Source: Thermohalobacter berrensis (GTDB lineage Bacteria; Bacillota; Clostridia; Tissierellales; Thermohalobacteraceae). From it: a stretch of 64,000 nucleotides of DNA. The notes under the pieces are model-generated. The model had not been told where the DNA came from and made no database searches. It saw only the letters and a program-made list of their open reading frames with translations. Location: contig NZ_MCIB01000012.1 of assembly GCF_003609645.1 (NCBI RefSeq), positions 1-64,000 of the forward strand, in the 5' to 3' direction. Positions 1-64,000 of the stretch are shown piece after piece; the first letter of the stretch is position 1; every line of letters begins with the position of its first letter. The position numbers and the translations under genes are program-made.

Positions 1-60
1 AATAAAATTGAAAAAGTTAGTAGCATTTAGTTAGTTGTTAGTAGAAAAACTTGTTACGTT

Positions 61-144
61 GTTGATGGATTCGCAATCCATCAACTTGAAGAAAGAAATT
101 TTTATGTGTTTTTTCCACGTTGAGGGACGCCCACGTCCCTCGAC
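61..144. repeat. Two hairpin repeats (family B)
   Basis: Two short dyads: GTTGATGGATT-cgc-AATCCATCAAC at about 61-86 and TTGAGGGACG-ccca-CGTCCCTC at about 119-143. Stems are 9-11 bp with 3-4 base loops. Other copies lie at 16104-16126, 17396-17420, 17797-17822, 18750-18774, 20533-20557, 21630-21656, 24979-25004, 60345-60369, 60383-60407, 62088-62112 and 62126-62150. Confidence 0.8.
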
Positions 145-191
145 TAACTAACTACCAACCACTACCCACTAACCACCAAAAACTGTCTTTA

Positions 192-260
192 AAGTAACGG
201 ACATCGAAGCATTACTTCTAGGGATAAGTAACGGTCCACAAAGCCCAACTTCCTAGGCTA
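192..260 (+). repeat. 34-bp AGTAACGGAC repeat, 2 units
   Basis: Two degenerate units beginning AAAGTAACGGAC and AAGTAACGGTC, each ending in a CTAGG-type motif. This is the leftmost and shortest of nine arrays. It follows directly after the ACCACCAAAAACTG phrase, as do the arrays at 24696 and 62194. Confidence 0.75.
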
Positions 261-339
261 ACTAACCACTACCCACTAACCACCAAAAACTGCCTTTAAA
301 TGGGTCTAGTAACAATCACAATAATATGATAATATACTA

Positions 340-371
340 AAGAAGGGGATTCCCTTCTTTTATTTTTTGCT
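340..371 (+). terminator. Rho-independent terminator-like hairpin
   Basis: AAGAAGGG (340-347), a four-base loop and CCCTTCTT (352-359), followed by a T-rich tract TTTATTTTTT. It precedes the permease gene at 426, so it either ends an upstream transcript or acts as a leader attenuator. Confidence 0.6.
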
Positions 372-425
372 TAAAAGGGAAAAATACCATAAGCAAGACC
401 TAACAGAAAATTAAGGAGGCATAAA

Positions 426-1349
426 ATGGAGTTTACTGCGATATCAAATCAAGTTTTAGTACTTTTTATACTACTTGTTATAGGTTTTATCCTAAGAAAA
501 TTTGACCTAATGAATGATGAACTTAATAAGGGATTATCTAACCTTATCATATACGTTACCTTGCCAGCCCTTATAATAACATCTATGAATTATGAGTTTT
601 CTCAAGACAAACTAAACAATAGTATAAAACTACTCATAATAGGATTTTTCATATATATATTCATGATATTATTATCCTTATTATATACAAAGATATTTCA
701 TATAGAAGAACCCCAAAGGGGAGTATATCAATTTCTAATAATATTTGCTAATGTTGGATTTATGGGATATCCAATAGTTGAAGTAATATTCGGTAAAATA
801 GGAGTATTTTATGCTGCCATATATAATCTGTGGTTCAATATTATACTTTGGACACTAGGTATTATCCTTATAAACCCAAAGCATGATAAAAATATTAATT
901 TTAAGAATCTCATAAACCCAGGAACCGTATCACTACTTATCGGTTTTATAATATTCATCTTCTCAATTAAATTGCCTCAACCAATATATGTATCTCTAGA
1001 CAGACTTGGTGCATCTACTACACCTATGGCAATGCTTGTAGTAGGGTCACTTTTAGGAGATGCAAAAATTGGCGAAATATTTACAAACAAGCATTTAATT
1101 ATTACAACCCTTATAAGACTTATAATTATACCTGCAATATTAATAATGGGATTATCACTCTTTAAGCTTCCTGATGTAGTTAAAGGAATACCTGTAGTAA
1201 TAGGCAGTATGCCTGCTGCAGCAAATATGGCTATATTTGCAAGAAAGTTTAATTCTGACTACAGACTTGCATCACAAGGGGTATTTTTTACCACTTTAGT
1301 AAGTATAGGAACTATACCATTAGTAATCTTTATGTTACTAAACTTTTAA
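426..1349 (+). CDS. AEC-family transporter (auxin efflux carrier/malonate permease type)
   Basis: A 307-residue, strongly hydrophobic protein with about ten membrane segments. Features typical of the AEC family are the N-terminal hydrophobic hairpin, a central YQFLIIFANVGFMGYP segment and a C-terminal PVVIGSMPAAANMAIFAR segment that resembles the conserved second-half motif. Family members export or import organic acids or auxin-like compounds; the substrate here cannot be read from sequence. AAGGAGG lies eight bases before the ATG. A hairpin repeat (1350-1380) follows directly, so the gene is probably monocistronic. Confidence 0.85.
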   Translation: MEFTAISNQVLVLFILLVIGFILRKFDLMNDELNKGLSNLIIYVTLPALIITSMNYEFSQDKLNNSIKLLIIGFFIYIFMILLSLLYTKIFHIEEPQRGVYQFLIIFANVGFMGYPIVEVIFGKIGVFYAAIYNLWFNIILWTLGIILINPKHDKNINFKNLINPGTVSLLIGFIIFIFSIKLPQPIYVSLDRLGASTTPMAMLVVGSLLGDAKIGEIFTNKHLIITTLIRLIIIPAILIMGLSLFKLPDVVKGIPVVIGSMPAAANMAIFARKFNSDYRLASQGVFFTTLVSIGTIPLVIFMLLNF

Positions 1350-1380
1350 ATTGAAACGGGAACCCGGTTCGTGTTTCAAT
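1350..1380 (+). terminator. Palindromic repeat acting as terminator (family D)
   Basis: ATTGAAAC..GAACCCGGTTC..GTTTCAAT, then TTTT. This is the first copy of the GAACCGGGTTCG-centred palindrome that recurs at 24473, 51884, 53219, 53930, 55864, 58666, 58696, 60428, 61714 and 61742. Confidence 0.6.
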
Positions 1381-1405
1381 TTTGGGAAAAAATGGAGGTG
1401 ATAAT

Positions 1406-2050
1406 ATGCCTAGGGTAAGGAGAAAACCATGGACAAAGGATGAATTGTTAAAATATGAAGATGATTTAGTTATTGTATCACCAGAAAAGTATAAGGGTAG
1501 ATGGAAAGAAGTATTTAAAAAGGATAAAATACATATAGAATTAGGGACAGGTAAAGGCCAGTTTGTAACAACATTGGCTGAACAAAATAAAGATATAGGG
1601 TATATAGGTGCAGACAGAGTAAAGGAAGTATTATATGAAACATTAAGAAAGACATTATCAAAGGAATTAGATAACATGAAGGTTTTATGGTTTGATGTAA
1701 ATAAAATAGATGAAGCCTTTGACGAAGATGAGCTAGACAGAATATATATAAACTTTTGTGATCCATGGCCTAAAAGAAGGCATAGAAAAAGAAGACTTAC
1801 TCATAGAGGCTTTTTAGAGAAATATAGAAAGATACTTGTGAAAAATGGAGAAATTCATCTAAAAACAGATAGTGAAATATTATTTGAATTTACATTAAAT
1901 GAAATGCTTCAATTTGGCTTTAAACTTGAGGATATATCTTTAAATCTTTATAGGGATGGAGACCCTGGCACAATTAAAACAGAATATGAGGAAAAGTTTA
2001 TTGAAGAGGGAAAACCTATATATAGATTAAGGGCTATAAATGTTAAGTAA
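1406..2050 (+). CDS. trmB: tRNA (guanine-N7-)-methyltransferase
   Basis: TrmB uses S-adenosylmethionine to make m7G46 in the tRNA variable loop. The start is placed at the ATG at 1406, behind GGAGGTGAT, not at an upstream in-frame ATG (1382). This gives 214 residues, the usual family length. Motifs seen: the SAM-binding IELGTGKGQF, the family-specific FCDPWPKRRHRKRRL (catalytic/tRNA-binding loop) and C-terminal TEYEEKF. It is followed by a strong terminator and stands alone as a housekeeping gene. Confidence 0.95.
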   Translation: MPRVRRKPWTKDELLKYEDDLVIVSPEKYKGRWKEVFKKDKIHIELGTGKGQFVTTLAEQNKDIGYIGADRVKEVLYETLRKTLSKELDNMKVLWFDVNKIDEAFDEDELDRIYINFCDPWPKRRHRKRRLTHRGFLEKYRKILVKNGEIHLKTDSEILFEFTLNEMLQFGFKLEDISLNLYRDGDPGTIKTEYEEKFIEEGKPIYRLRAINVK

Positions 2051-2055
2051 AATGT

Positions 2056-2086
2056 AAAAGGGCGTCTTTTTAAGGACGCCTTTTTA
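2056..2086 (+). terminator. Rho-independent terminator after trmB
   Basis: GGCGTC (2061-2066), loop, GACGCC (2075-2080), with flanking A and T tracts that extend the stem. It lies six bases after the trmB stop. Confidence 0.9.
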
Positions 2087-2137
2087 ATTTGTTTCTTATT
2101 ACATAAAGTATGTTATCTTTATATAATGAAGTTAATA

Positions 2138-2165
2138 TTGATTTTGCCTCATCCTAATTTATAAA
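2138..2165 (+). promoter_or_regulatory. Candidate promoter of the LRR protein gene
   Basis: TTGATT (2138-2143) and TATAAA (2160-2165) are separated by 16 bases, about 110 bases before the chosen start. It was read by eye in an AT-rich stretch, so it is only a candidate. Confidence 0.4.
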
Positions 2166-2276
2166 AATTACAATTATTTTGTAAAATATGTATGAAAAAT
2201 TAGAGGAAAAATGACGTTATATGTCGTATTAGTAAATATAGCTAATTTAGTAAATTTTAGAATTGGAGGTAACAAA

Positions 2277-4283
2277 GTGAAAAGACTAAGTGTATTATTA
2301 ACTTTAATAATGGTATTAGTATCTCTAAAACCAGCAATGAGCTATGCTGAGGAACAACCTATAAAGGTAGTAGTTAATGGTGAATTAATTGAATTTGATG
2401 TACAGCCTACCATGGTAAATGGAAGAGTTTTAGTACCAATAAGGGCAATATTTGAAAAGCTAGGACTTGAAGTAGGCTGGGATGCAAAGACCCAGACTGC
2501 AATAGGAACTAAAGATGGTATAACTATAAAATTACCTATAGGTAAAAAGATTGCCATTAGAAATGGTCAACCAATTGAGCTAGATACGCCTGCAATGGTT
2601 GTTAACGGAAGAACCCTTGTACCAGTTAGGTTTATAGCTGAAAGTTTAGGGGCTGATGTTAGTTGGGATTCTTCAACATGGACAGCTATTATAGAATACC
2701 AATTATCACCTGAAGAACTTATAAAAAGATTAGATGTAAGTGAAGACTTAAAGGTACTAAAACTTGCTTTAGTAAAAATGTTTGATGCAGATACTTTAAC
2801 TATGGATATAGATCTTGAAACTGACGTTAAAAAATTAACTGGAGACAGAGTATCTGTTGATATGACAATGAAAACAACAGGATATATGGGAAAATACGAT
2901 GACCATGAAACATCAATTACTAATTATGAGGTAGAAAAGAAAGATGGGCGTAAAGAGATTGACTTTGAATTTGATGTTTTACAGGTAAATGATGAAGTTA
3001 CTGTTAAGCTTGATTATGAAAGGGAATCAGTTTTAGAAACCCTTAATTTAAATGTTGGTGAAAATGTAGCAAAGCTTAATGAATATAAACAACTGGGAGT
3101 AGATTCTTATAATATTACTACCAGAAGTCTTAACTCCATTTATCAATATGGACAAATATTTAATGATGATAATATGCAAGTTGAAAAGTTAGATAATGGA
3201 GATATTAAATATACCTTAGAGTTAAACAAAGAAGATATTCAAGCAAAATATATGAATAATCCTCTTTTAGCAACATTATTACATTATAACGAAATTGATT
3301 TTAGCTTAATCTATATAATTGATGAAGATGGAAATGTAAAATATGTAAAATCAATAAATGAAAACAATAATGACCCTGAAGATGCTTTACTAAATGTAAA
3401 ATCTATAGAAATTGAACAGGAAATAGAAATTAGTTATGATGGAAGCCAAGATAACATAAATAAAGATATTGTAGAATTTAATAAGAAGAATACAGCTAAA
3501 ATTTTCCCTGACCCTTGGTTAGAAAAGGCAGTTAGAAAAGCTATAGAAAAGCCCTTTGGAGAAATTACAGAAAGTGACTTAGAAGGAATTACTAACTTTG
3601 GTGCAGATATTAGAGATATATATGATATAGAAGGAATTCAATATATGGAAAATCTAGAGACTTTAAATCTTTCCTTTAATCAGATATCTGATCTAGAGCC
3701 ATTAGAGGACTTAGAAAACTTGAAATTACTATATTTACATGGTAATAAAATAGAAAATATTGAACCTTTAAGTAAGTTAAAGAACTTAGAAATATTATCA
3801 CTTGATTGGAACCAAATAGAAGATATTGAGCCATTAGAGAATTTAACGAATCTAAAGGACTTATCAATCAGTGATAATAAGATTGAAGATATAACTCCAT
3901 TAAAAAAATTAGTTAATCTTAAGAAATTACGTATTAGTAGTAACAAAATTAAAGATATTTCACCTTTAAGTTATTTAACTAATCTTGAGGATTTAGTTAT
4001 TTACAGAAATCAGATTGAAGATATAAGTCCTTTAAGCAAATTAACTAACCTAAAATACTTATTAATTTCTAACAATAAGATTAAAGATGTTACTCCTTTA
4101 AGTAATCTAACTAATTTAAGGGAGCTATACATCTATTCCAATGAAGTAGAGGATGTAAGTCCTTTAACTAATTTAGAAAACCTTAAGGCATTATCTATAT
4201 ATGACAATAATATAAAAGACTTTACTCCACTAGATAAGTTTAAAAATATAAACTTAAAGCTACATAAAGAGGATGAAGAGTAA
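2277..4283 (+). CDS. Secreted copper-amine-oxidase-N and leucine-rich-repeat surface protein
   Basis: The start is the GTG at 2277, preceded by GGAGG and followed at once by a signal peptide (KRLSVLLTLIMVLVSLKP, cut near SYA-EEQP). Starting at 2211 would bury the signal. The mature protein has three parts. Residues about 25-145 are a Copper amine oxidase N-terminal domain with the repeated pattern VNGR.LVP.R.I.E.LG..V.WD, probably a wall or matrix-binding module. Residues about 150-410 form a domain I do not recognise. Residues about 415-668 are an internalin-type array of roughly ten 22-residue leucine-rich repeats behind an FPDPWLEKAVRKAI cap. No sortase motif or transmembrane anchor is seen. 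The role is likely adhesion or envelope binding. A strong terminator follows. Confidence 0.85.
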   Translation: MKRLSVLLTLIMVLVSLKPAMSYAEEQPIKVVVNGELIEFDVQPTMVNGRVLVPIRAIFEKLGLEVGWDAKTQTAIGTKDGITIKLPIGKKIAIRNGQPIELDTPAMVVNGRTLVPVRFIAESLGADVSWDSSTWTAIIEYQLSPEELIKRLDVSEDLKVLKLALVKMFDADTLTMDIDLETDVKKLTGDRVSVDMTMKTTGYMGKYDDHETSITNYEVEKKDGRKEIDFEFDVLQVNDEVTVKLDYERESVLETLNLNVGENVAKLNEYKQLGVDSYNITTRSLNSIYQYGQIFNDDNMQVEKLDNGDIKYTLELNKEDIQAKYMNNPLLATLLHYNEIDFSLIYIIDEDGNVKYVKSINENNNDPEDALLNVKSIEIEQEIEISYDGSQDNINKDIVEFNKKNTAKIFPDPWLEKAVRKAIEKPFGEITESDLEGITNFGADIRDIYDIEGIQYMENLETLNLSFNQISDLEPLEDLENLKLLYLHGNKIENIEPLSKLKNLEILSLDWNQIEDIEPLENLTNLKDLSISDNKIEDITPLKKLVNLKKLRISSNKIKDISPLSYLTNLEDLVIYRNQIEDISPLSKLTNLKYLLISNNKIKDVTPLSNLTNLRELYIYSNEVEDVSPLTNLENLKALSIYDNNIKDFTPLDKFKNINLKLHKEDEE

Positions 4284-4284
4284 A

Positions 4285-4314
4285 AATAGGGCGGTTAAAC
4301 CGTCCTATTTTTTA
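4285..4314 (+). terminator. Rho-independent terminator
   Basis: AATAGGGCGGT, TTAA loop, ACCGTCCTATT, then T residues, directly after the stop of the LRR protein gene. Confidence 0.9.
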
Positions 4315-4360
4315 TGCGTTATTTAATAAACCTTTAAAAAATATTACAAAATCTTAAAAA

Positions 4361-4376
4361 TGTAGTCTAGACTACA
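4361..4376. promoter_or_regulatory. Perfect 16-bp palindrome, candidate operator
   Basis: TGTAGTCTAGACTACA is a perfect dyad 67-82 bases before the start of the 5-oxoproline unit, just upstream of AT-rich sequence containing TATAAT (4399-4404). The GTCTAGAC core resembles binding sites of GntR-type regulators. No second copy was noticed in the window. Confidence 0.5.
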
Positions 4377-4442
4377 GAAATGTTAAAATATTTTTAATTA
4401 TAATAAGTGATATATAATTTTAAAAAAGTAAGGGGGAATTAC

Positions 4443-5153
4443 ATGTTAAAACTAATTGGTGTTCTAATTATCTTAATTGGCTTTATTTTAAAACTTGATA
4501 CTATAGCAGTTGTATTAATTGCAGGAATAGTTACAGGATTGGTTGGGGGACTAGATTTTACAGAAATTCTTTCAACATTAGGTTCAGCATTTATAAAAAC
4601 AAGGTATATGTCATTATTCCTAGTTACATTACCTGTTATAGGTATACTAGAAAGGTACGGGCTAAGAGAAAGGGCAGCAGATCTTATTAAAAACATTAAA
4701 GCTGTTACAACTGGAAAGGTATTAATAATCTACACACTTATAAGAGAGCTGGCTGCGGCTTTTTCATTAAGACTTGGAGGTCATGTTCAGTTTATTAGAC
4801 CACTTATATTCCCTATGGCTCAAGGAGCAGCTGAAGTAAACTATGAAAAGGTAGGGGAAAATGAAATTGAAGAAATAAAGGGATATGCAGCAGCTTCAGA
4901 AAACTATGGAAATTTCTTTGGACAAAATGTATTTGTGGCATCAGGAGGAGTTTTACTTATAGTTGGTACTTTAGGTGAATTAGGAATAGAAGTTGCACCT
5001 TTGGCAGTAGCTAAAGCTTCTATACCGGCAGCAATATGTGCCTTTATCTATTCAACAATCCAGTACTATTTACTAGATAAAAAACTTTCAAAGAGATTAG
5101 ACTCTAAAAAAGTAAACTATAAAAAAGAGACTGCTAATGAAGGGGTGAAATAA
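4443..5153 (+). CDS. DUF969 family membrane protein, 5-oxoproline transporter subunit
   Basis: About 236 residues with six or so membrane segments, starting at the ATG at 4443 behind AAGGGGG; an earlier in-frame start at 4407 lacks an RBS. The RELAAAFSLRLGGHVQFIRPLIFPMAQGAAE region is characteristic of DUF969. DUF969 and DUF979 proteins occur as neighbours and are annotated as two subunits of a 5-oxoproline (pyroglutamate) transporter. The stop overlaps the start of the DUF979 gene (TAATG), indicating translational coupling. The downstream pyroglutamyl-peptidase supports the substrate. Confidence 0.85.
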   Translation: MLKLIGVLIILIGFILKLDTIAVVLIAGIVTGLVGGLDFTEILSTLGSAFIKTRYMSLFLVTLPVIGILERYGLRERAADLIKNIKAVTTGKVLIIYTLIRELAAAFSLRLGGHVQFIRPLIFPMAQGAAEVNYEKVGENEIEEIKGYAAASENYGNFFGQNVFVASGGVLLIVGTLGELGIEVAPLAVAKASIPAAICAFIYSTIQYYLLDKKLSKRLDSKKVNYKKETANEGVK

Positions 5154-6067
5154 TGAAGGCTATATTACTTGAAGGTTTATATATATTAGCAGGTTTAGTT
5201 TCGTTATTTACTGCCATTATGGCTTTTAAGGATGATAAACATCCAACTAAAATAGGTACAACATTATTCTGGGGCCTTTTAGCATTCATTTTTATATTAG
5301 GAAAATACATACCAGCTACAGTAGTTGGAGCAATGTTAGTAATTATGGGATTTCTTACTGCATTTAAGCAGGTTAGATTTGGATCACTTAAAAATTCCGA
5401 TGAAAGCTTTAGAAAAGAAAAATCTAAAGAAATTGGTAATAAAATATTTATACCAGCATTAACTATAGCAGTTTTTGCCTTTGGTATTGCACAGTTTACA
5501 AACTTAGGTGGATTAGTAGGTTTAGGCTTTGGTGCCATAGCTGCAACAATATTAGCATTAACTATGACTAAAGCAGAAGGAAAGTATGTAGTACATGACG
5601 GAAGTAGACTTCTTCAGCACGTAGGTTCAGCAAGTATACTTCCACAGCTTCTTGCAGCATTAGGGGCATTATTTAATGCAGCAGGTGTTGGCCAGGTTAT
5701 ATCACAAGGAATATCAGGAGTAATTCCTCAAGATAATATTTTAGCAGGGGTTGCAGCTTATTGTGTTGGAATGGCTCTATTTACTATGATAATGGGTAAT
5801 GCATTTGCTGCTTTTGCAGTTATAACTGCAGGTATAGGTCTGCCATTTGTATTTAGCCAAGGAGCAAATCCAGCCATAGCTGGTGCATTAGCACTTACAG
5901 CTGGATACTGTGGAACATTAATGACACCTATGGCTGCTAACTTTAATATAGTTCCAGCAGCTATTCTTGAAACTAAAAATAAAAATAGGGTTATAATTAC
6001 TCAAATTCCTTTAGGAATAACTTTACTTTTAACTCATATTGTACTTATGTATGTCTTAGCATTTTAA
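5153..6067 (+). CDS. DUF979 family membrane protein, 5-oxoproline transporter subunit
   Basis: A 304-residue polytopic membrane protein of the DUF979 family, with an AAYCVGMALFTMIMGNAFAAFAV segment and a GYCGTLMTPMAANFNIVPAAILE motif resembling those of other ion-coupled carboxylate carriers. It is coupled to the DUF969 gene by a one-base overlap. The pair is expected to import 5-oxoproline across the cytoplasmic membrane. The assignment rests on family association and on the neighbouring 5-oxoproline-related enzymes. Confidence 0.85.
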   Translation: MKAILLEGLYILAGLVSLFTAIMAFKDDKHPTKIGTTLFWGLLAFIFILGKYIPATVVGAMLVIMGFLTAFKQVRFGSLKNSDESFRKEKSKEIGNKIFIPALTIAVFAFGIAQFTNLGGLVGLGFGAIAATILALTMTKAEGKYVVHDGSRLLQHVGSASILPQLLAALGALFNAAGVGQVISQGISGVIPQDNILAGVAAYCVGMALFTMIMGNAFAAFAVITAGIGLPFVFSQGANPAIAGALALTAGYCGTLMTPMAANFNIVPAAILETKNKNRVIITQIPLGITLLLTHIVLMYVLAF

Positions 6068-6075
6068 TTATTAAG

Positions 6076-6108
6076 GAGCCGTCCCTAGTATTTTAAAAGG
6101 GGCGGTTC
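6076..6108 (+). promoter_or_regulatory. Hairpin between transporter and pcp
   Basis: GAGCCGTCCCT (6076-6086) can pair with AGGGGCGGTTC (6098-6108), with G-U wobbles. No T tract follows, so it looks more like an RNA-processing or stability element, or a partial attenuator, than a full terminator. Confidence 0.45.
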
Positions 6109-6161
6109 ACTCTTTGCAAATTTATCCTAGATATTTAAATGTAATCATAAGGAGTGATATA

Positions 6162-6803
6162 ATGAAGGTTTTAATTACAGGTTTTGACCCTTTTGGTGGT
6201 GAAAAGATAAATCCTGCATGGGAAGCTGTAAAAAAATTAGATGATAATATAGCTGGGGCTAAAATTATAAAGAAGCAGATTCCAACGGTATTTAAAAAAT
6301 CTATAGATATCCTTGAAAAAACAATAGAAGATGAAAAACCAGATATAGCAATATGTGTGGGACAGGCAGGGGGAAGATATAACATAACAGTTGAAAGGGT
6401 TGCAATAAATATCGATGATGCTCGTATTGAAGATAATGAAAATAATCAGCCTATAGATGAACCAATTTACGAAGACGGGGAAAACGCATACTTTTCCAAT
6501 CTTCCAATAAAAGCAATGGTAAAGGAAATGAGAGAAAACAATATACCTGCATCAGTATCTAATACTGCAGGAACCTTTGTGTGTAATCATATAATGTATG
6601 GTTTACTTTACCTTATTAATAAAAAATATTCTAATATAAGGGGTGGATTTATACACGTTCCTTTTATCCCTGAGCAAGTGATTGAAAAAAAGAATGCACC
6701 TAGTATGGCTTTAGATGATATAGCAAAAGGGCTTCATTTTGCAATTAAAGCAGCAGTGGAAAATGAAGAGGATATACAAATGACTGAGGGTAAAATCTGC
6801 TAA
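6162..6803 (+). CDS. pcp: Pyroglutamyl-peptidase I
   Basis: Cytosolic cysteine peptidase (family C15) that removes N-terminal pyroglutamate (5-oxoproline) from peptides. The start at 6162 follows AAGGAGTGAT; 213 residues, the usual length. Motifs seen: [20 protein letters not shown] at the N-terminus, VGQAGGR, the active-site cysteine in [13 protein letters not shown], and a histidine in [12 protein letters not shown]. It follows the predicted 5-oxoproline transporter, so release and transport of the same compound are encoded together. Confidence 0.95.
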
Positions 6804-6817
6804 GGAAGGTTGATAAA

Positions 6818-7252
6818 ATGTGTAAAAAAATATTTGTATATGGAACATTAATGGAAGACTTTTATAATTATAACTATTACTTAAAAGGGAAAGTAATTAA
6901 AAGAGAATATGCTAGAACAAAGGGAGAGCTCTATCATCTAACAAAAGAAGGATATCCAGCAATGGTAAAAGGTGATGATTATGTCTATGGGGAGTTAATT
7001 GTTGTAAAAGATTTCGGAAAAACCCTTAAAATATTAGACCAATTAGAAGGATTCTATAAGGAAAAAAATGAAAAAAATGAATACAACAGAGTAGTAAAAG
7101 AAATAGAGGTTTTGAAAAACAACACTAAACATAAAGCATATGTATATGAATATAATGCAAAATCTAAAGATGAATTAAAAGAAAAAGAAGTATATATCCC
7201 TAATGGAGATTGGAGAAGATTTATGGAAAAAGAAAAAGCCAAGGTTATATAG
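6818..7252 (+). CDS. Gamma-glutamylcyclotransferase-like (AIG2/GGCT fold) protein
   Basis: A 144-residue protein beginning KKIFVYGTLMEDFYNY, the signature of the GGCT-like fold, with the acidic residue of LDQLEGFY as the likely catalytic glutamate region. Family members cyclise gamma-glutamyl amines or dipeptides, releasing 5-oxoproline. It starts 14 bases after pcp behind AAGGAAGG, so it is in the same operon. With pcp it gives two enzymatic sources of 5-oxoproline beside the transporter. The exact substrate is not readable. Confidence 0.8.
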   Translation: MCKKIFVYGTLMEDFYNYNYYLKGKVIKREYARTKGELYHLTKEGYPAMVKGDDYVYGELIVVKDFGKTLKILDQLEGFYKEKNEKNEYNRVVKEIEVLKNNTKHKAYVYEYNAKSKDELKEKEVYIPNGDWRRFMEKEKAKVI

Positions 7253-7297
7253 TTTGATTATTAAAGAAAGTATATCAAATATTTGCTTTTAAACAGT

Positions 7298-7319
7298 AGC
7301 GCAGACTTTAGTCTGCGCT
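7298..7319 (+). terminator. Hairpin ending the 5-oxoproline operon
   Basis: AGCGCAGAC, TTTA loop, GTCTGCGCT. The tail (TACTTAATTAT) is only moderately T-rich. A second weaker hairpin, GCATATT/AATGTGC at 7369-7384 with a TTTTTT tail, follows and may complete termination. Confidence 0.6.
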
Positions 7320-7436
7320 TACTTAATTATAATGTAAAACAGCAATTGAAATAGAAGTAAACTATAAAGCATATTTTAATGTGCGTTTTTTATTTGCCAA
7401 AACCCTTATATCCTATAACCAAATTTAACAATAATT

Positions 7437-7445
7437 TGCTATAAT
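7437..7445 (+). promoter_or_regulatory. Extended -10 promoter of the Crp/Fnr gene
   Basis: TGCTATAAT, an extended -10 element with perfect TATAAT, lies 31 bases before the start of the Crp/Fnr gene. No clear -35 at the usual spacing. Confidence 0.5.
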
Positions 7446-7475
7446 ATTACTAATAATTCCATGAGGGTGATATTA

Positions 7476-8156
7476 ATGTATGATGAGTTATTTAACAGGA
7501 AAAGGCAAGAAAAAATGCGTTCCTTTTTTTTAGATAGTTTAAGTAAAAAGGGAATGGTTAAAGATTACGGGAAGGATGAAATAATAGATATACCTGATAA
7601 TCATTGTGTAGGAATAGTAACTAAAGGTAAAATAAAACAATCTTTATATAGCTCAAAGGGGACAGAAAAGACCCTTTATATACTTTTGCCAGGAGAAATA
7701 TTTGGGGAAATGACTTATTTTTGTGGAGGACAGAGTAACATGATTACAAGAGCGATGGAAGATTCTACAATATCTATAGTAAGAAGAGAAAGGTTAGATG
7801 AGGAGTTGTCTAGACTTCCTGATATTTATAGGTATTTTATACATAGCATTACTAGGAAATTTAGAATTGTAATGTGTCAAATGGCAGATATGTTATTTCA
7901 TAGTTCTATTGGTAAAATAGCGGATATACTAATAAGGCTATCCTCACAAGAGGCAAGAAAAATTGAAGGAAAAATAATTATTAATATGCCATTAACCCAT
8001 CAGGATTTAGCTAATCTAATAGGATGTTCAAGGGTTACAGTTACAAGGGGATTAAATCAGCTAAAGAATGAAGGAATAATCGATATTGAAAAGAAGATGA
8101 TTATAATAAATAATATGGATAAATTAAAAAAATATACCGACCTTATTGACTATTAA
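7476..8156 (+). CDS. Crp/Fnr family transcriptional regulator
   Basis: A 226-residue regulator. The start is the ATG at 7476 behind GAGGGTGAT. The N-terminal cyclic-nucleotide-binding-like beta barrel is visible (IDIPDNHCVGIVTKGKIKQ, GTEKTLYILLPGEIFGEMTYF), as is a C-terminal winged helix (MPLTHQDLANLIGCSRVTVTRGLNQLKNEGII). There is no cysteine cluster that would suggest an Fe-S Fnr. It sits just before the MurNAc operon, whose promoter starts right after its stop codon, so it may control that operon. The effector is unknown. Confidence 0.85.
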   Translation: MYDELFNRKRQEKMRSFFLDSLSKKGMVKDYGKDEIIDIPDNHCVGIVTKGKIKQSLYSSKGTEKTLYILLPGEIFGEMTYFCGGQSNMITRAMEDSTISIVRRERLDEELSRLPDIYRYFIHSITRKFRIVMCQMADMLFHSSIGKIADILIRLSSQEARKIEGKIIINMPLTHQDLANLIGCSRVTVTRGLNQLKNEGIIDIEKKMIIINNMDKLKKYTDLIDY

Positions 8157-8159
8157 TAT

Positions 8160-8188
8160 TTGACAAGCATTCCAAATAAATATATAAT
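8160..8188 (+). promoter_or_regulatory. Consensus sigma-A promoter of the MurNAc operon
   Basis: TTGACA (8160-8165) and TATAAT (8183-8188) with exactly 17 bases between them, a perfect match to the vegetative consensus, about 130 bases before murP. Confidence 0.75.
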
Positions 8189-8204
8189 AAACCTATATCA
8201 AAAT

Positions 8205-8244
8205 TGGTATATACAACATAACAACAATACAACCCTATATACCA
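8205..8244. promoter_or_regulatory. Two GntR/NagR-type operator-like sites before murP
   Basis: TGGTATATACAA (8205-8216) matches 11 of 12 positions of the symmetric TGGTATATACCA, and CCCTATATACCA (8233-8244) matches 9 of 12. Centres are 28 bases apart, downstream of the -10. HutC-type GntR regulators of amino-sugar genes (NagR/DasR) bind TGGT-n4-ACCA dyads, and a GntR gene of that type lies in the operon at 11767. The outer TGGTATATA and TATATACCA arms also form a single inverted repeat. Confidence 0.5.
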
Positions 8245-8314
8245 TTCTCATGATTTAATTTGTATTTTGCAGGAATTAATCCTGTGAAATAAATCTAATT
8301 TAGGGGGGAGTGTA

Positions 8315-9673
8315 ATGACAACTGGCACTTTGAGTTACACTGAACTTGCAGAAAAAATAATTGAAAAAACTGGAGGAAAGGAAAACATTTTATCAATAGC
8401 TTACTGTATGACAAGACTTAGAATAACAGTAAAAGATACTACTCCAGTAGATAAAGAATCCTTAAGAAAATTAAGTGCAGTTTCAGGAGTTGTAGAACAG
8501 GGAAATCAACTACAAGTTGTTTTAGGTCCAGGAAGAGTTGCAAAAGTTGCAGAAGAAATAGGGAAAATTATTGGTATTGAAATAGGTGAGGTTGATGAAG
8601 CAGAGATTATAAGACAAGAAATAAAAGAAAAAAATGCTACACCATTTAAACTATTGTTAAGAAGAATAGCAAATATTTTTATACCTTTAATTCCTGCATT
8701 TATTGCTTGTGGTCTTGTTCTAGGATTAAACAACATATTTATTAAGATAAATCCTAATTTTGCAAATACAACTGTAGGAGGAATATTAGGGGTTATAGGT
8801 AGAGCAGTATTCTTTGGTTTAAACTTATTTGTTGGTGTAAATGCAGCTAAAGAATTTAAAGGTTCTCCAATGTTAGGTGGAACAATGGCAGCAGTTATTA
8901 CAATGCCAGCCTTAGCTAATGTTCAAATGGCAGGAAAACCTTTGGTACCGGGTAGAGGTGGAATAATAGCAGTCTTATTAGTAGTAGCCTTTAGTAGTTA
9001 CATAGAAAGAAAGGTAAGAAAGCATATACCAGAAGTGTTAGATTTATTTTTAACTCCACTTATAACTATATTGGTTTCATCCTTCGCAGCAATATATATT
9101 TTACAACCTTTAGGAGGAATTATTTCAGATTCAATTGGTTCGGCAGTAAGTGTATCTATTGAAAACGGAGGAGCTATTACAGGTTTTATATTAGGAGGAA
9201 CCTTCTTACCACTTGTTATGACAGGATTACACCAAGGGTTAACACCGATACATGCAGACCTTTTAAAGACAACAGGAGAGAATTTACTACTTCCAATTTT
9301 AGCAATGGCAGGTGCTGGGCAGGTAGGAGCAGCCTTAGCTGTACTGGCTAAAACAAAAAGTGAAAAGCTTAAAAAGACCATATTATCAGCATTACCAGTA
9401 GGAATTTTAGGAATAGGAGAACCATTAATATATGGAGTTACTTTACCATTAGGAAAGCCTTTCATTGGTGCATGTATAGGTGGAGCATTTGGAGCTGCCT
9501 TTAATGCAGTAATGCAGGTAGCCTCATTAAGTATGGGTTTATCTGGCTTACCATTAGCCCTTCTTATAAAACCTGGGAAAACAGTTTTTTACTTATTAGG
9601 TATTTTAGTTTCATATATAGCAGGTTTTATGGCTACATACATGTTAGGATTTGACGATCCTGTAAAGCAGTAA
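8315..9673 (+). CDS. murP: PTS EIIBC component, N-acetylmuramic acid type
   Basis: A 452-residue membrane permease of the glucose/sucrose-type PTS superfamily. Residues about 1-90 form EIIB with the phosphorylation cysteine in ILSIAYCMTRLRI. The rest is EIIC with about ten membrane segments and the GIGEPLIYGVTLPLGKPF motif. It has no EIIA domain, as is known for MurP, which relies on a partner EIIA. The MurNAc assignment comes from the following mupG-like and murQ genes; by sequence alone another beta-glucoside-type sugar is possible. The start follows GGGGGGAG. Confidence 0.85.
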   Translation: MTTGTLSYTELAEKIIEKTGGKENILSIAYCMTRLRITVKDTTPVDKESLRKLSAVSGVVEQGNQLQVVLGPGRVAKVAEEIGKIIGIEIGEVDEAEIIRQEIKEKNATPFKLLLRRIANIFIPLIPAFIACGLVLGLNNIFIKINPNFANTTVGGILGVIGRAVFFGLNLFVGVNAAKEFKGSPMLGGTMAAVITMPALANVQMAGKPLVPGRGGIIAVLLVVAFSSYIERKVRKHIPEVLDLFLTPLITILVSSFAAIYILQPLGGIISDSIGSAVSVSIENGGAITGFILGGTFLPLVMTGLHQGLTPIHADLLKTTGENLLLPILAMAGAGQVGAALAVLAKTKSEKLKKTILSALPVGILGIGEPLIYGVTLPLGKPFIGACIGGAFGAAFNAVMQVASLSMGLSGLPLALLIKPGKTVFYLLGILVSYIAGFMATYMLGFDDPVKQ

Positions 9674-9680
9674 CTAATTG

Positions 9681-9715
9681 AAGGGAAGAAAGATTTATTA
9701 TCTTTTTTCCTCTTA
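9681..9715 (+). promoter_or_regulatory. Hairpin between murP and mupG
   Basis: GGGAAGAAAGAT pairs with ATCTTTTTTCC across a short loop. It resembles an intra-operon processing or partial termination signal. Confidence 0.4.
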
Positions 9716-9735
9716 ATTAAAAGTGGAGGTATATT

Positions 9736-10821
9736 ATGACTAAGGGTATTTCAATATATTTAGGCTTAGATTACGGCCTAGATGAAAACTTAAAATTAAT
9801 TGAAAAGGCGTATAAAAAGGGATTTAAAAGGATATTTACATCCTTACATATACCAGAGGCTAACTACAAAAGATTTTTAAAGGAATTTAATGAGATTGTA
9901 AAAACTTCTAACAAATATAATATGGAAATTATAGCAGATATATCACCTAGGACATTTAAATATTTAGGTTGTGATGCCAATGATTTAAAACTACTTAAAG
10001 AAAAGGGAATTTACGGAATAAGGACAGATTTTGGATTTACTGAAAAAGAAATTGCAAGCTTCAGTAGAAATGATTATGGTTTAAAAATTGAAATAAACGC
10101 AAGTACTATTACAGAGGATTTTATTAAGAAACTTGAAGGATTTGGAGCTAATTTTAATAATATACTTGCTTCCCATAATTATTATCCTAGACCTAATACA
10201 GGTCTATCTAAAAAAACTCTACTGGAAAAAAATAATATACTAAGAAAATATGAAATAGAGATAGGTGCTTTTATCCCTTCACAGAATAATCCCAGAGCAC
10301 CTATATATGAAGGATTGCCTACATTAGAAGAACATAGAAATTTAAGGGCAGATATATGTGCAAAACATTTATTTGTCTTAGGAATTGACAGTGTTATATT
10401 TGGGGATGGCATACCTTCTGATAAAGAGTTAAAACTAGTAGGAGGTATTGATAAAGATATATTAAATTTAAGAATAAAATTACTAAATCCAACTGATATG
10501 GAAAAAAAGATATTATCATTAGAACATACTAACAGAATAGATGAAGCCAGAGATGTAATAAGGTCTACAGTAGGAAGAAATATAGTAACTGATATAGAAA
10601 AGTTTTATCCCCATGACAATTTAGAAAGAAATTTTGGATATGTAACTATAGATAATAAAAAATATAAAAGATATTGTGGGGAATTACAAATACCTAAAAA
10701 AGAATTACCACCAGATGAGCGGGTTAATGTTGTAGGCGAAATAGTGGAAGAAGAGAAATTTTTAATTAATTATATTAAAGGAAATACAAAATTTAAATTC
10801 ACGGTTGAGGAGGAAAAATAA
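9736..10821 (+). CDS. mupG: DUF871 protein, MupG-like 6-phospho-N-acetylmuramidase
   Basis: A 361-residue cytosolic protein of the DUF871 family: an N-terminal TIM-barrel ([66 protein letters not shown]) and a C-terminal beta domain. The Staphylococcus aureus member MupG hydrolyses MurNAc-6-phosphate-GlcNAc after PTS uptake. Here it lies between the MurNAc PTS and murQ and overlaps the murQ start (TAATG), the same arrangement of functions. The start follows TGGAGGT. Confidence 0.85.
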
Positions 10822-11744
10822 TGGATGCAAAAAAGTTAGCAAAGCTTACTACTGAATCTAGAAATCCAAATACTTTAAATATAGATACAATGTCAACACA
10901 TGAAATAGTAACTGCAATAAATGAAGAAGATAAAAAGGTTGCATATGCTGTAGAAAAGGCTAAAGAAAAAATAGCAGAAGCAATTGATTTAATAACAGAA
11001 AGGCTTTCTAAAGGTGGAAGACTATTTTATGTAGGTGCGGGAACCAGTGGAAGGCTTGGAATAGTTGATGCTTCAGAATGTCCACCAACATTTGGTGTAA
11101 GTCATGAATTAGTGCAAGGTGTAATTGCAGGAGGAAATGAAGCAATATTTAAAGCTACTGAGGGTGCAGAGGATAATAAAGAATTAGGAAAGGAAGATCT
11201 AAAAAATAGAGGATTAAACAATAAAGATGTTGTCTGTGGTATAGCGGCATCAGGCAGAACACCCTATGTCATTGGTGCCCTTGAATATGCAAAAGAGTTA
11301 GGGGCATTAACTGTATCAATAACAATGAATTCAGAAAGCAAAATATCTAAAATGGTAGATGTACCAATATCAATAGAGGTTGGTCCAGAAGTAATTACAG
11401 GTTCAACTAGAATGAAGGCTGGTACAGCACAAAAGATGATACTTAATATGCTTAGTACAGGAACAATGATAAAGTTAGGTAAAGTTTATAGTAATCTAAT
11501 GGTAGATGTAAAGGTTTCAAATGAAAAGCTATTTAATAGAGCAAAAAGAATAATAATGATTACTACTGGGGTAGATGAAGATAAAGCTGAAGAAATGCTA
11601 AAAAGGTCTAATAACAATGTTAAATTAGCAATTATGATGATAAAAACTGGGCTTGAAAAAGAAGAAGCAGAAAGACTTCTTAATAAAAATAGTGGACATA
11701 TTAGAAGGGCTTTAGGCGATTATGAAAATGAGGTAAATAAATAA
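10821..11744 (+). CDS. murQ: N-acetylmuramic acid 6-phosphate etherase
   Basis: MurQ cleaves the lactyl ether of MurNAc-6-phosphate, giving GlcNAc-6-phosphate and D-lactate. 307 residues, the normal size. It has the SIS-domain motif [20 protein letters not shown], the [18 protein letters not shown] motif and a C-terminal UBA-like helical part. Its product feeds nagA and nagB downstream. The gene is translationally coupled to mupG. Confidence 0.97.
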
Positions 11745-11766
11745 ACTAAAGACTGGAGGGATTATA

Positions 11767-12495
11767 TTGAAAAAAGTATCAAAACAAAATCCACTCCCAC
11801 TATATTATCAATTAAAGGAAATATTACAGGAAATGATAGAAAATGAAGTATTAAAACCAGGTGACCCTATACCACCAGAAAGGGAACTATGTGAGATTCA
11901 TGGTATAAGTAGAATGACTGCAAGAAAGGCAGTAATGGCTTTAGTGAATGAAGGCATATTATATAGAGAACAGGGTAAAGGAACCTTTGTTGCTAAGCCT
12001 AAAATAAAGAAACAAATATCTCGACTTAAAGGACTTACTGAAGAAATGGGGGAAAAGGGATTAAAAGTAGATACAGAACTACTTTCCTTTGAAATAAAGG
12101 AAGCTACTAAAAAGGTTAGAAAACATTTAAATATTTCTGAAGATAAAAAAGTAATAGAAGTAAAAAGACTGAGAAAAATAGAAGATGAGCCAATAGCAAT
12201 TGAAACTGCTTGGGTACCACATAGTATGTGTCCTGATTTGACAAAGGAATTAATAGAGAATAATTCACTTTACCAAACCTTCAAAGAAAAATACGGATAC
12301 TCTTTAGACCATGCAAAACAAACAATTGAACCCATAAAGGTAAATGAGTATGAAAGTAGCTTACTAGATGTAGATATGGAAAATTTAGCCCTACTTTTTA
12401 GAAGAAAAACATATTTAAATGATGGAAGAGTCATAGAATATACTAAAGCTATTTATAGAAGCGATAAATATAAATACGAAGTAATACTAAGGTAG
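11767..12495 (+). CDS. GntR/HutC family transcriptional regulator (NagR-like)
   Basis: A 242-residue repressor-type protein. The TTG start at 11767 is chosen for its upstream GGAGGG. The N-terminal winged helix PLYYQLKEILQEMIENEVLKPGDPIPPERELCEIHGISRMTARKAV is typical of GntR; the C-terminal UTRA ligand domain is seen in KRLRKIEDEPIAIETAWVP. HutC-type members in amino-sugar operons sense GlcNAc-6-phosphate or glucosamine-6-phosphate. It lies 22 bases after murQ and probably acts at the TGGTATATAC sites before murP. Confidence 0.9.
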   Translation: MKKVSKQNPLPLYYQLKEILQEMIENEVLKPGDPIPPERELCEIHGISRMTARKAVMALVNEGILYREQGKGTFVAKPKIKKQISRLKGLTEEMGEKGLKVDTELLSFEIKEATKKVRKHLNISEDKKVIEVKRLRKIEDEPIAIETAWVPHSMCPDLTKELIENNSLYQTFKEKYGYSLDHAKQTIEPIKVNEYESSLLDVDMENLALLFRRKTYLNDGRVIEYTKAIYRSDKYKYEVILR

Positions 12496-12571
12496 CATCT
12501 TATGAAATTGTAGAGCATAGCATTACTTAATTAATAATTAAAATTTGCTAATTTAAATTGGGGGGAGAATA

Positions 12572-14338
12572 TTGAAAAGAAGAATTGGAACATTGTTATT
12601 AGGAATTATGTTGTTGATGGCAAATTGTAGTTATGCTCTAACACCAGATGAAGACTTGGATAGTACAGTTAATAACATGAGTCTAGAAGAAAAAGTAGGA
12701 CAAATGTTTATGCCTTCATTAAGAATGTGGGATAACGTAACAGAAGTAACAGATGAAATAAAAGAAACCATAAAAAGATACCATCTAGGAGGAATAATAC
12801 TGTTTGCTGAAAATATTGAAACTGCAGAGCAAACATCTACCTTAATTAAGGACTTACAAGAAGCAGCAGATATTCCTCTATTAATATCAGCAGACCAAGA
12901 GGGAGGAATAGTAAACAGGATAAAATTTGGAACAAAGTTTCCAGGGAACATGGCTTTAGGAGCTACAAATGCTAGTAAATATGCGTATAAAGTAGGAAAA
13001 AGTATAGGTGAAGAATTGAAAGCCTTAGGAATTAATGTAAACTTAGCACCAGTATTAGATGTAAATATTAACCCTGATAATCCAGTAATAGGAGTAAGGT
13101 CCTTTGGTGAAGACCCAGACTTAGTTTCAGAAATGGGAGTATCATACATAAAGGGATTACATGATGCAGGAATTGCAGCTACAGCTAAGCATTTTCCTGG
13201 TCATGGAGATACTGATGTAGATTCACATATTGGACTACCAAAAGTTCCACATGATATAGATAGGCTGAAAAAAGTAGAATTAAAGCCATTCCAAAATGCA
13301 ATAGAGGCTGGAGTAGATATGATAATGACAGCCCATGTGGTTCTTCCAGCTATTGATGATACAGAACCTTCCCTTCCAGCAACTTTATCTCATAAAGTTC
13401 TAACAGGACTTTTAAGGGAAGATATGGGCTTTGATGGAGTTATAATAACAGATGCACTTGAAATGAAGGCCATAGCAGATAATTTTGGTCCAGAAGAATC
13501 AGTAATAAGGGCTGTAAAGGCAGGCACAGATATAGTTTTAATGCCAACTAATTTAGATAAAGCCTATAATGCAGTTTTAGATGCTGTAAAAACAGGAGAA
13601 ATTTCAGAAGAAAGAATTAATGAGTCTGTTAAGAGAATATTAAAGCTAAAGATATCAAGGGGAATTTATAATTCTACATCAGATAACAATGAAAACAAGA
13701 ATAAAAATAAAGATTTAACAAAAATAGTAGGAAGTAATAAACATAAAGCATTAGAAAGAAATGTAGCACGAAAGGCAGTAACACTTGTAAAGAATGATAA
13801 TAATCTATTGCCATTTAAACTTGAAAAAGGAAAGAAAATTGTTCTTTTAGCTCCATGGCAAAATAGATTAGATATTATGAAGGATGCCTTAAACAAAATT
13901 ATTGAGGATAAGGGAGTTAAAAATGTAGAGGTAGAAGGATTTGCATATACAGGACTAAATAAATTGACAGATGAACATAAGAAGGCTATAGATTCAGCTG
14001 ATTACATTGTTTTAGGTTCTTATAGCTATAATGTAACTAGTAGAACGCCAGGTAAATACTGGGTTCCAAACTATGTATTAGATACAGTTAAATACGCTAA
14101 TGAAAATGATAAAAATTTAGCTGTTATGGCTATTAGAAACCCTTACGACATAATGTATATGCCAGATGTAAAGGCATATATTGCAGTTTATGGTAGGGCT
14201 GAAGGGCCTAATATACCAGCAGGTATAGAGGTAATATTTGGTGAGGTAGAACCAAAAGGCCAATTGCCAGTTTCTATCCCTACAATGGATGGAAGTGGAA
14301 TTCTTTATAAAATGGGCCATGGTTTATCATATGAATAA
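12572..14338 (+). CDS. nagZ: Secreted beta-N-acetylhexosaminidase, glycoside hydrolase family 3
   Basis: A 588-residue protein beginning at a TTG (12572) behind GGGGGGAG. A signal peptide (KRRIGTLLLGIMLLMANC..YA) indicates export; MANC is not a good lipobox. Residues about 30-370 are the GH3 catalytic domain, with the NagZ-type motif AKHFPGHGDTDVDSHIGLP carrying the catalytic His and the nucleophile Asp in GVIITDALEMKAI. Residues about 395-588 are the second GH3 domain. It removes GlcNAc from muropeptide glycans outside the cell, making MurNAc and GlcNAc for the PTS genes on either side. Confidence 0.92.
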   Translation: MKRRIGTLLLGIMLLMANCSYALTPDEDLDSTVNNMSLEEKVGQMFMPSLRMWDNVTEVTDEIKETIKRYHLGGIILFAENIETAEQTSTLIKDLQEAADIPLLISADQEGGIVNRIKFGTKFPGNMALGATNASKYAYKVGKSIGEELKALGINVNLAPVLDVNINPDNPVIGVRSFGEDPDLVSEMGVSYIKGLHDAGIAATAKHFPGHGDTDVDSHIGLPKVPHDIDRLKKVELKPFQNAIEAGVDMIMTAHVVLPAIDDTEPSLPATLSHKVLTGLLREDMGFDGVIITDALEMKAIADNFGPEESVIRAVKAGTDIVLMPTNLDKAYNAVLDAVKTGEISEERINESVKRILKLKISRGIYNSTSDNNENKNKNKDLTKIVGSNKHKALERNVARKAVTLVKNDNNLLPFKLEKGKKIVLLAPWQNRLDIMKDALNKIIEDKGVKNVEVEGFAYTGLNKLTDEHKKAIDSADYIVLGSYSYNVTSRTPGKYWVPNYVLDTVKYANENDKNLAVMAIRNPYDIMYMPDVKAYIAVYGRAEGPNIPAGIEVIFGEVEPKGQLPVSIPTMDGSGILYKMGHGLSYE

Positions 14339-14372
14339 AAAATAAAATAAAAAAATAAAGGGGGATAACAAA

Positions 14373-15755
14373 GTGAAAGCTTCATTTGGTAAGGTTCAAA
14401 AAATAGGTAAAGCTTTAATGCTTCCAATAGCTGTACTTCCTGCAGCTGCATTACTACTTAGATTGGGAGCACCAGACATATTTAATATTCCATTTATCAT
14501 GAAATCAGGAGAAGCTATATTCTCCAATCTTGCATTATTATTTGCAATAGGTGTTGCTGTTGGTCTAGCCTTTGATAGTGCTGGGGCAGCAGGATTAGCA
14601 GGTGCAGTTGGATACCTTGTATTAACTAATGCAGTATCTACAATAAATTCAGAAATAGATATGAGTGTACTTGCAGGTATAATATCTGGTATTGTAGCTG
14701 GTACTATGTATAACAGATTCCATGATATTGAATTACCAGATTGGTTAGGATTCTTTGGAGGAAAGAGATTTGTACCTATTGTTACAGCTGCAACAAGTAT
14801 AGTATTAGCATTCATATTTGGATTTATATGGCCACCTATTCAAAATGGAATACATGCAACTGGTGAATGGATTATAGGAGCAGGGGCAGTTGGTGTATTT
14901 GCATTTGGATTCTTAAACAGATTATTAATTCCTTTTGGATTACATCATGTAATTAATAGCTTTATTTGGTTTGTATTTGGAGAATATGGAGATGCAACAG
15001 GAGATTTACACAGATTCTTTGCAGGAGACCCAACAGCAGGTTCTTTTATGGCAGGATATTTCCCAATATTCATGTTTGCATTACCTGCAGCAGCCTTAGC
15101 TATGTATAAGATGGCTAAGCCTGAAAACAAAAAGGCAATAAGTGGTGCAATGTTTAGTGTTGCTTTTACATCATTTTTAACAGGTATAACTGAGCCAGTA
15201 GAATTTATATTCATGTTCTTAGCACCAGTCCTATACTTTACACATGCAGTTATTACAGGAATATCAATGGCAGTAACACATATACTTGGAATTAGACATG
15301 GATTTGGATTTTCAGCAGGTGCAATAGACTACTTCTTAAATATGGGATTAGCTACTAAAGGATGGTTAATAATCCCAGTTGGACTTGTATTTGGTGTAAT
15401 ATATTACTTTGTATTCGTTTGGGCAATAAAGAAACTAGACTTACCAACACCAGGTAGATTAGACGAAGAAGGTGGATTAGATGCCCAAATAGAAAATGAA
15501 GGCTTAGCAGGAGTAGCAAAGGCATATATAGATAAGCTTGGTGGTGCAGAAAATATAGAAGAATTGGATGCTTGTATAACTAGACTAAGACTAACTTTAA
15601 AGGATAGTTCAATTGTTGATGATGATGAACTTAAGAAACTAGGAGCATCAGGAGTACTTAGACCTAATGATAAAAATATGCAGGTTGTTGTTGGTACTAA
15701 AGCAGAAATAATAGCTGATGAAATGAAAAAGTTAATTGTTAAATCTGAAGCATAA
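14373..15755 (+). CDS. PTS EIICB component, N-acetylglucosamine type
   Basis: A 460-residue permease beginning at the GTG at 14373 behind AAAGGGGG. EIIC occupies residues about 1-370 (AVLPAAALLLRLGAPD, LNRLLIPFGLHHVINSFIWF, and GITEPVEFIFMFLAP, the GITE sugar-binding motif). EIIB is at the C-terminus with the phosphocysteine in LDACITRLRLTLKD. There is no EIIA. The GlcNAc assignment rests on nagZ before it and nagA/nagB after it. Family name NagP or NagE is possible. A strong hairpin terminator follows. Confidence 0.9.
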   Translation: MKASFGKVQKIGKALMLPIAVLPAAALLLRLGAPDIFNIPFIMKSGEAIFSNLALLFAIGVAVGLAFDSAGAAGLAGAVGYLVLTNAVSTINSEIDMSVLAGIISGIVAGTMYNRFHDIELPDWLGFFGGKRFVPIVTAATSIVLAFIFGFIWPPIQNGIHATGEWIIGAGAVGVFAFGFLNRLLIPFGLHHVINSFIWFVFGEYGDATGDLHRFFAGDPTAGSFMAGYFPIFMFALPAAALAMYKMAKPENKKAISGAMFSVAFTSFLTGITEPVEFIFMFLAPVLYFTHAVITGISMAVTHILGIRHGFGFSAGAIDYFLNMGLATKGWLIIPVGLVFGVIYYFVFVWAIKKLDLPTPGRLDEEGGLDAQIENEGLAGVAKAYIDKLGGAENIEELDACITRLRLTLKDSSIVDDDELKKLGASGVLRPNDKNMQVVVGTKAEIIADEMKKLIVKSEA

Positions 15756-15763
15756 TAGCCAAT

Positions 15764-15796
15764 AATGTGGTGACTTTTATAGTCACCATATTATTT
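15764..15796 (+). terminator. Terminator after the GlcNAc PTS gene
   Basis: AATGTGGTGACT (15764-15775), TTTAT loop, AGTCACCATATT (15781-15792), a 12-bp stem with one G-U pair and an AT-rich tail. Confidence 0.8.
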
Positions 15797-15855
15797 ATAA
15801 TACATTTTCTACATTTGTCACCCCTATTTTAAAAGTTTCCACTGAACTAACACCT

Positions 15856-15909
15856 TGAAACAAGGGGATAATTTTGTCGTCTATTGATGACGGACTCCCC
15901 TTGTTTCAC
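15856..15909. repeat. Long hairpin repeat (family C variant)
   Basis: TGAAACAAGGGG pairs with CCCCTTGTTTCA, with an inner GTCGTC/GATGAC helix around TATT. The outer arms end in TGAAAC/GTTTCA as in the other C copies. Confidence 0.75.
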
Positions 15910-15925
15910 AAAACCTTCTGTTGTT

Positions 15926-15991
15926 GTGAAAGAAGGGGACAGATCTTTTGTTGAACCAAGTGAAACAAAGACCTGTCCCCCTCTGTTTCAC
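15926..15991. repeat. Hairpin repeat GGGGACAG..CTGTCCCC (family C)
   Basis: GTGAAAG and AGGGGACAG at the left pair with CTGTCCCC and GTTTCAC at the right; the middle contains TTGAACCAAGTGAAA. Other copies: 16021-16085, 17700-17762, 18832-18896 and 24588-24651. Confidence 0.75.
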
Positions 15992-16020
15992 GAAACCTTC
16001 CGTTGTTGAGGGATGAACCT

Positions 16021-16085
16021 GAAAAGGGGGACAGACCTATCGTTGAACGAAGTGAAATAGGAGGCCTGTCCCCTTTTTTAGAAAA
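16021..16085. repeat. Hairpin repeat GGGGACAG..CTGTCCCC (family C)
   Basis: AAAAGGGGGACAGACCT with CGTTGAACGAAGTGAAA in the centre and AGGCCTGTCCCCTTTTTT on the right. The TTTTTT tail means this copy could also terminate transcription. Confidence 0.75.
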
Positions 16086-16152
16086 GTGCTAACGAGACCG
16101 TTGTTGAGGGATTCGTAATCCCTCAACTTGTATTAAAGAAAGGATGATATTT

Positions 16153-17325
16153 ATGGAACAAGTAAATGGACTAATCAATGGAAAGATAATAATGGAAGAC
16201 TCAATAGAAGAAAATAAGGTACTAATATTTAAAGATAAAATCATCGACATCATAGATAAAGAAGAAATTAATAAATATAAAAATATAAATTTAATAGATG
16301 TTAATGGAAAATATATTTCACCAGGATTCATAGATATACATATCCATGGTGCAGGTGGAAGTGATACCATGGATAGAAGCATAGAGGCAATAGAAACAAT
16401 AGGTAAAACAATTGCCAAAACAGGAACTACCTCTTTTTTACCTACAACAATGACTATGGATAAAGGGAGTATATATAAAGCATTAGATACAATAAGGGAA
16501 TCAATGAACAGTAATATGCAAGGAGCCAAGGTATTAGGTGCACACCTAGAAGGTCCCTTTATAAATAAAAAGTATAAAGGGGCACAAAATCCTAAGCATG
16601 TGTTGAAACCAGATTATAACTTTGTTAAAGATTACTTAGATGTAATAAAAGTAATAACAATGGCCCCTGAAGTAGATAAAGAATTTCAGTTTATTAAAAA
16701 AATAAAGGATTATGAAAATATAGTTCTTTCTATTGGTCATTCAAATGCAACTTATGAAGAGGTTATGGAATCAGTAAATAAAGGAATAACCCATGCAGCA
16801 CATTTATTTAATGCAATGAGGGGAATGCATCACAGAGAACCTGGAGTAGTAGGTGCAGTGTTGAAAAGTAGTATAAAATGTGAGTTAATTGTGGATAAAG
16901 TCCATGTACACCCAGCAATTTTTCAATTAATTGTGGATATTAAAGGAATAAATAATATAGTTCTTATAACAGATTCAATGAGAGCAGGAGGAATGAAAGA
17001 GGGTATATATGAACTAGGAGGACAAAAGGTAATAGTAAATGATAATTCAGCTAGACTAGAAGATGGGACATTAGCGGGAAGTATACTAACATTAAATACT
17101 GCAATAAAAAACATGTTAGAAAATACTAACCTAACTTTATATGAAGTAGTACAACTTGCCACATTAAACCCAGCAAAGGCTATTGGTATAGACAACAAAA
17201 AAGGCAGCATAAAGATAGGAAAAGATGCTGATATTACAGTGTTCGATGAAGATTTTAATGTTCACTTAACCATTGCAGAAGGAAAAATTGTTTATGAAAA
17301 ATCTCCCCGCCCTCCATTGAATTAA
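16153..17325 (+). CDS. nagA: N-acetylglucosamine-6-phosphate deacetylase
   Basis: NagA removes the acetyl group from GlcNAc-6-phosphate. The start is placed at the ATG at 16153, eight bases after AAAGGA; an ATG at 16144 lies inside that RBS. 390 residues. Amidohydrolase features: metal ligands in GFIDIHIHGAGG, the LEGPFINKKYKGAQ loop, ITHAAHLFNAM, ITDSMRAGG with the catalytic Asp, and GSIKIGKDADITVFD near the end. It takes the product of murQ and of the GlcNAc PTS and passes glucosamine-6-phosphate to nagB. Confidence 0.96.
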   Translation: MEQVNGLINGKIIMEDSIEENKVLIFKDKIIDIIDKEEINKYKNINLIDVNGKYISPGFIDIHIHGAGGSDTMDRSIEAIETIGKTIAKTGTTSFLPTTMTMDKGSIYKALDTIRESMNSNMQGAKVLGAHLEGPFINKKYKGAQNPKHVLKPDYNFVKDYLDVIKVITMAPEVDKEFQFIKKIKDYENIVLSIGHSNATYEEVMESVNKGITHAAHLFNAMRGMHHREPGVVGAVLKSSIKCELIVDKVHVHPAIFQLIVDIKGINNIVLITDSMRAGGMKEGIYELGGQKVIVNDNSARLEDGTLAGSILTLNTAIKNMLENTNLTLYEVVQLATLNPAKAIGIDNKKGSIKIGKDADITVFDEDFNVHLTIAEGKIVYEKSPRPPLN

Positions 17326-17520
17326 GATCAGGAAAGACAGCTGCTAGTTCCTAGTTCTCAGTTCTTAGTTTCGCTAGTAGCTAGGAACTTACGTTGTTGA
17401 TGGATTCGCAATCCATCAACTTAAATCCTAGAGTACATTTGATTAACAAAGGGGACACACTTTAAAAGCAATTGAAAATGTAAAATTGGAAATTTAGAAT
17501 TAAAAGGAAATCTAAAAGAG

Positions 17521-17685
17521 ACTTCTAGGTTTACTTACTAGGTTAAGTAACGGACATCAGAGCCTTACTCCCTAAGATAAGTAACGGACCTCAACGCATT
17601 ACTTCTTAGGCTTAGGTAACGGACACCTTAGTCTATCTTCCTAGGCATAGTAACGGACCACAAAGGTTCACTACTAAGGTTTAAA
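17521..17685 (+). repeat. 34-bp AGTAACGGAC repeat array, about 4 units
   Basis: Units begin at about 17544, 17578, 17613 and 17649, each with (A/G)GTAACGGAC. A degenerate partial unit precedes them. GC content is visibly higher than in flanking genes. Confidence 0.8.
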
Positions 17686-17699
17686 AACCGTAAAAAAGA

Positions 17700-17762
17700 G
17701 TGAAACGGGGGACGGTTCTTTCGTTGCACGAAGTGAAACTAAGACCCGTCCCCAAGTTTCAC
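17700..17762. repeat. Hairpin repeat (family C), inserted relative to the 21.6-kb copy
   Basis: GTGAAACGGGGGACGG pairs with CCCGTCCCC..GTTTCAC. About 91 bases containing this hairpin (17691-17781) are present here but absent at the equivalent point (21616) of the duplicated block. Confidence 0.75.
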
Positions 17763-17796
17763 GAGGTATAATCAATCAGATTGTGTTGCCACAATT

Positions 17797-17822
17797 GTTA
17801 AGGGACGCCCACGTCCCTCAAC
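17797..17822. repeat. Hairpin repeat (family B)
   Basis: GTTAAGGGACG-ccca-CGTCCCTCAAC, about 70 bases before nagB. Confidence 0.75.
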
Positions 17823-17890
17823 TTTTCACCCTTTTTCAGAAATCCTACTGTTAAAAGTCCCAATGTCCTTACTCAGAAGGAGGTTTAAAC

Positions 17891-18616
17891 ATGAAAATAC
17901 AAATAGTAAAAGACTATGAAGAAATGAGTAGAAAAGCAGCAAATATTGTAGCAAGCCAAATAATACTAAAATCTAATAGTGTTATAGGTCTAGCAACAGG
18001 TGATACGCCTAAAGGAATGTATAAAGAATTAGTAAGACTTTATAAAAATGAAGACATAGATTTTAGTGAAGTTAAAACCTTTAATCTAGACGAATACTAT
18101 GGTTTAGCCAAAGACAACCCCCAAAGTTACCATTACTACATGATGGAAAATCTATTTAAACATGTGAACATAAAAAAGAGAAACATAAACATTCCAGATG
18201 GAATGGCAGAAAGTATAGAAAAGGAATGTGAAAGATACGAGAAAAAGATAGAAAAAGCAGGGGGTATAGACTTACAAGTATTAGGTATAGGAAGAAATGG
18301 CCATATAGGTTTTAATGAACCAGATTTAAAATTTGAAGCAAAAACCCATCTTGTAAAACTTGATGAAGATACAATAAAGGCTAATTCAAGATTTTTCAAT
18401 TCAATAGAAGAAGTACCTACAATGGCAATAAGCATGGGAATAAAAACTATAATGCATGCAAGAAAGGTAGTTTTACTAGCTTCAGGCAGAGAAAAGGCAG
18501 AAGCAATATACAAGGCAGTAAAAGGAAAAATCACCCCAGAGGTTCCAGCCTCAGTATTACAACTACACCCAGATGCAACTTTCATAATAGACCAAGAAGC
18601 AGCGTCGAAATTATAA
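17891..18616 (+). CDS. nagB: Glucosamine-6-phosphate deaminase
   Basis: NagB converts glucosamine-6-phosphate to fructose-6-phosphate and ammonia, closing the amino-sugar pathway. 241 residues, the short Gram-positive form. Motifs: [27 protein letters not shown] with the catalytic Asp, [13 protein letters not shown] and [24 protein letters not shown] lies upstream. It is separated from nagA by 565 bases of repeats, so the two may be transcribed separately despite acting in sequence. Confidence 0.96.
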
Positions 18617-18831
18617 AACAGGTAGTAGTTAGCAGGAAAAAATAGTTATTAGTGGTTGGTGGTTTGTGGTTAGTAATAAATATAGTTGTTAGAACTTTGT
18701 TTTTACTAAGAGATGAGAGCTAGAAACTAAGAACTGCTTTTCCCCTGTTATTGATGGATTCGTAATCCATCAACTTAAAATCGCAGATTACATTTCAATG
18801 TACGATTATAAATTAATGAAACGAAAAACTA

Positions 18832-18896
18832 GTGAAAGAGGGGGACAGACCTATCGTTGAACCCAGTGAAACTAAGACCTGTCCCCATATTTCACG
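18832..18896. repeat. Hairpin repeat (family C)
   Basis: GTGAAAG, GGGGACAGACC and CGTTGAACCCAGTGAAA in the middle, then AGACCTGTCCCC and TTTCAC. Confidence 0.75.
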
Positions 18897-18976
18897 GGAT
18901 TAACCCTACCCACTAACCACCAAAAACTGTATTTAAAATACAATTGAGAATTGAGAATGGAGAATTGAGAATTATA

Positions 18977-19522
18977 GACCCTGAAGTCTTACTTCTCAGG
19001 CATAGTAACGGACATCAAAGTCTTACTCCCTAGGCTAAGTAACGGACGTCGAAGTCCGACTTCATTGGCCAAGTAACGGTCTGCAACGCTTTACTCCATA
19101 GGCCAAGTAACGGACCCCAGAGCCTCACTCCCTAGGTATAGTAACGGACATCCTAGACTCACTTCTTAGGCTTAAGTAACAGACCTCAAAGTTTTACTTC
19201 TTTGGTCAGGTAACGGACAGCGAAGTCTTACTCCCTAGGATAAGTAACGGACCTCTTAGACTCTCTTCTTTGGTCAAGTAACGGACATCAACGCATAACC
19301 TCTTAGGCCTAAGTAACGGACGTCGAAGTCCGACTTCATTGGCCAAGTAACAGACATCAACGCCTTACTCCTTAGGCTTAAGTAACGGACTACAAAGGCT
19401 AGACTTCTTAGGCTAAGTAACGGTCCCCGAAGGCTAGACGTCTAAGGCATAGTAACGGTCCTCGAAGGCTAGACATCTTAGGCATAGTAACGGACACCCT
19501 AGACTCTCTACCTAGGCATAAT
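18977..19522 (+). repeat. Largest 34-bp AGTAACGGAC repeat array, about 15 full units
   Basis: Head-to-tail units of 33-35 bases. Each starts (A/G)GTAAC(G/A)G(A/T)C and carries a variable part ending in (T/A)(T/A)GG(C/T). Two units are identical over the variable part (beginning GACGTCGAAGTCCGACTTC, near 19047 and 19320). Several variable parts have short internal dyads, for example GAAGT-ccg-ACTTC and GGCTAGACGTCTAAGG. There are no unique spacers, so it is not a CRISPR array. The array ends 27 bases before the start codon of the next gene. Confidence 0.85.
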
Positions 19523-19549
19523 ACCAATCCCTACAAGGAGGCAAGTTCA

Positions 19550-20470
19550 ATGGTAAAAAGAATACTTGATGTAAATACATCTGATATGATAAAAATGGCT
19601 AAAAAAGACATAATAGAAAGCATAAAAGCAGCTGAAGGAAGGACAATAGTTTCAGAAGTAGTAGGAGTATTCCCACCTTTATTTGGAGATGTAAGTAATG
19701 TTGAATTAGTATGTGCCTTTGGAGCAGATATAGTCTTATTAAATTTTTATGACGTAAATGAACCTCAAGTTCTTGGACTTCCCATAGAAAAAGGTGAAAA
19801 AGTAGTAGAAGAGGTAAAAAAACTTACAGGAAGGTTTGTAGGTATAAACTTAGAACCTGTTGATCCAGAGGCAGACACAGTAGGAGAAAGAGTAAAACTA
19901 ACAGAAGGAAGAATTGCCACTCCTGAAAATGTCAAAAAAGCAATCGAACATGGAGTTGATATGATAGTTTTAACTGGTAATCCCAAAACTGGAGTTACCA
20001 ATAAAGAGATAATTAAATCAATTAAAAGTATAAGACAAGAAGTAGGTGACGAAATAATAATTATAGCCGGCAAAATGCATGGAGCTGGAAGTTCAAATGA
20101 ATTAGGTTCGGAAATTATGGATAAAGATATAGCACTAAAGTTTATAGAAGCCGGTAGTGATATTATATTATTACCTGCCCCTGGGACAGTACCAGGTATA
20201 ACAATTGAAAAGACAAAGGAAATAATAGATGCAGTACATAAAAAAGGTGCATTAGTTATGACAACAATAGGAACCTCTCAAGAAGGAGCAGATAAGCAAA
20301 CAATTAGAACTATAGCCTTAAATAGCAAAATGGCAGGAGCAGATATGCATCACCTAGGAGATGCCGGATATACAGGAGTAGCTGTACCAGAAAATATAAT
20401 GACCTACTCCATAGCAATAAGGGGAAAAAGACATACATATAGAAGAATGGCAAGGTCTATAAATAGATAA
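19550..20470 (+). CDS. TIM-barrel-like protein of unknown function (DUF7916-like)
   Basis: A 306-residue soluble protein, probably an alpha/beta barrel. Strand-like segments include GADIVLLNFYDVNEPQVLGLP, RFVGINLEPVDP, GVDMIVLTGNPKTGVTN, IIIIAGKMHGAG, GSDIILLPAPGTVPGIT and ALVMTTIGTSQEGAD, followed by an ADMHHLGDAGYTGVAVPENI tail. The strand-end acidic and glycine residues suggest an enzyme acting on a phosphorylated sugar or carboxylate. Relatives are sometimes labelled haloacid dehalogenase-like or PEP phosphonomutase-like, without experiment that I know of. The start follows AAGGAGG. A hairpin terminator follows. Its position after nagB hints at sugar metabolism, no more. Confidence 0.7.
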   Translation: MVKRILDVNTSDMIKMAKKDIIESIKAAEGRTIVSEVVGVFPPLFGDVSNVELVCAFGADIVLLNFYDVNEPQVLGLPIEKGEKVVEEVKKLTGRFVGINLEPVDPEADTVGERVKLTEGRIATPENVKKAIEHGVDMIVLTGNPKTGVTNKEIIKSIKSIRQEVGDEIIIIAGKMHGAGSSNELGSEIMDKDIALKFIEAGSDIILLPAPGTVPGITIEKTKEIIDAVHKKGALVMTTIGTSQEGADKQTIRTIALNSKMAGADMHHLGDAGYTGVAVPENIMTYSIAIRGKRHTYRRMARSINR

Positions 20471-20532
20471 ATACAGTTCCTGGTTTCCAGAGTTTTAGTT
20501 TTGCTGAGAGCTAGGAACTTTCGTTATTCGTT

Positions 20533-20568
20533 ATTGAGGGATTCGTAATCCCTCAATTTTTTGTTTTT
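20533..20568 (+). terminator. Family-B hairpin serving as terminator
   Basis: ATTGAGGGATT-cgt-AATCCCTCAAT followed by TTTTTGTTTTT. Stem and T tract fit Rho-independent termination of the 19550 gene. Confidence 0.75.
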
Positions 20569-20592
20569 GTATGTTAATTATACTTAGATATT

Positions 20593-21231
20593 TTAGTTAC
20601 TTAATACAAAACCATTTTTAGTTTTTTTCACAATATAATTAAGAAATTTAATCTCTCCTCCCTTTTCTAAAGATAAATTGACTTTTTGATAAATTAAACA
20701 TTCTATATAATAATAATTTTCTTGATTTTTAACTTTTTTCTGAGAGATATCAATACTTAATAAAACCTCATCCTTTTTTATAGGAATTATATCCGAATTT
20801 AAAATCTTTTTTAAAATTTTCCCTTCATCATCATTTTTGGCAAGAATCTGAGGATATGTAGTATTTTCGAAAGCTAAATTTTCTAGCCATCGTAACGATT
20901 CTAATAAAATGATTTTGTTATTAGATAATTCTTTATTTTTATTTTCCTGTTTTTGGACTAATAAAGAGTTTTCTAAATTATTTATTCTTATTTCTTTATT
21001 TTCTAACTCTTTTTTTAGTTGTAATATTTCATTGTTTTTTTCTTTTAATTTTTTTTCTAAAGACATTAATTCTTCCTCCAGAAGATTTATTTCTTTTTTC
21101 TGCTCTTGATTAATAGTTTCTAGTCTTTTAGAACAACCAGAAAGAAAAATAGTAGTGAAAATTGTTATTAATAATATTATAAATATTTTTCTTATTTCTA
21201 AATTCTTAGTATAAATTAGCTTTTTATTCAT
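20593..21231 (-). CDS. Coiled-coil lipoprotein of unknown function
   Basis: The only clear minus-strand gene. The start is the ATG ending at 21231, with GAAGGTGAT upstream; a longer form starting at 21264 has no RBS. The 212-residue protein has a signal peptide with lipobox LSGC (IILLITIFTTIFLSGC), then a long heptad-rich helix (about residues 40-105, many EKKLKEKN/ELENKEIRINNLEN repeats), and a C-terminal mixed domain of about 90 residues I do not recognise. It should be membrane-anchored on the outer face. It lies between repeat blocks and has its own promoter at 21272-21300. Confidence 0.75.
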   Translation of the reverse strand: MNKKLIYTKNLEIRKIFIILLITIFTTIFLSGCSKRLETINQEQKKEINLLEEELMSLEKKLKEKNNEILQLKKELENKEIRINNLENSLLVQKQENKNKELSNNKIILLESLRWLENLAFENTTYPQILAKNDDEGKILKKILNSDIIPIKKDEVLLSIDISQKKVKNQENYYYIECLIYQKVNLSLEKGGEIKFLNYIVKKTKNGFVLSN

Positions 21232-21271
21232 ATATATCACCTTCAACAGAAAACTTTCCAACATAAATATT

Positions 21272-21300
21272 ATTATACAATATATTCCATTAAATGTTAA
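21272..21300 (-). promoter_or_regulatory. Promoter of the coiled-coil lipoprotein
   Basis: On the minus strand TTAACA (21300-21295), 17 bases, then TATAAT (21277-21272), about 40 bases before the start codon. Confidence 0.65.
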
Positions 21301-21480
21301 TACAATTAGACTTGTAAGGGTTATTTGTGTTCAAGGCTGATAAGCAGTTAGCAAAATTTAATAGTAACTATTGTTTAGTTATACTCCTAAACAAAAGTAA
21401 CATGCAAAAAAGGGACAGACTTTAAAAGCAATTGAAAATGGACAATTGAAAATTTAGAATTAAAAGGAAATCTAAAAGAG

Positions 21481-21610
21481 ACTTCTAGGTTTACTTACTA
21501 GGTTAAGTAACGGACATCAGAGCCTTACTCCCTAAGATAAGTAACGGACCTCAACGCATTACTACTTTGGCTTAGGTAACGGACCACAAAGGTTCACTAC
21601 TAAGGTTTAA
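21481..21610 (+). repeat. 34-bp AGTAACGGAC repeat array, about 3 units
   Basis: Units begin at about 21504, 21538 and 21573. The third reads GGTAACGGACCACAAAGG, equivalent to a fusion of units 3 and 4 of the array at 17521, as expected after loss of one unit by slippage or unequal recombination. Confidence 0.8.
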
Positions 21611-21629
21611 AAACCGTGTGTTGCCACAG

Positions 21630-21656
21630 TTGTTGAGGGACGCCCACATCTCTCAA
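21630..21656. repeat. Hairpin repeat (family B)
   Basis: GTTGAGGGACG-ccca-CATCTCTCAAC, slightly decayed compared with its counterpart at 17797. Confidence 0.7.
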
Positions 21657-21735
21657 CAAATAAAAATCCCTTGTACACATAACCTCCTTAATATAAAATA
21701 TAAATGTAACTTATTTACAGGATGGTTGTGTTATT

Positions 21736-22155
21736 ATGAATATATTAGAAGAAATAAAAAAAGTTTTATTAAGTAAAGAAAATATAGTTTTTGCATATGT
21801 ATTTGGTTCCTATGCTAGAAATACTATGACAGAAAATAGTGATATAGATATTGCAATATATCAAAAAGATAAAGAGATTAGTACAGATGATTATCTATCA
21901 CTAAAGGTAGAACTAGAAGATAAAACTAAAAAAGAAGTAGACCTTGTAATTTTAAATGAAGCAGACCCTTTAGTAAAACATGAAGTGTTTATAGATGGAA
22001 TAAGACTATTCTCTAGAGATGAAACCTTAGAAAGCAACTTTAAAGTACACACAGTCTTTGAATACGAAGACACAAAAAGATTTAGGGAAAAGTTTTATAA
22101 TAATATGATAGAGAAGTTAAGAAAAGAGGTTGAAAATGACAGTAAAGATAAATAA
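21736..22155 (+). CDS. MntA-like nucleotidyltransferase (MNT domain)
   Basis: A 139-residue minimal nucleotidyltransferase. The hallmark motif is at residues 24-38: GSYARNTMTENSDIDIAI, with G24-S25 and the metal-binding D36 and D38, and a third acidic strand in KKEVDLVILNE. Proteins of this type are antitoxins of type VII MntA-HepT systems, which modify a HEPN toxin with AMP. Here the next gene, 20 bases on, is not HepT but a four-helix-bundle protein. The start follows AGGATGG. The unit lies between 34-bp repeat arrays. Confidence 0.85.
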   Translation: MNILEEIKKVLLSKENIVFAYVFGSYARNTMTENSDIDIAIYQKDKEISTDDYLSLKVELEDKTKKEVDLVILNEADPLVKHEVFIDGIRLFSRDETLESNFKVHTVFEYEDTKRFREKFYNNMIEKLRKEVENDSKDK

Positions 22156-22175
22156 TAAATTTTAGGAGAAAATTA

Positions 22176-22577
22176 ATGAGTGATTTTAAAAAATTAGATG
22201 TATGGAAAAAAGCTTATAACCTTTCATTGGAAGTTTATAAAACAACTAAAAACTTTCCCTCAGATGAGACATTTGGTTTAACATCACAAATTAGAAGGGC
22301 AAGTGTTTCAATATCTACTAATATTGCTGAAGGTAACGGTAGGATTTATAGTAAAGAATATATAAAGTTTTTAAGTATAGCCAGAGGTTCAACAATGGAA
22401 GTAGAAAATCTCCTTATGTTAAGTAGAGATTTAGGTTATATTAACGATGAAACTTTTATAAAATTAGACAAAGAATGTAGAAATATAATTAACATGTTAT
22501 ATAAGCTTATAAAGTCAGTAAAGAAAGGTAATCAAAATAATAATTACATAAAAGAAGAAAATTTTTTGATAGAATAA
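22176..22577 (+). CDS. Four-helix-bundle protein (S23/Avd-like)
   Basis: A 133-residue protein of the four helix bundle/S23 family: SDFKKLDVWKKAYNLSLEVYK at the start, the conserved LTSQIRRASVSISTNIAEGNGR turn and EVENLLMLSRDLGYI. Relatives are found in intervening sequences of 23S rRNA genes and, as Avd, in diversity-generating retroelements, where they bind nucleic acid. It has no RX4H HEPN motif. It starts 20 bases after the MNT gene behind TAGGAGA, so the two are co-transcribed, which suggests a functional pair. Confidence 0.85.
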   Translation: MSDFKKLDVWKKAYNLSLEVYKTTKNFPSDETFGLTSQIRRASVSISTNIAEGNGRIYSKEYIKFLSIARGSTMEVENLLMLSRDLGYINDETFIKLDKECRNIINMLYKLIKSVKKGNQNNNYIKEENFLIE

Positions 22578-23024
22578 TATATAATAATATTTTTAAAATT
22601 AATGGTCTTCGAAGCCTAACTACTTAGGTCAAGTAACGGTCCTCGGTGGCTAGACGTCTAAGGCGTAGTAACGGACTTCGAAGCATGGCATCCTAGACAG
22701 AGTAACGGACTACAACGCATAACTACTTAGGCTTAAGTAACGGACCTCGAAGCTCTAACATCCCAGGCCAAGTAACGGACTTCAAAGCCTTACTTCTAAG
22801 GTCAAGTAACGGTCCTCTGTGGCTAGACGTCTTAGGCATAGTAACGGACTTCGTAGCTTGACTCCTTAGGTCGAGTAACGGTCCTCATCGGCTAGACGTC
22901 TAAGGTATAGTAACGGACGTCTTAGGATAGACATCATGGTCTAAGTAACGGACCTAAAAAGTCCGACTACATAGAATATCAATACAAAACACAAAACACG
23001 AAAAATTAAGGAGGTATAAACATA
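22578..23024. other. Repeat-only gap before fabZ
   Basis: No gene. A 34-bp repeat array (22601-22975) fills most of the gap; the rest is an AT-rich segment before it and an RBS (TAAGGAGG) after it. No clear separate promoter for fabZ is visible, so transcription may run through the array. Confidence 0.75.
22601..22975 (+). repeat. 34-bp AGTAACGGAC repeat array, about 10 units
   Basis: Head-to-tail units in the same orientation as the flanking genes. Variants such as CTCGGTGGCTAGACGTCTAAGG and CTCATCGGCTAGACGTCTAAGG recur within the array. It ends 49 bases before the fabZ start. Confidence 0.85.
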
Positions 23025-23456
23025 ATGTTAAACAACATCGAAATCCAAAACATCATTCCACATCGCTATCCATTCCTTTTAGTAGATAAAATAGTTGAAA
23101 TGGAGCCTGGTAAAAAAGCAGTAGGAATAAAAAATGTAACAATAAACGAACCATTCTTCCAAGGACACTTTCCAGGTAACCCACTAATGCCAGGAGTACT
23201 TATAGTAGAGGCTATGGCTCAGGTAGGAGCAGTAGCAGTAATGAGTCTAGAAGAAAACAAAGATAAATTAGCTGTATTTACAGGTATAGATAAGGTAAGA
23301 TTTAAAAAGCAAGTAAGACCTGGGGATACGCTAAGAATGGAAGTAGAACTAGTAACTATGAGAAGAGGAATAGGAAAAGCCCAAGCAGTAGCCTATGTAG
23401 GCGATGAAGTTGCTTGTAAAGGAACATTAATGTTTGGAATAGTGGAGAATGAGTAA
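23025..23456 (+). CDS. fabZ: 3-hydroxyacyl-[ACP] dehydratase
   Basis: FabZ dehydrates 3-hydroxyacyl-ACP in type II fatty acid synthesis. 143 residues, hot-dog fold. Catalytic His in [14 protein letters not shown] and the helix motif [24 protein letters not shown] with the catalytic Glu. AAGGAGG precedes the ATG. It is isolated from other fab genes and sits between repeat arrays and toxin-antitoxin-like genes, an unusual setting for a core gene. Confidence 0.96.
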
Positions 23457-23704
23457 AAAGTTAGTAGCATGTAGTTAGTAGGAAATACAGTTGTTAGCTC
23501 TCAGTTCTTAGTTCTTAGAAAAAAAGACATTGTTAGTTGTTTTGCTAGAAGCTGAGAGCTAGGAACTAAGAGCTGCTTTTAAAATAACGGACCTCGAAGC
23601 CTTAACATCTTAGGTACAGTAACGGTCCCCATAGGTTAGACGTCCTCGGCATAGTAACGGACCACAGAACTTTACTCCTAGGCACAGTAAAGGAAGGATT
23701 AAAA
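23457..23704. other. Repeat gap with inverted family-E motif
   Basis: 23489-23580 holds CTCTCAGTTCTTAGTTCTTAG and, further on, GCTGAGAGCTAGGAACTAAG, which are roughly inverted copies of each other and could pair. It is followed by three 34-bp units. Confidence 0.7.
23582..23692 (+). repeat. 34-bp AGTAACGGAC repeat array, about 3 units
   Basis: Units begin near 23583, 23618 and 23652. The array runs to within 13 bases of the next start codon; its last partial unit (CACAGTAAAGGAAGG) supplies the apparent ribosome binding site. Confidence 0.75.
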
Positions 23705-24433
23705 ATGAAAAATAGATACGGAATTTCCAAAAAAGATTTTTATAAAATAATAAACGTTTTCAAAAAATATTCAGACATAATTGAAAAGGCTATTTTATTC
23801 GGTTCAAGGGCTAGGGGGGATTATAAAGAAACATCTGACATAGATATAGCCATAAAATTTAGAAAAGATAATCATCTCATTTATGAAATTAAAGAAGATA
23901 TTGAAAACAAAGATATAATATACACATTTGACATAGTAGATTATGCAAAAATACATAATGAAAAGCTAAAGAGATACATAGATAATGAAGGTAAAGTTAT
24001 GTTTTTAACCAGTAAAAAGGGAGAGGTTTTAGTGAACCTAAATAAAATAAAGGACAAACTTGAAGATTTAAAAAAAGCCTTTAAAAAGTTACAAGAGGTA
24101 ACAGAAAGAGACTATTTAGAAGATGATATTGTATTAGATGCTGCCATACAAAGGTTTGAATTTACATACGAATTGTCATGGAAGCTGATGAAAGCTTATC
24201 TAGAATATAATGGAAATTTGAAAGCTACTAGTCCTAGAAAAGCAATAAAAGAGGCTTTTAAAGAAGGATTAATAGAAGATGGGGAAATATGGCTAAAAAT
24301 GCTTCAAGATAGAAATAAAACATCTCATACATATAACCAAGAAAGTGCTATAGAAATATTTAATAATGTTAAAAATGAATACATCCATTCCTTTGAAAAG
24401 TTTATAATAAATGTTGAGAGGGAAATGGACTAA
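23705..24433 (+). CDS. Fused MNT nucleotidyltransferase-HEPN (HI0074/HepT-like) protein
   Basis: A 242-residue fusion. Residues 1-100 are a minimal nucleotidyltransferase with GSRARGDYKETSDIDIAI (G33-S34, D45, D47) and a third acidic strand in IIYTFDIVDY. Residues about 105-242 resemble the HI0074 substrate-binding/HepT family and carry RNKTSHTY (R203, H208, Y210), the RX4HXY motif of HEPN toxins. In separate MntA-HepT systems the MNT protein AMPylates the toxin at that tyrosine, so this looks like toxin and antitoxin in one chain. The joint, KKGEVLVNLNKIKDKLEDLKK, gives a direct read-through with no frameshift. Confidence 0.85.
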   Translation: MKNRYGISKKDFYKIINVFKKYSDIIEKAILFGSRARGDYKETSDIDIAIKFRKDNHLIYEIKEDIENKDIIYTFDIVDYAKIHNEKLKRYIDNEGKVMFLTSKKGEVLVNLNKIKDKLEDLKKAFKKLQEVTERDYLEDDIVLDAAIQRFEFTYELSWKLMKAYLEYNGNLKATSPRKAIKEAFKEGLIEDGEIWLKMLQDRNKTSHTYNQESAIEIFNNVKNEYIHSFEKFIINVEREMD

Positions 24434-24472
24434 AAGCAATTGATAATTGGCAATTGACAATGGACAATTAAA

Positions 24473-24499
24473 TGAAACGCGAACCCGGTTCGCGTTTCA
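24473..24499. repeat. Perfect palindrome (family D)
   Basis: TGAAACGCGAACC-C-GGTTCGCGTTTCA: a perfect 13-bp stem around a single base, the most regular copy of this family, 40 bases after the MNT-HEPN fusion gene. Confidence 0.85.
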
Positions 24500-24587
24500 A
24501 AGACTATTTTTACTAGAAGCTGAGAGCTAGGAACTAAGAGCTGCTTTTTTAAGCCGTAGAGCACATTTCAATGTCCGATTAACATAC

Positions 24588-24651
24588 TGTAAAGGGGACA
24601 GACCTATCGTTGAATGAAATGAAACAGGAGGCCTGTCCCCATGTTTCATGG
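24588..24651. repeat. Hairpin repeat (family C)
   Basis: AAAGGGGACAGACC, CGTTGAATGAAATGAAA centre, AGGCCTGTCCCC and TTTCAT. Confidence 0.75.
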
Positions 24652-24695
24652 GATTAACCCCAACCACAATCCACCAACCACCAAAAACTGTCTTT

Positions 24696-24834
24696 AAAGT
24701 AACGGACACCTTAGACTCTCTTCCAAGGCTAAGTAACGGACTACGTAGCCTTGACTTCTTTGGTCAAGTAACGGTCCTCATTGGCTAGACGTCTAAGGCA
24801 AAGTAACGGACATCTTGGTTTGTCTTCTTAGGCT
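24696..24834 (+). repeat. 34-bp AGTAACGGAC repeat array, 4 units
   Basis: Units at about 24697, 24731, 24766 and 24801. It directly follows an ACCACCAAAAACTG phrase, the same junction as at 190 and 62190. Confidence 0.8.
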
Positions 24835-24923
24835 AAAATAAAAAATTCATCTCTTCGACAAAATTCGATGGAAAGATAACCTAATATACTATATTATAAA
24901 TTATGTGTTTAATCACAAAGGAT

Positions 24924-24955
24924 ATTGAGAGGAACCAAACCTCTCAATTATTTTT
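24924..24955 (+). terminator. Rho-independent terminator in the repeat gap
   Basis: ATTGAGAGG (24924-24932), AACCAAA loop, CCTCTCAAT (24940-24948), TATTTTT. No ORF lies just before it; it may end a read-through transcript or an unrecognised short RNA. Confidence 0.7.
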
Positions 24956-25080
24956 ATGTATTATTAACTTTGTATGTTGTTGAGGGATGCCCACGTCCCT
25001 CAACTAAAGATTGTTTTTTACTAAGGGCTGAGAGCTAATGACTAATGACTGCTTTTTAGACTAATGACTATTGACGTTTT

Positions 25081-25299
25081 TCTAAGTAACGGACAACAAA
25101 GGCTATCACTTCTTAGGCTTAAGTAACGGACCACAGAGCTCTACTGCTTAGGTCAAGTAACGGACATCATAGGGTTTGACTTCTTAGGCTTGAGTAACGG
25201 ACTACGTAGCATTGACTCCTTAGGTCTAAGTAACGGACCCCAAAGCATTACTCCCTGGGATAAAGTAACGGACATCCTAGACTGTCTTCTTAGGCCAAA
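25081..25299 (+). repeat. 34-bp AGTAACGGAC repeat array, about 6 units
   Basis: Head-to-tail units in the same orientation as all other arrays, bounded on the right by an ACCAACCACCAAAAACTG phrase. Confidence 0.8.
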
Positions 25300-25458
25300 T
25301 AACCAACCACCAAAAACTGCTTTTACTAAGAGCTGAGAGCTAAGAACTAGGAACTGCTTTACAACCACCAAATATTACAATAAAAAATAAGAAGGATTTT
25401 CACATTACATATAGAAATAATTATATTGTTGTCGAAAAAATAGATATGAGGTGTAAAA

Positions 25459-27585
25459 ATGATAGAGAGAATGTCTACTCAAAATAAAAGTTTAAATATA
25501 ACTACTTTAATTTTAGGGTTAGTAATATTTTTCTTCCCTTTCTTTAGAGGACTATATTTTCAAAAAGAGTTTTACATAGCAAGCCTAATTATCTCAATTA
25601 TTATACTAGCTACCATTATATTAAATAAAGAAAAAATAGTATTATCTACACCTATAGAATACTTTGCAATTATATTCGTTCTATTCTACCTAATCAATTT
25701 TCCATTTTCAATAAATAAAGAACTTGCTAGCTTTGAGCTAATTAAAAATTTAACATATTTGATGGTTTTTCTATTAGTAAGTACTAAAATTACTACTAAA
25801 AAAGATATAACCTATTTTAATTGGATATTAATACTAAGTGGAATAGTAGTTTCGTTAATAGGATTAGGGGCAGCCTTTGGAACCTTTTCATATAAAGGTG
25901 CCTTTGTTGATGGAATGATATGTTCTACATTCCAATACCATAATACTTTTGGAGCATACATGTTAGGAATATTATTTCTAGCTATGGGTGAAATATGTGA
26001 CACCGATGATTGGAAAATTTATATACTAAATATTGCAGGATATTTACTATTTTTAGGTTTTATTCTATCATATTCTAGAGGAGCTTGGATATTACTACCT
26101 GTAGTTGGATTTGTAGCATTTATATTTCTAAAAAATGAGGGTCTTAAGAAAGTTATATTAAGCTTTATTACAATCATAGTATCCTTCGGAATAACTTTTG
26201 GTCCTATTCATCAAGGAATTAGTGGTCAAAATGCTGCCAAAGGATGGTTATGGCTATTAATAGGTTTAACTATTACCTTTGTTATTTCTTTCTTATTAGA
26301 AAAAGTTTCGAGGAAAATACCTACATTAAAGGTAAAGAGAATATACATTGCCATAGCACTTTTACTAATTGTAATTGCAGTTACATTTTTAGTAACAAGT
26401 GGAGCTTTAAATAAGTACTTACCAGACTCTATAGTACAAAGAATCCAAGGTATTAATCTTAAAACCTTTACTGTAGTAGAAAGAGGAGTATTTTACAAAG
26501 ATGCAACTAAGTTAATAAAAGACCACCCAATAATAGGAACTGGTGGTGGTGGCTGGCAAACACTTTATAGTATGTATAAAACATACGACTATACTAGTAC
26601 ACAAGCCCACAACTATATTATGCAGACATGGATTGAAGTAGGTACATTAGGAATATTAGCCTTAATAGGTTTATATCTATCATTTATATGGATAAGTTAC
26701 AAACTGCTAAGGTCAATAACAGATAATAATCTTTCAGATAAAATATTAGGGGTAATTTGTTCAATTTTAGTATTAATAGGACACAGTGTAATAGACTTTG
26801 ATATGGCATTAGGTGCTTATGCTATTACTTTATGGATATTATTAGGCGTTGTAGTTGCTGTATCTAATAATTTTGTAGGATTAAAGTCAATAAAGAAGAT
26901 AAAAATCCATTACATTGGACCTATAGTATTAACTGCTATAATACTAATTACATCAGGGATGTTTTCATTAGGGAGAATGTATTCACAGAAAGCCGTAGCA
27001 AGTTTTACACAAAAAGACTATATAAAAGCTGAAAAATATTTTAGTAAAGCTGCTATACTTAATCCTTTCAATCCAAATTACAAGTTTGATTTAGGTAATA
27101 TTCAATATTCACTTGGTAAGAGTCAAAGATCTAAAAAGCTTATGGAAAGAGGTTTAAGAAACTTAGAAAATGGACTTAAGCTTAACAAAACAGACTTAAA
27201 AATATTAACAAATGCTGTATCACTATATCTGAATCAAGGTAACATAGAAAAAGGATTAGAGCTTTTAGAAAATCTTGAGAAATATCATCCTTTGAACGAT
27301 AATACCTATCTAAATAGTATTAAGGTTTATTATAAACTCGGAGTATTCTATATGAAACAGGGTAAAGTCGATGAAGCTAAGAAGTATTTTGAAAAAGTTG
27401 TTTTAGTAGATGAAAAGGTAAAACAATTAAATGAAGAACTGAAAACTAGAAGAGAAAAATTATTTAAAGATATACATGATATTCCAAAACCATATGCTGA
27501 GAATAGATTTAGTATTACTCTAGATAAATCATCTATAAATGCAATTAATTCAGCAAAAAATATTTTAAATAAATTAAATAAGTAA
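25459..27585 (+). CDS. O-antigen ligase-like membrane protein with TPR tail
   Basis: A 708-residue protein. Residues about 1-510 contain ten or more membrane segments with a Wzy/WaaL-type periplasmic-side loop (VVERGVFYKDATKLIKDHPIIGTGGGGWQTLY, YTSTQAHNYIMQTWIEVG). Residues about 525-650 form tetratricopeptide-like repeats (KAEKYFSKAAILNPFNPNYKFDLGN, YHPLNDNTYLNSIKVYYKLG). The family joins or polymerises lipid-linked glycans; in Gram-positive bacteria such proteins are thought to transfer glycan to surface protein. It opens the polysaccharide cluster, and GAGGTG precedes the ATG. Polymerase or ligase cannot be told apart from sequence. Confidence 0.85.
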   Translation: MIERMSTQNKSLNITTLILGLVIFFFPFFRGLYFQKEFYIASLIISIIILATIILNKEKIVLSTPIEYFAIIFVLFYLINFPFSINKELASFELIKNLTYLMVFLLVSTKITTKKDITYFNWILILSGIVVSLIGLGAAFGTFSYKGAFVDGMICSTFQYHNTFGAYMLGILFLAMGEICDTDDWKIYILNIAGYLLFLGFILSYSRGAWILLPVVGFVAFIFLKNEGLKKVILSFITIIVSFGITFGPIHQGISGQNAAKGWLWLLIGLTITFVISFLLEKVSRKIPTLKVKRIYIAIALLLIVIAVTFLVTSGALNKYLPDSIVQRIQGINLKTFTVVERGVFYKDATKLIKDHPIIGTGGGGWQTLYSMYKTYDYTSTQAHNYIMQTWIEVGTLGILALIGLYLSFIWISYKLLRSITDNNLSDKILGVICSILVLIGHSVIDFDMALGAYAITLWILLGVVVAVSNNFVGLKSIKKIKIHYIGPIVLTAIILITSGMFSLGRMYSQKAVASFTQKDYIKAEKYFSKAAILNPFNPNYKFDLGNIQYSLGKSQRSKKLMERGLRNLENGLKLNKTDLKILTNAVSLYLNQGNIEKGLELLENLEKYHPLNDNTYLNSIKVYYKLGVFYMKQGKVDEAKKYFEKVVLVDEKVKQLNEELKTRREKLFKDIHDIPKPYAENRFSITLDKSSINAINSAKNILNKLNK

Positions 27586-27630
27586 AATACAGTTAAATAA
27601 TATAAATCTACGAAAGGAATGATTAAGCTC

Positions 27631-29804
<2,174 letters not shown>

Positions 29805-29820
29805 AATGGAGTGGTAAATT

Positions 29821-30762
29821 GTGAAAGCTTTAATTACAGGCATAAACGGGTTTGTAGGGGGATACTTATCTGAGTATCTCCTTACTTGCAATATGCAAGT
29901 GTTTGGAACATATTTAAACAAAATAGATAAGAATATACTTGGGAAAAACATAAAAACTTTTAAACTAGATATAACAGATAAAAAAGAAACATTAGAGGTT
30001 TTGAAAAAAGTTAGACCAGATTATATATTTCATCTAGCTGCACAAAGTTCAGCGGCAATTTCATGGAAAAAGCCACAATTAACAATGGATGTTAATATAA
30101 ATGGAACGATAAATCTTCTAGAGAATATAAAAGAACTAAATTTAGATTCGAGAATTTTATTAATAGGGTCTAGTGAAGAGTATGGTTTTGTAAAATCTGA
30201 AGATATACCTATAAATGAAGATCAGGAATTAAAACCTGGCAACCCATATGCTGTTAGTAAAATTTCGCAAACTATGATGGGACAAGTCTATTCTAGAGCA
30301 TATGATATGGATATTGTTATTGTTCGTGCATTTAATCATATAGGACCAAAACAAAGTCCAGTATTTGTAGCATCTGATTTTGCTAAAAGAATAGCAGAAA
30401 TAGAAAAGGGAAAATTTAAACCTGTTTTATTAGTTGGTAATTTAGAAGCTGAAAGAGATTTTACAGATGTAAGAGATATAGTAAAAGCCTATTATCTTCT
30501 TGCTTTAAAAGGGCAAAAGGGAGAAATATATAATGTAGGGTCAGGTAAGAGTTATAAGATACAATATATATTAGATACTCTATTATCACTTTCTAATGTG
30601 GATATTAAAATAGAGAAAGATCCTAATAGAATGAGACCTTCTGATGTTCCAATAGTTCAATGTGATAATACAAAAATAACAAGACTAACAGGCTGGGAGC
30701 CAGAATATTCAATAGAAGAAACTTTAAAGGACGTATTACAATATTGGAGGCAAACTGTATAG
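29821..30762 (+). CDS. rmd: GDP-6-deoxy-D-mannose (GDP-D-rhamnose) reductase
   Basis: A 313-residue extended SDR with GTG start. It has GINGFVGGYLSEYLL for NAD(P), the catalytic YAVSK motif, FNHIGPKQSPVFVASDFAKR and a C-terminal GWEPEYSIEETL. It reduces the Gmd product; Rmd gives GDP-D-rhamnose, while other reductases of this group give GDP-6-deoxy-talose or, with epimerase activity, GDP-fucose. The sequence fits Rmd best, so the polymer probably contains D-rhamnose. Confidence 0.88.
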   Translation: MKALITGINGFVGGYLSEYLLTCNMQVFGTYLNKIDKNILGKNIKTFKLDITDKKETLEVLKKVRPDYIFHLAAQSSAAISWKKPQLTMDVNINGTINLLENIKELNLDSRILLIGSSEEYGFVKSEDIPINEDQELKPGNPYAVSKISQTMMGQVYSRAYDMDIVIVRAFNHIGPKQSPVFVASDFAKRIAEIEKGKFKPVLLVGNLEAERDFTDVRDIVKAYYLLALKGQKGEIYNVGSGKSYKIQYILDTLLSLSNVDIKIEKDPNRMRPSDVPIVQCDNTKITRLTGWEPEYSIEETLKDVLQYWRQTV

Positions 30763-30775
30763 AAGAGGGATGTAA

Positions 30776-31552
30776 ATGATAGAAAATATTAAAGAAATAT
30801 ATAGATACAGAGAAATGCTAAAAAACTTAGTTAAAAAAGATCTAAGAACCAGATATAAAGGTTCATTTTTAGGGTTTTTATGGACTTTTGTAAACCCACT
30901 ACTTCAACTTATAGTTTACACAATAATTTTTTCAACAGTTATGAGAATTAATATAGACAAATTTTATATGTTTTTGTTTGTAGGGCTTCTTCCTTGGATA
31001 TTTTTTTCAACATCAGTGCAAGTAAGTGCAGGTACCATAATAGCAAATAAGGATTTAGTCAAAAAAATATATTTTCCAAGGGAGATATTACCTTTATCAG
31101 TAGTTACATCAGGTCTTGTAAACCTACTATTTGGTTTTATCATTATTTTCATTAGTCTTATAATTTCAAAAATAGGCATAACTGTTTCTTTAGTATACTT
31201 ACCAATAGTTATTATTGTAGAGTATATTATAACACTAGCATTTTCATTTTTAGTTTCAGCTTTAAATGTTTATTTTAGGGACTTAGAACATATATTAGGC
31301 ATAGTTATGATGGCATGGTTCTACTTTACTCCAATTATATTCCCAATTAGAATGATTCCAAAGGAATATTTAAAATATTTTTTTCTGAACCCTATGACAC
31401 CAATTATTGTATCCTATAAGGATATATTATATTATGGTAGATCACCTGATTTTTTAATGTTAGGAATAAGTATGCTAATAGGATTATTAATAATTATATT
31501 TAGCTATAATGTTTTTAAAATACTGCAGAAAAATTTTGCGGAGGAAATATAG
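30776..31552 (+). CDS. wzm: Polysaccharide ABC exporter, permease
   Basis: A 258-residue ABC-2 type permease with six membrane segments. The cytosolic N-terminus RYREMLKNLVKKDLRTRYKGSFLGFLWTFVNP is typical of the Wzm/TagG/RfbA type. Its partner ATPase begins two bases after its stop. Together they would move an undecaprenyl-diphosphate-linked polymer to the outer face. Confidence 0.93.
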   Translation: MIENIKEIYRYREMLKNLVKKDLRTRYKGSFLGFLWTFVNPLLQLIVYTIIFSTVMRINIDKFYMFLFVGLLPWIFFSTSVQVSAGTIIANKDLVKKIYFPREILPLSVVTSGLVNLLFGFIIIFISLIISKIGITVSLVYLPIVIIVEYIITLAFSFLVSALNVYFRDLEHILGIVMMAWFYFTPIIFPIRMIPKEYLKYFFLNPMTPIIVSYKDILYYGRSPDFLMLGISMLIGLLIIIFSYNVFKILQKNFAEEI

Positions 31553-31553
31553 T

Positions 31554-32825
31554 ATGGACGTAATAAAGGTTAAAGATGTATGGAAAAAATATAAAATTTA
31601 TCATGATAAAGGAAGCACTTTAAAAGAGAGAATATTATTTAAAAATAGAAATCGATATGAAGAAAGATGGGCTTTAAAAGGTATTGATTTAGATATAAAA
31701 AAAGGTGAAACAGTAGGTTTAATAGGAGAAAATGGTTCAGGGAAAAGTACTTTACTAAAATTATTAACTAAAATAATATACCCTAATAAAGGTGAAATAG
31801 AAATAAAGGGAAAAGTATCAAGTCTTCTTGAATTAGGTGCAGGTTTTCATCCAGATATGACAGGAAGAGAAAATATCTACATGAATGCTTCTATTTTTGG
31901 TTTAACTAAAGAAGAAATCGATAAAAAATTAGATGATATAATATCTTTTTCAGGACTGGAGGATTTTATAGATAATCCTGTAAGAACATATTCTTCAGGT
32001 ATGTATATGAGATTAGCCTTTTCAGTGGCAATAAATGTTGATGCTGATATATTATTGATAGATGAAGTTTTAGCTGTAGGAGATACTTCTTTCCAAAAAA
32101 AATGTATTGAAAAAATGGTAGAGCTTAAGAATAAAGGAGTAACTATAGTATTTGTATCTCATGACAACAATATGGTTAAAAGATTATGTGATAAAGCTAT
32201 TTGGTTAAAAAACGGGAATATAGCTAGCCAAGGTATTGTAAAAGATGTTATTAATAATTATCTAGATCATTTAAACACTAAAAGTAATATAAAATGTACT
32301 GAAGATAGTAAAAATGAAATAAATTCTACTAATAACCAGGTTATTAGTGAACGAGAAGTAAGCATTGAAAAAGAAGAAGTTAAAGATATAAAACCTGCTA
32401 ATAAAAATAAGAGATGGGGCAATAAATATGTAGAGATATTGCAAGTAGACATGTTTGATAAAGACAATAAATCTAAGCATATTTTTATTAGTGGGGAGAC
32501 CGTAAGAATTTCGATAAAATACAAAGTAAATAAAAAAGTGGATGATGTAGTATTTGGTATAGGTATATTTAGGGATGATGAAGTATGTTGTTATGGAACC
32601 AATACGTTTATTGACAATTATAAAATAGACAAATTAACTGGTAGAATAGACGTAGAAATAGATAATCTTAATTTAATTACCGGTAAATACTACTTAGACG
32701 TAGCAGTTCATGATAAATTTGGTCTTCCTTATGACTATATAAAAAAAATATTATCGTTTAATGTTGAAACTAGAACTGAAGAGATTGGCGTTGTAAGGTT
32801 AGCACATAAATGGCATATACTTTAA
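31554..32825 (+). CDS. wzt: Polysaccharide ABC exporter, ATPase with glycan-binding C-terminal domain
   Basis: About 423 residues from the ATG at 31554 behind GCGGAGGA; an earlier in-frame start overlaps wzm. Residues 1-250: ABC ATPase with Walker A GENGSGKST, signature YSSGMYMRLAFS and Walker B ILLIDEVLAVGD. Residues about 250-285 are a charged linker. Residues about 285-423 resemble the Wzt C-terminal carbohydrate-binding domain (RWGNKYVEILQVDMFD, FISGETVRISIKY, GIGIFRDDEVCCYG). In E. coli O9a such a domain recognises the modified, non-reducing end of the finished chain, implying capped-chain export here too. Confidence 0.93.
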   Translation: MDVIKVKDVWKKYKIYHDKGSTLKERILFKNRNRYEERWALKGIDLDIKKGETVGLIGENGSGKSTLLKLLTKIIYPNKGEIEIKGKVSSLLELGAGFHPDMTGRENIYMNASIFGLTKEEIDKKLDDIISFSGLEDFIDNPVRTYSSGMYMRLAFSVAINVDADILLIDEVLAVGDTSFQKKCIEKMVELKNKGVTIVFVSHDNNMVKRLCDKAIWLKNGNIASQGIVKDVINNYLDHLNTKSNIKCTEDSKNEINSTNNQVISEREVSIEKEEVKDIKPANKNKRWGNKYVEILQVDMFDKDNKSKHIFISGETVRISIKYKVNKKVDDVVFGIGIFRDDEVCCYGTNTFIDNYKIDKLTGRIDVEIDNLNLITGKYYLDVAVHDKFGLPYDYIKKILSFNVETRTEEIGVVRLAHKWHIL

Positions 32826-32843
32826 TTTAAGGGGATGAGTTTT

Positions 32844-34379
32844 ATGGACACAAACAAAGATAAAATATCTAAAATAACCAACTATATCAAAGAAAGAATT
32901 TTATATAATAAAACTAAAAAAGAACAAAGTTATCAGGGTTTTAACCAATCAAGTGCGAATAATTCTTTAAATAAAGAATGGAATTTTAATATTAGTGAAC
33001 TAGAGAAAAATGTCCAAGATAATAATGGAAATTGGAATATAGAAACTCCACAAAGAATAACTTCTCATAGAAAAATTGTAGGTAGATTTATTGTTTGGGG
33101 CAAAAAAATATTTAGAAAGTTTCTATCGTGGTATGTAGATCCAGTAGTTGAACAACAAAGATATTTTAATGCTTCTTCTACCAGAAGTATAAATGAATTA
33201 TATAAATTTATATTAGATATTATGCCTATCATAAAAAATATGCAAGAAAAAATTAACAATACACAAGATACTATTTTTAATCTTAATAAAAAACTAGATG
33301 ATTTAATTTCATTAGAAAAAAAGAAAGAAGAATTGTTTGAATCTAAAATTAATAACTTAGAAAAATATATACTTGATATAGAAAAAGACCTTAGAGATAC
33401 TATGGGTAAAGTGAATGATAGAATAAGCAAATACAAATATCATTTTGATTTGGCAATTAATGATATAAGGGAAGAAGTAAATTATAGTAAGAAGTTAGAT
33501 GAATATAAGGAAGAAATTAATTCTCTTCTTTTAGAAGTAAACCAAAATGGGAAATTGAGTGATGAGTTGAAAATGAAAATAAATGAAATAGACAACAAAA
33601 TTAGCATAATAGAACAAATTGTATATTTCAATAAATTGCTAATGATGAATTTACTACAAAACGAAACATGTAAAAAAAAAGAAAAGCAAGATGAGAAAAA
33701 TAGTTTGTTCAATTATTTAGATTTTGAGAATACATTTAGAGGTTCTGAGGAGCTTATAAAAGAAAGATTTGAATTTTATTTAAAGTATTTTAAAGACAAA
33801 AAAAATGTTTTAGATATTGGTTGTGGTAGAGGAGAAATGCTTGAACTTTTAAAGGAAAACGACATAAATGCATTAGGTATAGATATTAATGAAGATATGG
33901 TAAGTTATTGTAGAAGTAAAGGATTAAAAGTAGAAAAAGCTGATGCAATTGAATATTTAAGAGAAATCGAAGATAATAGCTTAGATGGTATATTTATTGG
34001 ACAAGTCGTTGAGCATTTAGATTTTAATTATTTATTACAATTATTGAAATTAACTTATCAAAAACTATCAAAAGAAGGGATATTGATAATTGAGGCTCCA
34101 AACCCTATGTGCCTTTATATATATTCATTTGGGTTTTATATTGATCCTACACATATAAAGCCAGTACATCCATATACTGTTAAATATATTTTAGACAAGG
34201 TAAATTTCAGAGATATTGAAATAAAGCTTCTTTCGCCTGTTCCAGAAAATACAAAACTATCTTTAATTAATATAGAGAATATTAACGATAAATATATAGC
34301 TTTAATAAATGAGAATTTTAAAAAGATAAATGATATTTTATTTAGTTATCAAGATTATGCAATTATAGCAAGGAAATAG
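32844..34379 (+). CDS. SAM-dependent methyltransferase with long coiled coil
   Basis: The start is the ATG at 32844, as AAGGGG directly abuts the ATG at 32835. About 511 residues. The N-terminal 120 residues are polar with a basic patch (IVWGKKIFRKFLSWYVDPVV). Residues about 120-280 are strongly heptad-like coiled coil. Residues about 300-511 are a class I methyltransferase: NVLDIGCGRGEMLELLKEN (motif I), GIDINEDMVSYCRSKG, IFIGQVVEHLD and LIIEAPNP. Next to wzm/wzt with a glycan-binding tail, it is a candidate chain terminator that caps the polymer by methylation, with the coiled coil acting as a ruler as in WbdD. That role is inferred. Confidence 0.85.
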   Translation: MDTNKDKISKITNYIKERILYNKTKKEQSYQGFNQSSANNSLNKEWNFNISELEKNVQDNNGNWNIETPQRITSHRKIVGRFIVWGKKIFRKFLSWYVDPVVEQQRYFNASSTRSINELYKFILDIMPIIKNMQEKINNTQDTIFNLNKKLDDLISLEKKKEELFESKINNLEKYILDIEKDLRDTMGKVNDRISKYKYHFDLAINDIREEVNYSKKLDEYKEEINSLLLEVNQNGKLSDELKMKINEIDNKISIIEQIVYFNKLLMMNLLQNETCKKKEKQDEKNSLFNYLDFENTFRGSEELIKERFEFYLKYFKDKKNVLDIGCGRGEMLELLKENDINALGIDINEDMVSYCRSKGLKVEKADAIEYLREIEDNSLDGIFIGQVVEHLDFNYLLQLLKLTYQKLSKEGILIIEAPNPMCLYIYSFGFYIDPTHIKPVHPYTVKYILDKVNFRDIEIKLLSPVPENTKLSLINIENINDKYIALINENFKKINDILFSYQDYAIIARK

Positions 34380-34394
34380 GATGGTGACGAAAAT

Positions 34395-35441
34395 ATGACA
34401 GTAAAAAAAATAGCTATTTGTGCTGCACAAATACCTTTTAATTATGGTGGTGCAGAAATATTAGTTGAGGAATTAAATAAGCAATTAAGATTAAGAGGTT
34501 TCGAATCAGAAATTATTAATATACCATTTAAATGGTATCCTAAGCAACAGTTGGTAAATAATGCACTAGTGTGGAGAATGATTGATTTAACTGAAAGCAA
34601 CGGGGAAAAAATAGATAGAGTAATATGTACTAAATACCCAACATATGCTGTAAAACATCCTAATAAAATTGTATGGTTATTTCATCAACATAGACCTATT
34701 TATGATTTGTTTGGAACAAAGTATTCTGATTTTAGAGATACTGCAGAAGATTTTGCGTATACTCAACAAATAAAAAATATAGATAACAATACATTAATAG
34801 AAGCTAAAAAAATATTTACTATTTCACAAAATGTGACTAATAGACTGAAAAAATTTAATAATATTAATAGTGAAGTTTTATATCCGCCTACTAAATATGA
34901 AGGTAAATACTATAATGAAAATTATGGAGAATACATATTTGTTGCTGGAAGGTTAGATCCTTTAAAAAGATTAGATTTAATGATACAAGCTATGAAATAT
35001 GTTAAATCGGATGCTAAGTTTATAATTGCTGGAAAAGGTAAATACGAAACACAGCTGAGGGAATTAGTAAATAAATTTAAAGTGCAAAATAAGGTAATCT
35101 TTAAAGGATTTGTTTCTGATGAAGAATTATTGAAACTTTATGCTAATTGCTTTGCAGTTTATTTTGCACCCAAAGACGAAGATTATGGTTTTATAACAAT
35201 TGAAGCATTTAAAAGTAAGAAGCCTGTAATTACGACAAACGATTCAGGAGGAGTTTTAGAATTTGTTGAAAATGAAAAAAATGGTTTCATAGTAAATAAT
35301 AATCCAAGGGAAATTGCTAGAAGAGTAGATTATTTATATGATAACAGAGATATATGTAAGAAATTTGGACAAAAAGGTTATGAAAAAGTAAAAGAAATAC
35401 TTTGGGATAAAACGATAGAAAAATTAACTAAAGAGTATTAG
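34395..35441 (+). CDS. Glycosyltransferase family 4
   Basis: A 348-residue GT-B fold transferase. N-terminal acceptor half starts KKIAICAAQIPFNYGGAEILVEELNKQL; the donor half has EYIFVAGRLDPLKRLDLMIQAM, FIIAGKGKYE and the EDYGFITIEAFKSKKPVI motif with the catalytic glutamates. It lies 15 bases after the methyltransferase. The donor is probably GDP-mannose or GDP-D-rhamnose, given the cluster. Confidence 0.9.
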   Translation: MTVKKIAICAAQIPFNYGGAEILVEELNKQLRLRGFESEIINIPFKWYPKQQLVNNALVWRMIDLTESNGEKIDRVICTKYPTYAVKHPNKIVWLFHQHRPIYDLFGTKYSDFRDTAEDFAYTQQIKNIDNNTLIEAKKIFTISQNVTNRLKKFNNINSEVLYPPTKYEGKYYNENYGEYIFVAGRLDPLKRLDLMIQAMKYVKSDAKFIIAGKGKYETQLRELVNKFKVQNKVIFKGFVSDEELLKLYANCFAVYFAPKDEDYGFITIEAFKSKKPVITTNDSGGVLEFVENEKNGFIVNNNPREIARRVDYLYDNRDICKKFGQKGYEKVKEILWDKTIEKLTKEY

Positions 35442-35452
35442 GAGGCTTAACT

Positions 35453-36799
35453 ATGAAAGTAGCTTATTTTAGTCCTCTATCTCCCAAGAAAACTGGGATA
35501 TCTGATTATAGTGAGGAACTTTTACCTTATTTATCAAGGCATATGAAACTAGATTTATATGTAGATAATTTTAAACCAAGTAATAAAGATATTATTGAGA
35601 ATTTTAGAATATATACTATTGATGACTTTCATAAGAACAATAAATACAAAGAATATGATCATATAATATATCATATAGGCAACAATGCACAGTATCATGA
35701 ACAAATATATAAAACTGCTTTAAAATATCCTGGAATTATTGTAATACATGATTATGCTATACATCATTTAATAGCTCAACTTACTGTAGGAAAGAAAAAA
35801 TATCAAGAGTATGTTGAAGAAATGAAATATAACTATGGAAAAGAAGGAGAAAAGTTTGCAAGAGAATCTTTAGAAGGAAAAAGAAGAGTAATGTGGGAAA
35901 CAGGTAATACTTTAAATTATCCTGCAAATAAGAGACTTCTAGACACTTCAAAAGCTGCTATTGTACATTCTAAATATATAAAGAAGTTAGTTAGAAAAAC
36001 TAGAAATAATATACCGGTAAAATATGTACCGTTGCCTACCCCTGATATAAAGTTAGTTACTGAAGAAGAAAAAAACATTTTGAGAAATAAATATAACATT
36101 CCTAAAGATAAACTAGTAATTGCATCTTTTGGATTTATATCAAGAGCTAAAAGAATAGATAAAGTTATAGCAGCTTTAAAGGAAATAAAGAAAGATTTTA
36201 ATAATTTTATATATATTCTAGTAGGGGAAGAAGAAAAAGGCGTATATGAAATGTCCAAGTATTCAAGAGAGATTGGAATGAGCGATTATGTGAAATGTAC
36301 GGGTTTTGTAACGTTAGATGAATTTAAAGAATATATAAAATTGTCAGATATCTGTATTAATTTAAGATATCCAACTCAAGGAGAAACATCCGCTAGTCTT
36401 GTTAGGATATTTGGGATGGGCAAACCGGTAATTGTTACAGATATAGGAACTTTCTCGGAATATCCTGATGAATTTGCATTAAAAGTAAGTTACGGTGAAA
36501 AAGAGGAAGAAGATATATATAATACATTAAAATATCTAATTAATAATAAGTATCAGTTGAAGGAAATAGGGAAAAAGGCTTATGAATATGCAAAGAAAAA
36601 TCATACTACTGAACATGCAGCCAGCAAATATTACGAATTACTAAGAGATATAGACTTAGGCAGAGTATATAAAGGTGATGTGGATGCTTATATAAAATTA
36701 TATAATGAAATAGGAGACAAGCTGTATGAAATAGGAATTAGTGAGGAAAGAGAAAAAACATTAATCAATATTGCTAAAATAGTTAATGAATCAATATAA
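35453..36799 (+). CDS. Glycosyltransferase family 4
   Basis: A 448-residue GT-B transferase: MKVAYFSPLSPKKTGISDYSEELLPYL N-terminus, VIASFGFISRAKRIDKVIAAL, YILVGEEEKG and TQGETSASLVRIFGMGKPVI in the nucleotide-sugar half. Similar proteins occur in S-layer glycan and D-rhamnan clusters. An AGGAGG site lies before the ATG. It is the last gene before a 0.9-kb non-coding gap. Confidence 0.88.
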   Translation: MKVAYFSPLSPKKTGISDYSEELLPYLSRHMKLDLYVDNFKPSNKDIIENFRIYTIDDFHKNNKYKEYDHIIYHIGNNAQYHEQIYKTALKYPGIIVIHDYAIHHLIAQLTVGKKKYQEYVEEMKYNYGKEGEKFARESLEGKRRVMWETGNTLNYPANKRLLDTSKAAIVHSKYIKKLVRKTRNNIPVKYVPLPTPDIKLVTEEEKNILRNKYNIPKDKLVIASFGFISRAKRIDKVIAALKEIKKDFNNFIYILVGEEEKGVYEMSKYSREIGMSDYVKCTGFVTLDEFKEYIKLSDICINLRYPTQGETSASLVRIFGMGKPVIVTDIGTFSEYPDEFALKVSYGEKEEEDIYNTLKYLINNKYQLKEIGKKAYEYAKKNHTTEHAASKYYELLRDIDLGRVYKGDVDAYIKLYNEIGDKLYEIGISEEREKTLINIAKIVNESI

Positions 36800-37723
36800 A
36801 TTAATCAAAACTTTAGTTGATAAAATAAAATGTACTTTATTATAACAACTTGTGTTAATTTGATTTTAACTTTTATTTAATGTTATATTCTTCAATATAT
36901 TTAAATATTTAACTAATTTCAAGCGAATTTTAAGTATTGCCATATTCTAATAAAACTTATATATAAACCAAAGGTATATCAAAAAGGGTATTAAAATTAA
37001 TAGTTGACTTCTATCTAACTAAAGTAATCTTACAGATATAATTTAAGCATGTGAGTATATTCAAAAGATAAATCGATGAATAAAGATGATTTATCTTACT
37101 TTAGAGGGAAATATGCTTTGTAAAGAAAGTGATTATTATGAACTAATAGAAATAATAGGAATTAATTTATATATTTGTAATGCTTTGAACAAGTTTACAT
37201 AAAAGTATAACACATATAATGAATTTGAGTACATGATGATAAAAAAAAAAATGATCAATAAGACTATAGATAAATTATTTAGGCATTTTCTTAAATATAA
37301 AAGGAGAAATTGATTCCAAAAACAAATCAGTTTTAAGATACTGAAACATTTAAATATAATTTCTTTAAGTTTCATTACAATGGAAGTATAGTAGAGTTAA
37401 AATTATAAGTTTAATAGTTTTATCATTATAATATAAAAGTCTATCAATATCTATATCAAAAAGCTTATTTTCAGAACTTCCATTGTAGTAAATAGAAAAT
37501 CTAATGTTTAGAAGGTTATTATTTTAGAATATATTTAGGTTAATATTATGTAAGTTATAATAAATTCAAGTATGATTAAAATTAATTTCAAGCAAAAGTT
37601 GTTTGAGAAAAAATAAGTAAAATAGCATTAAATATATTGACGAGAATTACAAATAGAAAGCTATGGAAAAAATCTGCGTTATTTTAAAGAAATATAATTA
37701 CTCAATTTGAGGTGGAAGATACT
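36800..37723. other. AT-rich 0.9-kb gap inside the glycan cluster
   Basis: No supportable gene on either strand; a minus-strand 79-codon ORF at 37136-37375 lacks an RBS and has random-looking composition. The gap contains a 112-bp segment bounded by perfect 12-bp inverted repeats (37376-37487). The region may be decayed sequence left by loss of a glycan gene. Confidence 0.65.
37376..37487. repeat. 112-bp element with 12-bp terminal inverted repeats
   Basis: TACAATGGAAGT (37376-37387) and ACTTCCATTGTA (37476-37487) are perfect inverted copies, each starting or ending in TA. The 88 bases between them are non-coding. It resembles a small MITE or insertion-sequence remnant; a second copy was not seen in the window. 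Confidence 0.55.
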
Positions 37724-40618
37724 ATGCTATTAATTTTTATAATTAATATAGTTTTAAGTATACTTATTGTTACCTTATATTTTAATAAATTTGATATTAT
37801 AAAGACAGTTGTTTTTGCATTAAGTTTATTTTTTTCAAAATTTGTTGTAGTAAGTGGATTTTATTTTTGGTTAGATTCTTTTAACCACTTAAGTGTCTTA
37901 ATTATGACTATTATTATTCAAATTGTTATTCTTACTTTTTTATATTTTAAAGATTATAAACCTTCAATTTCATTTGATATAAGGAATAGTATAATACCTT
38001 TGATTATTGTTTTACTTATTCTACCTATTACAATAGATAAATTTGAATTTTTTGGTATGGGGCAAGACCAAGGAGTGTACCAAACAAAAGCCATCGACCT
38101 AATGTACGAGAAAACTAAAAACCAGCAGGATCTAATTGAAAGGAAGTATTTGGAGGAAGAAGATTTTACAAAATTTATACATATAATAGAAAAAGAATTA
38201 CTAGGATTTTATAGATATGATCATAGGAAACCTACTCTAGAAAAATCAGATAGAATTAGTCCAGTATCTGGAATATATCATGGTATACCTACCTTTCCTG
38301 CGTTATTATCTTTATGGGGCATATTATTTGGAATAAATAATATGATAGATATTCAGACCATCTTTTTTATATGCTCAATTTTTACTATTTATTATATAAT
38401 GGAAAATTTATATATAGGTTATAAAGGGAAAGTACTTGGAACTCTTGCTTTTGCAATATCACCTATAGCTTTATGGGTATCGAAATCATCCTTAACAGAA
38501 ATGTTTTTATGTTTGATAGTTGTAAATTATATATACTTTTTATCTTCAAATAATGAAAATGAAAAGTGGATATCTTCATTAGCAATAGCTACTTTTTCTT
38601 TTTTCCATGTATCAATATATACACTTATGCCAATTTTTATATTAGTATATGCTGCATTAGTCGTTTTGACAAGTAAAAGAAAATATTTAATAGCATCAAT
38701 AATATCAATAATTTCTTTCATTGTTGGATTTACAATGATGGCACATGTTAGCCCAACATATATGTTTAATAACTATCATAGATTTCCAATAGATAAAATT
38801 GTTTCTGAAGAATTTTCTTTGGAGTTTGCATATATTATTTCATTTATTTCTATTATAGGTATGTACATAATTTATAAATCCAAAAAGACAATCTCACTAA
38901 GTAAATTAAAAGAATCAAAGTTATTTATAAATATATTAAGAATAATAGTTGTAGGATCCCTTATATTAATAACTATTCATGGATTTAAAATAGGATTTGG
39001 ATATTTAGAGCCTTCAAGGATAAGTACACAAGGCTATTATTATGGAAGTGGTTTATTTGCCTTTAATCAATTAACGCTAAGCGCCTATTTATATGGTACA
39101 GGTATAATACTAATACCTATTGTTATCATTGGTCTTTTGATTAAAACAAAAAGATTTTTAGATGGAAAAAATATATTTATTATATTATTATTATTTTTAT
39201 ACTGTATATTATTCTATTCCTCAATCTTAAGAAAAGAAATACCTCACTACTATTATTATTCTAGATATTTAGTGCCATTTATTCCTTTAATAACAATTAG
39301 TGTTGCAAAACTTGTTGATAATCTTTCAAGATATATAATATGTGCTATATGTATAATAATTATATGTATTAATTTACCTTTCAATTATGTTCTTTTTAAA
39401 GAATTGGATGATACACGATTAGAGTGGGAAGTTCTTACTAGGATAAGTAAAAATATAAATGATGATACGGTAGTTTTAATGGATGTTGACTTGATACCAA
39501 AAATGTATCTTCCAATAAAAGCAATGAATAATATACTAGTATTTCCACGAAGTGATAGTTTAGAAAATGATTTAAATAAATTATCAAGGTTTAATAAAGA
39601 AGTTGTAATCATTACTAATGATATGTTTGTTCCTAATGAAAACAATTTAAAGATAGTAAATAGATTGGATAATACTATGAGTCAAGACCTTATTCATAAA
39701 CATCCAACTATTATACCGTTTCCGACTTATATGACAAAATCTAAAGAAGTAATAACAGTTTATAAAGTAAATAAAGAGTTATATGAATACGATTTTAATA
39801 ATAAAGATACTTTTAAATTTACTGGTTTTTATAGTCTGGAAAATTATTTTAGGTGGACTAAAGAGGGAAAATCTTATATTGAGTTATTTTTAAAACCCGA
39901 TAACTATATTTTCAAAATACATCAAGGACCAGGAATTCCTTTTAGTAAACTTGAAAAGGAATCATTAAGCTTAAAATTATACATTAATGACATATTATGT
40001 GATGAAGTAGTAGTTGACAAAGAAAGCAATGGAAAAGTTTTAGAACTATATGTACCAAAATCAGCAGTACGAAAAGGAAGGAATATAATGTATTTAGAAA
40101 GTGAAACTTGGAGTCCATCAAATTATGGATCAGCGGATGCAAGGGAACTAGGTATATCTATTGATAAAATTTTAATAAAACCACTTGCAAGTAAACTTGA
40201 ATATGATTTTGGTTCAGGTGAGGAAGACTTTGTTTTTAGTGGTTTTTCTGTACCTGAGAAAAGTTTTAGATGGACCTCTGGTCAAAAATCTAATCTTTTA
40301 GTTCGTCTTGAACCTAATAGAAATTATATACTTAATATTCAGTTAGGACCTGGTATTCCACTGAAAAAGTTAAACAAAAAATCTATATCTGGTTCTGTTC
40401 AGATCAATGGTCATGACAAAATGTATTTTACAATAAACGTAGGTTCTAAAAAGGAGAAATTAAGTTTTCAAGTTCCGAAGGAATGGCTTTCTGATAATTG
40501 GTATAATAATATTTTAATAGAAGTAGAGAATTGGAGTCCATCACAATATGGCTCAGGAGATACAAGGCAATTAGGTATAGCAGTAGATAAAATAGTTTTT
40601 GAATCAATTAATAAATAA
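37724..40618 (+). CDS. Large membrane glycosyltransferase-like protein with two C-terminal beta-sandwich repeats
   Basis: About 964 residues, started at the ATG at 37724 (eight bases after GAGGTGG). Residues about 1-560 have ten or more membrane segments with a large early loop containing FGMGQDQGVYQTKAIDLMYE, reminiscent of the acidic catalytic loop of GT-C (PMT/ArnT-like) transferases. Residues about 686-820 and 825-964 are two copies of one domain sharing FRWT, GPGIP..KL and W(S)PS.YGS.D.R.LGI..DKI. The domain is probably a secreted, sugar-binding beta sandwich. The function proposed is transfer of a lipid-linked sugar outside the membrane; the family cannot be fixed by eye. Confidence 0.75.
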   Translation: MLLIFIINIVLSILIVTLYFNKFDIIKTVVFALSLFFSKFVVVSGFYFWLDSFNHLSVLIMTIIIQIVILTFLYFKDYKPSISFDIRNSIIPLIIVLLILPITIDKFEFFGMGQDQGVYQTKAIDLMYEKTKNQQDLIERKYLEEEDFTKFIHIIEKELLGFYRYDHRKPTLEKSDRISPVSGIYHGIPTFPALLSLWGILFGINNMIDIQTIFFICSIFTIYYIMENLYIGYKGKVLGTLAFAISPIALWVSKSSLTEMFLCLIVVNYIYFLSSNNENEKWISSLAIATFSFFHVSIYTLMPIFILVYAALVVLTSKRKYLIASIISIISFIVGFTMMAHVSPTYMFNNYHRFPIDKIVSEEFSLEFAYIISFISIIGMYIIYKSKKTISLSKLKESKLFINILRIIVVGSLILITIHGFKIGFGYLEPSRISTQGYYYGSGLFAFNQLTLSAYLYGTGIILIPIVIIGLLIKTKRFLDGKNIFIILLLFLYCILFYSSILRKEIPHYYYYSRYLVPFIPLITISVAKLVDNLSRYIICAICIIIICINLPFNYVLFKELDDTRLEWEVLTRISKNINDDTVVLMDVDLIPKMYLPIKAMNNILVFPRSDSLENDLNKLSRFNKEVVIITNDMFVPNENNLKIVNRLDNTMSQDLIHKHPTIIPFPTYMTKSKEVITVYKVNKELYEYDFNNKDTFKFTGFYSLENYFRWTKEGKSYIELFLKPDNYIFKIHQGPGIPFSKLEKESLSLKLYINDILCDEVVVDKESNGKVLELYVPKSAVRKGRNIMYLESETWSPSNYGSADARELGISIDKILIKPLASKLEYDFGSGEEDFVFSGFSVPEKSFRWTSGQKSNLLVRLEPNRNYILNIQLGPGIPLKKLNKKSISGSVQINGHDKMYFTINVGSKKEKLSFQVPKEWLSDNWYNNILIEVENWSPSQYGSGDTRQLGIAVDKIVFESINK

Positions 40619-40728
40619 AAAATTGAACATTATAGTGTATTTACTAACTTGGTATATAAAATTATATATCAAAATAATAATATTGGTATAGAGAAGTGTA
40701 AATATGAACCAAATCAAAAAACAGCTTA

Positions 40729-41220
40729 ATGTTGAACACTATAACTTTATTAATTATAAAGGATTCAAAATACATCTTATATCAAATATGTAAGTATGAA
40801 TTTTTAGGTAAAATAAAAAAATATTATGACATAGGAAATAATGACAAATTGTATGTTTACAACATGCATAATCAAGAAAATGGAAAAATAAGATGGACTA
40901 AAGATAAGTCACAAGTAAAATTATCCTATTATAATAATGACAAAGATATAAAAATTCTCATCAAGATGCTTGGTTATAGACCAAAAGACAATCCTGCTAA
41001 TGTTAAAATATATTTCAATGATAAATTAGTAGATAATTTTGTTAAAGAGTCTACAGAACTAGAAAGAGAGATTTATGTACCAAAAGAGGTATTAAATAAG
41101 AATATGACTCAAGTACTAACAATTAAAACTAACACTTGGAAACCTAGTGATTATGGTTCAAAAGATAGCAGAGATTTAGGAGTACAATTAGATTGGATTA
41201 AAATTGAAGAAGTTAACTAG
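40729..41220 (+). pseudogene. Orphan third copy of the beta-sandwich domain
   Basis: From about 40815 to 41217 the translation matches the two C-terminal repeats of the preceding protein: GKIRWTKDKS, KIYFNDKLVDNF, REIYVPKEVLNK and WKPSDYGSKDSRDLGVQLDWIKI. No convincing RBS stands before the ATG at 40729, and a competing short frame begins at 40704. It is most likely a remnant of a tandem copy of the big membrane gene that lost its membrane part, or a small protein with an unrecognised start. Confidence 0.55.
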
Positions 41221-41322
41221 AAAAAGTAAATTCACTAACTATGTATTTCAAATAATGCTAATTGCAAAGGAAATAATTAAAAGTATGTTTAAAAATCTAT
41301 TGCTAATATAGGGGGGACGCTT

Positions 41323-42561
41323 GTGCAAAAGAAAACTATAGGAATAACTGCTACTGATTTTGCAGGTAATAAAGGTGCTGCAGCAATGTTACAAGCAATA
41401 GTAAAAAATGTTTCGGCTAAATGTAATAATGTTGACTATAAACTATTTTCAGTTTATCCCAAAGAAGATAAAGAGCAAAATCCATATAATAATTTAGAAG
41501 TAGTTTCATGCAAGCCTGAACAAATAATATTTATAGCATTTCCACTTGCGATACTATTTTACTTATTTAAATGGTTTAAACCTTTAAAAGCTTTATTATT
41601 AAAAAATAAAATCTTAAGGGGTTTTTATGAATGTGATTTTGTAGTTGATGCAGCAGGAATATCGTATGTTGATTCTAGAGGGTTTATTATGAATACTTAT
41701 AATTTTATCTGTACATCAACACCACTATTAGTTGGTAAAGATGTAATTAAATTTTCTCAAGCTATGGGACCTTTTAAGACTTTTTGGAACAGATTATGGG
41801 GAAACTTAGCATTGCCTAAAGTTGAAAAAATTTGTGCACGTGGGGAAATTACCAAAAAACATTTAAAGGATTTAGGATTAAAGAACATAGAACTATGTGC
41901 TGATGGTGCTTTTAGCATGCTAGATGATGAAAAAGCTACAGAGTATGTTAATTCAGTTGTAAGAAAGGATAAATTTTATAGTAATGAAATTATAGGGTTA
42001 TCAATAAGTTCAGTTGTAGATGGGTATTGTAGAAAAAATGGAATAGATTATATTGGGATAATGACAAGATTTATTAATTATTTAAATAAAAAAGGTTATG
42101 GTGTTTTAATTATTGCTAATGCTGCTCGTAAAGGTAAAATAAGACCTAAAAATAATGATTTAGTTGTGTGTCAAAAAGTATATGAACAAGTAGCTAATAA
42201 GGATATGTGCCGTTGGTATCCAGAGGAGTTTACTCCTGAAATAATTAGAGATTTTATTTCTAAAACAAAAATATTAGTTGCTTCTAGATTCCATGCTATG
42301 ATTGGTGCTCTTGAAAAACAAGTCCCCGTACTATTAATTGGTTGGAGTCATAAGTATAAAGAAGTATTGGACATGTTTGAAATAGGAGACTATGCAACTG
42401 ACTATAAAAAGTTAGATTATAATAATTTGGTAGAACAGTTTGAGAGGTTAGAAAATGAATATTTTGATGTAGAAAATAAAATAAAAAGAAATTTACCTAA
42501 AGTAAAACAAAGTTCTTATAAAAACATTGAAATTATTGTTGATAAAATAAAGTCTATTTAG
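41323..42561 (+). CDS. Polysaccharide pyruvyl transferase family protein
   Basis: A 412-residue protein with GTG start behind GGGGGGA. N-terminus KKTIGITATDFAGNKGAAAMLQAIV, middle KFSQAMGPFKTFWNRLWG and C-terminal KTKILVASRFHAMIGALEKQVPVLLIGWSHKY are hallmarks of the CsaB-like family, which adds ketal pyruvate to sugars or acts on related polymers. Pyruvylated wall glycans anchor SLH-domain S-layer proteins. It is paired with the FrhB-like gene that follows. Confidence 0.9.
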   Translation: MQKKTIGITATDFAGNKGAAAMLQAIVKNVSAKCNNVDYKLFSVYPKEDKEQNPYNNLEVVSCKPEQIIFIAFPLAILFYLFKWFKPLKALLLKNKILRGFYECDFVVDAAGISYVDSRGFIMNTYNFICTSTPLLVGKDVIKFSQAMGPFKTFWNRLWGNLALPKVEKICARGEITKKHLKDLGLKNIELCADGAFSMLDDEKATEYVNSVVRKDKFYSNEIIGLSISSVVDGYCRKNGIDYIGIMTRFINYLNKKGYGVLIIANAARKGKIRPKNNDLVVCQKVYEQVANKDMCRWYPEEFTPEIIRDFISKTKILVASRFHAMIGALEKQVPVLLIGWSHKYKEVLDMFEIGDYATDYKKLDYNNLVEQFERLENEYFDVENKIKRNLPKVKQSSYKNIEIIVDKIKSI

Positions 42562-42572
42562 AGGTGACTGTA

Positions 42573-43646
42573 ATGAGTATTGACTTTTCAAATCCCCAAA
42601 AATATGTCGGTAATTTTGAAAATTGTTATGCAGCATATTCGAGTGACCCTGTTATCAGAAAAGATGCTGCTTCCGGGGGAATTGTTACTACACTATTGAT
42701 ACATCTTTTAAAAGAAGGATATGTAGATGGAGTTTTCGTTTCAAGACAATTTGTTAAAAATGGTAAAATTGCAGTTGAATCATTTGTAGCTACGAAGGAA
42801 AATGAAATCTTAGATTCAAGGACAAGCATTTACACATATTTTTCATTAGAAAAAAGTTTTGATAAAATTATTAAATTTGACGGGAAGGTAGCTGCAGTAT
42901 TATTACCTTGTCATATAAAAATGATAGAAGCTATATCACGAAAGAAACCACAATTAAAAGAAAAAATAAAATATAAAATTGCTTTGTTTTGTGGTGGAGT
43001 TGCTGATGATAAATTAATGTACAAGATTTTAGACAAAAACAAAATAAATATAAATAATGTTAGAAGAATTTACTCACGAAAAGGTCATTGGCGAGGAAAA
43101 ACAATTTTGAGTATGAAGGATGGAACAGAAAAAATAATTTCTTATACAAAGAATTGGAGCACTTATAAAAATGCTTTTTTTTACTCAACAGCAAAGTGTT
43201 TTTCTTGTTTAGATCATTTTGGATATGATGCTGATTTTTCTTGTGGTGATATTTGGCTACGAGAGATGAAGAAAAAGAAAATAAAACATACTGCAGTTAT
43301 TACTAAAAATAAAGAAGCAGAAAAGATTTTTGCTGAGATGATAAAGAAAGGATTGATTAAATCAACATCTGTGAATGTTAATTTCATATTAAAGGGTAAT
43401 AAACGAGCAATTATTTATAAATATCATACTGCAGAAGCACGTAAAAGATTAGGGAAATTATTTGGTTTTATGCATGGAGGTAAAAGCTTAAGTAGATCTA
43501 AATGGAATCATTATATTGCTTCGTTTTTCATTTTATTAAACATGAAATTATCAAAAGACGAAAAGAAAATGAATTATATATTTAAAATACCAAAAAAATT
43601 AATGTATTTTTATATGGTGTTCATTAGAATATTTATAAGCTTTTGA
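42573..43646 (+). CDS. Coenzyme F420 hydrogenase beta-subunit-like protein of polysaccharide clusters
   Basis: About 357 residues, started at the ATG at 42573 behind GAGGTG. It shows the FrhB-type pattern: YAAYSSDPVIRKDAASGGIVTTLL at the N-terminus, AAVLLPCHIKMIEA, LFCGGVADDKLM and the cysteine-rich CFSCLDHFGYDADFSCGDIW that would bind iron-sulfur. Members in polysaccharide loci regularly follow pyruvyltransferase genes, but their reaction is not established; a redox role on the pyruvyl or sugar group is a guess. Confidence 0.88.
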   Translation: MSIDFSNPQKYVGNFENCYAAYSSDPVIRKDAASGGIVTTLLIHLLKEGYVDGVFVSRQFVKNGKIAVESFVATKENEILDSRTSIYTYFSLEKSFDKIIKFDGKVAAVLLPCHIKMIEAISRKKPQLKEKIKYKIALFCGGVADDKLMYKILDKNKININNVRRIYSRKGHWRGKTILSMKDGTEKIISYTKNWSTYKNAFFYSTAKCFSCLDHFGYDADFSCGDIWLREMKKKKIKHTAVITKNKEAEKIFAEMIKKGLIKSTSVNVNFILKGNKRAIIYKYHTAEARKRLGKLFGFMHGGKSLSRSKWNHYIASFFILLNMKLSKDEKKMNYIFKIPKKLMYFYMVFIRIFISF

Positions 43647-43660
43647 TAAAGAGGTGAATA

Positions 43661-44608
43661 ATGATTAAAAAGAAATATATAAAGTATTTAGGGAAAATTA
43701 TTACTGGAATAAGTTTATTATTTATTATTAAATCAATATTAAGTTTTGATATAGGTTTTAAGCTGTTATTAAAGCCAAATGTATTTCTAACTATAGTTGT
43801 TTTAGCGATTGTTCTTTCAAGCTCCGTTTTATTAAATTCTTTGGCCTGGAAAAAACTAATTGAAATGTTATCTTCTTCAGAACTTAATATTTTAGAAATT
43901 ATCAACATTTATGCCAAATCAAATGTAAGTAAATATTTACCTGGCAATGTAATGCACTATGCTTCAAGAAATATAATTGGTAGTAAATATAATATTGAAC
44001 AAACAAATATGTTTTATTCGACAATACTTGAGATAATTCTAAAAATACTAAGTGCTTTTGCTATAGTTATAGTTTTTGTACGTAATGAACTATTATTTGC
44101 TATTAAGCAATTAGGAGATACAATATATCTAAATATAAATACATTAGTAATTTTAGTTTTTTTAATGATTATACCTATTATTGTACTAATATATATAAAA
44201 AGCAAAAAAATGATTGATAAAAAACTAAAAATTCAATCTTTGTTGTTTTCGTTTTTAATATATACTTTTATATTCTTTTTAAATATATTTGTGTTTTTAG
44301 CAGTGTCAATATTTATTGTTGATTGTCCTATTGGTAATGAAAATATATTTTATATTTCAGGTATATATATTTTGGCTTGGTTATTAGGTTACTTAACTCC
44401 TGGGTCTCCAGGAGGTATTGGGATTAGAGAATCTATAATGATTTTAATGTTAAGCGAAATTTTTAATACAGATAATATTGTATTTGTCTCAATTATTATA
44501 CGTTTAATAACTGTATTAGCTGACTTGGCTGCCTATTTTAGTAATATAATATTAGAAAGAAAGGTAGGAATAATAAATGAAACTAATAATACAAATTCCC
44601 TGTTATAA
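43661..44608 (+). CDS. LPG-synthase-TM/UPF0104 family membrane protein
   Basis: A 315-residue protein with about eight membrane segments. [19 protein letters not shown] and the [21 protein letters not shown] motif are typical of the flippase-like membrane domain of lysylphosphatidylglycerol synthases (PF03706). Stand-alone members occur beside GT2 dolichol-phosphate-mannose-synthase-like genes, as here, and are thought to help move lipid-linked sugars. It overlaps the next gene by 32 bases. Confidence 0.88.
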
Positions 44609-45581
44609 TGAGGAAAAGACTTTACCTTTAACTATAAAGGATTTACCAAGAGAAATATATGGTATAGATGAAATAGAATATCTAATTATTAATGATGGTA
44701 GTAAAGATAGAACAGTAGAAGTAGCTAGGGAATTAGGTGTTCATCATATAGTTAGTTTTCCAAACAACCGTGGTCTTGCAAAAGGATTTATGGCTGGTAT
44801 TGATGCATGTTTAAGGTTAGGTGCAGACATTATTGTTAATACAGACGGAGACAATCAATATAATGGATAAGACATAGAAAAACTAGTAAGGCCAATTGTA
44901 GAAGGTAAAGCAGAAGTAGTTGTGGGAGATAGACAGACAGATACTATAGAGCATTTTTCACCACTTAAAAAGAAATTACAAAAACTGGGGAGCTGGGTTG
45001 TTAGACTGGCATCTAATAGTAATGTAATTGATACAACTAGTGGTTTTAGAGCTTATAGTAGAGATGCAGCAATGAGAATAAACGTAGTTTCAGATTATAC
45101 TTATACATTAGAAACAATAATTGAAGCAGGTAGAAAGAAAACTGCTATTGAAAATGTTCCAATAAGAACAAATGAAAAACTAAGAGAATCAAGACTCTTT
45201 AAAAGTATGTGGGGATATATAAAAAAATCTGCTTCAACTATAATTAGGACATATTCAATGTATAGACCATTAAAGGTTTTCCTATCACTTGGATTAGCTA
45301 TGTTCAGTATAGGTTTTCTAATAGGAGTTAGATATTTGTATTTTCTTTTTAATGGACAAGGCGATGGACATATACAATCCCTTATACTTGCATCAATTCT
45401 AATAACTACAGGTTTTCAACTAGGAATGTTTGGCTTATTGGCAGATGCTATAATGGCTAATAGAAAGATAAACGATGAAATGTTATATAGAATGAAAAAA
45501 CTACAGTATGATAATTTTAGAGAAAAGAATATGAAAAGTGAGTATTTATTAGATGAAGTTGCTACTTCCAAAGATGAATAA
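44577..45581 (+). pseudogene. Glycosyltransferase family 2 gene interrupted by one stop codon
   Basis: The reading frame 44577-45581 encodes a 334-residue DPM1-like transferase apart from a single in-frame TAA at 44868-44870. Before it: [33 protein letters not shown] and [12 protein letters not shown]. After it, in the same frame: DIEKLVRPIVEGKAEVVVGD, TTSGFRAYSRDAA and two C-terminal membrane segments. One base change from AAA, GAA or CAA explains it. Either the gene is freshly inactivated or the base is a sequencing error. There is an ATG at 44922 but no good restart signal. The intact form would make polyprenyl-phosphate-sugar. Confidence 0.85.
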
Positions 45582-45590
45582 GGTGATTAT

Positions 45591-46760
45591 ATGAAAATAG
45601 GCGTTGAAATACAACCTATTCTTAAAGATAAAACAGGTGTAGGGTGGTATACACAAAAAATTTTAAAAAACTTTTATAATAATGATTTTAATTTTGAAGG
45701 TTACGGATTCAACTTTATTAATAGAAATAATATTAAGGATAGCTTAGAAAATATTAATTTTAATATAAAAATAAATAAATTAATCCCTTACAGCATTTAT
45801 AGAAGGGTATGGGCTTATATACCATTAACTTATAATTCACTATTTAACAGTAAAGCCGACATATATCATTTTTTTAACTATATTGTTCCACCTAGAATAA
45901 AAGGTAAAGTAATAGTTACAGTATATGACATGGTGTACAAGCTTCACCCTGAAACTATGGACAAAAGAAACTTTAATAGATTAGATAAAGAATTAAAAAG
46001 ATCCGTTGAAAAAGCTGATAAAATTATAACTATATCTAAAAATTCAAAGAAAGAAATAATAAAATTTCTTGATGTATCAGAGGAAAAAGTTGAAATTGTA
46101 CATCCTGGTATAGATATTAAATTATATAATAGGGATTTTAATAGGGAAGAAATTAATAAGGTAAGGGAGAAATATAAGTTACCGGAAAAATATATTTTGT
46201 ATTTAGGAACCTTAGAGCCAAGAAAAAACATTTCTACAATAATAAAAGCTTATCAAAATCTATTAAAAAAGTATGATACTAATATATATTTAGTGATTGC
46301 AGGTAAGAAAGGCTGGATGTATAAAGAGATATTTAAAAAGGTAAAGGACTATGGAATAGAGAAAAAAGTGATATTTACTGGCTATGTAGATGAAGAAGAC
46401 AAGCCTTTAATATATAAAATGAGTAAAGCTTTTGTATTTCCATCTTTATATGAAGGGTTTGGTATGCCTGTACTAGAGGCTATGTCTGCAGGTGTACCTG
46501 TTATAACTTCAAATACTTCTGCATTGCCTGAAGTGGTTGGTAATGCAGGATTATTAGTTAATCCTAAAAGTACAAAAGAATTAACTAATGCAATAATAAA
46601 AGTTATAGAAGATAGAAATTCAAGAAATAAAATGGTACAGGAAGGCATAAGACAGAGTAAAAAATTTTCATGGAAAAGGTCAGCAGAAAAATTACTACAA
46701 GTTTATAGGGAAGTTGGAGATTATGAAAAAAGTACTTATAAATGGTCTGTTAATAGATAA
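45591..46760 (+). CDS. Glycosyltransferase family 4
   Basis: A 389-residue GT-B transferase. The N-terminal half has GVEIQPILKDKTGVGWYTQKILK; the C-terminal half has ILYLGTLEPRKNISTIIKAY, LVIAGKKGWMYKEIF and SLYEGFGMPVLEAMSAGVPVI. It is close in sequence to the following gene (same LGTLEPRKNI, IAGKKGW and EGFG motifs), indicating a tandem duplication. This subgroup commonly uses GDP-mannose or dTDP-rhamnose. AAGGTGAT precedes the ATG. Confidence 0.9.
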   Translation: MKIGVEIQPILKDKTGVGWYTQKILKNFYNNDFNFEGYGFNFINRNNIKDSLENINFNIKINKLIPYSIYRRVWAYIPLTYNSLFNSKADIYHFFNYIVPPRIKGKVIVTVYDMVYKLHPETMDKRNFNRLDKELKRSVEKADKIITISKNSKKEIIKFLDVSEEKVEIVHPGIDIKLYNRDFNREEINKVREKYKLPEKYILYLGTLEPRKNISTIIKAYQNLLKKYDTNIYLVIAGKKGWMYKEIFKKVKDYGIEKKVIFTGYVDEEDKPLIYKMSKAFVFPSLYEGFGMPVLEAMSAGVPVITSNTSALPEVVGNAGLLVNPKSTKELTNAIIKVIEDRNSRNKMVQEGIRQSKKFSWKRSAEKLLQVYREVGDYEKSTYKWSVNR

Positions 46761-47820
46761 TAAAAGTACAGGTATTGGAAACTATGGATATAATCTTGTT
46801 AGCAAAATAGGAAAGATAAATACAGATTATAATATTTCAGCTTTAATTCAAAAAGATATAGATATTAAGAATATAGAAGTTGTTAATAAAAAATATAATA
46901 GTTCATTAAAAAGGATACTATCAGAACAATTAGTTTTGCCAAAAACATATAAAGATTATGAACTTATCCATTTTATTGATTATAGTTCACCAATTTTAGA
47001 AATAAATAAACCATTTATTATTACAATTCATGATTTATCCTTTTACAAATATCCACATGCTTTCACTTATGGAAGTAGAAAAATAAAAGAAATTATTGCT
47101 CCAATAAGTGTTAAAAGGGCATCTAGAATAATAGTAGATTCAAATAATACAAAAAAAGACCTTGTAGAAGTATTTGATATAGATGAATCTAAAGTCAGGA
47201 TTGTATATCCTGGAAGGCCTGACTACGAAAAGATTAAAGATAAATTTAAAATACAAAAAGTTAAAGAAAAATATAATATAGAAGGTGATTATATACTTTA
47301 TTTAGGGACACTTGAACCAAGGAAAAATATAATAAGATTAGTTGAAGTCTATAATAAGTTAGTAAAAGAGGGCATTACAGAAAAATTAGTTATTGCTGGG
47401 AAAAAAGGCTGGCTTTACAAAGATATATTTAATAAAGTTAAACAGTTAGCATTGGATGAAAGAGTTATTTTTACTGATTATGTAGAAGAGAAAGATAAAC
47501 CTTTACTATATAGTGGTGCTAAAGTATTTGTATATGTGTCTTTATATGAAGGATTTGGTTTACCACCTTTAGAAGCAATGACATGTAGTATACCTGTGGT
47601 AGTTTCTAAAAAATCTTCTTTACCAGAAGTTGTTGGAGATAGTGGAATATATGTAAATTCTGAGGATATAGATTCAATTGCTAAAGGTATATATAGTATA
47701 ATTAAAAATAAAGATTTAAGAGAAAAGTTAGGTTTTCAAGGAAAAGAAAGAAGCAAAAAATTCAACTGGGAAAATACAGCAAAACAAGTATTATCAATAT
47801 ATGATGAGCTTATGGGGTGA
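46723..47820 (+). CDS. Glycosyltransferase family 4
   Basis: About 365 residues from the ATG at 46723 (GGAGA upstream), overlapping the previous gene by 38 bases. The N-terminus is KKVLINGLLIDNKSTGIGNYGYNLV; the donor half has ILYLGTLEPRKNIIRLVEVY, LVIAGKKGWLYKDIF and VSLYEGFGLPPLEAMTCSIPVV. It is a paralogue of the preceding gene, probably adding the next sugar of the repeat unit. Confidence 0.9.
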   Translation: MKKVLINGLLIDNKSTGIGNYGYNLVSKIGKINTDYNISALIQKDIDIKNIEVVNKKYNSSLKRILSEQLVLPKTYKDYELIHFIDYSSPILEINKPFIITIHDLSFYKYPHAFTYGSRKIKEIIAPISVKRASRIIVDSNNTKKDLVEVFDIDESKVRIVYPGRPDYEKIKDKFKIQKVKEKYNIEGDYILYLGTLEPRKNIIRLVEVYNKLVKEGITEKLVIAGKKGWLYKDIFNKVKQLALDERVIFTDYVEEKDKPLLYSGAKVFVYVSLYEGFGLPPLEAMTCSIPVVVSKKSSLPEVVGDSGIYVNSEDIDSIAKGIYSIIKNKDLREKLGFQGKERSKKFNWENTAKQVLSIYDELMG

Positions 47821-47824
47821 AGAT

Positions 47825-48307
47825 ATGAAAAAACTAAAAAATATTGTAACTTTTGTAATTATACCTATATTAATTATTATTCTTTTATATATTAATGCAA
47901 GTCTGCAGGCAGCTAAATATCAAGATAGTACAAGTAAACTAAATCAATACGGAGCAGAAATTACCACAAATAGAGAGCTTATAAAAGGAAAACCTAATGA
48001 GCTTATAAAAGTACCTTTAAATATAAAAAATACTGGTACAATGGCATGGCTAAAAGATGATAAAAATAGTATTAATTTGTCTTATCATATTTTTGATATT
48101 AATAATGAAATTATCGTTTATGATGGGGAAAGAACTAATCTTACAAAGTCAGTAAGGTCTGGAGAAGAAATAAAATTAAATGGAATAGTTAAAATGCCCG
48201 AAAAACCTGGCAAATACAAAATAGAGTTCGATATGGTTCATGAAGGTGTTACATGGTTTAAAGATAAAGGTTCTAAGACTTTAAGTATTAAACTAGAGGT
48301 GGAATAA
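47825..48307 (+). CDS. Membrane-anchored Ig-like beta-sandwich protein
   Basis: About 160 residues from the ATG at 47825 behind GGGGTGAAG. One N-terminal membrane segment (IVTFVIIPILIIILLYI) is followed by a predicted all-beta outer domain: LIKVPLNIKNTGTMAWLKDD, NLSYHIFD, GEEIKLNGIVKMPEKPGKYKIEFDMVHEGVTWFKDKG. The pattern resembles bacterial Ig-like domains found beside or fused to membrane glycosyltransferases. It abuts the next glycosyltransferase gene. No enzymatic motif is seen; a role in binding the glycan or the export complex is inferred. Confidence 0.7.
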   Translation: MKKLKNIVTFVIIPILIIILLYINASLQAAKYQDSTSKLNQYGAEITTNRELIKGKPNELIKVPLNIKNTGTMAWLKDDKNSINLSYHIFDINNEIIVYDGERTNLTKSVRSGEEIKLNGIVKMPEKPGKYKIEFDMVHEGVTWFKDKGSKTLSIKLEVE

Positions 48308-49399
48308 ATGAAAGTTGCTATTGTTCATGACTGGCTTACAAATATGGGAGGTGCAGAAAGAATAATATTGATTTTACATGAGTTATTTCCTAAAGCCCCC
48401 ATATATACTTTAGTATATAATTCTAAAAATATGCCAGATGATTTTAGAAATATGGATATAAGAACTTCTTTTTTACAAAAGATTCCCTTTAGTAAAAAAA
48501 AATATCAAAACTTATTACCACTAATGCCAATAGCTGTGGAACAATTTGACCTATCAGAATACGATTTAGTAATAAGTTCTTCTACTTGTTGTGCTAAAGG
48601 AGTATTAACTAGGGCAAATACTTTACACATATCATACTGTAATACACCTATGAGATATGGATGGGATTTTTATCACGAATATATAAAAGATAAAAATATA
48701 ATATCAAAGTCATTAATTGCTGGTTTAATGAATCATATAAGAATGTGGGACAAAGTATCTTCTGATAGGGTAGATTACTTTATAGCTAATTCAAATAATG
48801 TAAAGAAAAGAATACAAAAGCATTATAGAAGAGATGCACAAGTTATATATCCACCTGTTAATACAGACTTTTATACTCCATCTAACAAAGATGAAGAGTA
48901 TTATCTTATAGTATCAAGATTAGTTTCTTATAAAAGAATAGATTTGGCAATAGAAGTTTTTAATGACTTAGGTTTACCTTTAGTTATAATAGGAGACGGC
49001 CCAGAGCTTGCTAGATATAAAAAAATTGCCAAAAATAATATTACTTTTTTAGGTAGATTATCTGATGAAGAAGTAAGAGAATATTATAGGAGATGTAAAG
49101 CATTCATTTTTCCAGGTGAAGAGGATTTTGGTATAACTCCAGTAGAAGCCCAGGCTTGTGGGAGACCGGTAATAGCATATGGTAAAGGTGGAGCTTTAGA
49201 AACTGTGGTTAATGAAAAAACTGGACTTTTTTTCCATAATCAAAGTGTAGATAGTTTGAAAAAAGTAGTAACAGATTTTCAGAAAGGAAATTACAACTTT
49301 GATAAAAAAACTATAAGAAACCATGCTTTGAGATTTAGTATTAATAGGTTTAAAAAGGACATTATGGAATTTATTAATGAAAAAATTAATAGCTTTTAA
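48308..49399 (+). CDS. Glycosyltransferase family 4, WbaZ/WbdC-like
   Basis: A 363-residue GT-B transferase starting KVAIVHDWLTNMGGAERIILILHELFP, with HISYCNTPMRYGWDFYHEYI, a signature of the WbaZ/WbdC-type mannosyltransferases, then LIVSRLVSYKRIDLAIEVF, VIIGDGPELARY and FPGEEDFGITPVEAQACGRPVIAYG. GDP-mannose is the likely donor, consistent with manC in the cluster; GDP-D-rhamnose is also possible. It lies one base after the Ig-like gene. Confidence 0.9.
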   Translation: MKVAIVHDWLTNMGGAERIILILHELFPKAPIYTLVYNSKNMPDDFRNMDIRTSFLQKIPFSKKKYQNLLPLMPIAVEQFDLSEYDLVISSSTCCAKGVLTRANTLHISYCNTPMRYGWDFYHEYIKDKNIISKSLIAGLMNHIRMWDKVSSDRVDYFIANSNNVKKRIQKHYRRDAQVIYPPVNTDFYTPSNKDEEYYLIVSRLVSYKRIDLAIEVFNDLGLPLVIIGDGPELARYKKIAKNNITFLGRLSDEEVREYYRRCKAFIFPGEEDFGITPVEAQACGRPVIAYGKGGALETVVNEKTGLFFHNQSVDSLKKVVTDFQKGNYNFDKKTIRNHALRFSINRFKKDIMEFINEKINSF

Positions 49400-49411
49400 T
49401 AGGGTGATAAA

Positions 49412-50812
49412 ATGCGAAATAGCAAAGATAGACAAATAAAGTTAATATTTTATATAACAGACATATTAATGCTTTGTGTATCTGGACTAATAGCAGTAGG
49501 AATTAGATTCTCATTTAATTGGAAGGAATTTAATCTTCCCTGGTATATATTTGCCTTAGTATTCATAGTAGTTTCTACAGTTATAAGTATGTATTTTAAT
49601 AAATTATATGATTTAAAGTATAGGTCATGGTTTGCTCAAGTTCCTAAGATTATTAACTCATTTATTTATTCAATTCTTATATTCTTTCTATTTTCATTTT
49701 ACGTTAGAAAAGTATCATATTCCCGTTTAGCTTTAGGATACTTTTCTATTTCAGCAGTTATTTTACTTTTATTAGGAAGATATATATCAATATATATAAT
49801 AAAAAAATTATATCAGAAAGGCATTGGAGTTAGAAGACTTTTATGTGTAGGATTAAATGAGAGAAGTTTAAGTGTTTTAGACTATCTTTCTAAACACGAA
49901 GAGTTTGGCTACTTTATTGCAGGTTATATAGATGAGGAAAATAAAAGAGTAAAAAGAAATTATCCTTATTTAGGTAGAACAAAACATTATAAACAAATTA
50001 TTTATGATAAAAGGATTGATACAGTTATCATAAGTTCAGGAGATAGTTATGTAATTAAAGACATAATAAATTATTGTGAAGAAAACTATATACAGGCTTA
50101 TATGATACCAGATATATTAGACCTTACTAGTAATCCAGTTGATATAGGACAAATAAGTACAATTCCCCTTGTGAAATTTAAAGAAGGGGCTTTGACTCCT
50201 ATGCAGGCAAAGCTAAAGAGATTATTTGATTTATGTATTACTATACCAGCATTTATATTAATATCTCCCATTTTTATATTAATAATGCTTTTAATAAAGA
50301 TAACAACAAAAGGAAGTATATTTTTTGTCCAGGAAAGGTATGGAATGAATGGAGAATTAATTAGAATAATTAAATTTAGAACTATGATAGAGAATGCTGA
50401 AGAAGTTCTGGAAGAATTAATAAAAAATGATCCCAAAATTAGGGAAGAATATAATACCTATAGAAAGTTAAAGAATGATCCAAGAATAACTCCTATAGGG
50501 AAGATATTAAGAAAAACAAGTTTAGATGAACTACCTCAGCTTATTAATATTATAAGAGGAGATTTAAGTATAGTAGGTCCAAGACCAATGTTAAAAGATG
50601 AAATGGACAGATATGGAAAATATGGAAAAGTAGTTCTTAAGATTAAACCTGGTTTAACAGGATTATGGCAAGTAAGTGGAAGGAATAAATTACCCTTTTC
50701 AGAGAGGGTAAGATTAGATATATATTATATAAACAATTGGTCATTTTGGTTAGATATAATAATTATGTTAAAAACAATACCAGTACTATTAAAAAAAGAA
50801 GGAGCATATTAA
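49412..50812 (+). CDS. Undecaprenyl-phosphate sugar phosphotransferase (initiating transferase)
   Basis: A 466-residue polyprenyl glycosylphosphotransferase (WbaP/EpsL type). N-terminal: about four membrane segments, then a Rossmann-like domain (LCVGLNERSLSVLDYLS). C-terminal catalytic domain: KRLFDLCITIPAFILISPIF, IKFRTMIENAEE, LRKTSLDELPQLINIIRGDLSIVGPRPM and PGLTGLWQVSGRN. It moves a sugar-1-phosphate to undecaprenyl phosphate, starting the glycan on the inner membrane face. Galactose- or glucose-1-phosphate is the usual donor group, matching galU downstream. Confidence 0.94.
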   Translation: MRNSKDRQIKLIFYITDILMLCVSGLIAVGIRFSFNWKEFNLPWYIFALVFIVVSTVISMYFNKLYDLKYRSWFAQVPKIINSFIYSILIFFLFSFYVRKVSYSRLALGYFSISAVILLLLGRYISIYIIKKLYQKGIGVRRLLCVGLNERSLSVLDYLSKHEEFGYFIAGYIDEENKRVKRNYPYLGRTKHYKQIIYDKRIDTVIISSGDSYVIKDIINYCEENYIQAYMIPDILDLTSNPVDIGQISTIPLVKFKEGALTPMQAKLKRLFDLCITIPAFILISPIFILIMLLIKITTKGSIFFVQERYGMNGELIRIIKFRTMIENAEEVLEELIKNDPKIREEYNTYRKLKNDPRITPIGKILRKTSLDELPQLINIIRGDLSIVGPRPMLKDEMDRYGKYGKVVLKIKPGLTGLWQVSGRNKLPFSERVRLDIYYINNWSFWLDIIIMLKTIPVLLKKEGAY

Positions 50813-50958
50813 TAGTTAAACTAGAAAGGATAATTTTTTTTTATTCAATTTAATATATAATTTAACCCATTATAAAGGAGTTAAAAACTAGATGTAGAAA
50901 TGTAAATAAGGAGCTATTAATTTAGTAATTGTAAATTAAATAGGTGTGGGGGGTTTTT

Positions 50959-51879
50959 ATGTCAGCTGTTAAAAAAGCTATAATACCAGCTGCAGGATTA
51001 GGTACAAGGTTTTTACCTGCTACAAAGGCACAGCCTAAAGAAATGCTTCCTATTGTAGATAAACCAACAATTCAATATATCATAGAGGAAGCAATAGAAT
51101 CAGGTATAGAAGATATACTTATAATTACAGGTAGAAATAAAAGAGCTATTGAAGATCATTTTGATAAGTCTGTAGAACTTGAAATGATGCTTGAAAAGAA
51201 AGGTAAAGATGAATTATTAGAAATAGTTCAAGATATATCAAATATGGTAAATATACATTACATAAGACAAAAAGAACCTAAGGGATTAGGTCATGCAATA
51301 TATTGTGCAAAATCTTTTATAAAAGATGAACCTTTTGCAGTATTATTAGGTGACGATATTGTAGATTCAAAACCGAAGCCATGTTTAAAACAACTTATGG
51401 ATGTATATGATGAATATAAAACTACAATTTTAGGTGTTCAAGAGGTAGCTAAAGAAGATGTAAGTAAATATGGTATAGTATCAGGAATGCATATAGAAGG
51501 GGGAGTATATAAGGTAAAGGGTTTGGTTGAAAAACCAAGTGTTGATGAAGCACCATCAAATGTAGCGATATTAGGAAGATATATTATTACACCAGAAATA
51601 TTTGATATATTAGAACATACTAAACCTGGTAGAGGAGGGGAAATACAGCTTACAGATGCATTAAAAGAATTAGCAACTAAAGAAGCTATGTATGCATATA
51701 CATTTGAAGGAAGAAGATATGATGTTGGAAATAAGCTAGGATTTTTGCAAGCTACAATAGAATTTGCTTTAAAAAGAGAAGACTTAAGAAGGGATTTTAA
51801 AGAGTATTTAATAGGTTTACTAAAAAGTGATTTAAGAATAGAGATAGACAAAGAGGTTGCAGCAGGCAAAGAAGAATAA
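50959..51879 (+). CDS. galU: UTP-glucose-1-phosphate uridylyltransferase
   Basis: Makes UDP-glucose. About 306 residues, started at the ATG at 50959 (GTGGGGGG upstream; the in-frame GTG at 50944 lacks an RBS). Motifs: [64 protein letters not shown] and [11 protein letters not shown]. It feeds ugd and probably the initiating transferase. A family-D palindrome follows. Confidence 0.96.
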
Positions 51880-51883
51880 ACTT

Positions 51884-51914
51884 GGAACGCCAGACCAGGT
51901 TCGGCGTTCCTTTG
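51884..51914 (+). terminator. Family-D palindrome after galU
   Basis: GGAACGCC..ACC..GGT..GGCGTTCC followed by TTTGC. The long stem after the stop codon suggests termination, though the T tract is short. Confidence 0.55.
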
Positions 51915-52008
51915 CTATGACATAATGGAAATATAATTATGCTATCATAATGTAATGATAAGGAGATAAGTTACAGATATAAAAAAGCAGTTAGAGGAGG
52001 ACACTAGT

Positions 52009-53175
52009 ATGAAAATTGCTGTTGCAGGTATGGGGTATGTTGGTTTATCAATGGCTGTATTATTGGCTCAACATAATGAAGTAACAGCCCTTGATATTAT
52101 TCAAGAAAAAGTAGATATGGTTAATAGAAAGGAATCGCCTATAGTAGATAGAGAGATTCAAGAGTTTTTATCTACAAAGGAATTAAATCTTGTAGCAACA
52201 ACAGATAAACATACAGCATATAAAGATGCAGAGTTTGTTATTATAGCAACACCTACAGATTATGACCCAGAGAAAAACTACTTTGATACAAGTACAGTTG
52301 AAAAGGTTATAGAGGATGCTTTAGAAATAAATCCAGATGCAGTAATGGTTATTAAGTCTACAATACCAGTAGGATACACAAAACAAATAAAGGAAAAATT
52401 TGATACAGATAATATTATTTTCTCTCCAGAATTTTTAAGGGAAGGAAAAGCACTTTATGATAGCCTATATCCTTCAAGAATAATTGTTGGCGAGAAATCA
52501 GAAAGGGCAGAGGAATTTGCAAATCTTTTGGTTGAAGGAGCAATAAAGAAAGATGTTCCAGTATTATTTACTGATTCAACAGAAGCAGAAGCTATTAAAC
52601 TGTTCGCAAATACATATTTAGCTATGAGGGTTGCATTTTTTAACGAATTAGATACATATGCAGAAGTTAGAGGATTAAATACTAAACAAATTATAGAAGG
52701 GGTATGTCTTGACCCTAGAATAGGCAATCATTATAATAATCCTTCCTTTGGTTATGGTGGATATTGCCTTCCAAAGGATACTAAACAGCTTAGAGCGAAC
52801 TATGCAGATGTTCCTAATAATATCATTGGAGCAATAGTGGATGCAAATAGAACAAGAAAAGACCATATAGCAGAAATGATAATTAAAAAGAACCCTAAGA
52901 TTGTAGGAGTATATAGGTTAACAATGAAGGCTGGTTCTGATAATTTTAGGCAATCTGCTATTCAAGGTGTTATGAAAAGAATTAAAGGTAAAGGAATAGA
53001 AGTAGTAGTATATGAGCCAGTATTAGAAGAAGATTCTTTCTTTAATTCTAGAGTAATAAGAGATTTAGATGAATTTAAGGAAATGTCTGATGTGATACTA
53101 GCCAATAGAATGAGTAAAGAGTTAGATGATGTCAAGGATAAAGTGTATACTAGAGATTTATATAATAGAGACTAA
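52009..53175 (+). CDS. ugd: UDP-glucose 6-dehydrogenase
   Basis: Oxidises UDP-glucose to UDP-glucuronate with two NAD+. 388 residues, the short form. Motifs: [20 protein letters not shown] (NAD), [39 protein letters not shown], and [14 protein letters not shown] with the catalytic cysteine. It follows galU, so the polymer probably contains a uronic acid. GAGGAGG precedes the ATG. Last gene of the glycan cluster. Confidence 0.95.
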
Positions 53176-53218
53176 ATTAATTAACAATGGGCAATATATA
53201 AGGCAAAAAGTAATTTAT

Positions 53219-53246
53219 GAAACGCCGAACCGGGTTCATAGTTCCT
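53219..53246. repeat. Family-D palindrome after ugd
   Basis: GAAACGCCGAACCGGGTTC then ATAGTTCC: central stem intact, outer arms partly mismatched. Confidence 0.7.
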
Positions 53247-53298
53247 TTAAATTGTAGAAAGTTAGAAAAAAGTAGACAATGTTAGGATTTGATATAAA

Positions 53299-53780
53299 AT
53301 GAATAAAAATAAAGTAATCATTATAATTTCGTGGACAAGTGTATTGCTATGGCTTGTTCTTATATTTTATTTATCATTCCAACCAGCCCATCAGTCTAAT
53401 GGGCTAAGTAAAAAGGTAACGAAAGTTATTGTAGAGACAGTAGATAAGGTAGTTGAGTTGGAAGGGAAAAACAAGGGATAGACTTAGTAAAAGAGTTTAA
53501 CCATATTGTAAGGAAATATGCTCATTTTACATCATATCTAGTTCTGGGGATATTGGTGATAAATGCATTTGTGAGAAGTGAAGTTAAGGGTTTTAAAGGA
53601 TTTATATTTTCATTTGTGTTTTGCATTCTTTATGCTATAAGTGATGAAGTACATCAGTTATTTGTACCTGGAAGAGATGCACAGATTACTGATGTAATGA
53701 TTGATAGTGCAGGAGCTTTCATTGGCATTGGGATGTATCATGGATTAGTAAATTTAAGAAGGTCATACCCAAGTAATTAA
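53299..53780 (+). pseudogene. VanZ family protein, frameshifted
   Basis: Two frames together make a complete VanZ-like protein. The first (53299-53481) gives IIISWTSVLLWLVLIFYLSFQPAHQS; the second, from about 53475, gives DLVKEFNHIVRKYAHFTSYLVLGI..DEVHQLFVPGRDAQITDVMIDSAGA. Adding one base to the AAAAA run at 53467-53471 restores a single frame. Family members are small membrane proteins, best known from teicoplanin-resistance clusters. It is either inactivated or a homopolymer sequencing error. It sits just outside the glycan cluster. Confidence 0.85.
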
Positions 53781-53797
53781 GTTGGTTATGACCTTTA
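53759..53797 (+). terminator. Terminator overlapping the vanZ stop
   Basis: AAGGTCATACC (53759-53769) and GGTTATGACCTT (53784-53795) form a long stem containing the TAA stop codon in the loop, then TTATTAATA. Confidence 0.75.
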
Positions 53798-53929
53798 TTA
53801 ATATAGAATTTATTTCATAAATGCATAAATACAAAAATATTATAAAATTTTACAAAATATAGCAGGAATTTGTATTTTTTTAGCGAAGTAATTCTAAAAG
53901 TAGTATTTTAGTTTGTTAGAGACGAGTCT

Positions 53930-53958
53930 AGGAACAGTGAACCGGGTGTATAGTTCCT
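53930..53958. repeat. Family-D palindrome, decayed
   Basis: AGGAACAGTGAACCGGGTG then TATAGTTCCT: outer arms AGGAAC/GTTCCT pair, centre degenerate. It stands 40 bases before the HEPN-motif gene. Confidence 0.65.
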
Positions 53959-53998
53959 GCGAAGGTTAGAGTTAAACAAGAAGATGGAGAGAATAGAT

Positions 53999-55033
53999 AT
54001 GGAGTTTGAATTATTACAAAATGGTATAGATTCATTAAATACTGGTGTTGCCTTCTACGAAAAATATATTTTCTATGATGATAATTATGAATTTCAAAGA
54101 GATAGTTACTTAAAACTTTCTGTTATTAGCATTCAAAATGCTATTGAAATTCTCGGTAAAAAGGTTTTATGTGATATAAATGAACTTCTTATATATAAAG
54201 ATATTTCTGAACCTTTGCTTGATTTGTTAAAAGGAAGAATAGAAAATGAATTTTATGTACCAATCCATGAAGCTTTAGTTGTAAGTGAGGCTGATGTATT
54301 TACAATAAGTTATAAAGAATGTATTACTAGATTAAAGCACCTTTTTAATATTTCAAAAAAGGATTATGAAGATTTAAAGCAAATCGGTAAAATAAGAAAT
54401 AAACTAATACACTTAGGATTAACTAAATTAATTGATTATCATGAAATTTTAGGTGTTATAAATAGAGTGTTGGATTTTATTATTGAGTTTTTTTATCCTA
54501 AATTGAAGAAAGAAAAACCAGAACAAATGGAATTACTATATGACAAAATTTGTGATTTAATAGAAGAAGGTGAGATTGAAGAAGAAACAGTTTGGAGTAT
54601 ATTTTTTGCTCATCAATTTGAAGAAATTAATCCTATAGTTAAACAGGCTTGTTTTGAAATAAATGAGGAATTAGCATTAAAAAAGGAAAATATAAAAGTT
54701 AATTTAGATATTGATAAATATGCAGAAGCTAGCAGTTTTATTTTAAAATTTGAGGACTTAAATGAAGGATTAGTATATGATAGTATATTTACTATTAATA
54801 TTCCTAGATTGGATGTTACTTTTTTAATAGGTGAATGCTCTATAGGTCCTATATATGCAGTTATAGACCATTTGGAAGATGAGAATAATTTTTATATTTA
54901 TAAAAAACCCCTTGAGTTAGATGATTATGAAAATGCATATAAAAAGTTTTGGAGAAAAGATAGAAAGAGATGTTATAGGACTAGTTTTGATATAAATTCA
55001 TTTAAGAAAGTTATAATGAATAGGATGATGTAA
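53999..55033 (+). CDS. HEPN-motif protein, candidate toxin/abortive infection component
   Basis: About 344 residues from the ATG at 53999, which has GGAGAG at good spacing; an earlier ATG at 53984 does not. Residues about 1-170 are helical, with KIRNKLIHLG at about 132-140: R133 to H138 fits the RX4H motif of HEPN ribonucleases. Residues about 170-344 have alternating strands and helices that I do not recognise. Its stop is followed at once by the start of the AbiGi-like gene, so the two are co-translated. The pair looks like a toxin-antitoxin or phage-defence module; RNase activity is inferred from the motif only. Confidence 0.6.
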   Translation: MEFELLQNGIDSLNTGVAFYEKYIFYDDNYEFQRDSYLKLSVISIQNAIEILGKKVLCDINELLIYKDISEPLLDLLKGRIENEFYVPIHEALVVSEADVFTISYKECITRLKHLFNISKKDYEDLKQIGKIRNKLIHLGLTKLIDYHEILGVINRVLDFIIEFFYPKLKKEKPEQMELLYDKICDLIEEGEIEEETVWSIFFAHQFEEINPIVKQACFEINEELALKKENIKVNLDIDKYAEASSFILKFEDLNEGLVYDSIFTINIPRLDVTFLIGECSIGPIYAVIDHLEDENNFYIYKKPLELDDYENAYKKFWRKDRKRCYRTSFDINSFKKVIMNRMM

Positions 55034-55768
55034 ATGCAAAGATACTATTCAAATATATATTGGCATTTTACGGGCTCGCCAGAGAATATAGATTGGTCAA
55101 AACTTGAAAAACCACAAGATATATTACAATATGGTTCCCCTAAGAAAGAAGAACACTCAGTTGAAATTATGTTTAAAATATTAGAAAGCAAAAAATTACT
55201 TGCAACATGTTACGAGAAGATTGCTGAAAATTTTCAAACAGAAAAATTTTGCTGTGTTACAGATATACCATTGAAGGATTTATTAACTCATGGAAAATAC
55301 TATGGAAATGTTGCAATAGGCTTTAAGGCTAAAGCAATACATGATAATTTTATGCCAGTATTATATATTTCAGAAAACAACCTACCATTTATCAAGAAAA
55401 TCTTTCATGATCCTGAATTAGTTGATATGGCTTATAAAGAATTACTTTATGACGATCCTCAGGGAATAAGGAATTTTTATTCATTAATGTCAATAGCAAG
55501 AAAAGAAAAAGCTGAGATAGACATTAGTAAAATATCAAATTTCTTATCTAACTTTATTAAAATAACTAAATTTGATATAAAAGATGGAGTCTCATTTTAT
55601 AGAGAAAGAGAGTGGAGACATATAGGTGATTTTAACTTTAAATTAGAAGATATAGAAGCAGTTGTAGTTCCACAAAAGCTTATAGGAGATGTTAAAGAAA
55701 AACTATCAGTTATATACGAATTAAAAAAGATTTCTATAATTGCATGGGAGTTCCTTCAGTTAGCTTAG
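55034..55768 (+). CDS. AbiGi-like (abortive infection) protein
   Basis: A 244-residue soluble protein. IYWHFTGSPENIDWSKLEKP, FCCVTDIPLKDLLTHGKYYGNVAIGFKAKAI and YREREWRHIGDFNF resemble the AbiGi antitoxin family of abortive-infection systems and, more distantly, DUF2971. The recurring pattern (early W/F, FCCVTDIPL, G.VAIGF, REREWR) suggests an ADP-ribosyl-transferase-like or nucleotide-binding fold, but that is a guess. It starts directly after the HEPN-motif gene. The AbiGi assignment is by memory of family patterns and needs a profile search. Confidence 0.5.
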   Translation: MQRYYSNIYWHFTGSPENIDWSKLEKPQDILQYGSPKKEEHSVEIMFKILESKKLLATCYEKIAENFQTEKFCCVTDIPLKDLLTHGKYYGNVAIGFKAKAIHDNFMPVLYISENNLPFIKKIFHDPELVDMAYKELLYDDPQGIRNFYSLMSIARKEKAEIDISKISNFLSNFIKITKFDIKDGVSFYREREWRHIGDFNFKLEDIEAVVVPQKLIGDVKEKLSVIYELKKISIIAWEFLQLA

Positions 55769-55863
55769 GGTAAATAAGCACTATATGCGTATTCTAAAGG
55801 TTGTTATAGTTCCTGCTGGCAAAGCCTTGCCTTAAGCAATTAATAGAAGCCTATGATGAATAT

Positions 55864-55900
55864 GGAACGCTGAACCCGGTTCGGCGTTCCAACTTTTTTA
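55864..55900 (+). terminator. Family-D palindrome with T tract
   Basis: GGAACGCtGAACC-c-GGTTCgGCGTTCC (55864-55890), then AACTTTTTTAAT. It can end the HEPN/AbiGi-like unit. Confidence 0.65.
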
Positions 55901-55968
55901 ATAATTAAGGAGAAGGGGGGAAGTTTTTTTATTTATTAGCCTATTAATGTATTAAAGGGGGAGAATCA

Positions 55969-56838
55969 ATGGCAAAACAGCAAGACAAAATACTTAGTAC
56001 AAAGGGAAGAATGAATATATTTGCTAAACTATTTTTTATAGTATTAGTAATTGTTATTATTACCGAGTTTATAGGAATAAAGAAATTTACAATTGGTCCT
56101 GGACAAGTTGTTCTACTACCTATGCTTTATGCAGTTATAATAGGTTTACTAATTACACCTGATGTCTTGGGAAAGCGTATAAAAGGATTAAAGAAGTTGA
56201 TTTCTAAAGAGGAAATAGAACTAGCTGGAACTATGGTAATGATTTCATTACTTCCTTTAGGTGTTAAATACGGAACATTAGTAGGACCTAATATTTTAAA
56301 GATTATTCAAGCTGGACCAGCCTTTCTACTTCAAGAGTTAGGAAATTTAGGAACTATATTTTTAGGTTTACCACTTGCATTATTATTAGGGCTTAAGAGA
56401 GAAGCATTTGGAGCAACAGTAAGTATATGTAGAGAACCAACCCTTGGGGTTATAGGAGAAAGATATGGAATAAATTCTCCAGAGGGGACAGGAGTTCTAG
56501 GAACTTATTTAATTGGAACAGTATTTGGAACAATATTTTTTGGTATATTGGCTTCCTTTGCTCCAATAACAGGTCTTCATCCTTATGCTTTAGCAATGGC
56601 ATCTGGAATGGGTAGTGGTAGTATGATGACAGCTGCTTCATCATCTTTGGCAGTGGCAGTGCCAGAAATGAAGGAAACTATTCTTGCATATGCAGCAACA
56701 AGTAATATGTTAACAGGAGTTACAGGATTATATTCAGTTATATTTCTTGGGATACCTTTAAACAACTACTTATATAGGAAACTTGAACCGAAGTTAGGTA
56801 GAAGAGGAGGTAAAAAAGATGTTAGAGAGGACGCTTAA
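55969..56838 (+). CDS. DUF3100 membrane protein, putative transporter subunit
   Basis: A 289-residue protein with eight or so membrane segments. VLLPMLYAVIIGLLITPDVLGK, VGPNILKIIQAGPAFLLQELGNLGTIFLGLPLALLLGLKREAFGATVSICREP and GMGSGSMMTAASSSLA fit DUF3100. In many Clostridia DUF3100 is followed by a smaller membrane protein and an M20 amidohydrolase, as here, suggesting uptake of an N-acyl amino acid or similar amide. It overlaps the next gene by 20 bases. Strong RBS (AAAGGGGGAG). Confidence 0.8.
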   Translation: MAKQQDKILSTKGRMNIFAKLFFIVLVIVIITEFIGIKKFTIGPGQVVLLPMLYAVIIGLLITPDVLGKRIKGLKKLISKEEIELAGTMVMISLLPLGVKYGTLVGPNILKIIQAGPAFLLQELGNLGTIFLGLPLALLLGLKREAFGATVSICREPTLGVIGERYGINSPEGTGVLGTYLIGTVFGTIFFGILASFAPITGLHPYALAMASGMGSGSMMTAASSSLAVAVPEMKETILAYAATSNMLTGVTGLYSVIFLGIPLNNYLYRKLEPKLGRRGGKKDVREDA

Positions 56839-57274
56839 TCAAGTAAAAGTTATGTTAGTTGTTGGCTTTATGATATTAATAGGCCAGTGGATAGGATATG
56901 GGTTATCTCCTCTAAAATCAATACCTGGAACATTAGTTGTTTTACTAATAGCTATGTTAGCTTTAAAAATTAGAGAGTTAACACCTAAGTTGAAATTCCC
57001 AGCTTTTGCATGGGCTTCTTTAATAGCACTATTGTTAAGTATGCCTTTTATGCCTACTTCTAAGTTGTTTTTAGAATATACTAATCAAGTTAACTTTTTA
57101 GGAACTACAACTCCAATACTAGCCTTTGCAGGTATTTCTGTTGGAAGTAAGGTACAGCAACTTAAAAAGTTAAGCTGGAAGATGTTTATAATAGCAATAA
57201 CTGTTTTTGCTGGAACATATTTTGGATCAGCTATTGTATCTCACATAGTATTAAAGATACAAGGAATAATTTAA
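56819..57274 (+). CDS. Small membrane protein, partner of DUF3100
   Basis: A 151-residue protein with four or five membrane segments (VMLVVGFMILIGQWIGYGL, TLVVLLIAMLALKI, FIIAITVFAGTYFGSAIVSHIVL). No known domain recognised by eye; the ILAFAGISVGSKVQQLKKLSW segment is reminiscent of half-size carriers. The 20-base overlap with DUF3100 indicates they form one transporter. A strong terminator follows. Confidence 0.75.
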   Translation: MLERTLNQVKVMLVVGFMILIGQWIGYGLSPLKSIPGTLVVLLIAMLALKIRELTPKLKFPAFAWASLIALLLSMPFMPTSKLFLEYTNQVNFLGTTTPILAFAGISVGSKVQQLKKLSWKMFIIAITVFAGTYFGSAIVSHIVLKIQGII

Positions 57275-57278
57275 TAAA

Positions 57279-57318
57279 AAAACTTCGGGTAATCTATTTA
57301 GGTTACCCGAAGTTTTTC
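57279..57318 (+). terminator. Strong Rho-independent terminator
   Basis: AACTTCGGGTAA (57281-57292) and TTACCCGAAGTT (57303-57314), a perfect 12-bp stem with flanking A and T runs. It separates the transporter pair from the amidohydrolase gene and may let through partial transcription. Confidence 0.95.
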
Positions 57319-57345
57319 TGGTTAAAATTAGGAGGGATGAATAAA

Positions 57346-58668
57346 GTGAATAAGGAAGCTTTGAAGAAAAGTGTTTGTAAAGCTATTGATAACAATGCTG
57401 AATATATAATTAACATAGGAAAAAGAATTTATGATAATCCGGAGCTTGGATACAAAGAAAATTTTGCTACAAAACTTGTTTTAAAAGAATTTAAAAGGTT
57501 AGGGTTAAAAACTAAAGAAAATATTGCAGTAACAGGTTGTAAAGGTATTATAAAACATAATGATATTGGGCCAACAATAGGAGTTATGGGGGAATTAGAC
57601 GCTGTAATCTGCAAAGAACACCCAGATGCTAATAAAGAAACCGGGGCAATACATGCTTGTGGTCATAATATTCAAATAGCTGGAATGCTTGGAACGGCTA
57701 TAGGGTTAATAAGTTCTGGAGTTTTAGAAAAACTTAATGGTAATGTAGAGTTTATAGCAGTTCCTGCTGAAGAATATGTAGAATTAGAATATAGATCGAG
57801 AATAAAGGATGAAGGAAAGATAAACTTTTTTGGAGGGAAACAAGAACTTATATATAGAGGGGAAATTGATAGCTTAGATATAGCTATAATGTTCCATTCA
57901 TTAGATTTAAGTTCTCAAGGAAAAAAAGCTCTAATAGGGGGAAGTGGTAATGGATTTATAGGAAAAAAGGTTAAATTTATTGGGAAGGAGTCTCATGCTG
58001 GTGGTGCACCAGAAGAAGGCATAAACGCCTTAAATGCAGCAATGCTTGCTATAAATAATATTAATGCACAAAGAGAAACCTTTAAAGATGAAGATAAAAT
58101 AAGAGTCCATCCTATAATAACTAAAGGGGGAGATATAGTAAATATTGTACCTGCTGATGTGAGGATGGAAACCTATGTTAGAGGGAAAACAATTGAAAGT
58201 ATATTAGATGCTAATAAGAAGGTAAACCGTTCATTAATTGCAGGAGCTAAAGCTGTAGGTGCTAATATTGAAATTAATGAGATACCAGGATATTTACCTC
58301 TTTTAAACAATAATGAGCTTGATGAGGTATTTAAAGATAATCTGATTAATTTTATTGATAAAGAGGATATAATGGTTGGTGGAGAATTTGCTGGTTCCTT
58401 TGATTTTGGAGATGTTTCCCATTTGATTCCAAGCCTTCATCCTTTTATAGGAGGAGTTAAAGGCAATTTACATACAAGAGACTTTAAAATTGAAGATCCA
58501 TATCTAGCATATATTGTTCCAGCAAAGGCAATAGCATTAACAATTATTGATTTGCTTTATGATGATGCGAAATTAGGGAAAGAGATAATAGATAACTTTA
58601 AACCAAAGATGTCAAAGGATGAATATATAGACTTCTTATTTAGCGTATCAAAAAACATAATAAAATGA
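57346..58668 (+). CDS. M20 family amidohydrolase (aminoacylase/AbgB-like)
   Basis: About 440 residues. The GTG at 57346 is preferred because GGAGGG directly touches the in-frame ATG at 57337. M20D-type motifs: RIYDNPELGYKENFATKLV, MGELDAVIC, THACGHN-like AIHACGHNIQIAGMLG (metal ligands), VPAEEYVELEYR with the catalytic Glu pair, and GKESHAGGAPEEGINALNAAM. It hydrolyses an N-acyl or aminobenzoyl amide of an amino acid, probably imported by the DUF3100 transporter. Its TGA stop lies inside the first of two tandem palindromes. Confidence 0.88.
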   Translation: MNKEALKKSVCKAIDNNAEYIINIGKRIYDNPELGYKENFATKLVLKEFKRLGLKTKENIAVTGCKGIIKHNDIGPTIGVMGELDAVICKEHPDANKETGAIHACGHNIQIAGMLGTAIGLISSGVLEKLNGNVEFIAVPAEEYVELEYRSRIKDEGKINFFGGKQELIYRGEIDSLDIAIMFHSLDLSSQGKKALIGGSGNGFIGKKVKFIGKESHAGGAPEEGINALNAAMLAINNINAQRETFKDEDKIRVHPIITKGGDIVNIVPADVRMETYVRGKTIESILDANKKVNRSLIAGAKAVGANIEINEIPGYLPLLNNNELDEVFKDNLINFIDKEDIMVGGEFAGSFDFGDVSHLIPSLHPFIGGVKGNLHTRDFKIEDPYLAYIVPAKAIALTIIDLLYDDAKLGKEIIDNFKPKMSKDEYIDFLFSVSKNIIK

Positions 58669-58724
58669 AACGCCGAACCGGGTTCGTTGTTCCAATGAAA
58701 CGCCGAACCGGGTTCGTTGTTCCA
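58666..58724. repeat. Two tandem family-D palindromes
   Basis: Two identical 29-base copies (58666-58694 and 58696-58724), each with GAAACGCCGAACCGGGTTCG and a TTGTTCCA end. A decayed third copy is visible near 58752-58778. Confidence 0.85.
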
Positions 58725-58794
58725 ATATCTCAACAACTAGAAAGCCAAAGGACAACGCCGAATCGTATTGACCGTTCTACTATTGTTTACCCTA

Positions 58795-58803
58795 TGTTAT
58801 AAT
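58795..58803 (+). promoter_or_regulatory. Extended -10 promoter of the DUF6036-type gene
   Basis: TGTTATAAT, 38 bases before the start codon, with no clear -35. Confidence 0.5.
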
Positions 58804-58841
58804 AAAAATATATTAAAGAAGTTGTAACAAGGGGTTTAATC

Positions 58842-59351
58842 ATGAATATAAAAAAGCAACTAGAGGAAAAGCTATATGAAATGGAAAAAGTGGCTAAAGT
58901 ATTTGACATAGAACCCTTTGATATGTATCTACTTGGGGGTTGTGCATGTATATTGGCTGGATATAGTGATAGGGCTACAAGGGATTTTGATTTCATAGAT
59001 TTAAACTATTCGTCTAAATTAGCTAAAGTATTTGTTCATTTAAGGGAATTTGATATGCTTGAGTATGAAAGTACATTAATATCTCCTAAGTATAAAAGTA
59101 GAGCGACAAAATTAGAGCAATTTAAATACTTAAATATTTATGTTTTATCTATAGAAGATATTATTGTAAGTAAAATAATTAGATTATCAGAAAAGGATTT
59201 ACAGGATATAGATTTGCTTATAGAAAAGGCAGATAAAAAATTAATAAATAAAATAATAGAAGAAGTGATAAATAGAAAAGACTTATTTGAGATTAAAAAG
59301 AAGGAATTTAAAAGTAAGTTAAAGATATTTAGGGAGAGATATGATGTATAG
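58842..59351 (+). CDS. DUF6036-type nucleotidyltransferase
   Basis: A 169-residue protein. FDMYLLGGCACILAGYSDRATRDFDFIDL carries a GG...R.T.DFD pattern typical of DUF6036/AbiEii-like nucleotidyltransferases, followed by NIYVLSIEDIIVSKIIRLSEKDLQDIDLL, the conserved helix that lies against the active site. Relatives are partners in toxin-antitoxin systems. The next gene overlaps by 11 bases, so they form a pair. RBS is weak (AAGGGG at long spacing). Confidence 0.75.
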   Translation: MNIKKQLEEKLYEMEKVAKVFDIEPFDMYLLGGCACILAGYSDRATRDFDFIDLNYSSKLAKVFVHLREFDMLEYESTLISPKYKSRATKLEQFKYLNIYVLSIEDIIVSKIIRLSEKDLQDIDLLIEKADKKLINKIIEEVINRKDLFEIKKKEFKSKLKIFRERYDV

Positions 59352-59682
59352 GATAGTTTGTGAAAGCTATAGAAATTATATAAAGGATTTTAATAATAAT
59401 AAAAATGATTTTCGCTATAAAGTTATACTTCCTTTTAGCTTAATATTAGATTTAAATAAGTATAAAAAGGAAAGAGAAAAAGAAACTTTAAAATATAAAA
59501 AACTTCAGGATTTTATCTTTTTAATTAAAAACTCTATAGATGACTATCCTCACTTCAAATCATTTATTTGGACTTTAGAATCAAGGGGAATAAGGGGACA
59601 ATATTATGGAGTATTAAGTGACGAGGAGTTTCAGGAACAAGTTAAGATACTAAATATGTTTTTGAAACTAAGCTATTGGTAA
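59341..59682 (+). CDS. Unknown 113-residue partner protein
   Basis: I do not recognise this family. It is soluble, basic at the N-terminal half (ESYRNYIKDFNNNKNDFRYKVILPFSLILDLNKYKKEREKE is the first part) and ends with WTLESRGIRGQYYGVLSDEEFQEQV. It starts inside the DUF6036-type gene (ATG at 59341 or 59344, RBS AGGGAGAG), so expression is coupled. Size, overlap and neighbour suggest the other half of a toxin-antitoxin pair. Confidence 0.6.
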   Translation: MMYRIVCESYRNYIKDFNNNKNDFRYKVILPFSLILDLNKYKKEREKETLKYKKLQDFIFLIKNSIDDYPHFKSFIWTLESRGIRGQYYGVLSDEEFQEQVKILNMFLKLSYW

Positions 59683-59754
59683 TTATGTAATGTAAAAGTG
59701 AGTTTATCGTTCCAATTATTTTGGGATAAACACAATGAAATACACTTTTTAAAG

Positions 59755-59763
59755 TGTTATAAT
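59755..59763 (+). promoter_or_regulatory. Extended -10 promoter of the coiled-coil gene
   Basis: TGTTATAAT, 21 bases before the ATG at 59784. It overlaps the end of the dyad ACACTTTTTAAAGTGT (59742-59757), which could be an operator. Confidence 0.5.
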
Positions 59764-59783
59764 GATATTGAGGTGGTAACCCC

Positions 59784-60278
59784 ATGGAAAAAGAATTGTT
59801 AAGGGCAATTAGGGAAATGTTTAAGGAAGAATTAGGGCCTGTAAAGATAGAAATAAAAAATATTAAAGATGAAGTAGCTAATATAAAAGATGAGGCAACT
59901 AACCTAAAAGATGAAGTGAATGCTATAAAAGATGAAGTGAGTAATATAAAAAGTGAAATGGCTAATATAAGGGATGAAGTTAACGATGTAAAAGGTGAAA
60001 TGAACCACTTAAAAACTGAAGTTAATAACTTAAAAATTGAAGTTAGTAATTTAAAAGATGAAACAACTAAACTAAAGATTAAAATGGATGAAACCTATGA
60101 AATTGTTAAAGCACTAGAGCATTCATCTCAGGTAAACAAAGCAGATCATGATAAAATGGAAAATGATATAGCTCATATAAAAGGGAATATGGAAGCAATT
60201 AAGAAGGATATTTATAGAATTGAGGAAGCTACAGCCAACAATTGGGCAGATATTGCCAGACTTAAACAAGCGAAATAG
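59784..60278 (+). CDS. Coiled-coil repeat protein
   Basis: A 164-residue protein made mostly of a seven-residue repeat of the form IKDEVxN (about residues 20-105: NIKDEVA, NLKDEVN, NIKSEMA, NLKIEVS and similar), a regular parallel coiled coil. The tail (HDKMENDIAHIKGNMEAIKKDIYRIEEATANNWADIARLKQ) continues helically. There is no signal or enzyme motif. Such genes are common in Firmicutes and of unknown role. The repeat DNA makes length change by slippage likely. RBS GAGGTGG. Confidence 0.8.
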   Translation: MEKELLRAIREMFKEELGPVKIEIKNIKDEVANIKDEATNLKDEVNAIKDEVSNIKSEMANIRDEVNDVKGEMNHLKTEVNNLKIEVSNLKDETTKLKIKMDETYEIVKALEHSSQVNKADHDKMENDIAHIKGNMEAIKKDIYRIEEATANNWADIARLKQAK

Positions 60279-60344
60279 CTATGAAAGGCTAACCCAGTTG
60301 GAGTTTTAGTTTTGGGAAAAGTTGTAAATAGCATTTTAACTGTT

Positions 60345-60376
60345 GCTGATGGATTCGTAATCCATCAGCTTTTTTT
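60345..60376 (+). terminator. Family-B hairpin with T tract
   Basis: GCTGATGGATT-cgt-AATCCATCAGC followed by seven T residues: a textbook terminator for the coiled-coil gene. Confidence 0.85.
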
Positions 60377-60382
60377 ACAAAG

Positions 60383-60454
60383 GTTGAGGGATTACGAATC
60401 CCTCAACAACTGGAACGCTGAACCGCTGGAACGCTGAACCGGGTTCGGCGTTCC
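60383..60454. repeat. Inverted family-B hairpin plus family-D palindromes
   Basis: GTTGAGGGATT-acg-AATCCCTCAAC (60383-60407) is in the opposite orientation to the preceding hairpin. A broken family-D copy (60412-60426) abuts a full one (60428-60454: GGAACGCtGAACC-g-GGTTCgGCGTTCC). Confidence 0.75.
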
Positions 60455-60523
60455 AATGTATATATTTAAATAACATGGAAATATTAATATATATATTTTC
60501 AAAAATAAAAAAATTGAAAATAA

Positions 60524-60552
60524 TTGCTTAATTTTAACAAATAAATTATAAT
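60524..60552 (+). promoter_or_regulatory. Promoter of the Fic gene
   Basis: TTGCTT (60524-60529), 17 bases, TATAAT (60547-60552), about 48 bases before the ATG. Confidence 0.6.
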
Positions 60553-60599
60553 TTTATTAGAGATTGAAAATTAAGTTTTAATAAGGATGGGATAATAAT

Positions 60600-61685
60600 A
60601 TGAAACCTTTTAAGCCATTAAAATTACCTTTGGAGGGAAAAATTGATCAACTGAAGTTTGTAAATGAATTAGTAGAGGCTAGTACAAATGTAGGTAAATA
60701 TCAAATAATGCTTAGAAACTCTAAGATAAATTCTGACTTTCTCATAAATCCATTAATACTACAAGAAGCTGTTCAATCAACTAAAATTGAAGGGACACAA
60801 GTTACTCTTGATGAAGTTCTTGAATCAGAAATAGATGAAAAGGAAAGAAATGAGGATACACAAGAGGTACTAAATTATTATGAGGCTCTTAAATATGGAG
60901 AAAGGGCTTTGAAGTTTTTACCTATTTCAACAAGATTATTCAAAGATTTGCATAAAATACTTTTTAGTGGTGAAGTTAGAGGCTCAAGTAGACAGCCAGG
61001 AGAATATAGAAAAATTCAAAGCTTTATTGGCCCAGAAGGTTGTACTATAGAAACTGCTTCTTTTGTGCCACCAGAACCCCAATTAGTAGATGAGTATATG
61101 TCAAATTTAGAAATGTATATAAATGAACCAGAAGATGATTTAAACCACCTAGTGAGAATTGCCATAATACATGCACAATTTGAAACAATTCATCCTTTTT
61201 TAGATGGTAACGGTAGGATTGGTCGTATTCTTATACCTTTATATTTATATAATTATAAAGTGATAGATAGTCCTAATTTTTTTATAAGTGAGACTTTAGA
61301 GAAGGACAAACATAAATATTATAAGCTATTAAATGATACCAGATTTAATGAAAGATGGAATGAGTGGATAAAGTTTTTCCTACAAAGTGTAAATAAGCAA
61401 GCAAAAGGGAATATAAAACTGATTGAGGACATTAATAATTTATATGAAAGAGACTTGGAAGTAGCAATGAAATTAGTAAAGAGCAATAATATAGTAAAAA
61501 TAATAAATGCAATGTATCAAAAACCTATATTTAATGTTAAGACTATGGTTAATATAACCGGTATAAGTGATACTACTTGTAGAAGGTATTTGGATGAATT
61601 GGAAAGAAACAATATTATTTTCTCAGATAATAAGTTTAGAAATAGAAAGTATTACTATTATAATCTTTTAGATTTATTAAGATAA
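60600..61685 (+). CDS. Fic family protein, probable AMP transferase
   Basis: A 361-residue Fic protein. The catalytic motif HPFLDGNGRIGR lies at about 198-209, complete with the catalytic histidine. An upstream SxxxEG motif (STKIEG, residues 60-65) matches the inhibitory helix of class II Fic proteins, whose glutamate blocks ATP. The C-terminus holds a winged helix (IINAMYQKPIFNVKTMVNITGISDTTCRRYLDELERNNII). Fic enzymes transfer AMP to hydroxyls of target proteins; the target is unknown. It stands alone with its own promoter, between palindromic repeats. RBS AAGGATGG. Confidence 0.93.
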   Translation: MKPFKPLKLPLEGKIDQLKFVNELVEASTNVGKYQIMLRNSKINSDFLINPLILQEAVQSTKIEGTQVTLDEVLESEIDEKERNEDTQEVLNYYEALKYGERALKFLPISTRLFKDLHKILFSGEVRGSSRQPGEYRKIQSFIGPEGCTIETASFVPPEPQLVDEYMSNLEMYINEPEDDLNHLVRIAIIHAQFETIHPFLDGNGRIGRILIPLYLYNYKVIDSPNFFISETLEKDKHKYYKLLNDTRFNERWNEWIKFFLQSVNKQAKGNIKLIEDINNLYERDLEVAMKLVKSNNIVKIINAMYQKPIFNVKTMVNITGISDTTCRRYLDELERNNIIFSDNKFRNRKYYYYNLLDLLR

Positions 61686-61713
61686 TTGAAAAAGGAATCG
61701 AGTCTTTATTTAA

Positions 61714-61768
61714 GGAACGCTGAACCGGGTTCGTTGTTCCAGGAACGCTGAACCGGGTTCGTTGTTCC
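61714..61768. repeat. Two tandem family-D palindromes after fic
   Basis: Identical 27-base copies (61714-61740 and 61742-61768), GGAACGCTGAACCGGGTTCG plus TTGTTCC, followed by AGAGCTTTTTTC. Confidence 0.85.
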
Positions 61769-61848
61769 AGAGCTTTTTTCTTGATTATTTTTTCCTATAA
61801 TGGGTAATTATATATAGAAACATTTTATAAAATTTAGGAGGGATCTAT

Positions 61849-62070
61849 ATGAAATTTAGAATTGAATATTGTACTAGCTGAGGCTACAGACCTAAGGCCT
61901 TGGAATTGGCCGAATATATTTTAAAGAAATACAAAAATGATGTTAAGTCCTTTGAGCTTGTACCATCTTCAGGTGGAGTTTTTGAAGTGACCTACAACGA
62001 CAATTTGATTTACTCTAAAAAAGAAACTGGTAGATTTCCAGAAATCCAAGAAATAGAAAACTTATTGTAA
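61849..62070 (+). CDS. Selenoprotein W-like protein (Rdx family) with in-frame TGA
   Basis: An ATG at 61849 behind TTAGGAGGG opens a frame with TGA at 61879-61881 that continues to TAA at 62070. Reading TGA as selenocysteine (U) gives 73 residues: MKFRIEYCTSUGYRPKA at the start (split here), then LELAEYILKKY, SFELVPSSGGVFEVTYND, LIYSKKETGRFPE. CTSU matches the CxxU redox motif of the SelW/SelT/SelH (Rdx) family at the right place after the first strand, and the EVTYND..LIYSKK part fits the family. A small GGCC/GGCC hairpin lies 15-30 bases after the TGA, where a bacterial SECIS would be. Standard gene finders would miss or truncate it. Role: thiol redox. Confidence 0.85.
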
Positions 62071-62087
62071 ATAGGGTTTTAACTGTT

Positions 62088-62119
62088 GCTGATGGATTCG
62101 TAATCCATCAGCTTTTTTT
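62088..62119 (+). terminator. Family-B hairpin with T tract after selenoprotein gene
   Basis: GCTGATGGATT-cgt-AATCCATCAGC and seven T residues. An inverted family-B hairpin (62126-62150) follows. Confidence 0.85.
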
Positions 62120-62193
62120 ATAACTGTTGAGGGATTACGAATCCCTCAACAACAAACCTAACCACTATCCACTAACCACCAAAAACTGTATTT

Positions 62194-62300
62194 GTAGTAA
62201 CGGACCACAAAGCATCACTTCTAAGGTAAAGTAACGGACATCCTAGTTTATCTTCTTTGGTCAAAGAAACGGTCCTCCTAAAATTATCTTCTTCGGCTAT
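62194..62300 (+). repeat. 34-bp AGTAACGGAC repeat array, 3 units
   Basis: Units near 62196, 62230 and 62264 (the last decayed, AGAAACGGTC). It follows the ACCACCAAAAACTG phrase, as at 190 and 24696. Confidence 0.75.
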
Positions 62301-62442
62301 ACCAACAAAAAGTTTACAGCATCAAAAATAGGGTAGTTTATTTATAAGCCTTATGCACAGCAAAACTATATAAAAGGGGGAAATCTGTTGACTTAACAAA
62401 GGCTGTGTAGCTTAATTAAAATAAGTCAATAGATTATTAAGG

Positions 62443-64000
62443 ATGAAATATAATAAAGAAGATTTTAAAAAGAGGTTATTACAAAAGCTTAAGTCTGAAA
62501 GGGGAGTTACCATAGAAGAAGCCTCATTATTAGATATATACTATGCCCTTGGAGATTTAATAAGGGACCTTATTTCCGACAGTTGGGTTGAAACCAATAG
62601 AAGATACATTGAAGAAGAAGAAAAACAGGTATACTATTTTTCAATGGAATTTCTGATGGGAAAGCTCCTTATAAGCAACCTAATTAACCTTGGAATTAAG
62701 GATTTATGTGAGGAATGTCTTGATGATTTTGGTATAAGCTTAGAAGATGTTGAAGGAGTTGAAAAGGACCAAGGATTAGGAAATGGAGGGCTAGGAAGAC
62801 TTGCAGCATGCTTTATGGATTCAATGGCATCAATAGGTGTTCCTGGCCATGGATGTGGAATAAGATATAATTACGGGCTTTTTGAACAGAGGATAATAGA
62901 TGGCTATCAGGTAGAGTTTCCAGACAAATGGCTTCAATATGATAATGTTTGGGAACTTAGGAAGGAAAATAAGGCTGTAGAAGTAAAATTTGGTGGAGAC
63001 GTAAGGGTTGAAGGGGAAAATGGAAAATTAAAATTTATACATGAAAATTATGAATCAGTATTAGCTGTTCCCTACGATACACCTATTATAGGATATGAAA
63101 ATAAACAGGTAAACACCTTAAGATTGTGGAGTGCAGAGGCGTTAAAGGAATTTGACTTTGCTAATTTTAGTAAAGGGGATTATTCAAAGGCCTTTGAGTA
63201 TAAAAATACTGTAGAAGCCATAACCCATGTACTTTATCCTAATGACGCCTTTGAAGCAGGGAAAATATTAAGGCTTAAGCAGGAATACTTTTTAGTTTCT
63301 GCAGGAATACAGAGCATATTGAGGACATTTAAGCATCTAAATAAGCCTGTAGAATACTTAGATGATTATGTAGCTATACACATAAATGATACACATCCAG
63401 CTTTAGCAATACCTGAACTTATGAGGATACTCATGGATGAAGAGGGGCTAGGCTGGGATGAAGCATGGAGGGTTACAACAAACACTATATCCTATACAAA
63501 TCATACTATAATGTCAGAAGCCATGGAAAAGTGGGATGTAAATATTTTCAAGAAGCTTCTTCCACGTATATACATGATAGTAGATGAAATAAATGAAAGA
63601 TTTTGTAAAGAGCTTTGGAACACTAAATACTATGGAGATTTTCAAAAGATAAGTGAAATGGCTATTATAGCCCATAATCAAATTAGAATGGCCCACCTTG
63701 CAATCGTTGGAAGCCATAGTGTAAATGGTGTGGCAAAGCTTCATACAGAAATACTTAAAAAGCAGGAACTAAAGGATTTCTTCGATTATTATCCATATAA
63801 ATTTAATAACAAAACAAATGGTATTACTCATAGAAGATGGTTTATAAAGGCAAATCCTAAATTGACTAATTTAATAACTGAAAAAATAGGTGATAGTTGG
63901 ATTAAGTCACCAACAAATATAAGGGAAATTTTAAGGTATAAGGATGATCCAGCATTTCAGGAAGAGGTATATAAAATAAAGCAGGAAAACAAGGTAAGAT
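62443..64000 (+). CDS. glgP: Glycogen phosphorylase, 5' part (runs off window)
   Basis: An open frame from the ATG at 62443 (AAGG upstream) to the window end, 519 codons without a stop; full family length is about 800. It releases glucose-1-phosphate from glycogen using pyridoxal phosphate. Motifs: VYYFSMEFLMGKLL, DQGLGNGGLGRLAACFMDSMA, VPGHGCGIRYNYGLF, HINDTHPALAIPELMR, TNHTIMSEAMEKWDV and FNNKTNGITHRRW. The PLP-lysine region lies beyond the window. Base use (more AGG, GCC, CTT) looks slightly richer in GC than the neighbouring small genes. Confidence 0.95.
   Translation, partial: MKYNKEDFKKRLLQKLKSERGVTIEEASLLDIYYALGDLIRDLISDSWVETNRRYIEEEEKQVYYFSMEFLMGKLLISNLINLGIKDLCEECLDDFGISLEDVEGVEKDQGLGNGGLGRLAACFMDSMASIGVPGHGCGIRYNYGLFEQRIIDGYQVEFPDKWLQYDNVWELRKENKAVEVKFGGDVRVEGENGKLKFIHENYESVLAVPYDTPIIGYENKQVNTLRLWSAEALKEFDFANFSKGDYSKAFEYKNTVEAITHVLYPNDAFEAGKILRLKQEYFLVSAGIQSILRTFKHLNKPVEYLDDYVAIHINDTHPALAIPELMRILMDEEGLGWDEAWRVTTNTISYTNHTIMSEAMEKWDVNIFKKLLPRIYMIVDEINERFCKELWNTKYYGDFQKISEMAIIAHNQIRMAHLAIVGSHSVNGVAKLHTEILKKQELKDFFDYYPYKFNNKTNGITHRRWFIKANPKLTNLITEKIGDSWIKSPTNIREILRYKDDPAFQEEVYKIKQENKVR

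Follow-up and report, generated by a model that had tools for sequence, protein, structure and literature searches.

A possible DNA recognition and exchange site in the constant core of an intergenic repeat family of Thermohalobacter berrensis

Introduction

What maintains a sequence of about ten bases that recurs almost unchanged between the genes of a bacterium, unit after unit, whilst the bases between its copies differ? This question is raised by a 64-kb stretch of DNA from Thermohalobacter berrensis (NZ_MCIB01000012.1, positions 1 to 64,000; hereafter the window), which lies within contig C12 of a 2.76-Mb genome assembled in 40 contigs. An earlier note described nine arrays of a degenerate tandem repeat in the window and offered three roles for them, namely a protein-binding array, a structured RNA leader or spacer, or a recombination-prone satellite. 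The intergenic DNA of bacteria is usually short. The repeats analysed here extend the gaps at operon boundaries by several hundred bases, chiefly within a single chromosomal sector, and their ten-base core is conserved some five to seven times more strongly than the sequence around it. A protein that reads this core would represent a new site-specific system discovered from sequence alone; without such a protein, the family would be a clear example of a bacterial satellite that evolves cassette by cassette. Our own reading, which we regard as evenly poised, is that these repeats form a mosaic satellite, intergenic, non-coding and specific to the lineage, and that their core is a site of both DNA recognition and exchange.

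The repeat unit

The window contains 49 copies of the core AGTAACGGAC with at most one mismatch, every one of them on the + strand, where 1.20 were expected and no more than four arose in any of 100 shuffles. All nine of the arrays first described were found where they had been placed (Table 1), including the main array with its approximately 15 units; Tandem Repeats Finder recovers three of the nine (at about 18984, 22600 and 25081). A chain was defined as a series of cores 30-40 bp apart, with at most two mismatches and including at least one exact core, and in the genome stretches read for chaining this gave 57 chains containing 403 units.

Table 1. Repeat arrays and the adjoining heptamer module in the window
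Feature	Position	Strand	Remarks
2-unit array	192..260	+	cores at 193 and 227
4-unit array	17521..17685	+	core-less partial unit ahead; partly duplicated at 21481
Heptamer module (AATTGAG)n	18942..18973	+	directly ahead of main array; recurs with arrays
15-unit array	18977..19522	+	leading partial unit; last unit ends 31 bp before start codon at 19550
3-unit array	21481..21610	+	homologous to array at 17521
10-unit array	22601..22977	+	leading partial unit
4-unit array	23582..23719	+	last unit decayed, runs into start codon
4-unit array	24696..24835	+	
6-unit array	25081..25299	+	units of 34-37 bp
3-unit array	62194..62300	+	last unit decayed

The period of 34 bp that had been described applies to 172 of the 346 internal units, the others measuring 35 bp (144 units), 36 bp (19), 33 bp (7) or 37 bp (4). 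The almost unchanged core is more precisely AGTAACGG(A/T)C, with T at the alternative position in 64 of the 346 units. Among the 23 bases described as variable, four positions are at least 88% constant: alignment columns 13 (C), 18 (G), 21 (T) and 32 (G) reach 88-99% in the 346 internal units and, as column 14 is a gap column, these correspond to unit positions 13, 17, 20 and 31. Alignment of the window units shows two invariant C's and a closing GG in addition. The sequence between cores, 23-27 bp in length, is diverse with a loose grammar, and 317 of the 346 internal units are distinct. Short dyads, which had been taken for a feature of the family, are confined to particular units, and the reported GC enrichment is borne out, with array units at 44.7% G+C against 30.6% for the contig.

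Position and orientation relative to genes

Overlap with coding sequence was assessed against a greedy set of open reading frames of at least 80 aa, tolerating an overlap of up to 40 bp at array ends. That no array lies within a gene is correct for 55 of the 57 chains; the remaining two overlap one opposite-strand open reading frame of 115 aa. Similarly, the common orientation of arrays and genes holds within the window, but elsewhere five of the 57 chains (three arrays) oppose the main coding strand of their contig, and one extra + pair occurs on C39, where the other arrays are on the - strand. The downstream gene lies on the strand of the array for 49 of the 56 chains with a known downstream neighbour, and both flanking genes agree with the array strand in 37 chains. 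Orientation to genes and orientation to replication are inseparable here, because the agreement between arrays and genes is about the level that follows from coding-strand bias alone (90.7% on C12 and 87.4% on C5, calculated from coding lengths). Four chains, belonging to three arrays (C12 92742, C12 103049 and C40 94500/94811), are opposed to both neighbouring genes. Twelve chains end at most 65 bp upstream of a same-strand start codon, and the distance from an array to the next gene start extends from a 14-bp overlap to more than 600 bp.

The enlargement of intergenic DNA, which fits insertion of the repeats and favours our reading, is evident from four operon-boundary gaps that contain arrays, of 876, 1203, 786 and 1334 bp, compared with 162-221, 128-294, 176-183 and 397-504 bp in relatives, where gap sizes are estimates from tblastn ends. 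At three further array gaps it is the relative's gap that is larger (7625, 3137 and 2571 bp), presumably because other genes are situated there. Promoter scores, examined for a fixed position relative to the arrays, are noisy in this AT-rich DNA. Between arrays of the window, positions 21736-24433 encode a nucleotidyltransferase (Polbeta), a 23S rRNA intervening-sequence protein and a protein with Polbeta and NTase_sub_bind/HepT-like domains. Gene types such as these are frequently associated with toxin-antitoxin modules.

Distribution within the genome and beyond it

Exact tandem pairs of the core occur 161 times in forward and 60 times in reverse orientation genome-wide; a reversed control pattern does not occur. 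With the exception of two forward pairs, these 221 pairs could be placed, and the 219 placed pairs are found in 12 of the 40 contigs, which together comprise ~766 kb or 27.7% of the genome. The distribution is uneven, with 57 pairs on C5, 55 on C12, 25 on C20, 24 on C40, 23 on C39 and 22 on C18, followed by C25 (4), C4 (3), C8 (2), C26 (2), C13 (1) and C22 (1). Three listings of sub-patterns (59, 59 and 90 matches) added no contig, and the 526-kb contig C1 has no pairs among the matches listed.

Contigs were placed relative to one another with chimeric marker queries, relying on family-level synteny with relatives. Markers from C12 (fabZ), C25, C18, C28, C5, C26 and C40 follow in this order on a single contig of the relative G002, and one contig of the relative G001 carries gatB and purH of C39 and then secA and fabZ of C12. 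By synteny, C39-C12-C25-C18-C28-C5-C26-C40 would form a stretch of ~508 kb, along which GC skew, gene strand and marker strands agree with a single replication direction. This stretch contains 48 of the 57 chains (C12 21, C5 12, and C18, C39 and C40 five each) and, in seven of its contigs, 187 of the 219 placed pairs, the other 32 being outside it or unmapped; C28 (6 kb) has no core, though it lies inside. Outside the stretch, C20, C8, C4 and C13 correspond to different contigs of G001, and the trmB marker of C12 maps to G001:C1, apart from the remaining C12 markers. Of the 28 contigs that have no placed pairs, 16 were represented by markers, and 14 of these (not C1 and C29) were matched in G001, some only as distant copies; only C28 among them falls on the contigs that correspond to the sector, G001:C4 and C5. 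In the relative G017, seven sector markers and the C8 marker lie at 0.48-0.88 Mb, with gyrA at 7 kb; the same interval holds the marker of C7, on which no arrays are listed, and fabZ of C12 (2.885 Mb) and the C4 marker (3.055 Mb) are outside the main cluster.

Beyond this genome, the tandem core pattern was present in one of 100 relatives searched, and a profile of 40 window units, run as a fast search to which weak matches may be lost, matched one genome out of 249 from 92 genera of the order; in both cases the match was the source genome itself. Ten core and module patterns have no occurrence in 200 kb from relatives. A scan of one genome per species (84,980 species), in which records of this or a very near genome were possibly left out, matched 39 stretches; as we estimate ~80 by chance, given 18 fixed bases, 11 gap lengths and 257 billion bases, these matches do not point to relatives. 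Nine of these stretches were inspected (six from Halobacillus and one each from Bhargavaea, Macrococcus and Psychrobacter). The Halobacillus loci (four in H. halophilus and two in H. alkaliphilus) belong to a dispersed element in which two AGTAACGG cores, spaced 36-37 bp apart, enclose a conserved middle; repetition may here have amplified a coincidence. In Bhargavaea cecembensis, 730-820 of the inspected locus is a tandem repeat of 40 bp, GGAGTAACGGACTGC..., the middle part of which differs. The initial impression that no described family has this core stands for the searches made of Rfam, of full-text papers and of genomes; judged by titles and the openings of abstracts, none of the papers retrieved, including those that contain the letters of the core, describes this repeat.

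Constraint on the core and exchange between arrays

The constancy of the core was measured in homologous composite regions of at least 110 bp and at least 88% identity. Differences were found at nine of 569 core sites (1.6%), 105 of 961 sites of the variable part (10.9%) and 523 of 7015 sites in flanking repeats outside the arrays (7.5%), with 171 mixed-class sites (16 differences) set aside; homologous pairs are non-independent, the counts for the variable part take in some non-orthologous units, and acceptance of core sites with at most two mismatches introduces a slight bias toward conserved cores. When the doubled rows of C40 94811 and rows with three or fewer variable sites are removed, a hand sum gives five of 363 core sites and 75 of 717 variable sites; a rate of 10% would give ~36 differences in 363 core sites. 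A count of differences in near-identical units points in the same direction, but true copies and units merely alike in grammar are mixed in it, and we place no weight on it. We take the constraint to reflect either purifying selection or the selective copying of intact cores, between which the data do not distinguish. Core decay is concentrated at the edges of arrays: in chains of at least five units, and ignoring position 9, the core has at least one mismatch in 15 of 187 interior units, nine of 40 first units, ten of 40 second units, three of 40 last-but-one units and 15 of 40 last units.

Units are also shared between arrays. There are 16 extra exact copies among the 34-mers and 11 among the 35-mers, compared with means of 0-0.15 and a maximum of two in 20 draws from Markov models of order 0-3; near-identical pairs of 35-mers (158 observed, up to 149 under the order-3 model) are largely explained by the grammar. 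Exact cross-array pairs number 29; in 17 of them a neighbour is similar too, which indicates duplicated blocks, and the other 12 have no neighbour of at least 80% identity. Both neighbours are visible in seven of these 12, two of which join C40 arrays that have a block in common elsewhere; the other five (four unit sequences) join arrays without a listed block in common. Beside near-identical units whose neighbours are dissimilar, identity in the adjoining variable part begins only slightly above background, at 0.580 vs 0.529 downstream (67 pairs) and 0.576 vs 0.509 upstream (46 pairs), and a single heptamer block is joined through five single cores to five left sides that all differ. This drop in identity at the adjoining variable part, together with the single-core junctions, places breakpoints in the core, both for units and for larger modules.

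Neighbouring units within an array are, in turn, unlike one another. Their variable parts are 0.485 identical, as against 0.4995 between arrays, and none of 289 adjacent pairs is at least 90% alike, where the rate between arrays (333 of 58351) predicts ~1.6. At lags of two to four units, 13 of 570 pairs reach 90%, indicating some multi-unit duplication.

Two of the three roles originally offered are touched by these findings. The recombination-prone satellite keeps its support, units and modules being exchanged with breakpoints at the core, and so does the protein-binding array, through the constraint on the core in homologous copies; no binding protein was found. The most likely explanation, in our view, is that the core would be a sequence-specific DNA recognition site for a putative cellular protein, with protein binding as the probable source of its constancy. 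Arrays would then gain and lose units, as well as larger heptamer or hairpin modules, and swap them with one another at breakpoints inside the core, an exchange that may have spread the family through the gaps at operon boundaries, mainly of one chromosome sector. The protein may organise this sector or may do no more than drive the exchange.

A possible satellite without function and a possible mark of a chromosome sector

The plainest account, which we hold to be possible but less probable than our own reading, is that of a neutral or selfish satellite, spreading along with heptamer modules through ectopic recombination and template switching, in which the apparent conservation of the core would be due only to the fact that intact-core units are those that recombine and are copied, and the host gains nothing. 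It would fit the confinement of the family to one genome of the order and the mosaic junctions, and it gains further from the heptamer modules and small hairpins that adjoin the arrays and that, in the stretches read, are distributed alike. These companion modules also occur on C14 and C29, contigs without arrays, and a GGGACGG-type module also on C1, C17 and C23; one module counted genome-wide has 35 matches, on C5, C12, C14, C18, C20, C25, C39 and C40. Since the modules share the uneven distribution, the unevenness may stem from repeat spreading rather than from a function of the core. The relatives G001 and G002, moreover, have different heptamer repeats of their own (CTAGTACC, ACAGGGA and ACGAATA types) in the same chromosomal sector. 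Against a satellite of this kind stand the strength of the constraint on the core, which is some five- to seven-fold, and the dissimilarity of adjacent units described above. Units with a GAACCGGGTTC palindrome are also found in tandem, at 58664-58726, 60410-60441 and 61713-61770 of the window; in the stretches read this repeat occurs only on C12, C5, C18, C20 and C39.

Recognition of the core by a protein takes its boldest form in a sector-organising protein, for which MatP and its matS sites provide a precedent. Arrays bound by such a protein would organise or tether a sector of one replichore, in the manner of MatP/matS but with tandem sites. The concentration of placed pairs in the ~508-kb stretch is consistent with this proposal, as are the 52 of 57 chains that run along the main coding strand of their contig. 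Nevertheless, we think it improbable, as pairs are also present on C20, C4, C8, C13 and C22, the synteny of the sector is broken in G042, the other modules have the same distribution, and relatives possess the same sector without arrays. The fuller version of this idea, in which a polar tandem protein-binding satellite would mark one replichore sector, with 34-bp cassettes exchanged at the core, as an analogue of a satellite-defined domain, is in our judgement just as doubtful.

RNA structure, CRISPR, slippage and mobile elements

The remaining role originally offered, a structured RNA leader, finds no support in the folding analyses and was rejected. In the first 24 listed chains with at least five units, all outside the window and represented by their first 180 bases, folding compared with dinucleotide shuffles gave mean z scores of +0.32 and +0.75 on the two strands, meaning that the arrays fold less well than shuffled sequence. 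RNAalifold predicted no pairs in 40 window units, and Rfam has no gathering matches in the window. For the most part, columns with strong mutual information are adjacent to one another or mirror unit types; in the 35-mers some columns pair above expectation (for example 23 and 30, 0.61 vs 0.34), and inspection of the columns for covariation revealed no nested helix. Folding above the level of shuffles, the lack of a helix and the four chains opposed to both neighbouring genes suggest that the constraint on the core acts on DNA rather than RNA.

An RNA-binding role is conceivable without structure, since the 12 chains that end close to same-strand start codons could be transcribed. A transcribed leader or spacer RNA might then bind a regulator via its unpaired repeats, as proposed for TAACTGA repeats, and the unstructured units would be accessible to it. 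The varying distance to the next gene start and the four opposed chains argue against this explanation, to which we assign the slightest likelihood of those considered.

A CRISPR array was rejected because the supposed spacers have a common grammar with constant positions and the 57 chains are scattered across many gaps, and a slippage minisatellite (VNTR) because adjacent units are no more similar than units from different arrays. In viral contigs, 14 stretches have the tandem pattern, with one match each, and none of the seven inspected is family-like. The ends of the arrays, read by eye, have no evident terminal inverted repeats, and the arrays carry no open reading frame. The genome has two PF00589 integrase matches, compared with five to six in relatives, so no dedicated tyrosine recombinase is evident.

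Relation to known repeat systems

The nearest known kind of repeat is the dRS3/NIME mosaic of Neisseria, followed by the TAACTGA heptamers. There, dRS3 is a 20-bp repeat of almost 700 copies with inverted ends, ATTCCC(N8)GGGAAT, which together with variable RS repeats of 30-160 bp forms intergenic arrays of 200-2700 bp, and which as the constant repeat is a recombination target (PMC3898611). In common with these mosaics, the family studied here forms intergenic arrays in which variable segments separate the copies of a short constant repeat. It differs from them in sequence, as its AGTAACGG(A/T)C core is non-palindromic and unlike dRS3, and in its spacer of 23-27 bp, its near-fixed period, its mostly common orientation and its concentration in one sector. 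The TAACTGA heptamers of Beggiatoaceae and cyanobacteria are described as intergenic direct repeats that often lie near start codons and whose downstream genes show no functional pattern (PMC4679880). The two families are alike as intergenic direct repeats, and similar heptamer modules adjoin the arrays here; however, the units there are exact and 7 bp long, whereas here they are degenerate, 34/35 bp long and built on a fixed core. Cyanobacterial small dispersed repeats and heptamer STRRs likewise consist of nested short repeats in intergenic DNA; to our knowledge they have no tandem grammar of constant core and variable spacer.

A likeness to REP/RAYT systems is provided by four Y1_Tnp (PF01797) matches in the genome, two of which have GGGACGG-type sequence within ~0.5 kb; in contrast to those systems, the array units are non-palindromic, and no cores are present in the loci around the four Y1_Tnp genes. 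The two RAYT-like matches near GGGACGG-type sequence are at C5:22273 and C1:268. At the former, this sequence is inverted on both sides of the gene, and it also occurs in the window at ~17705 and ~18840.
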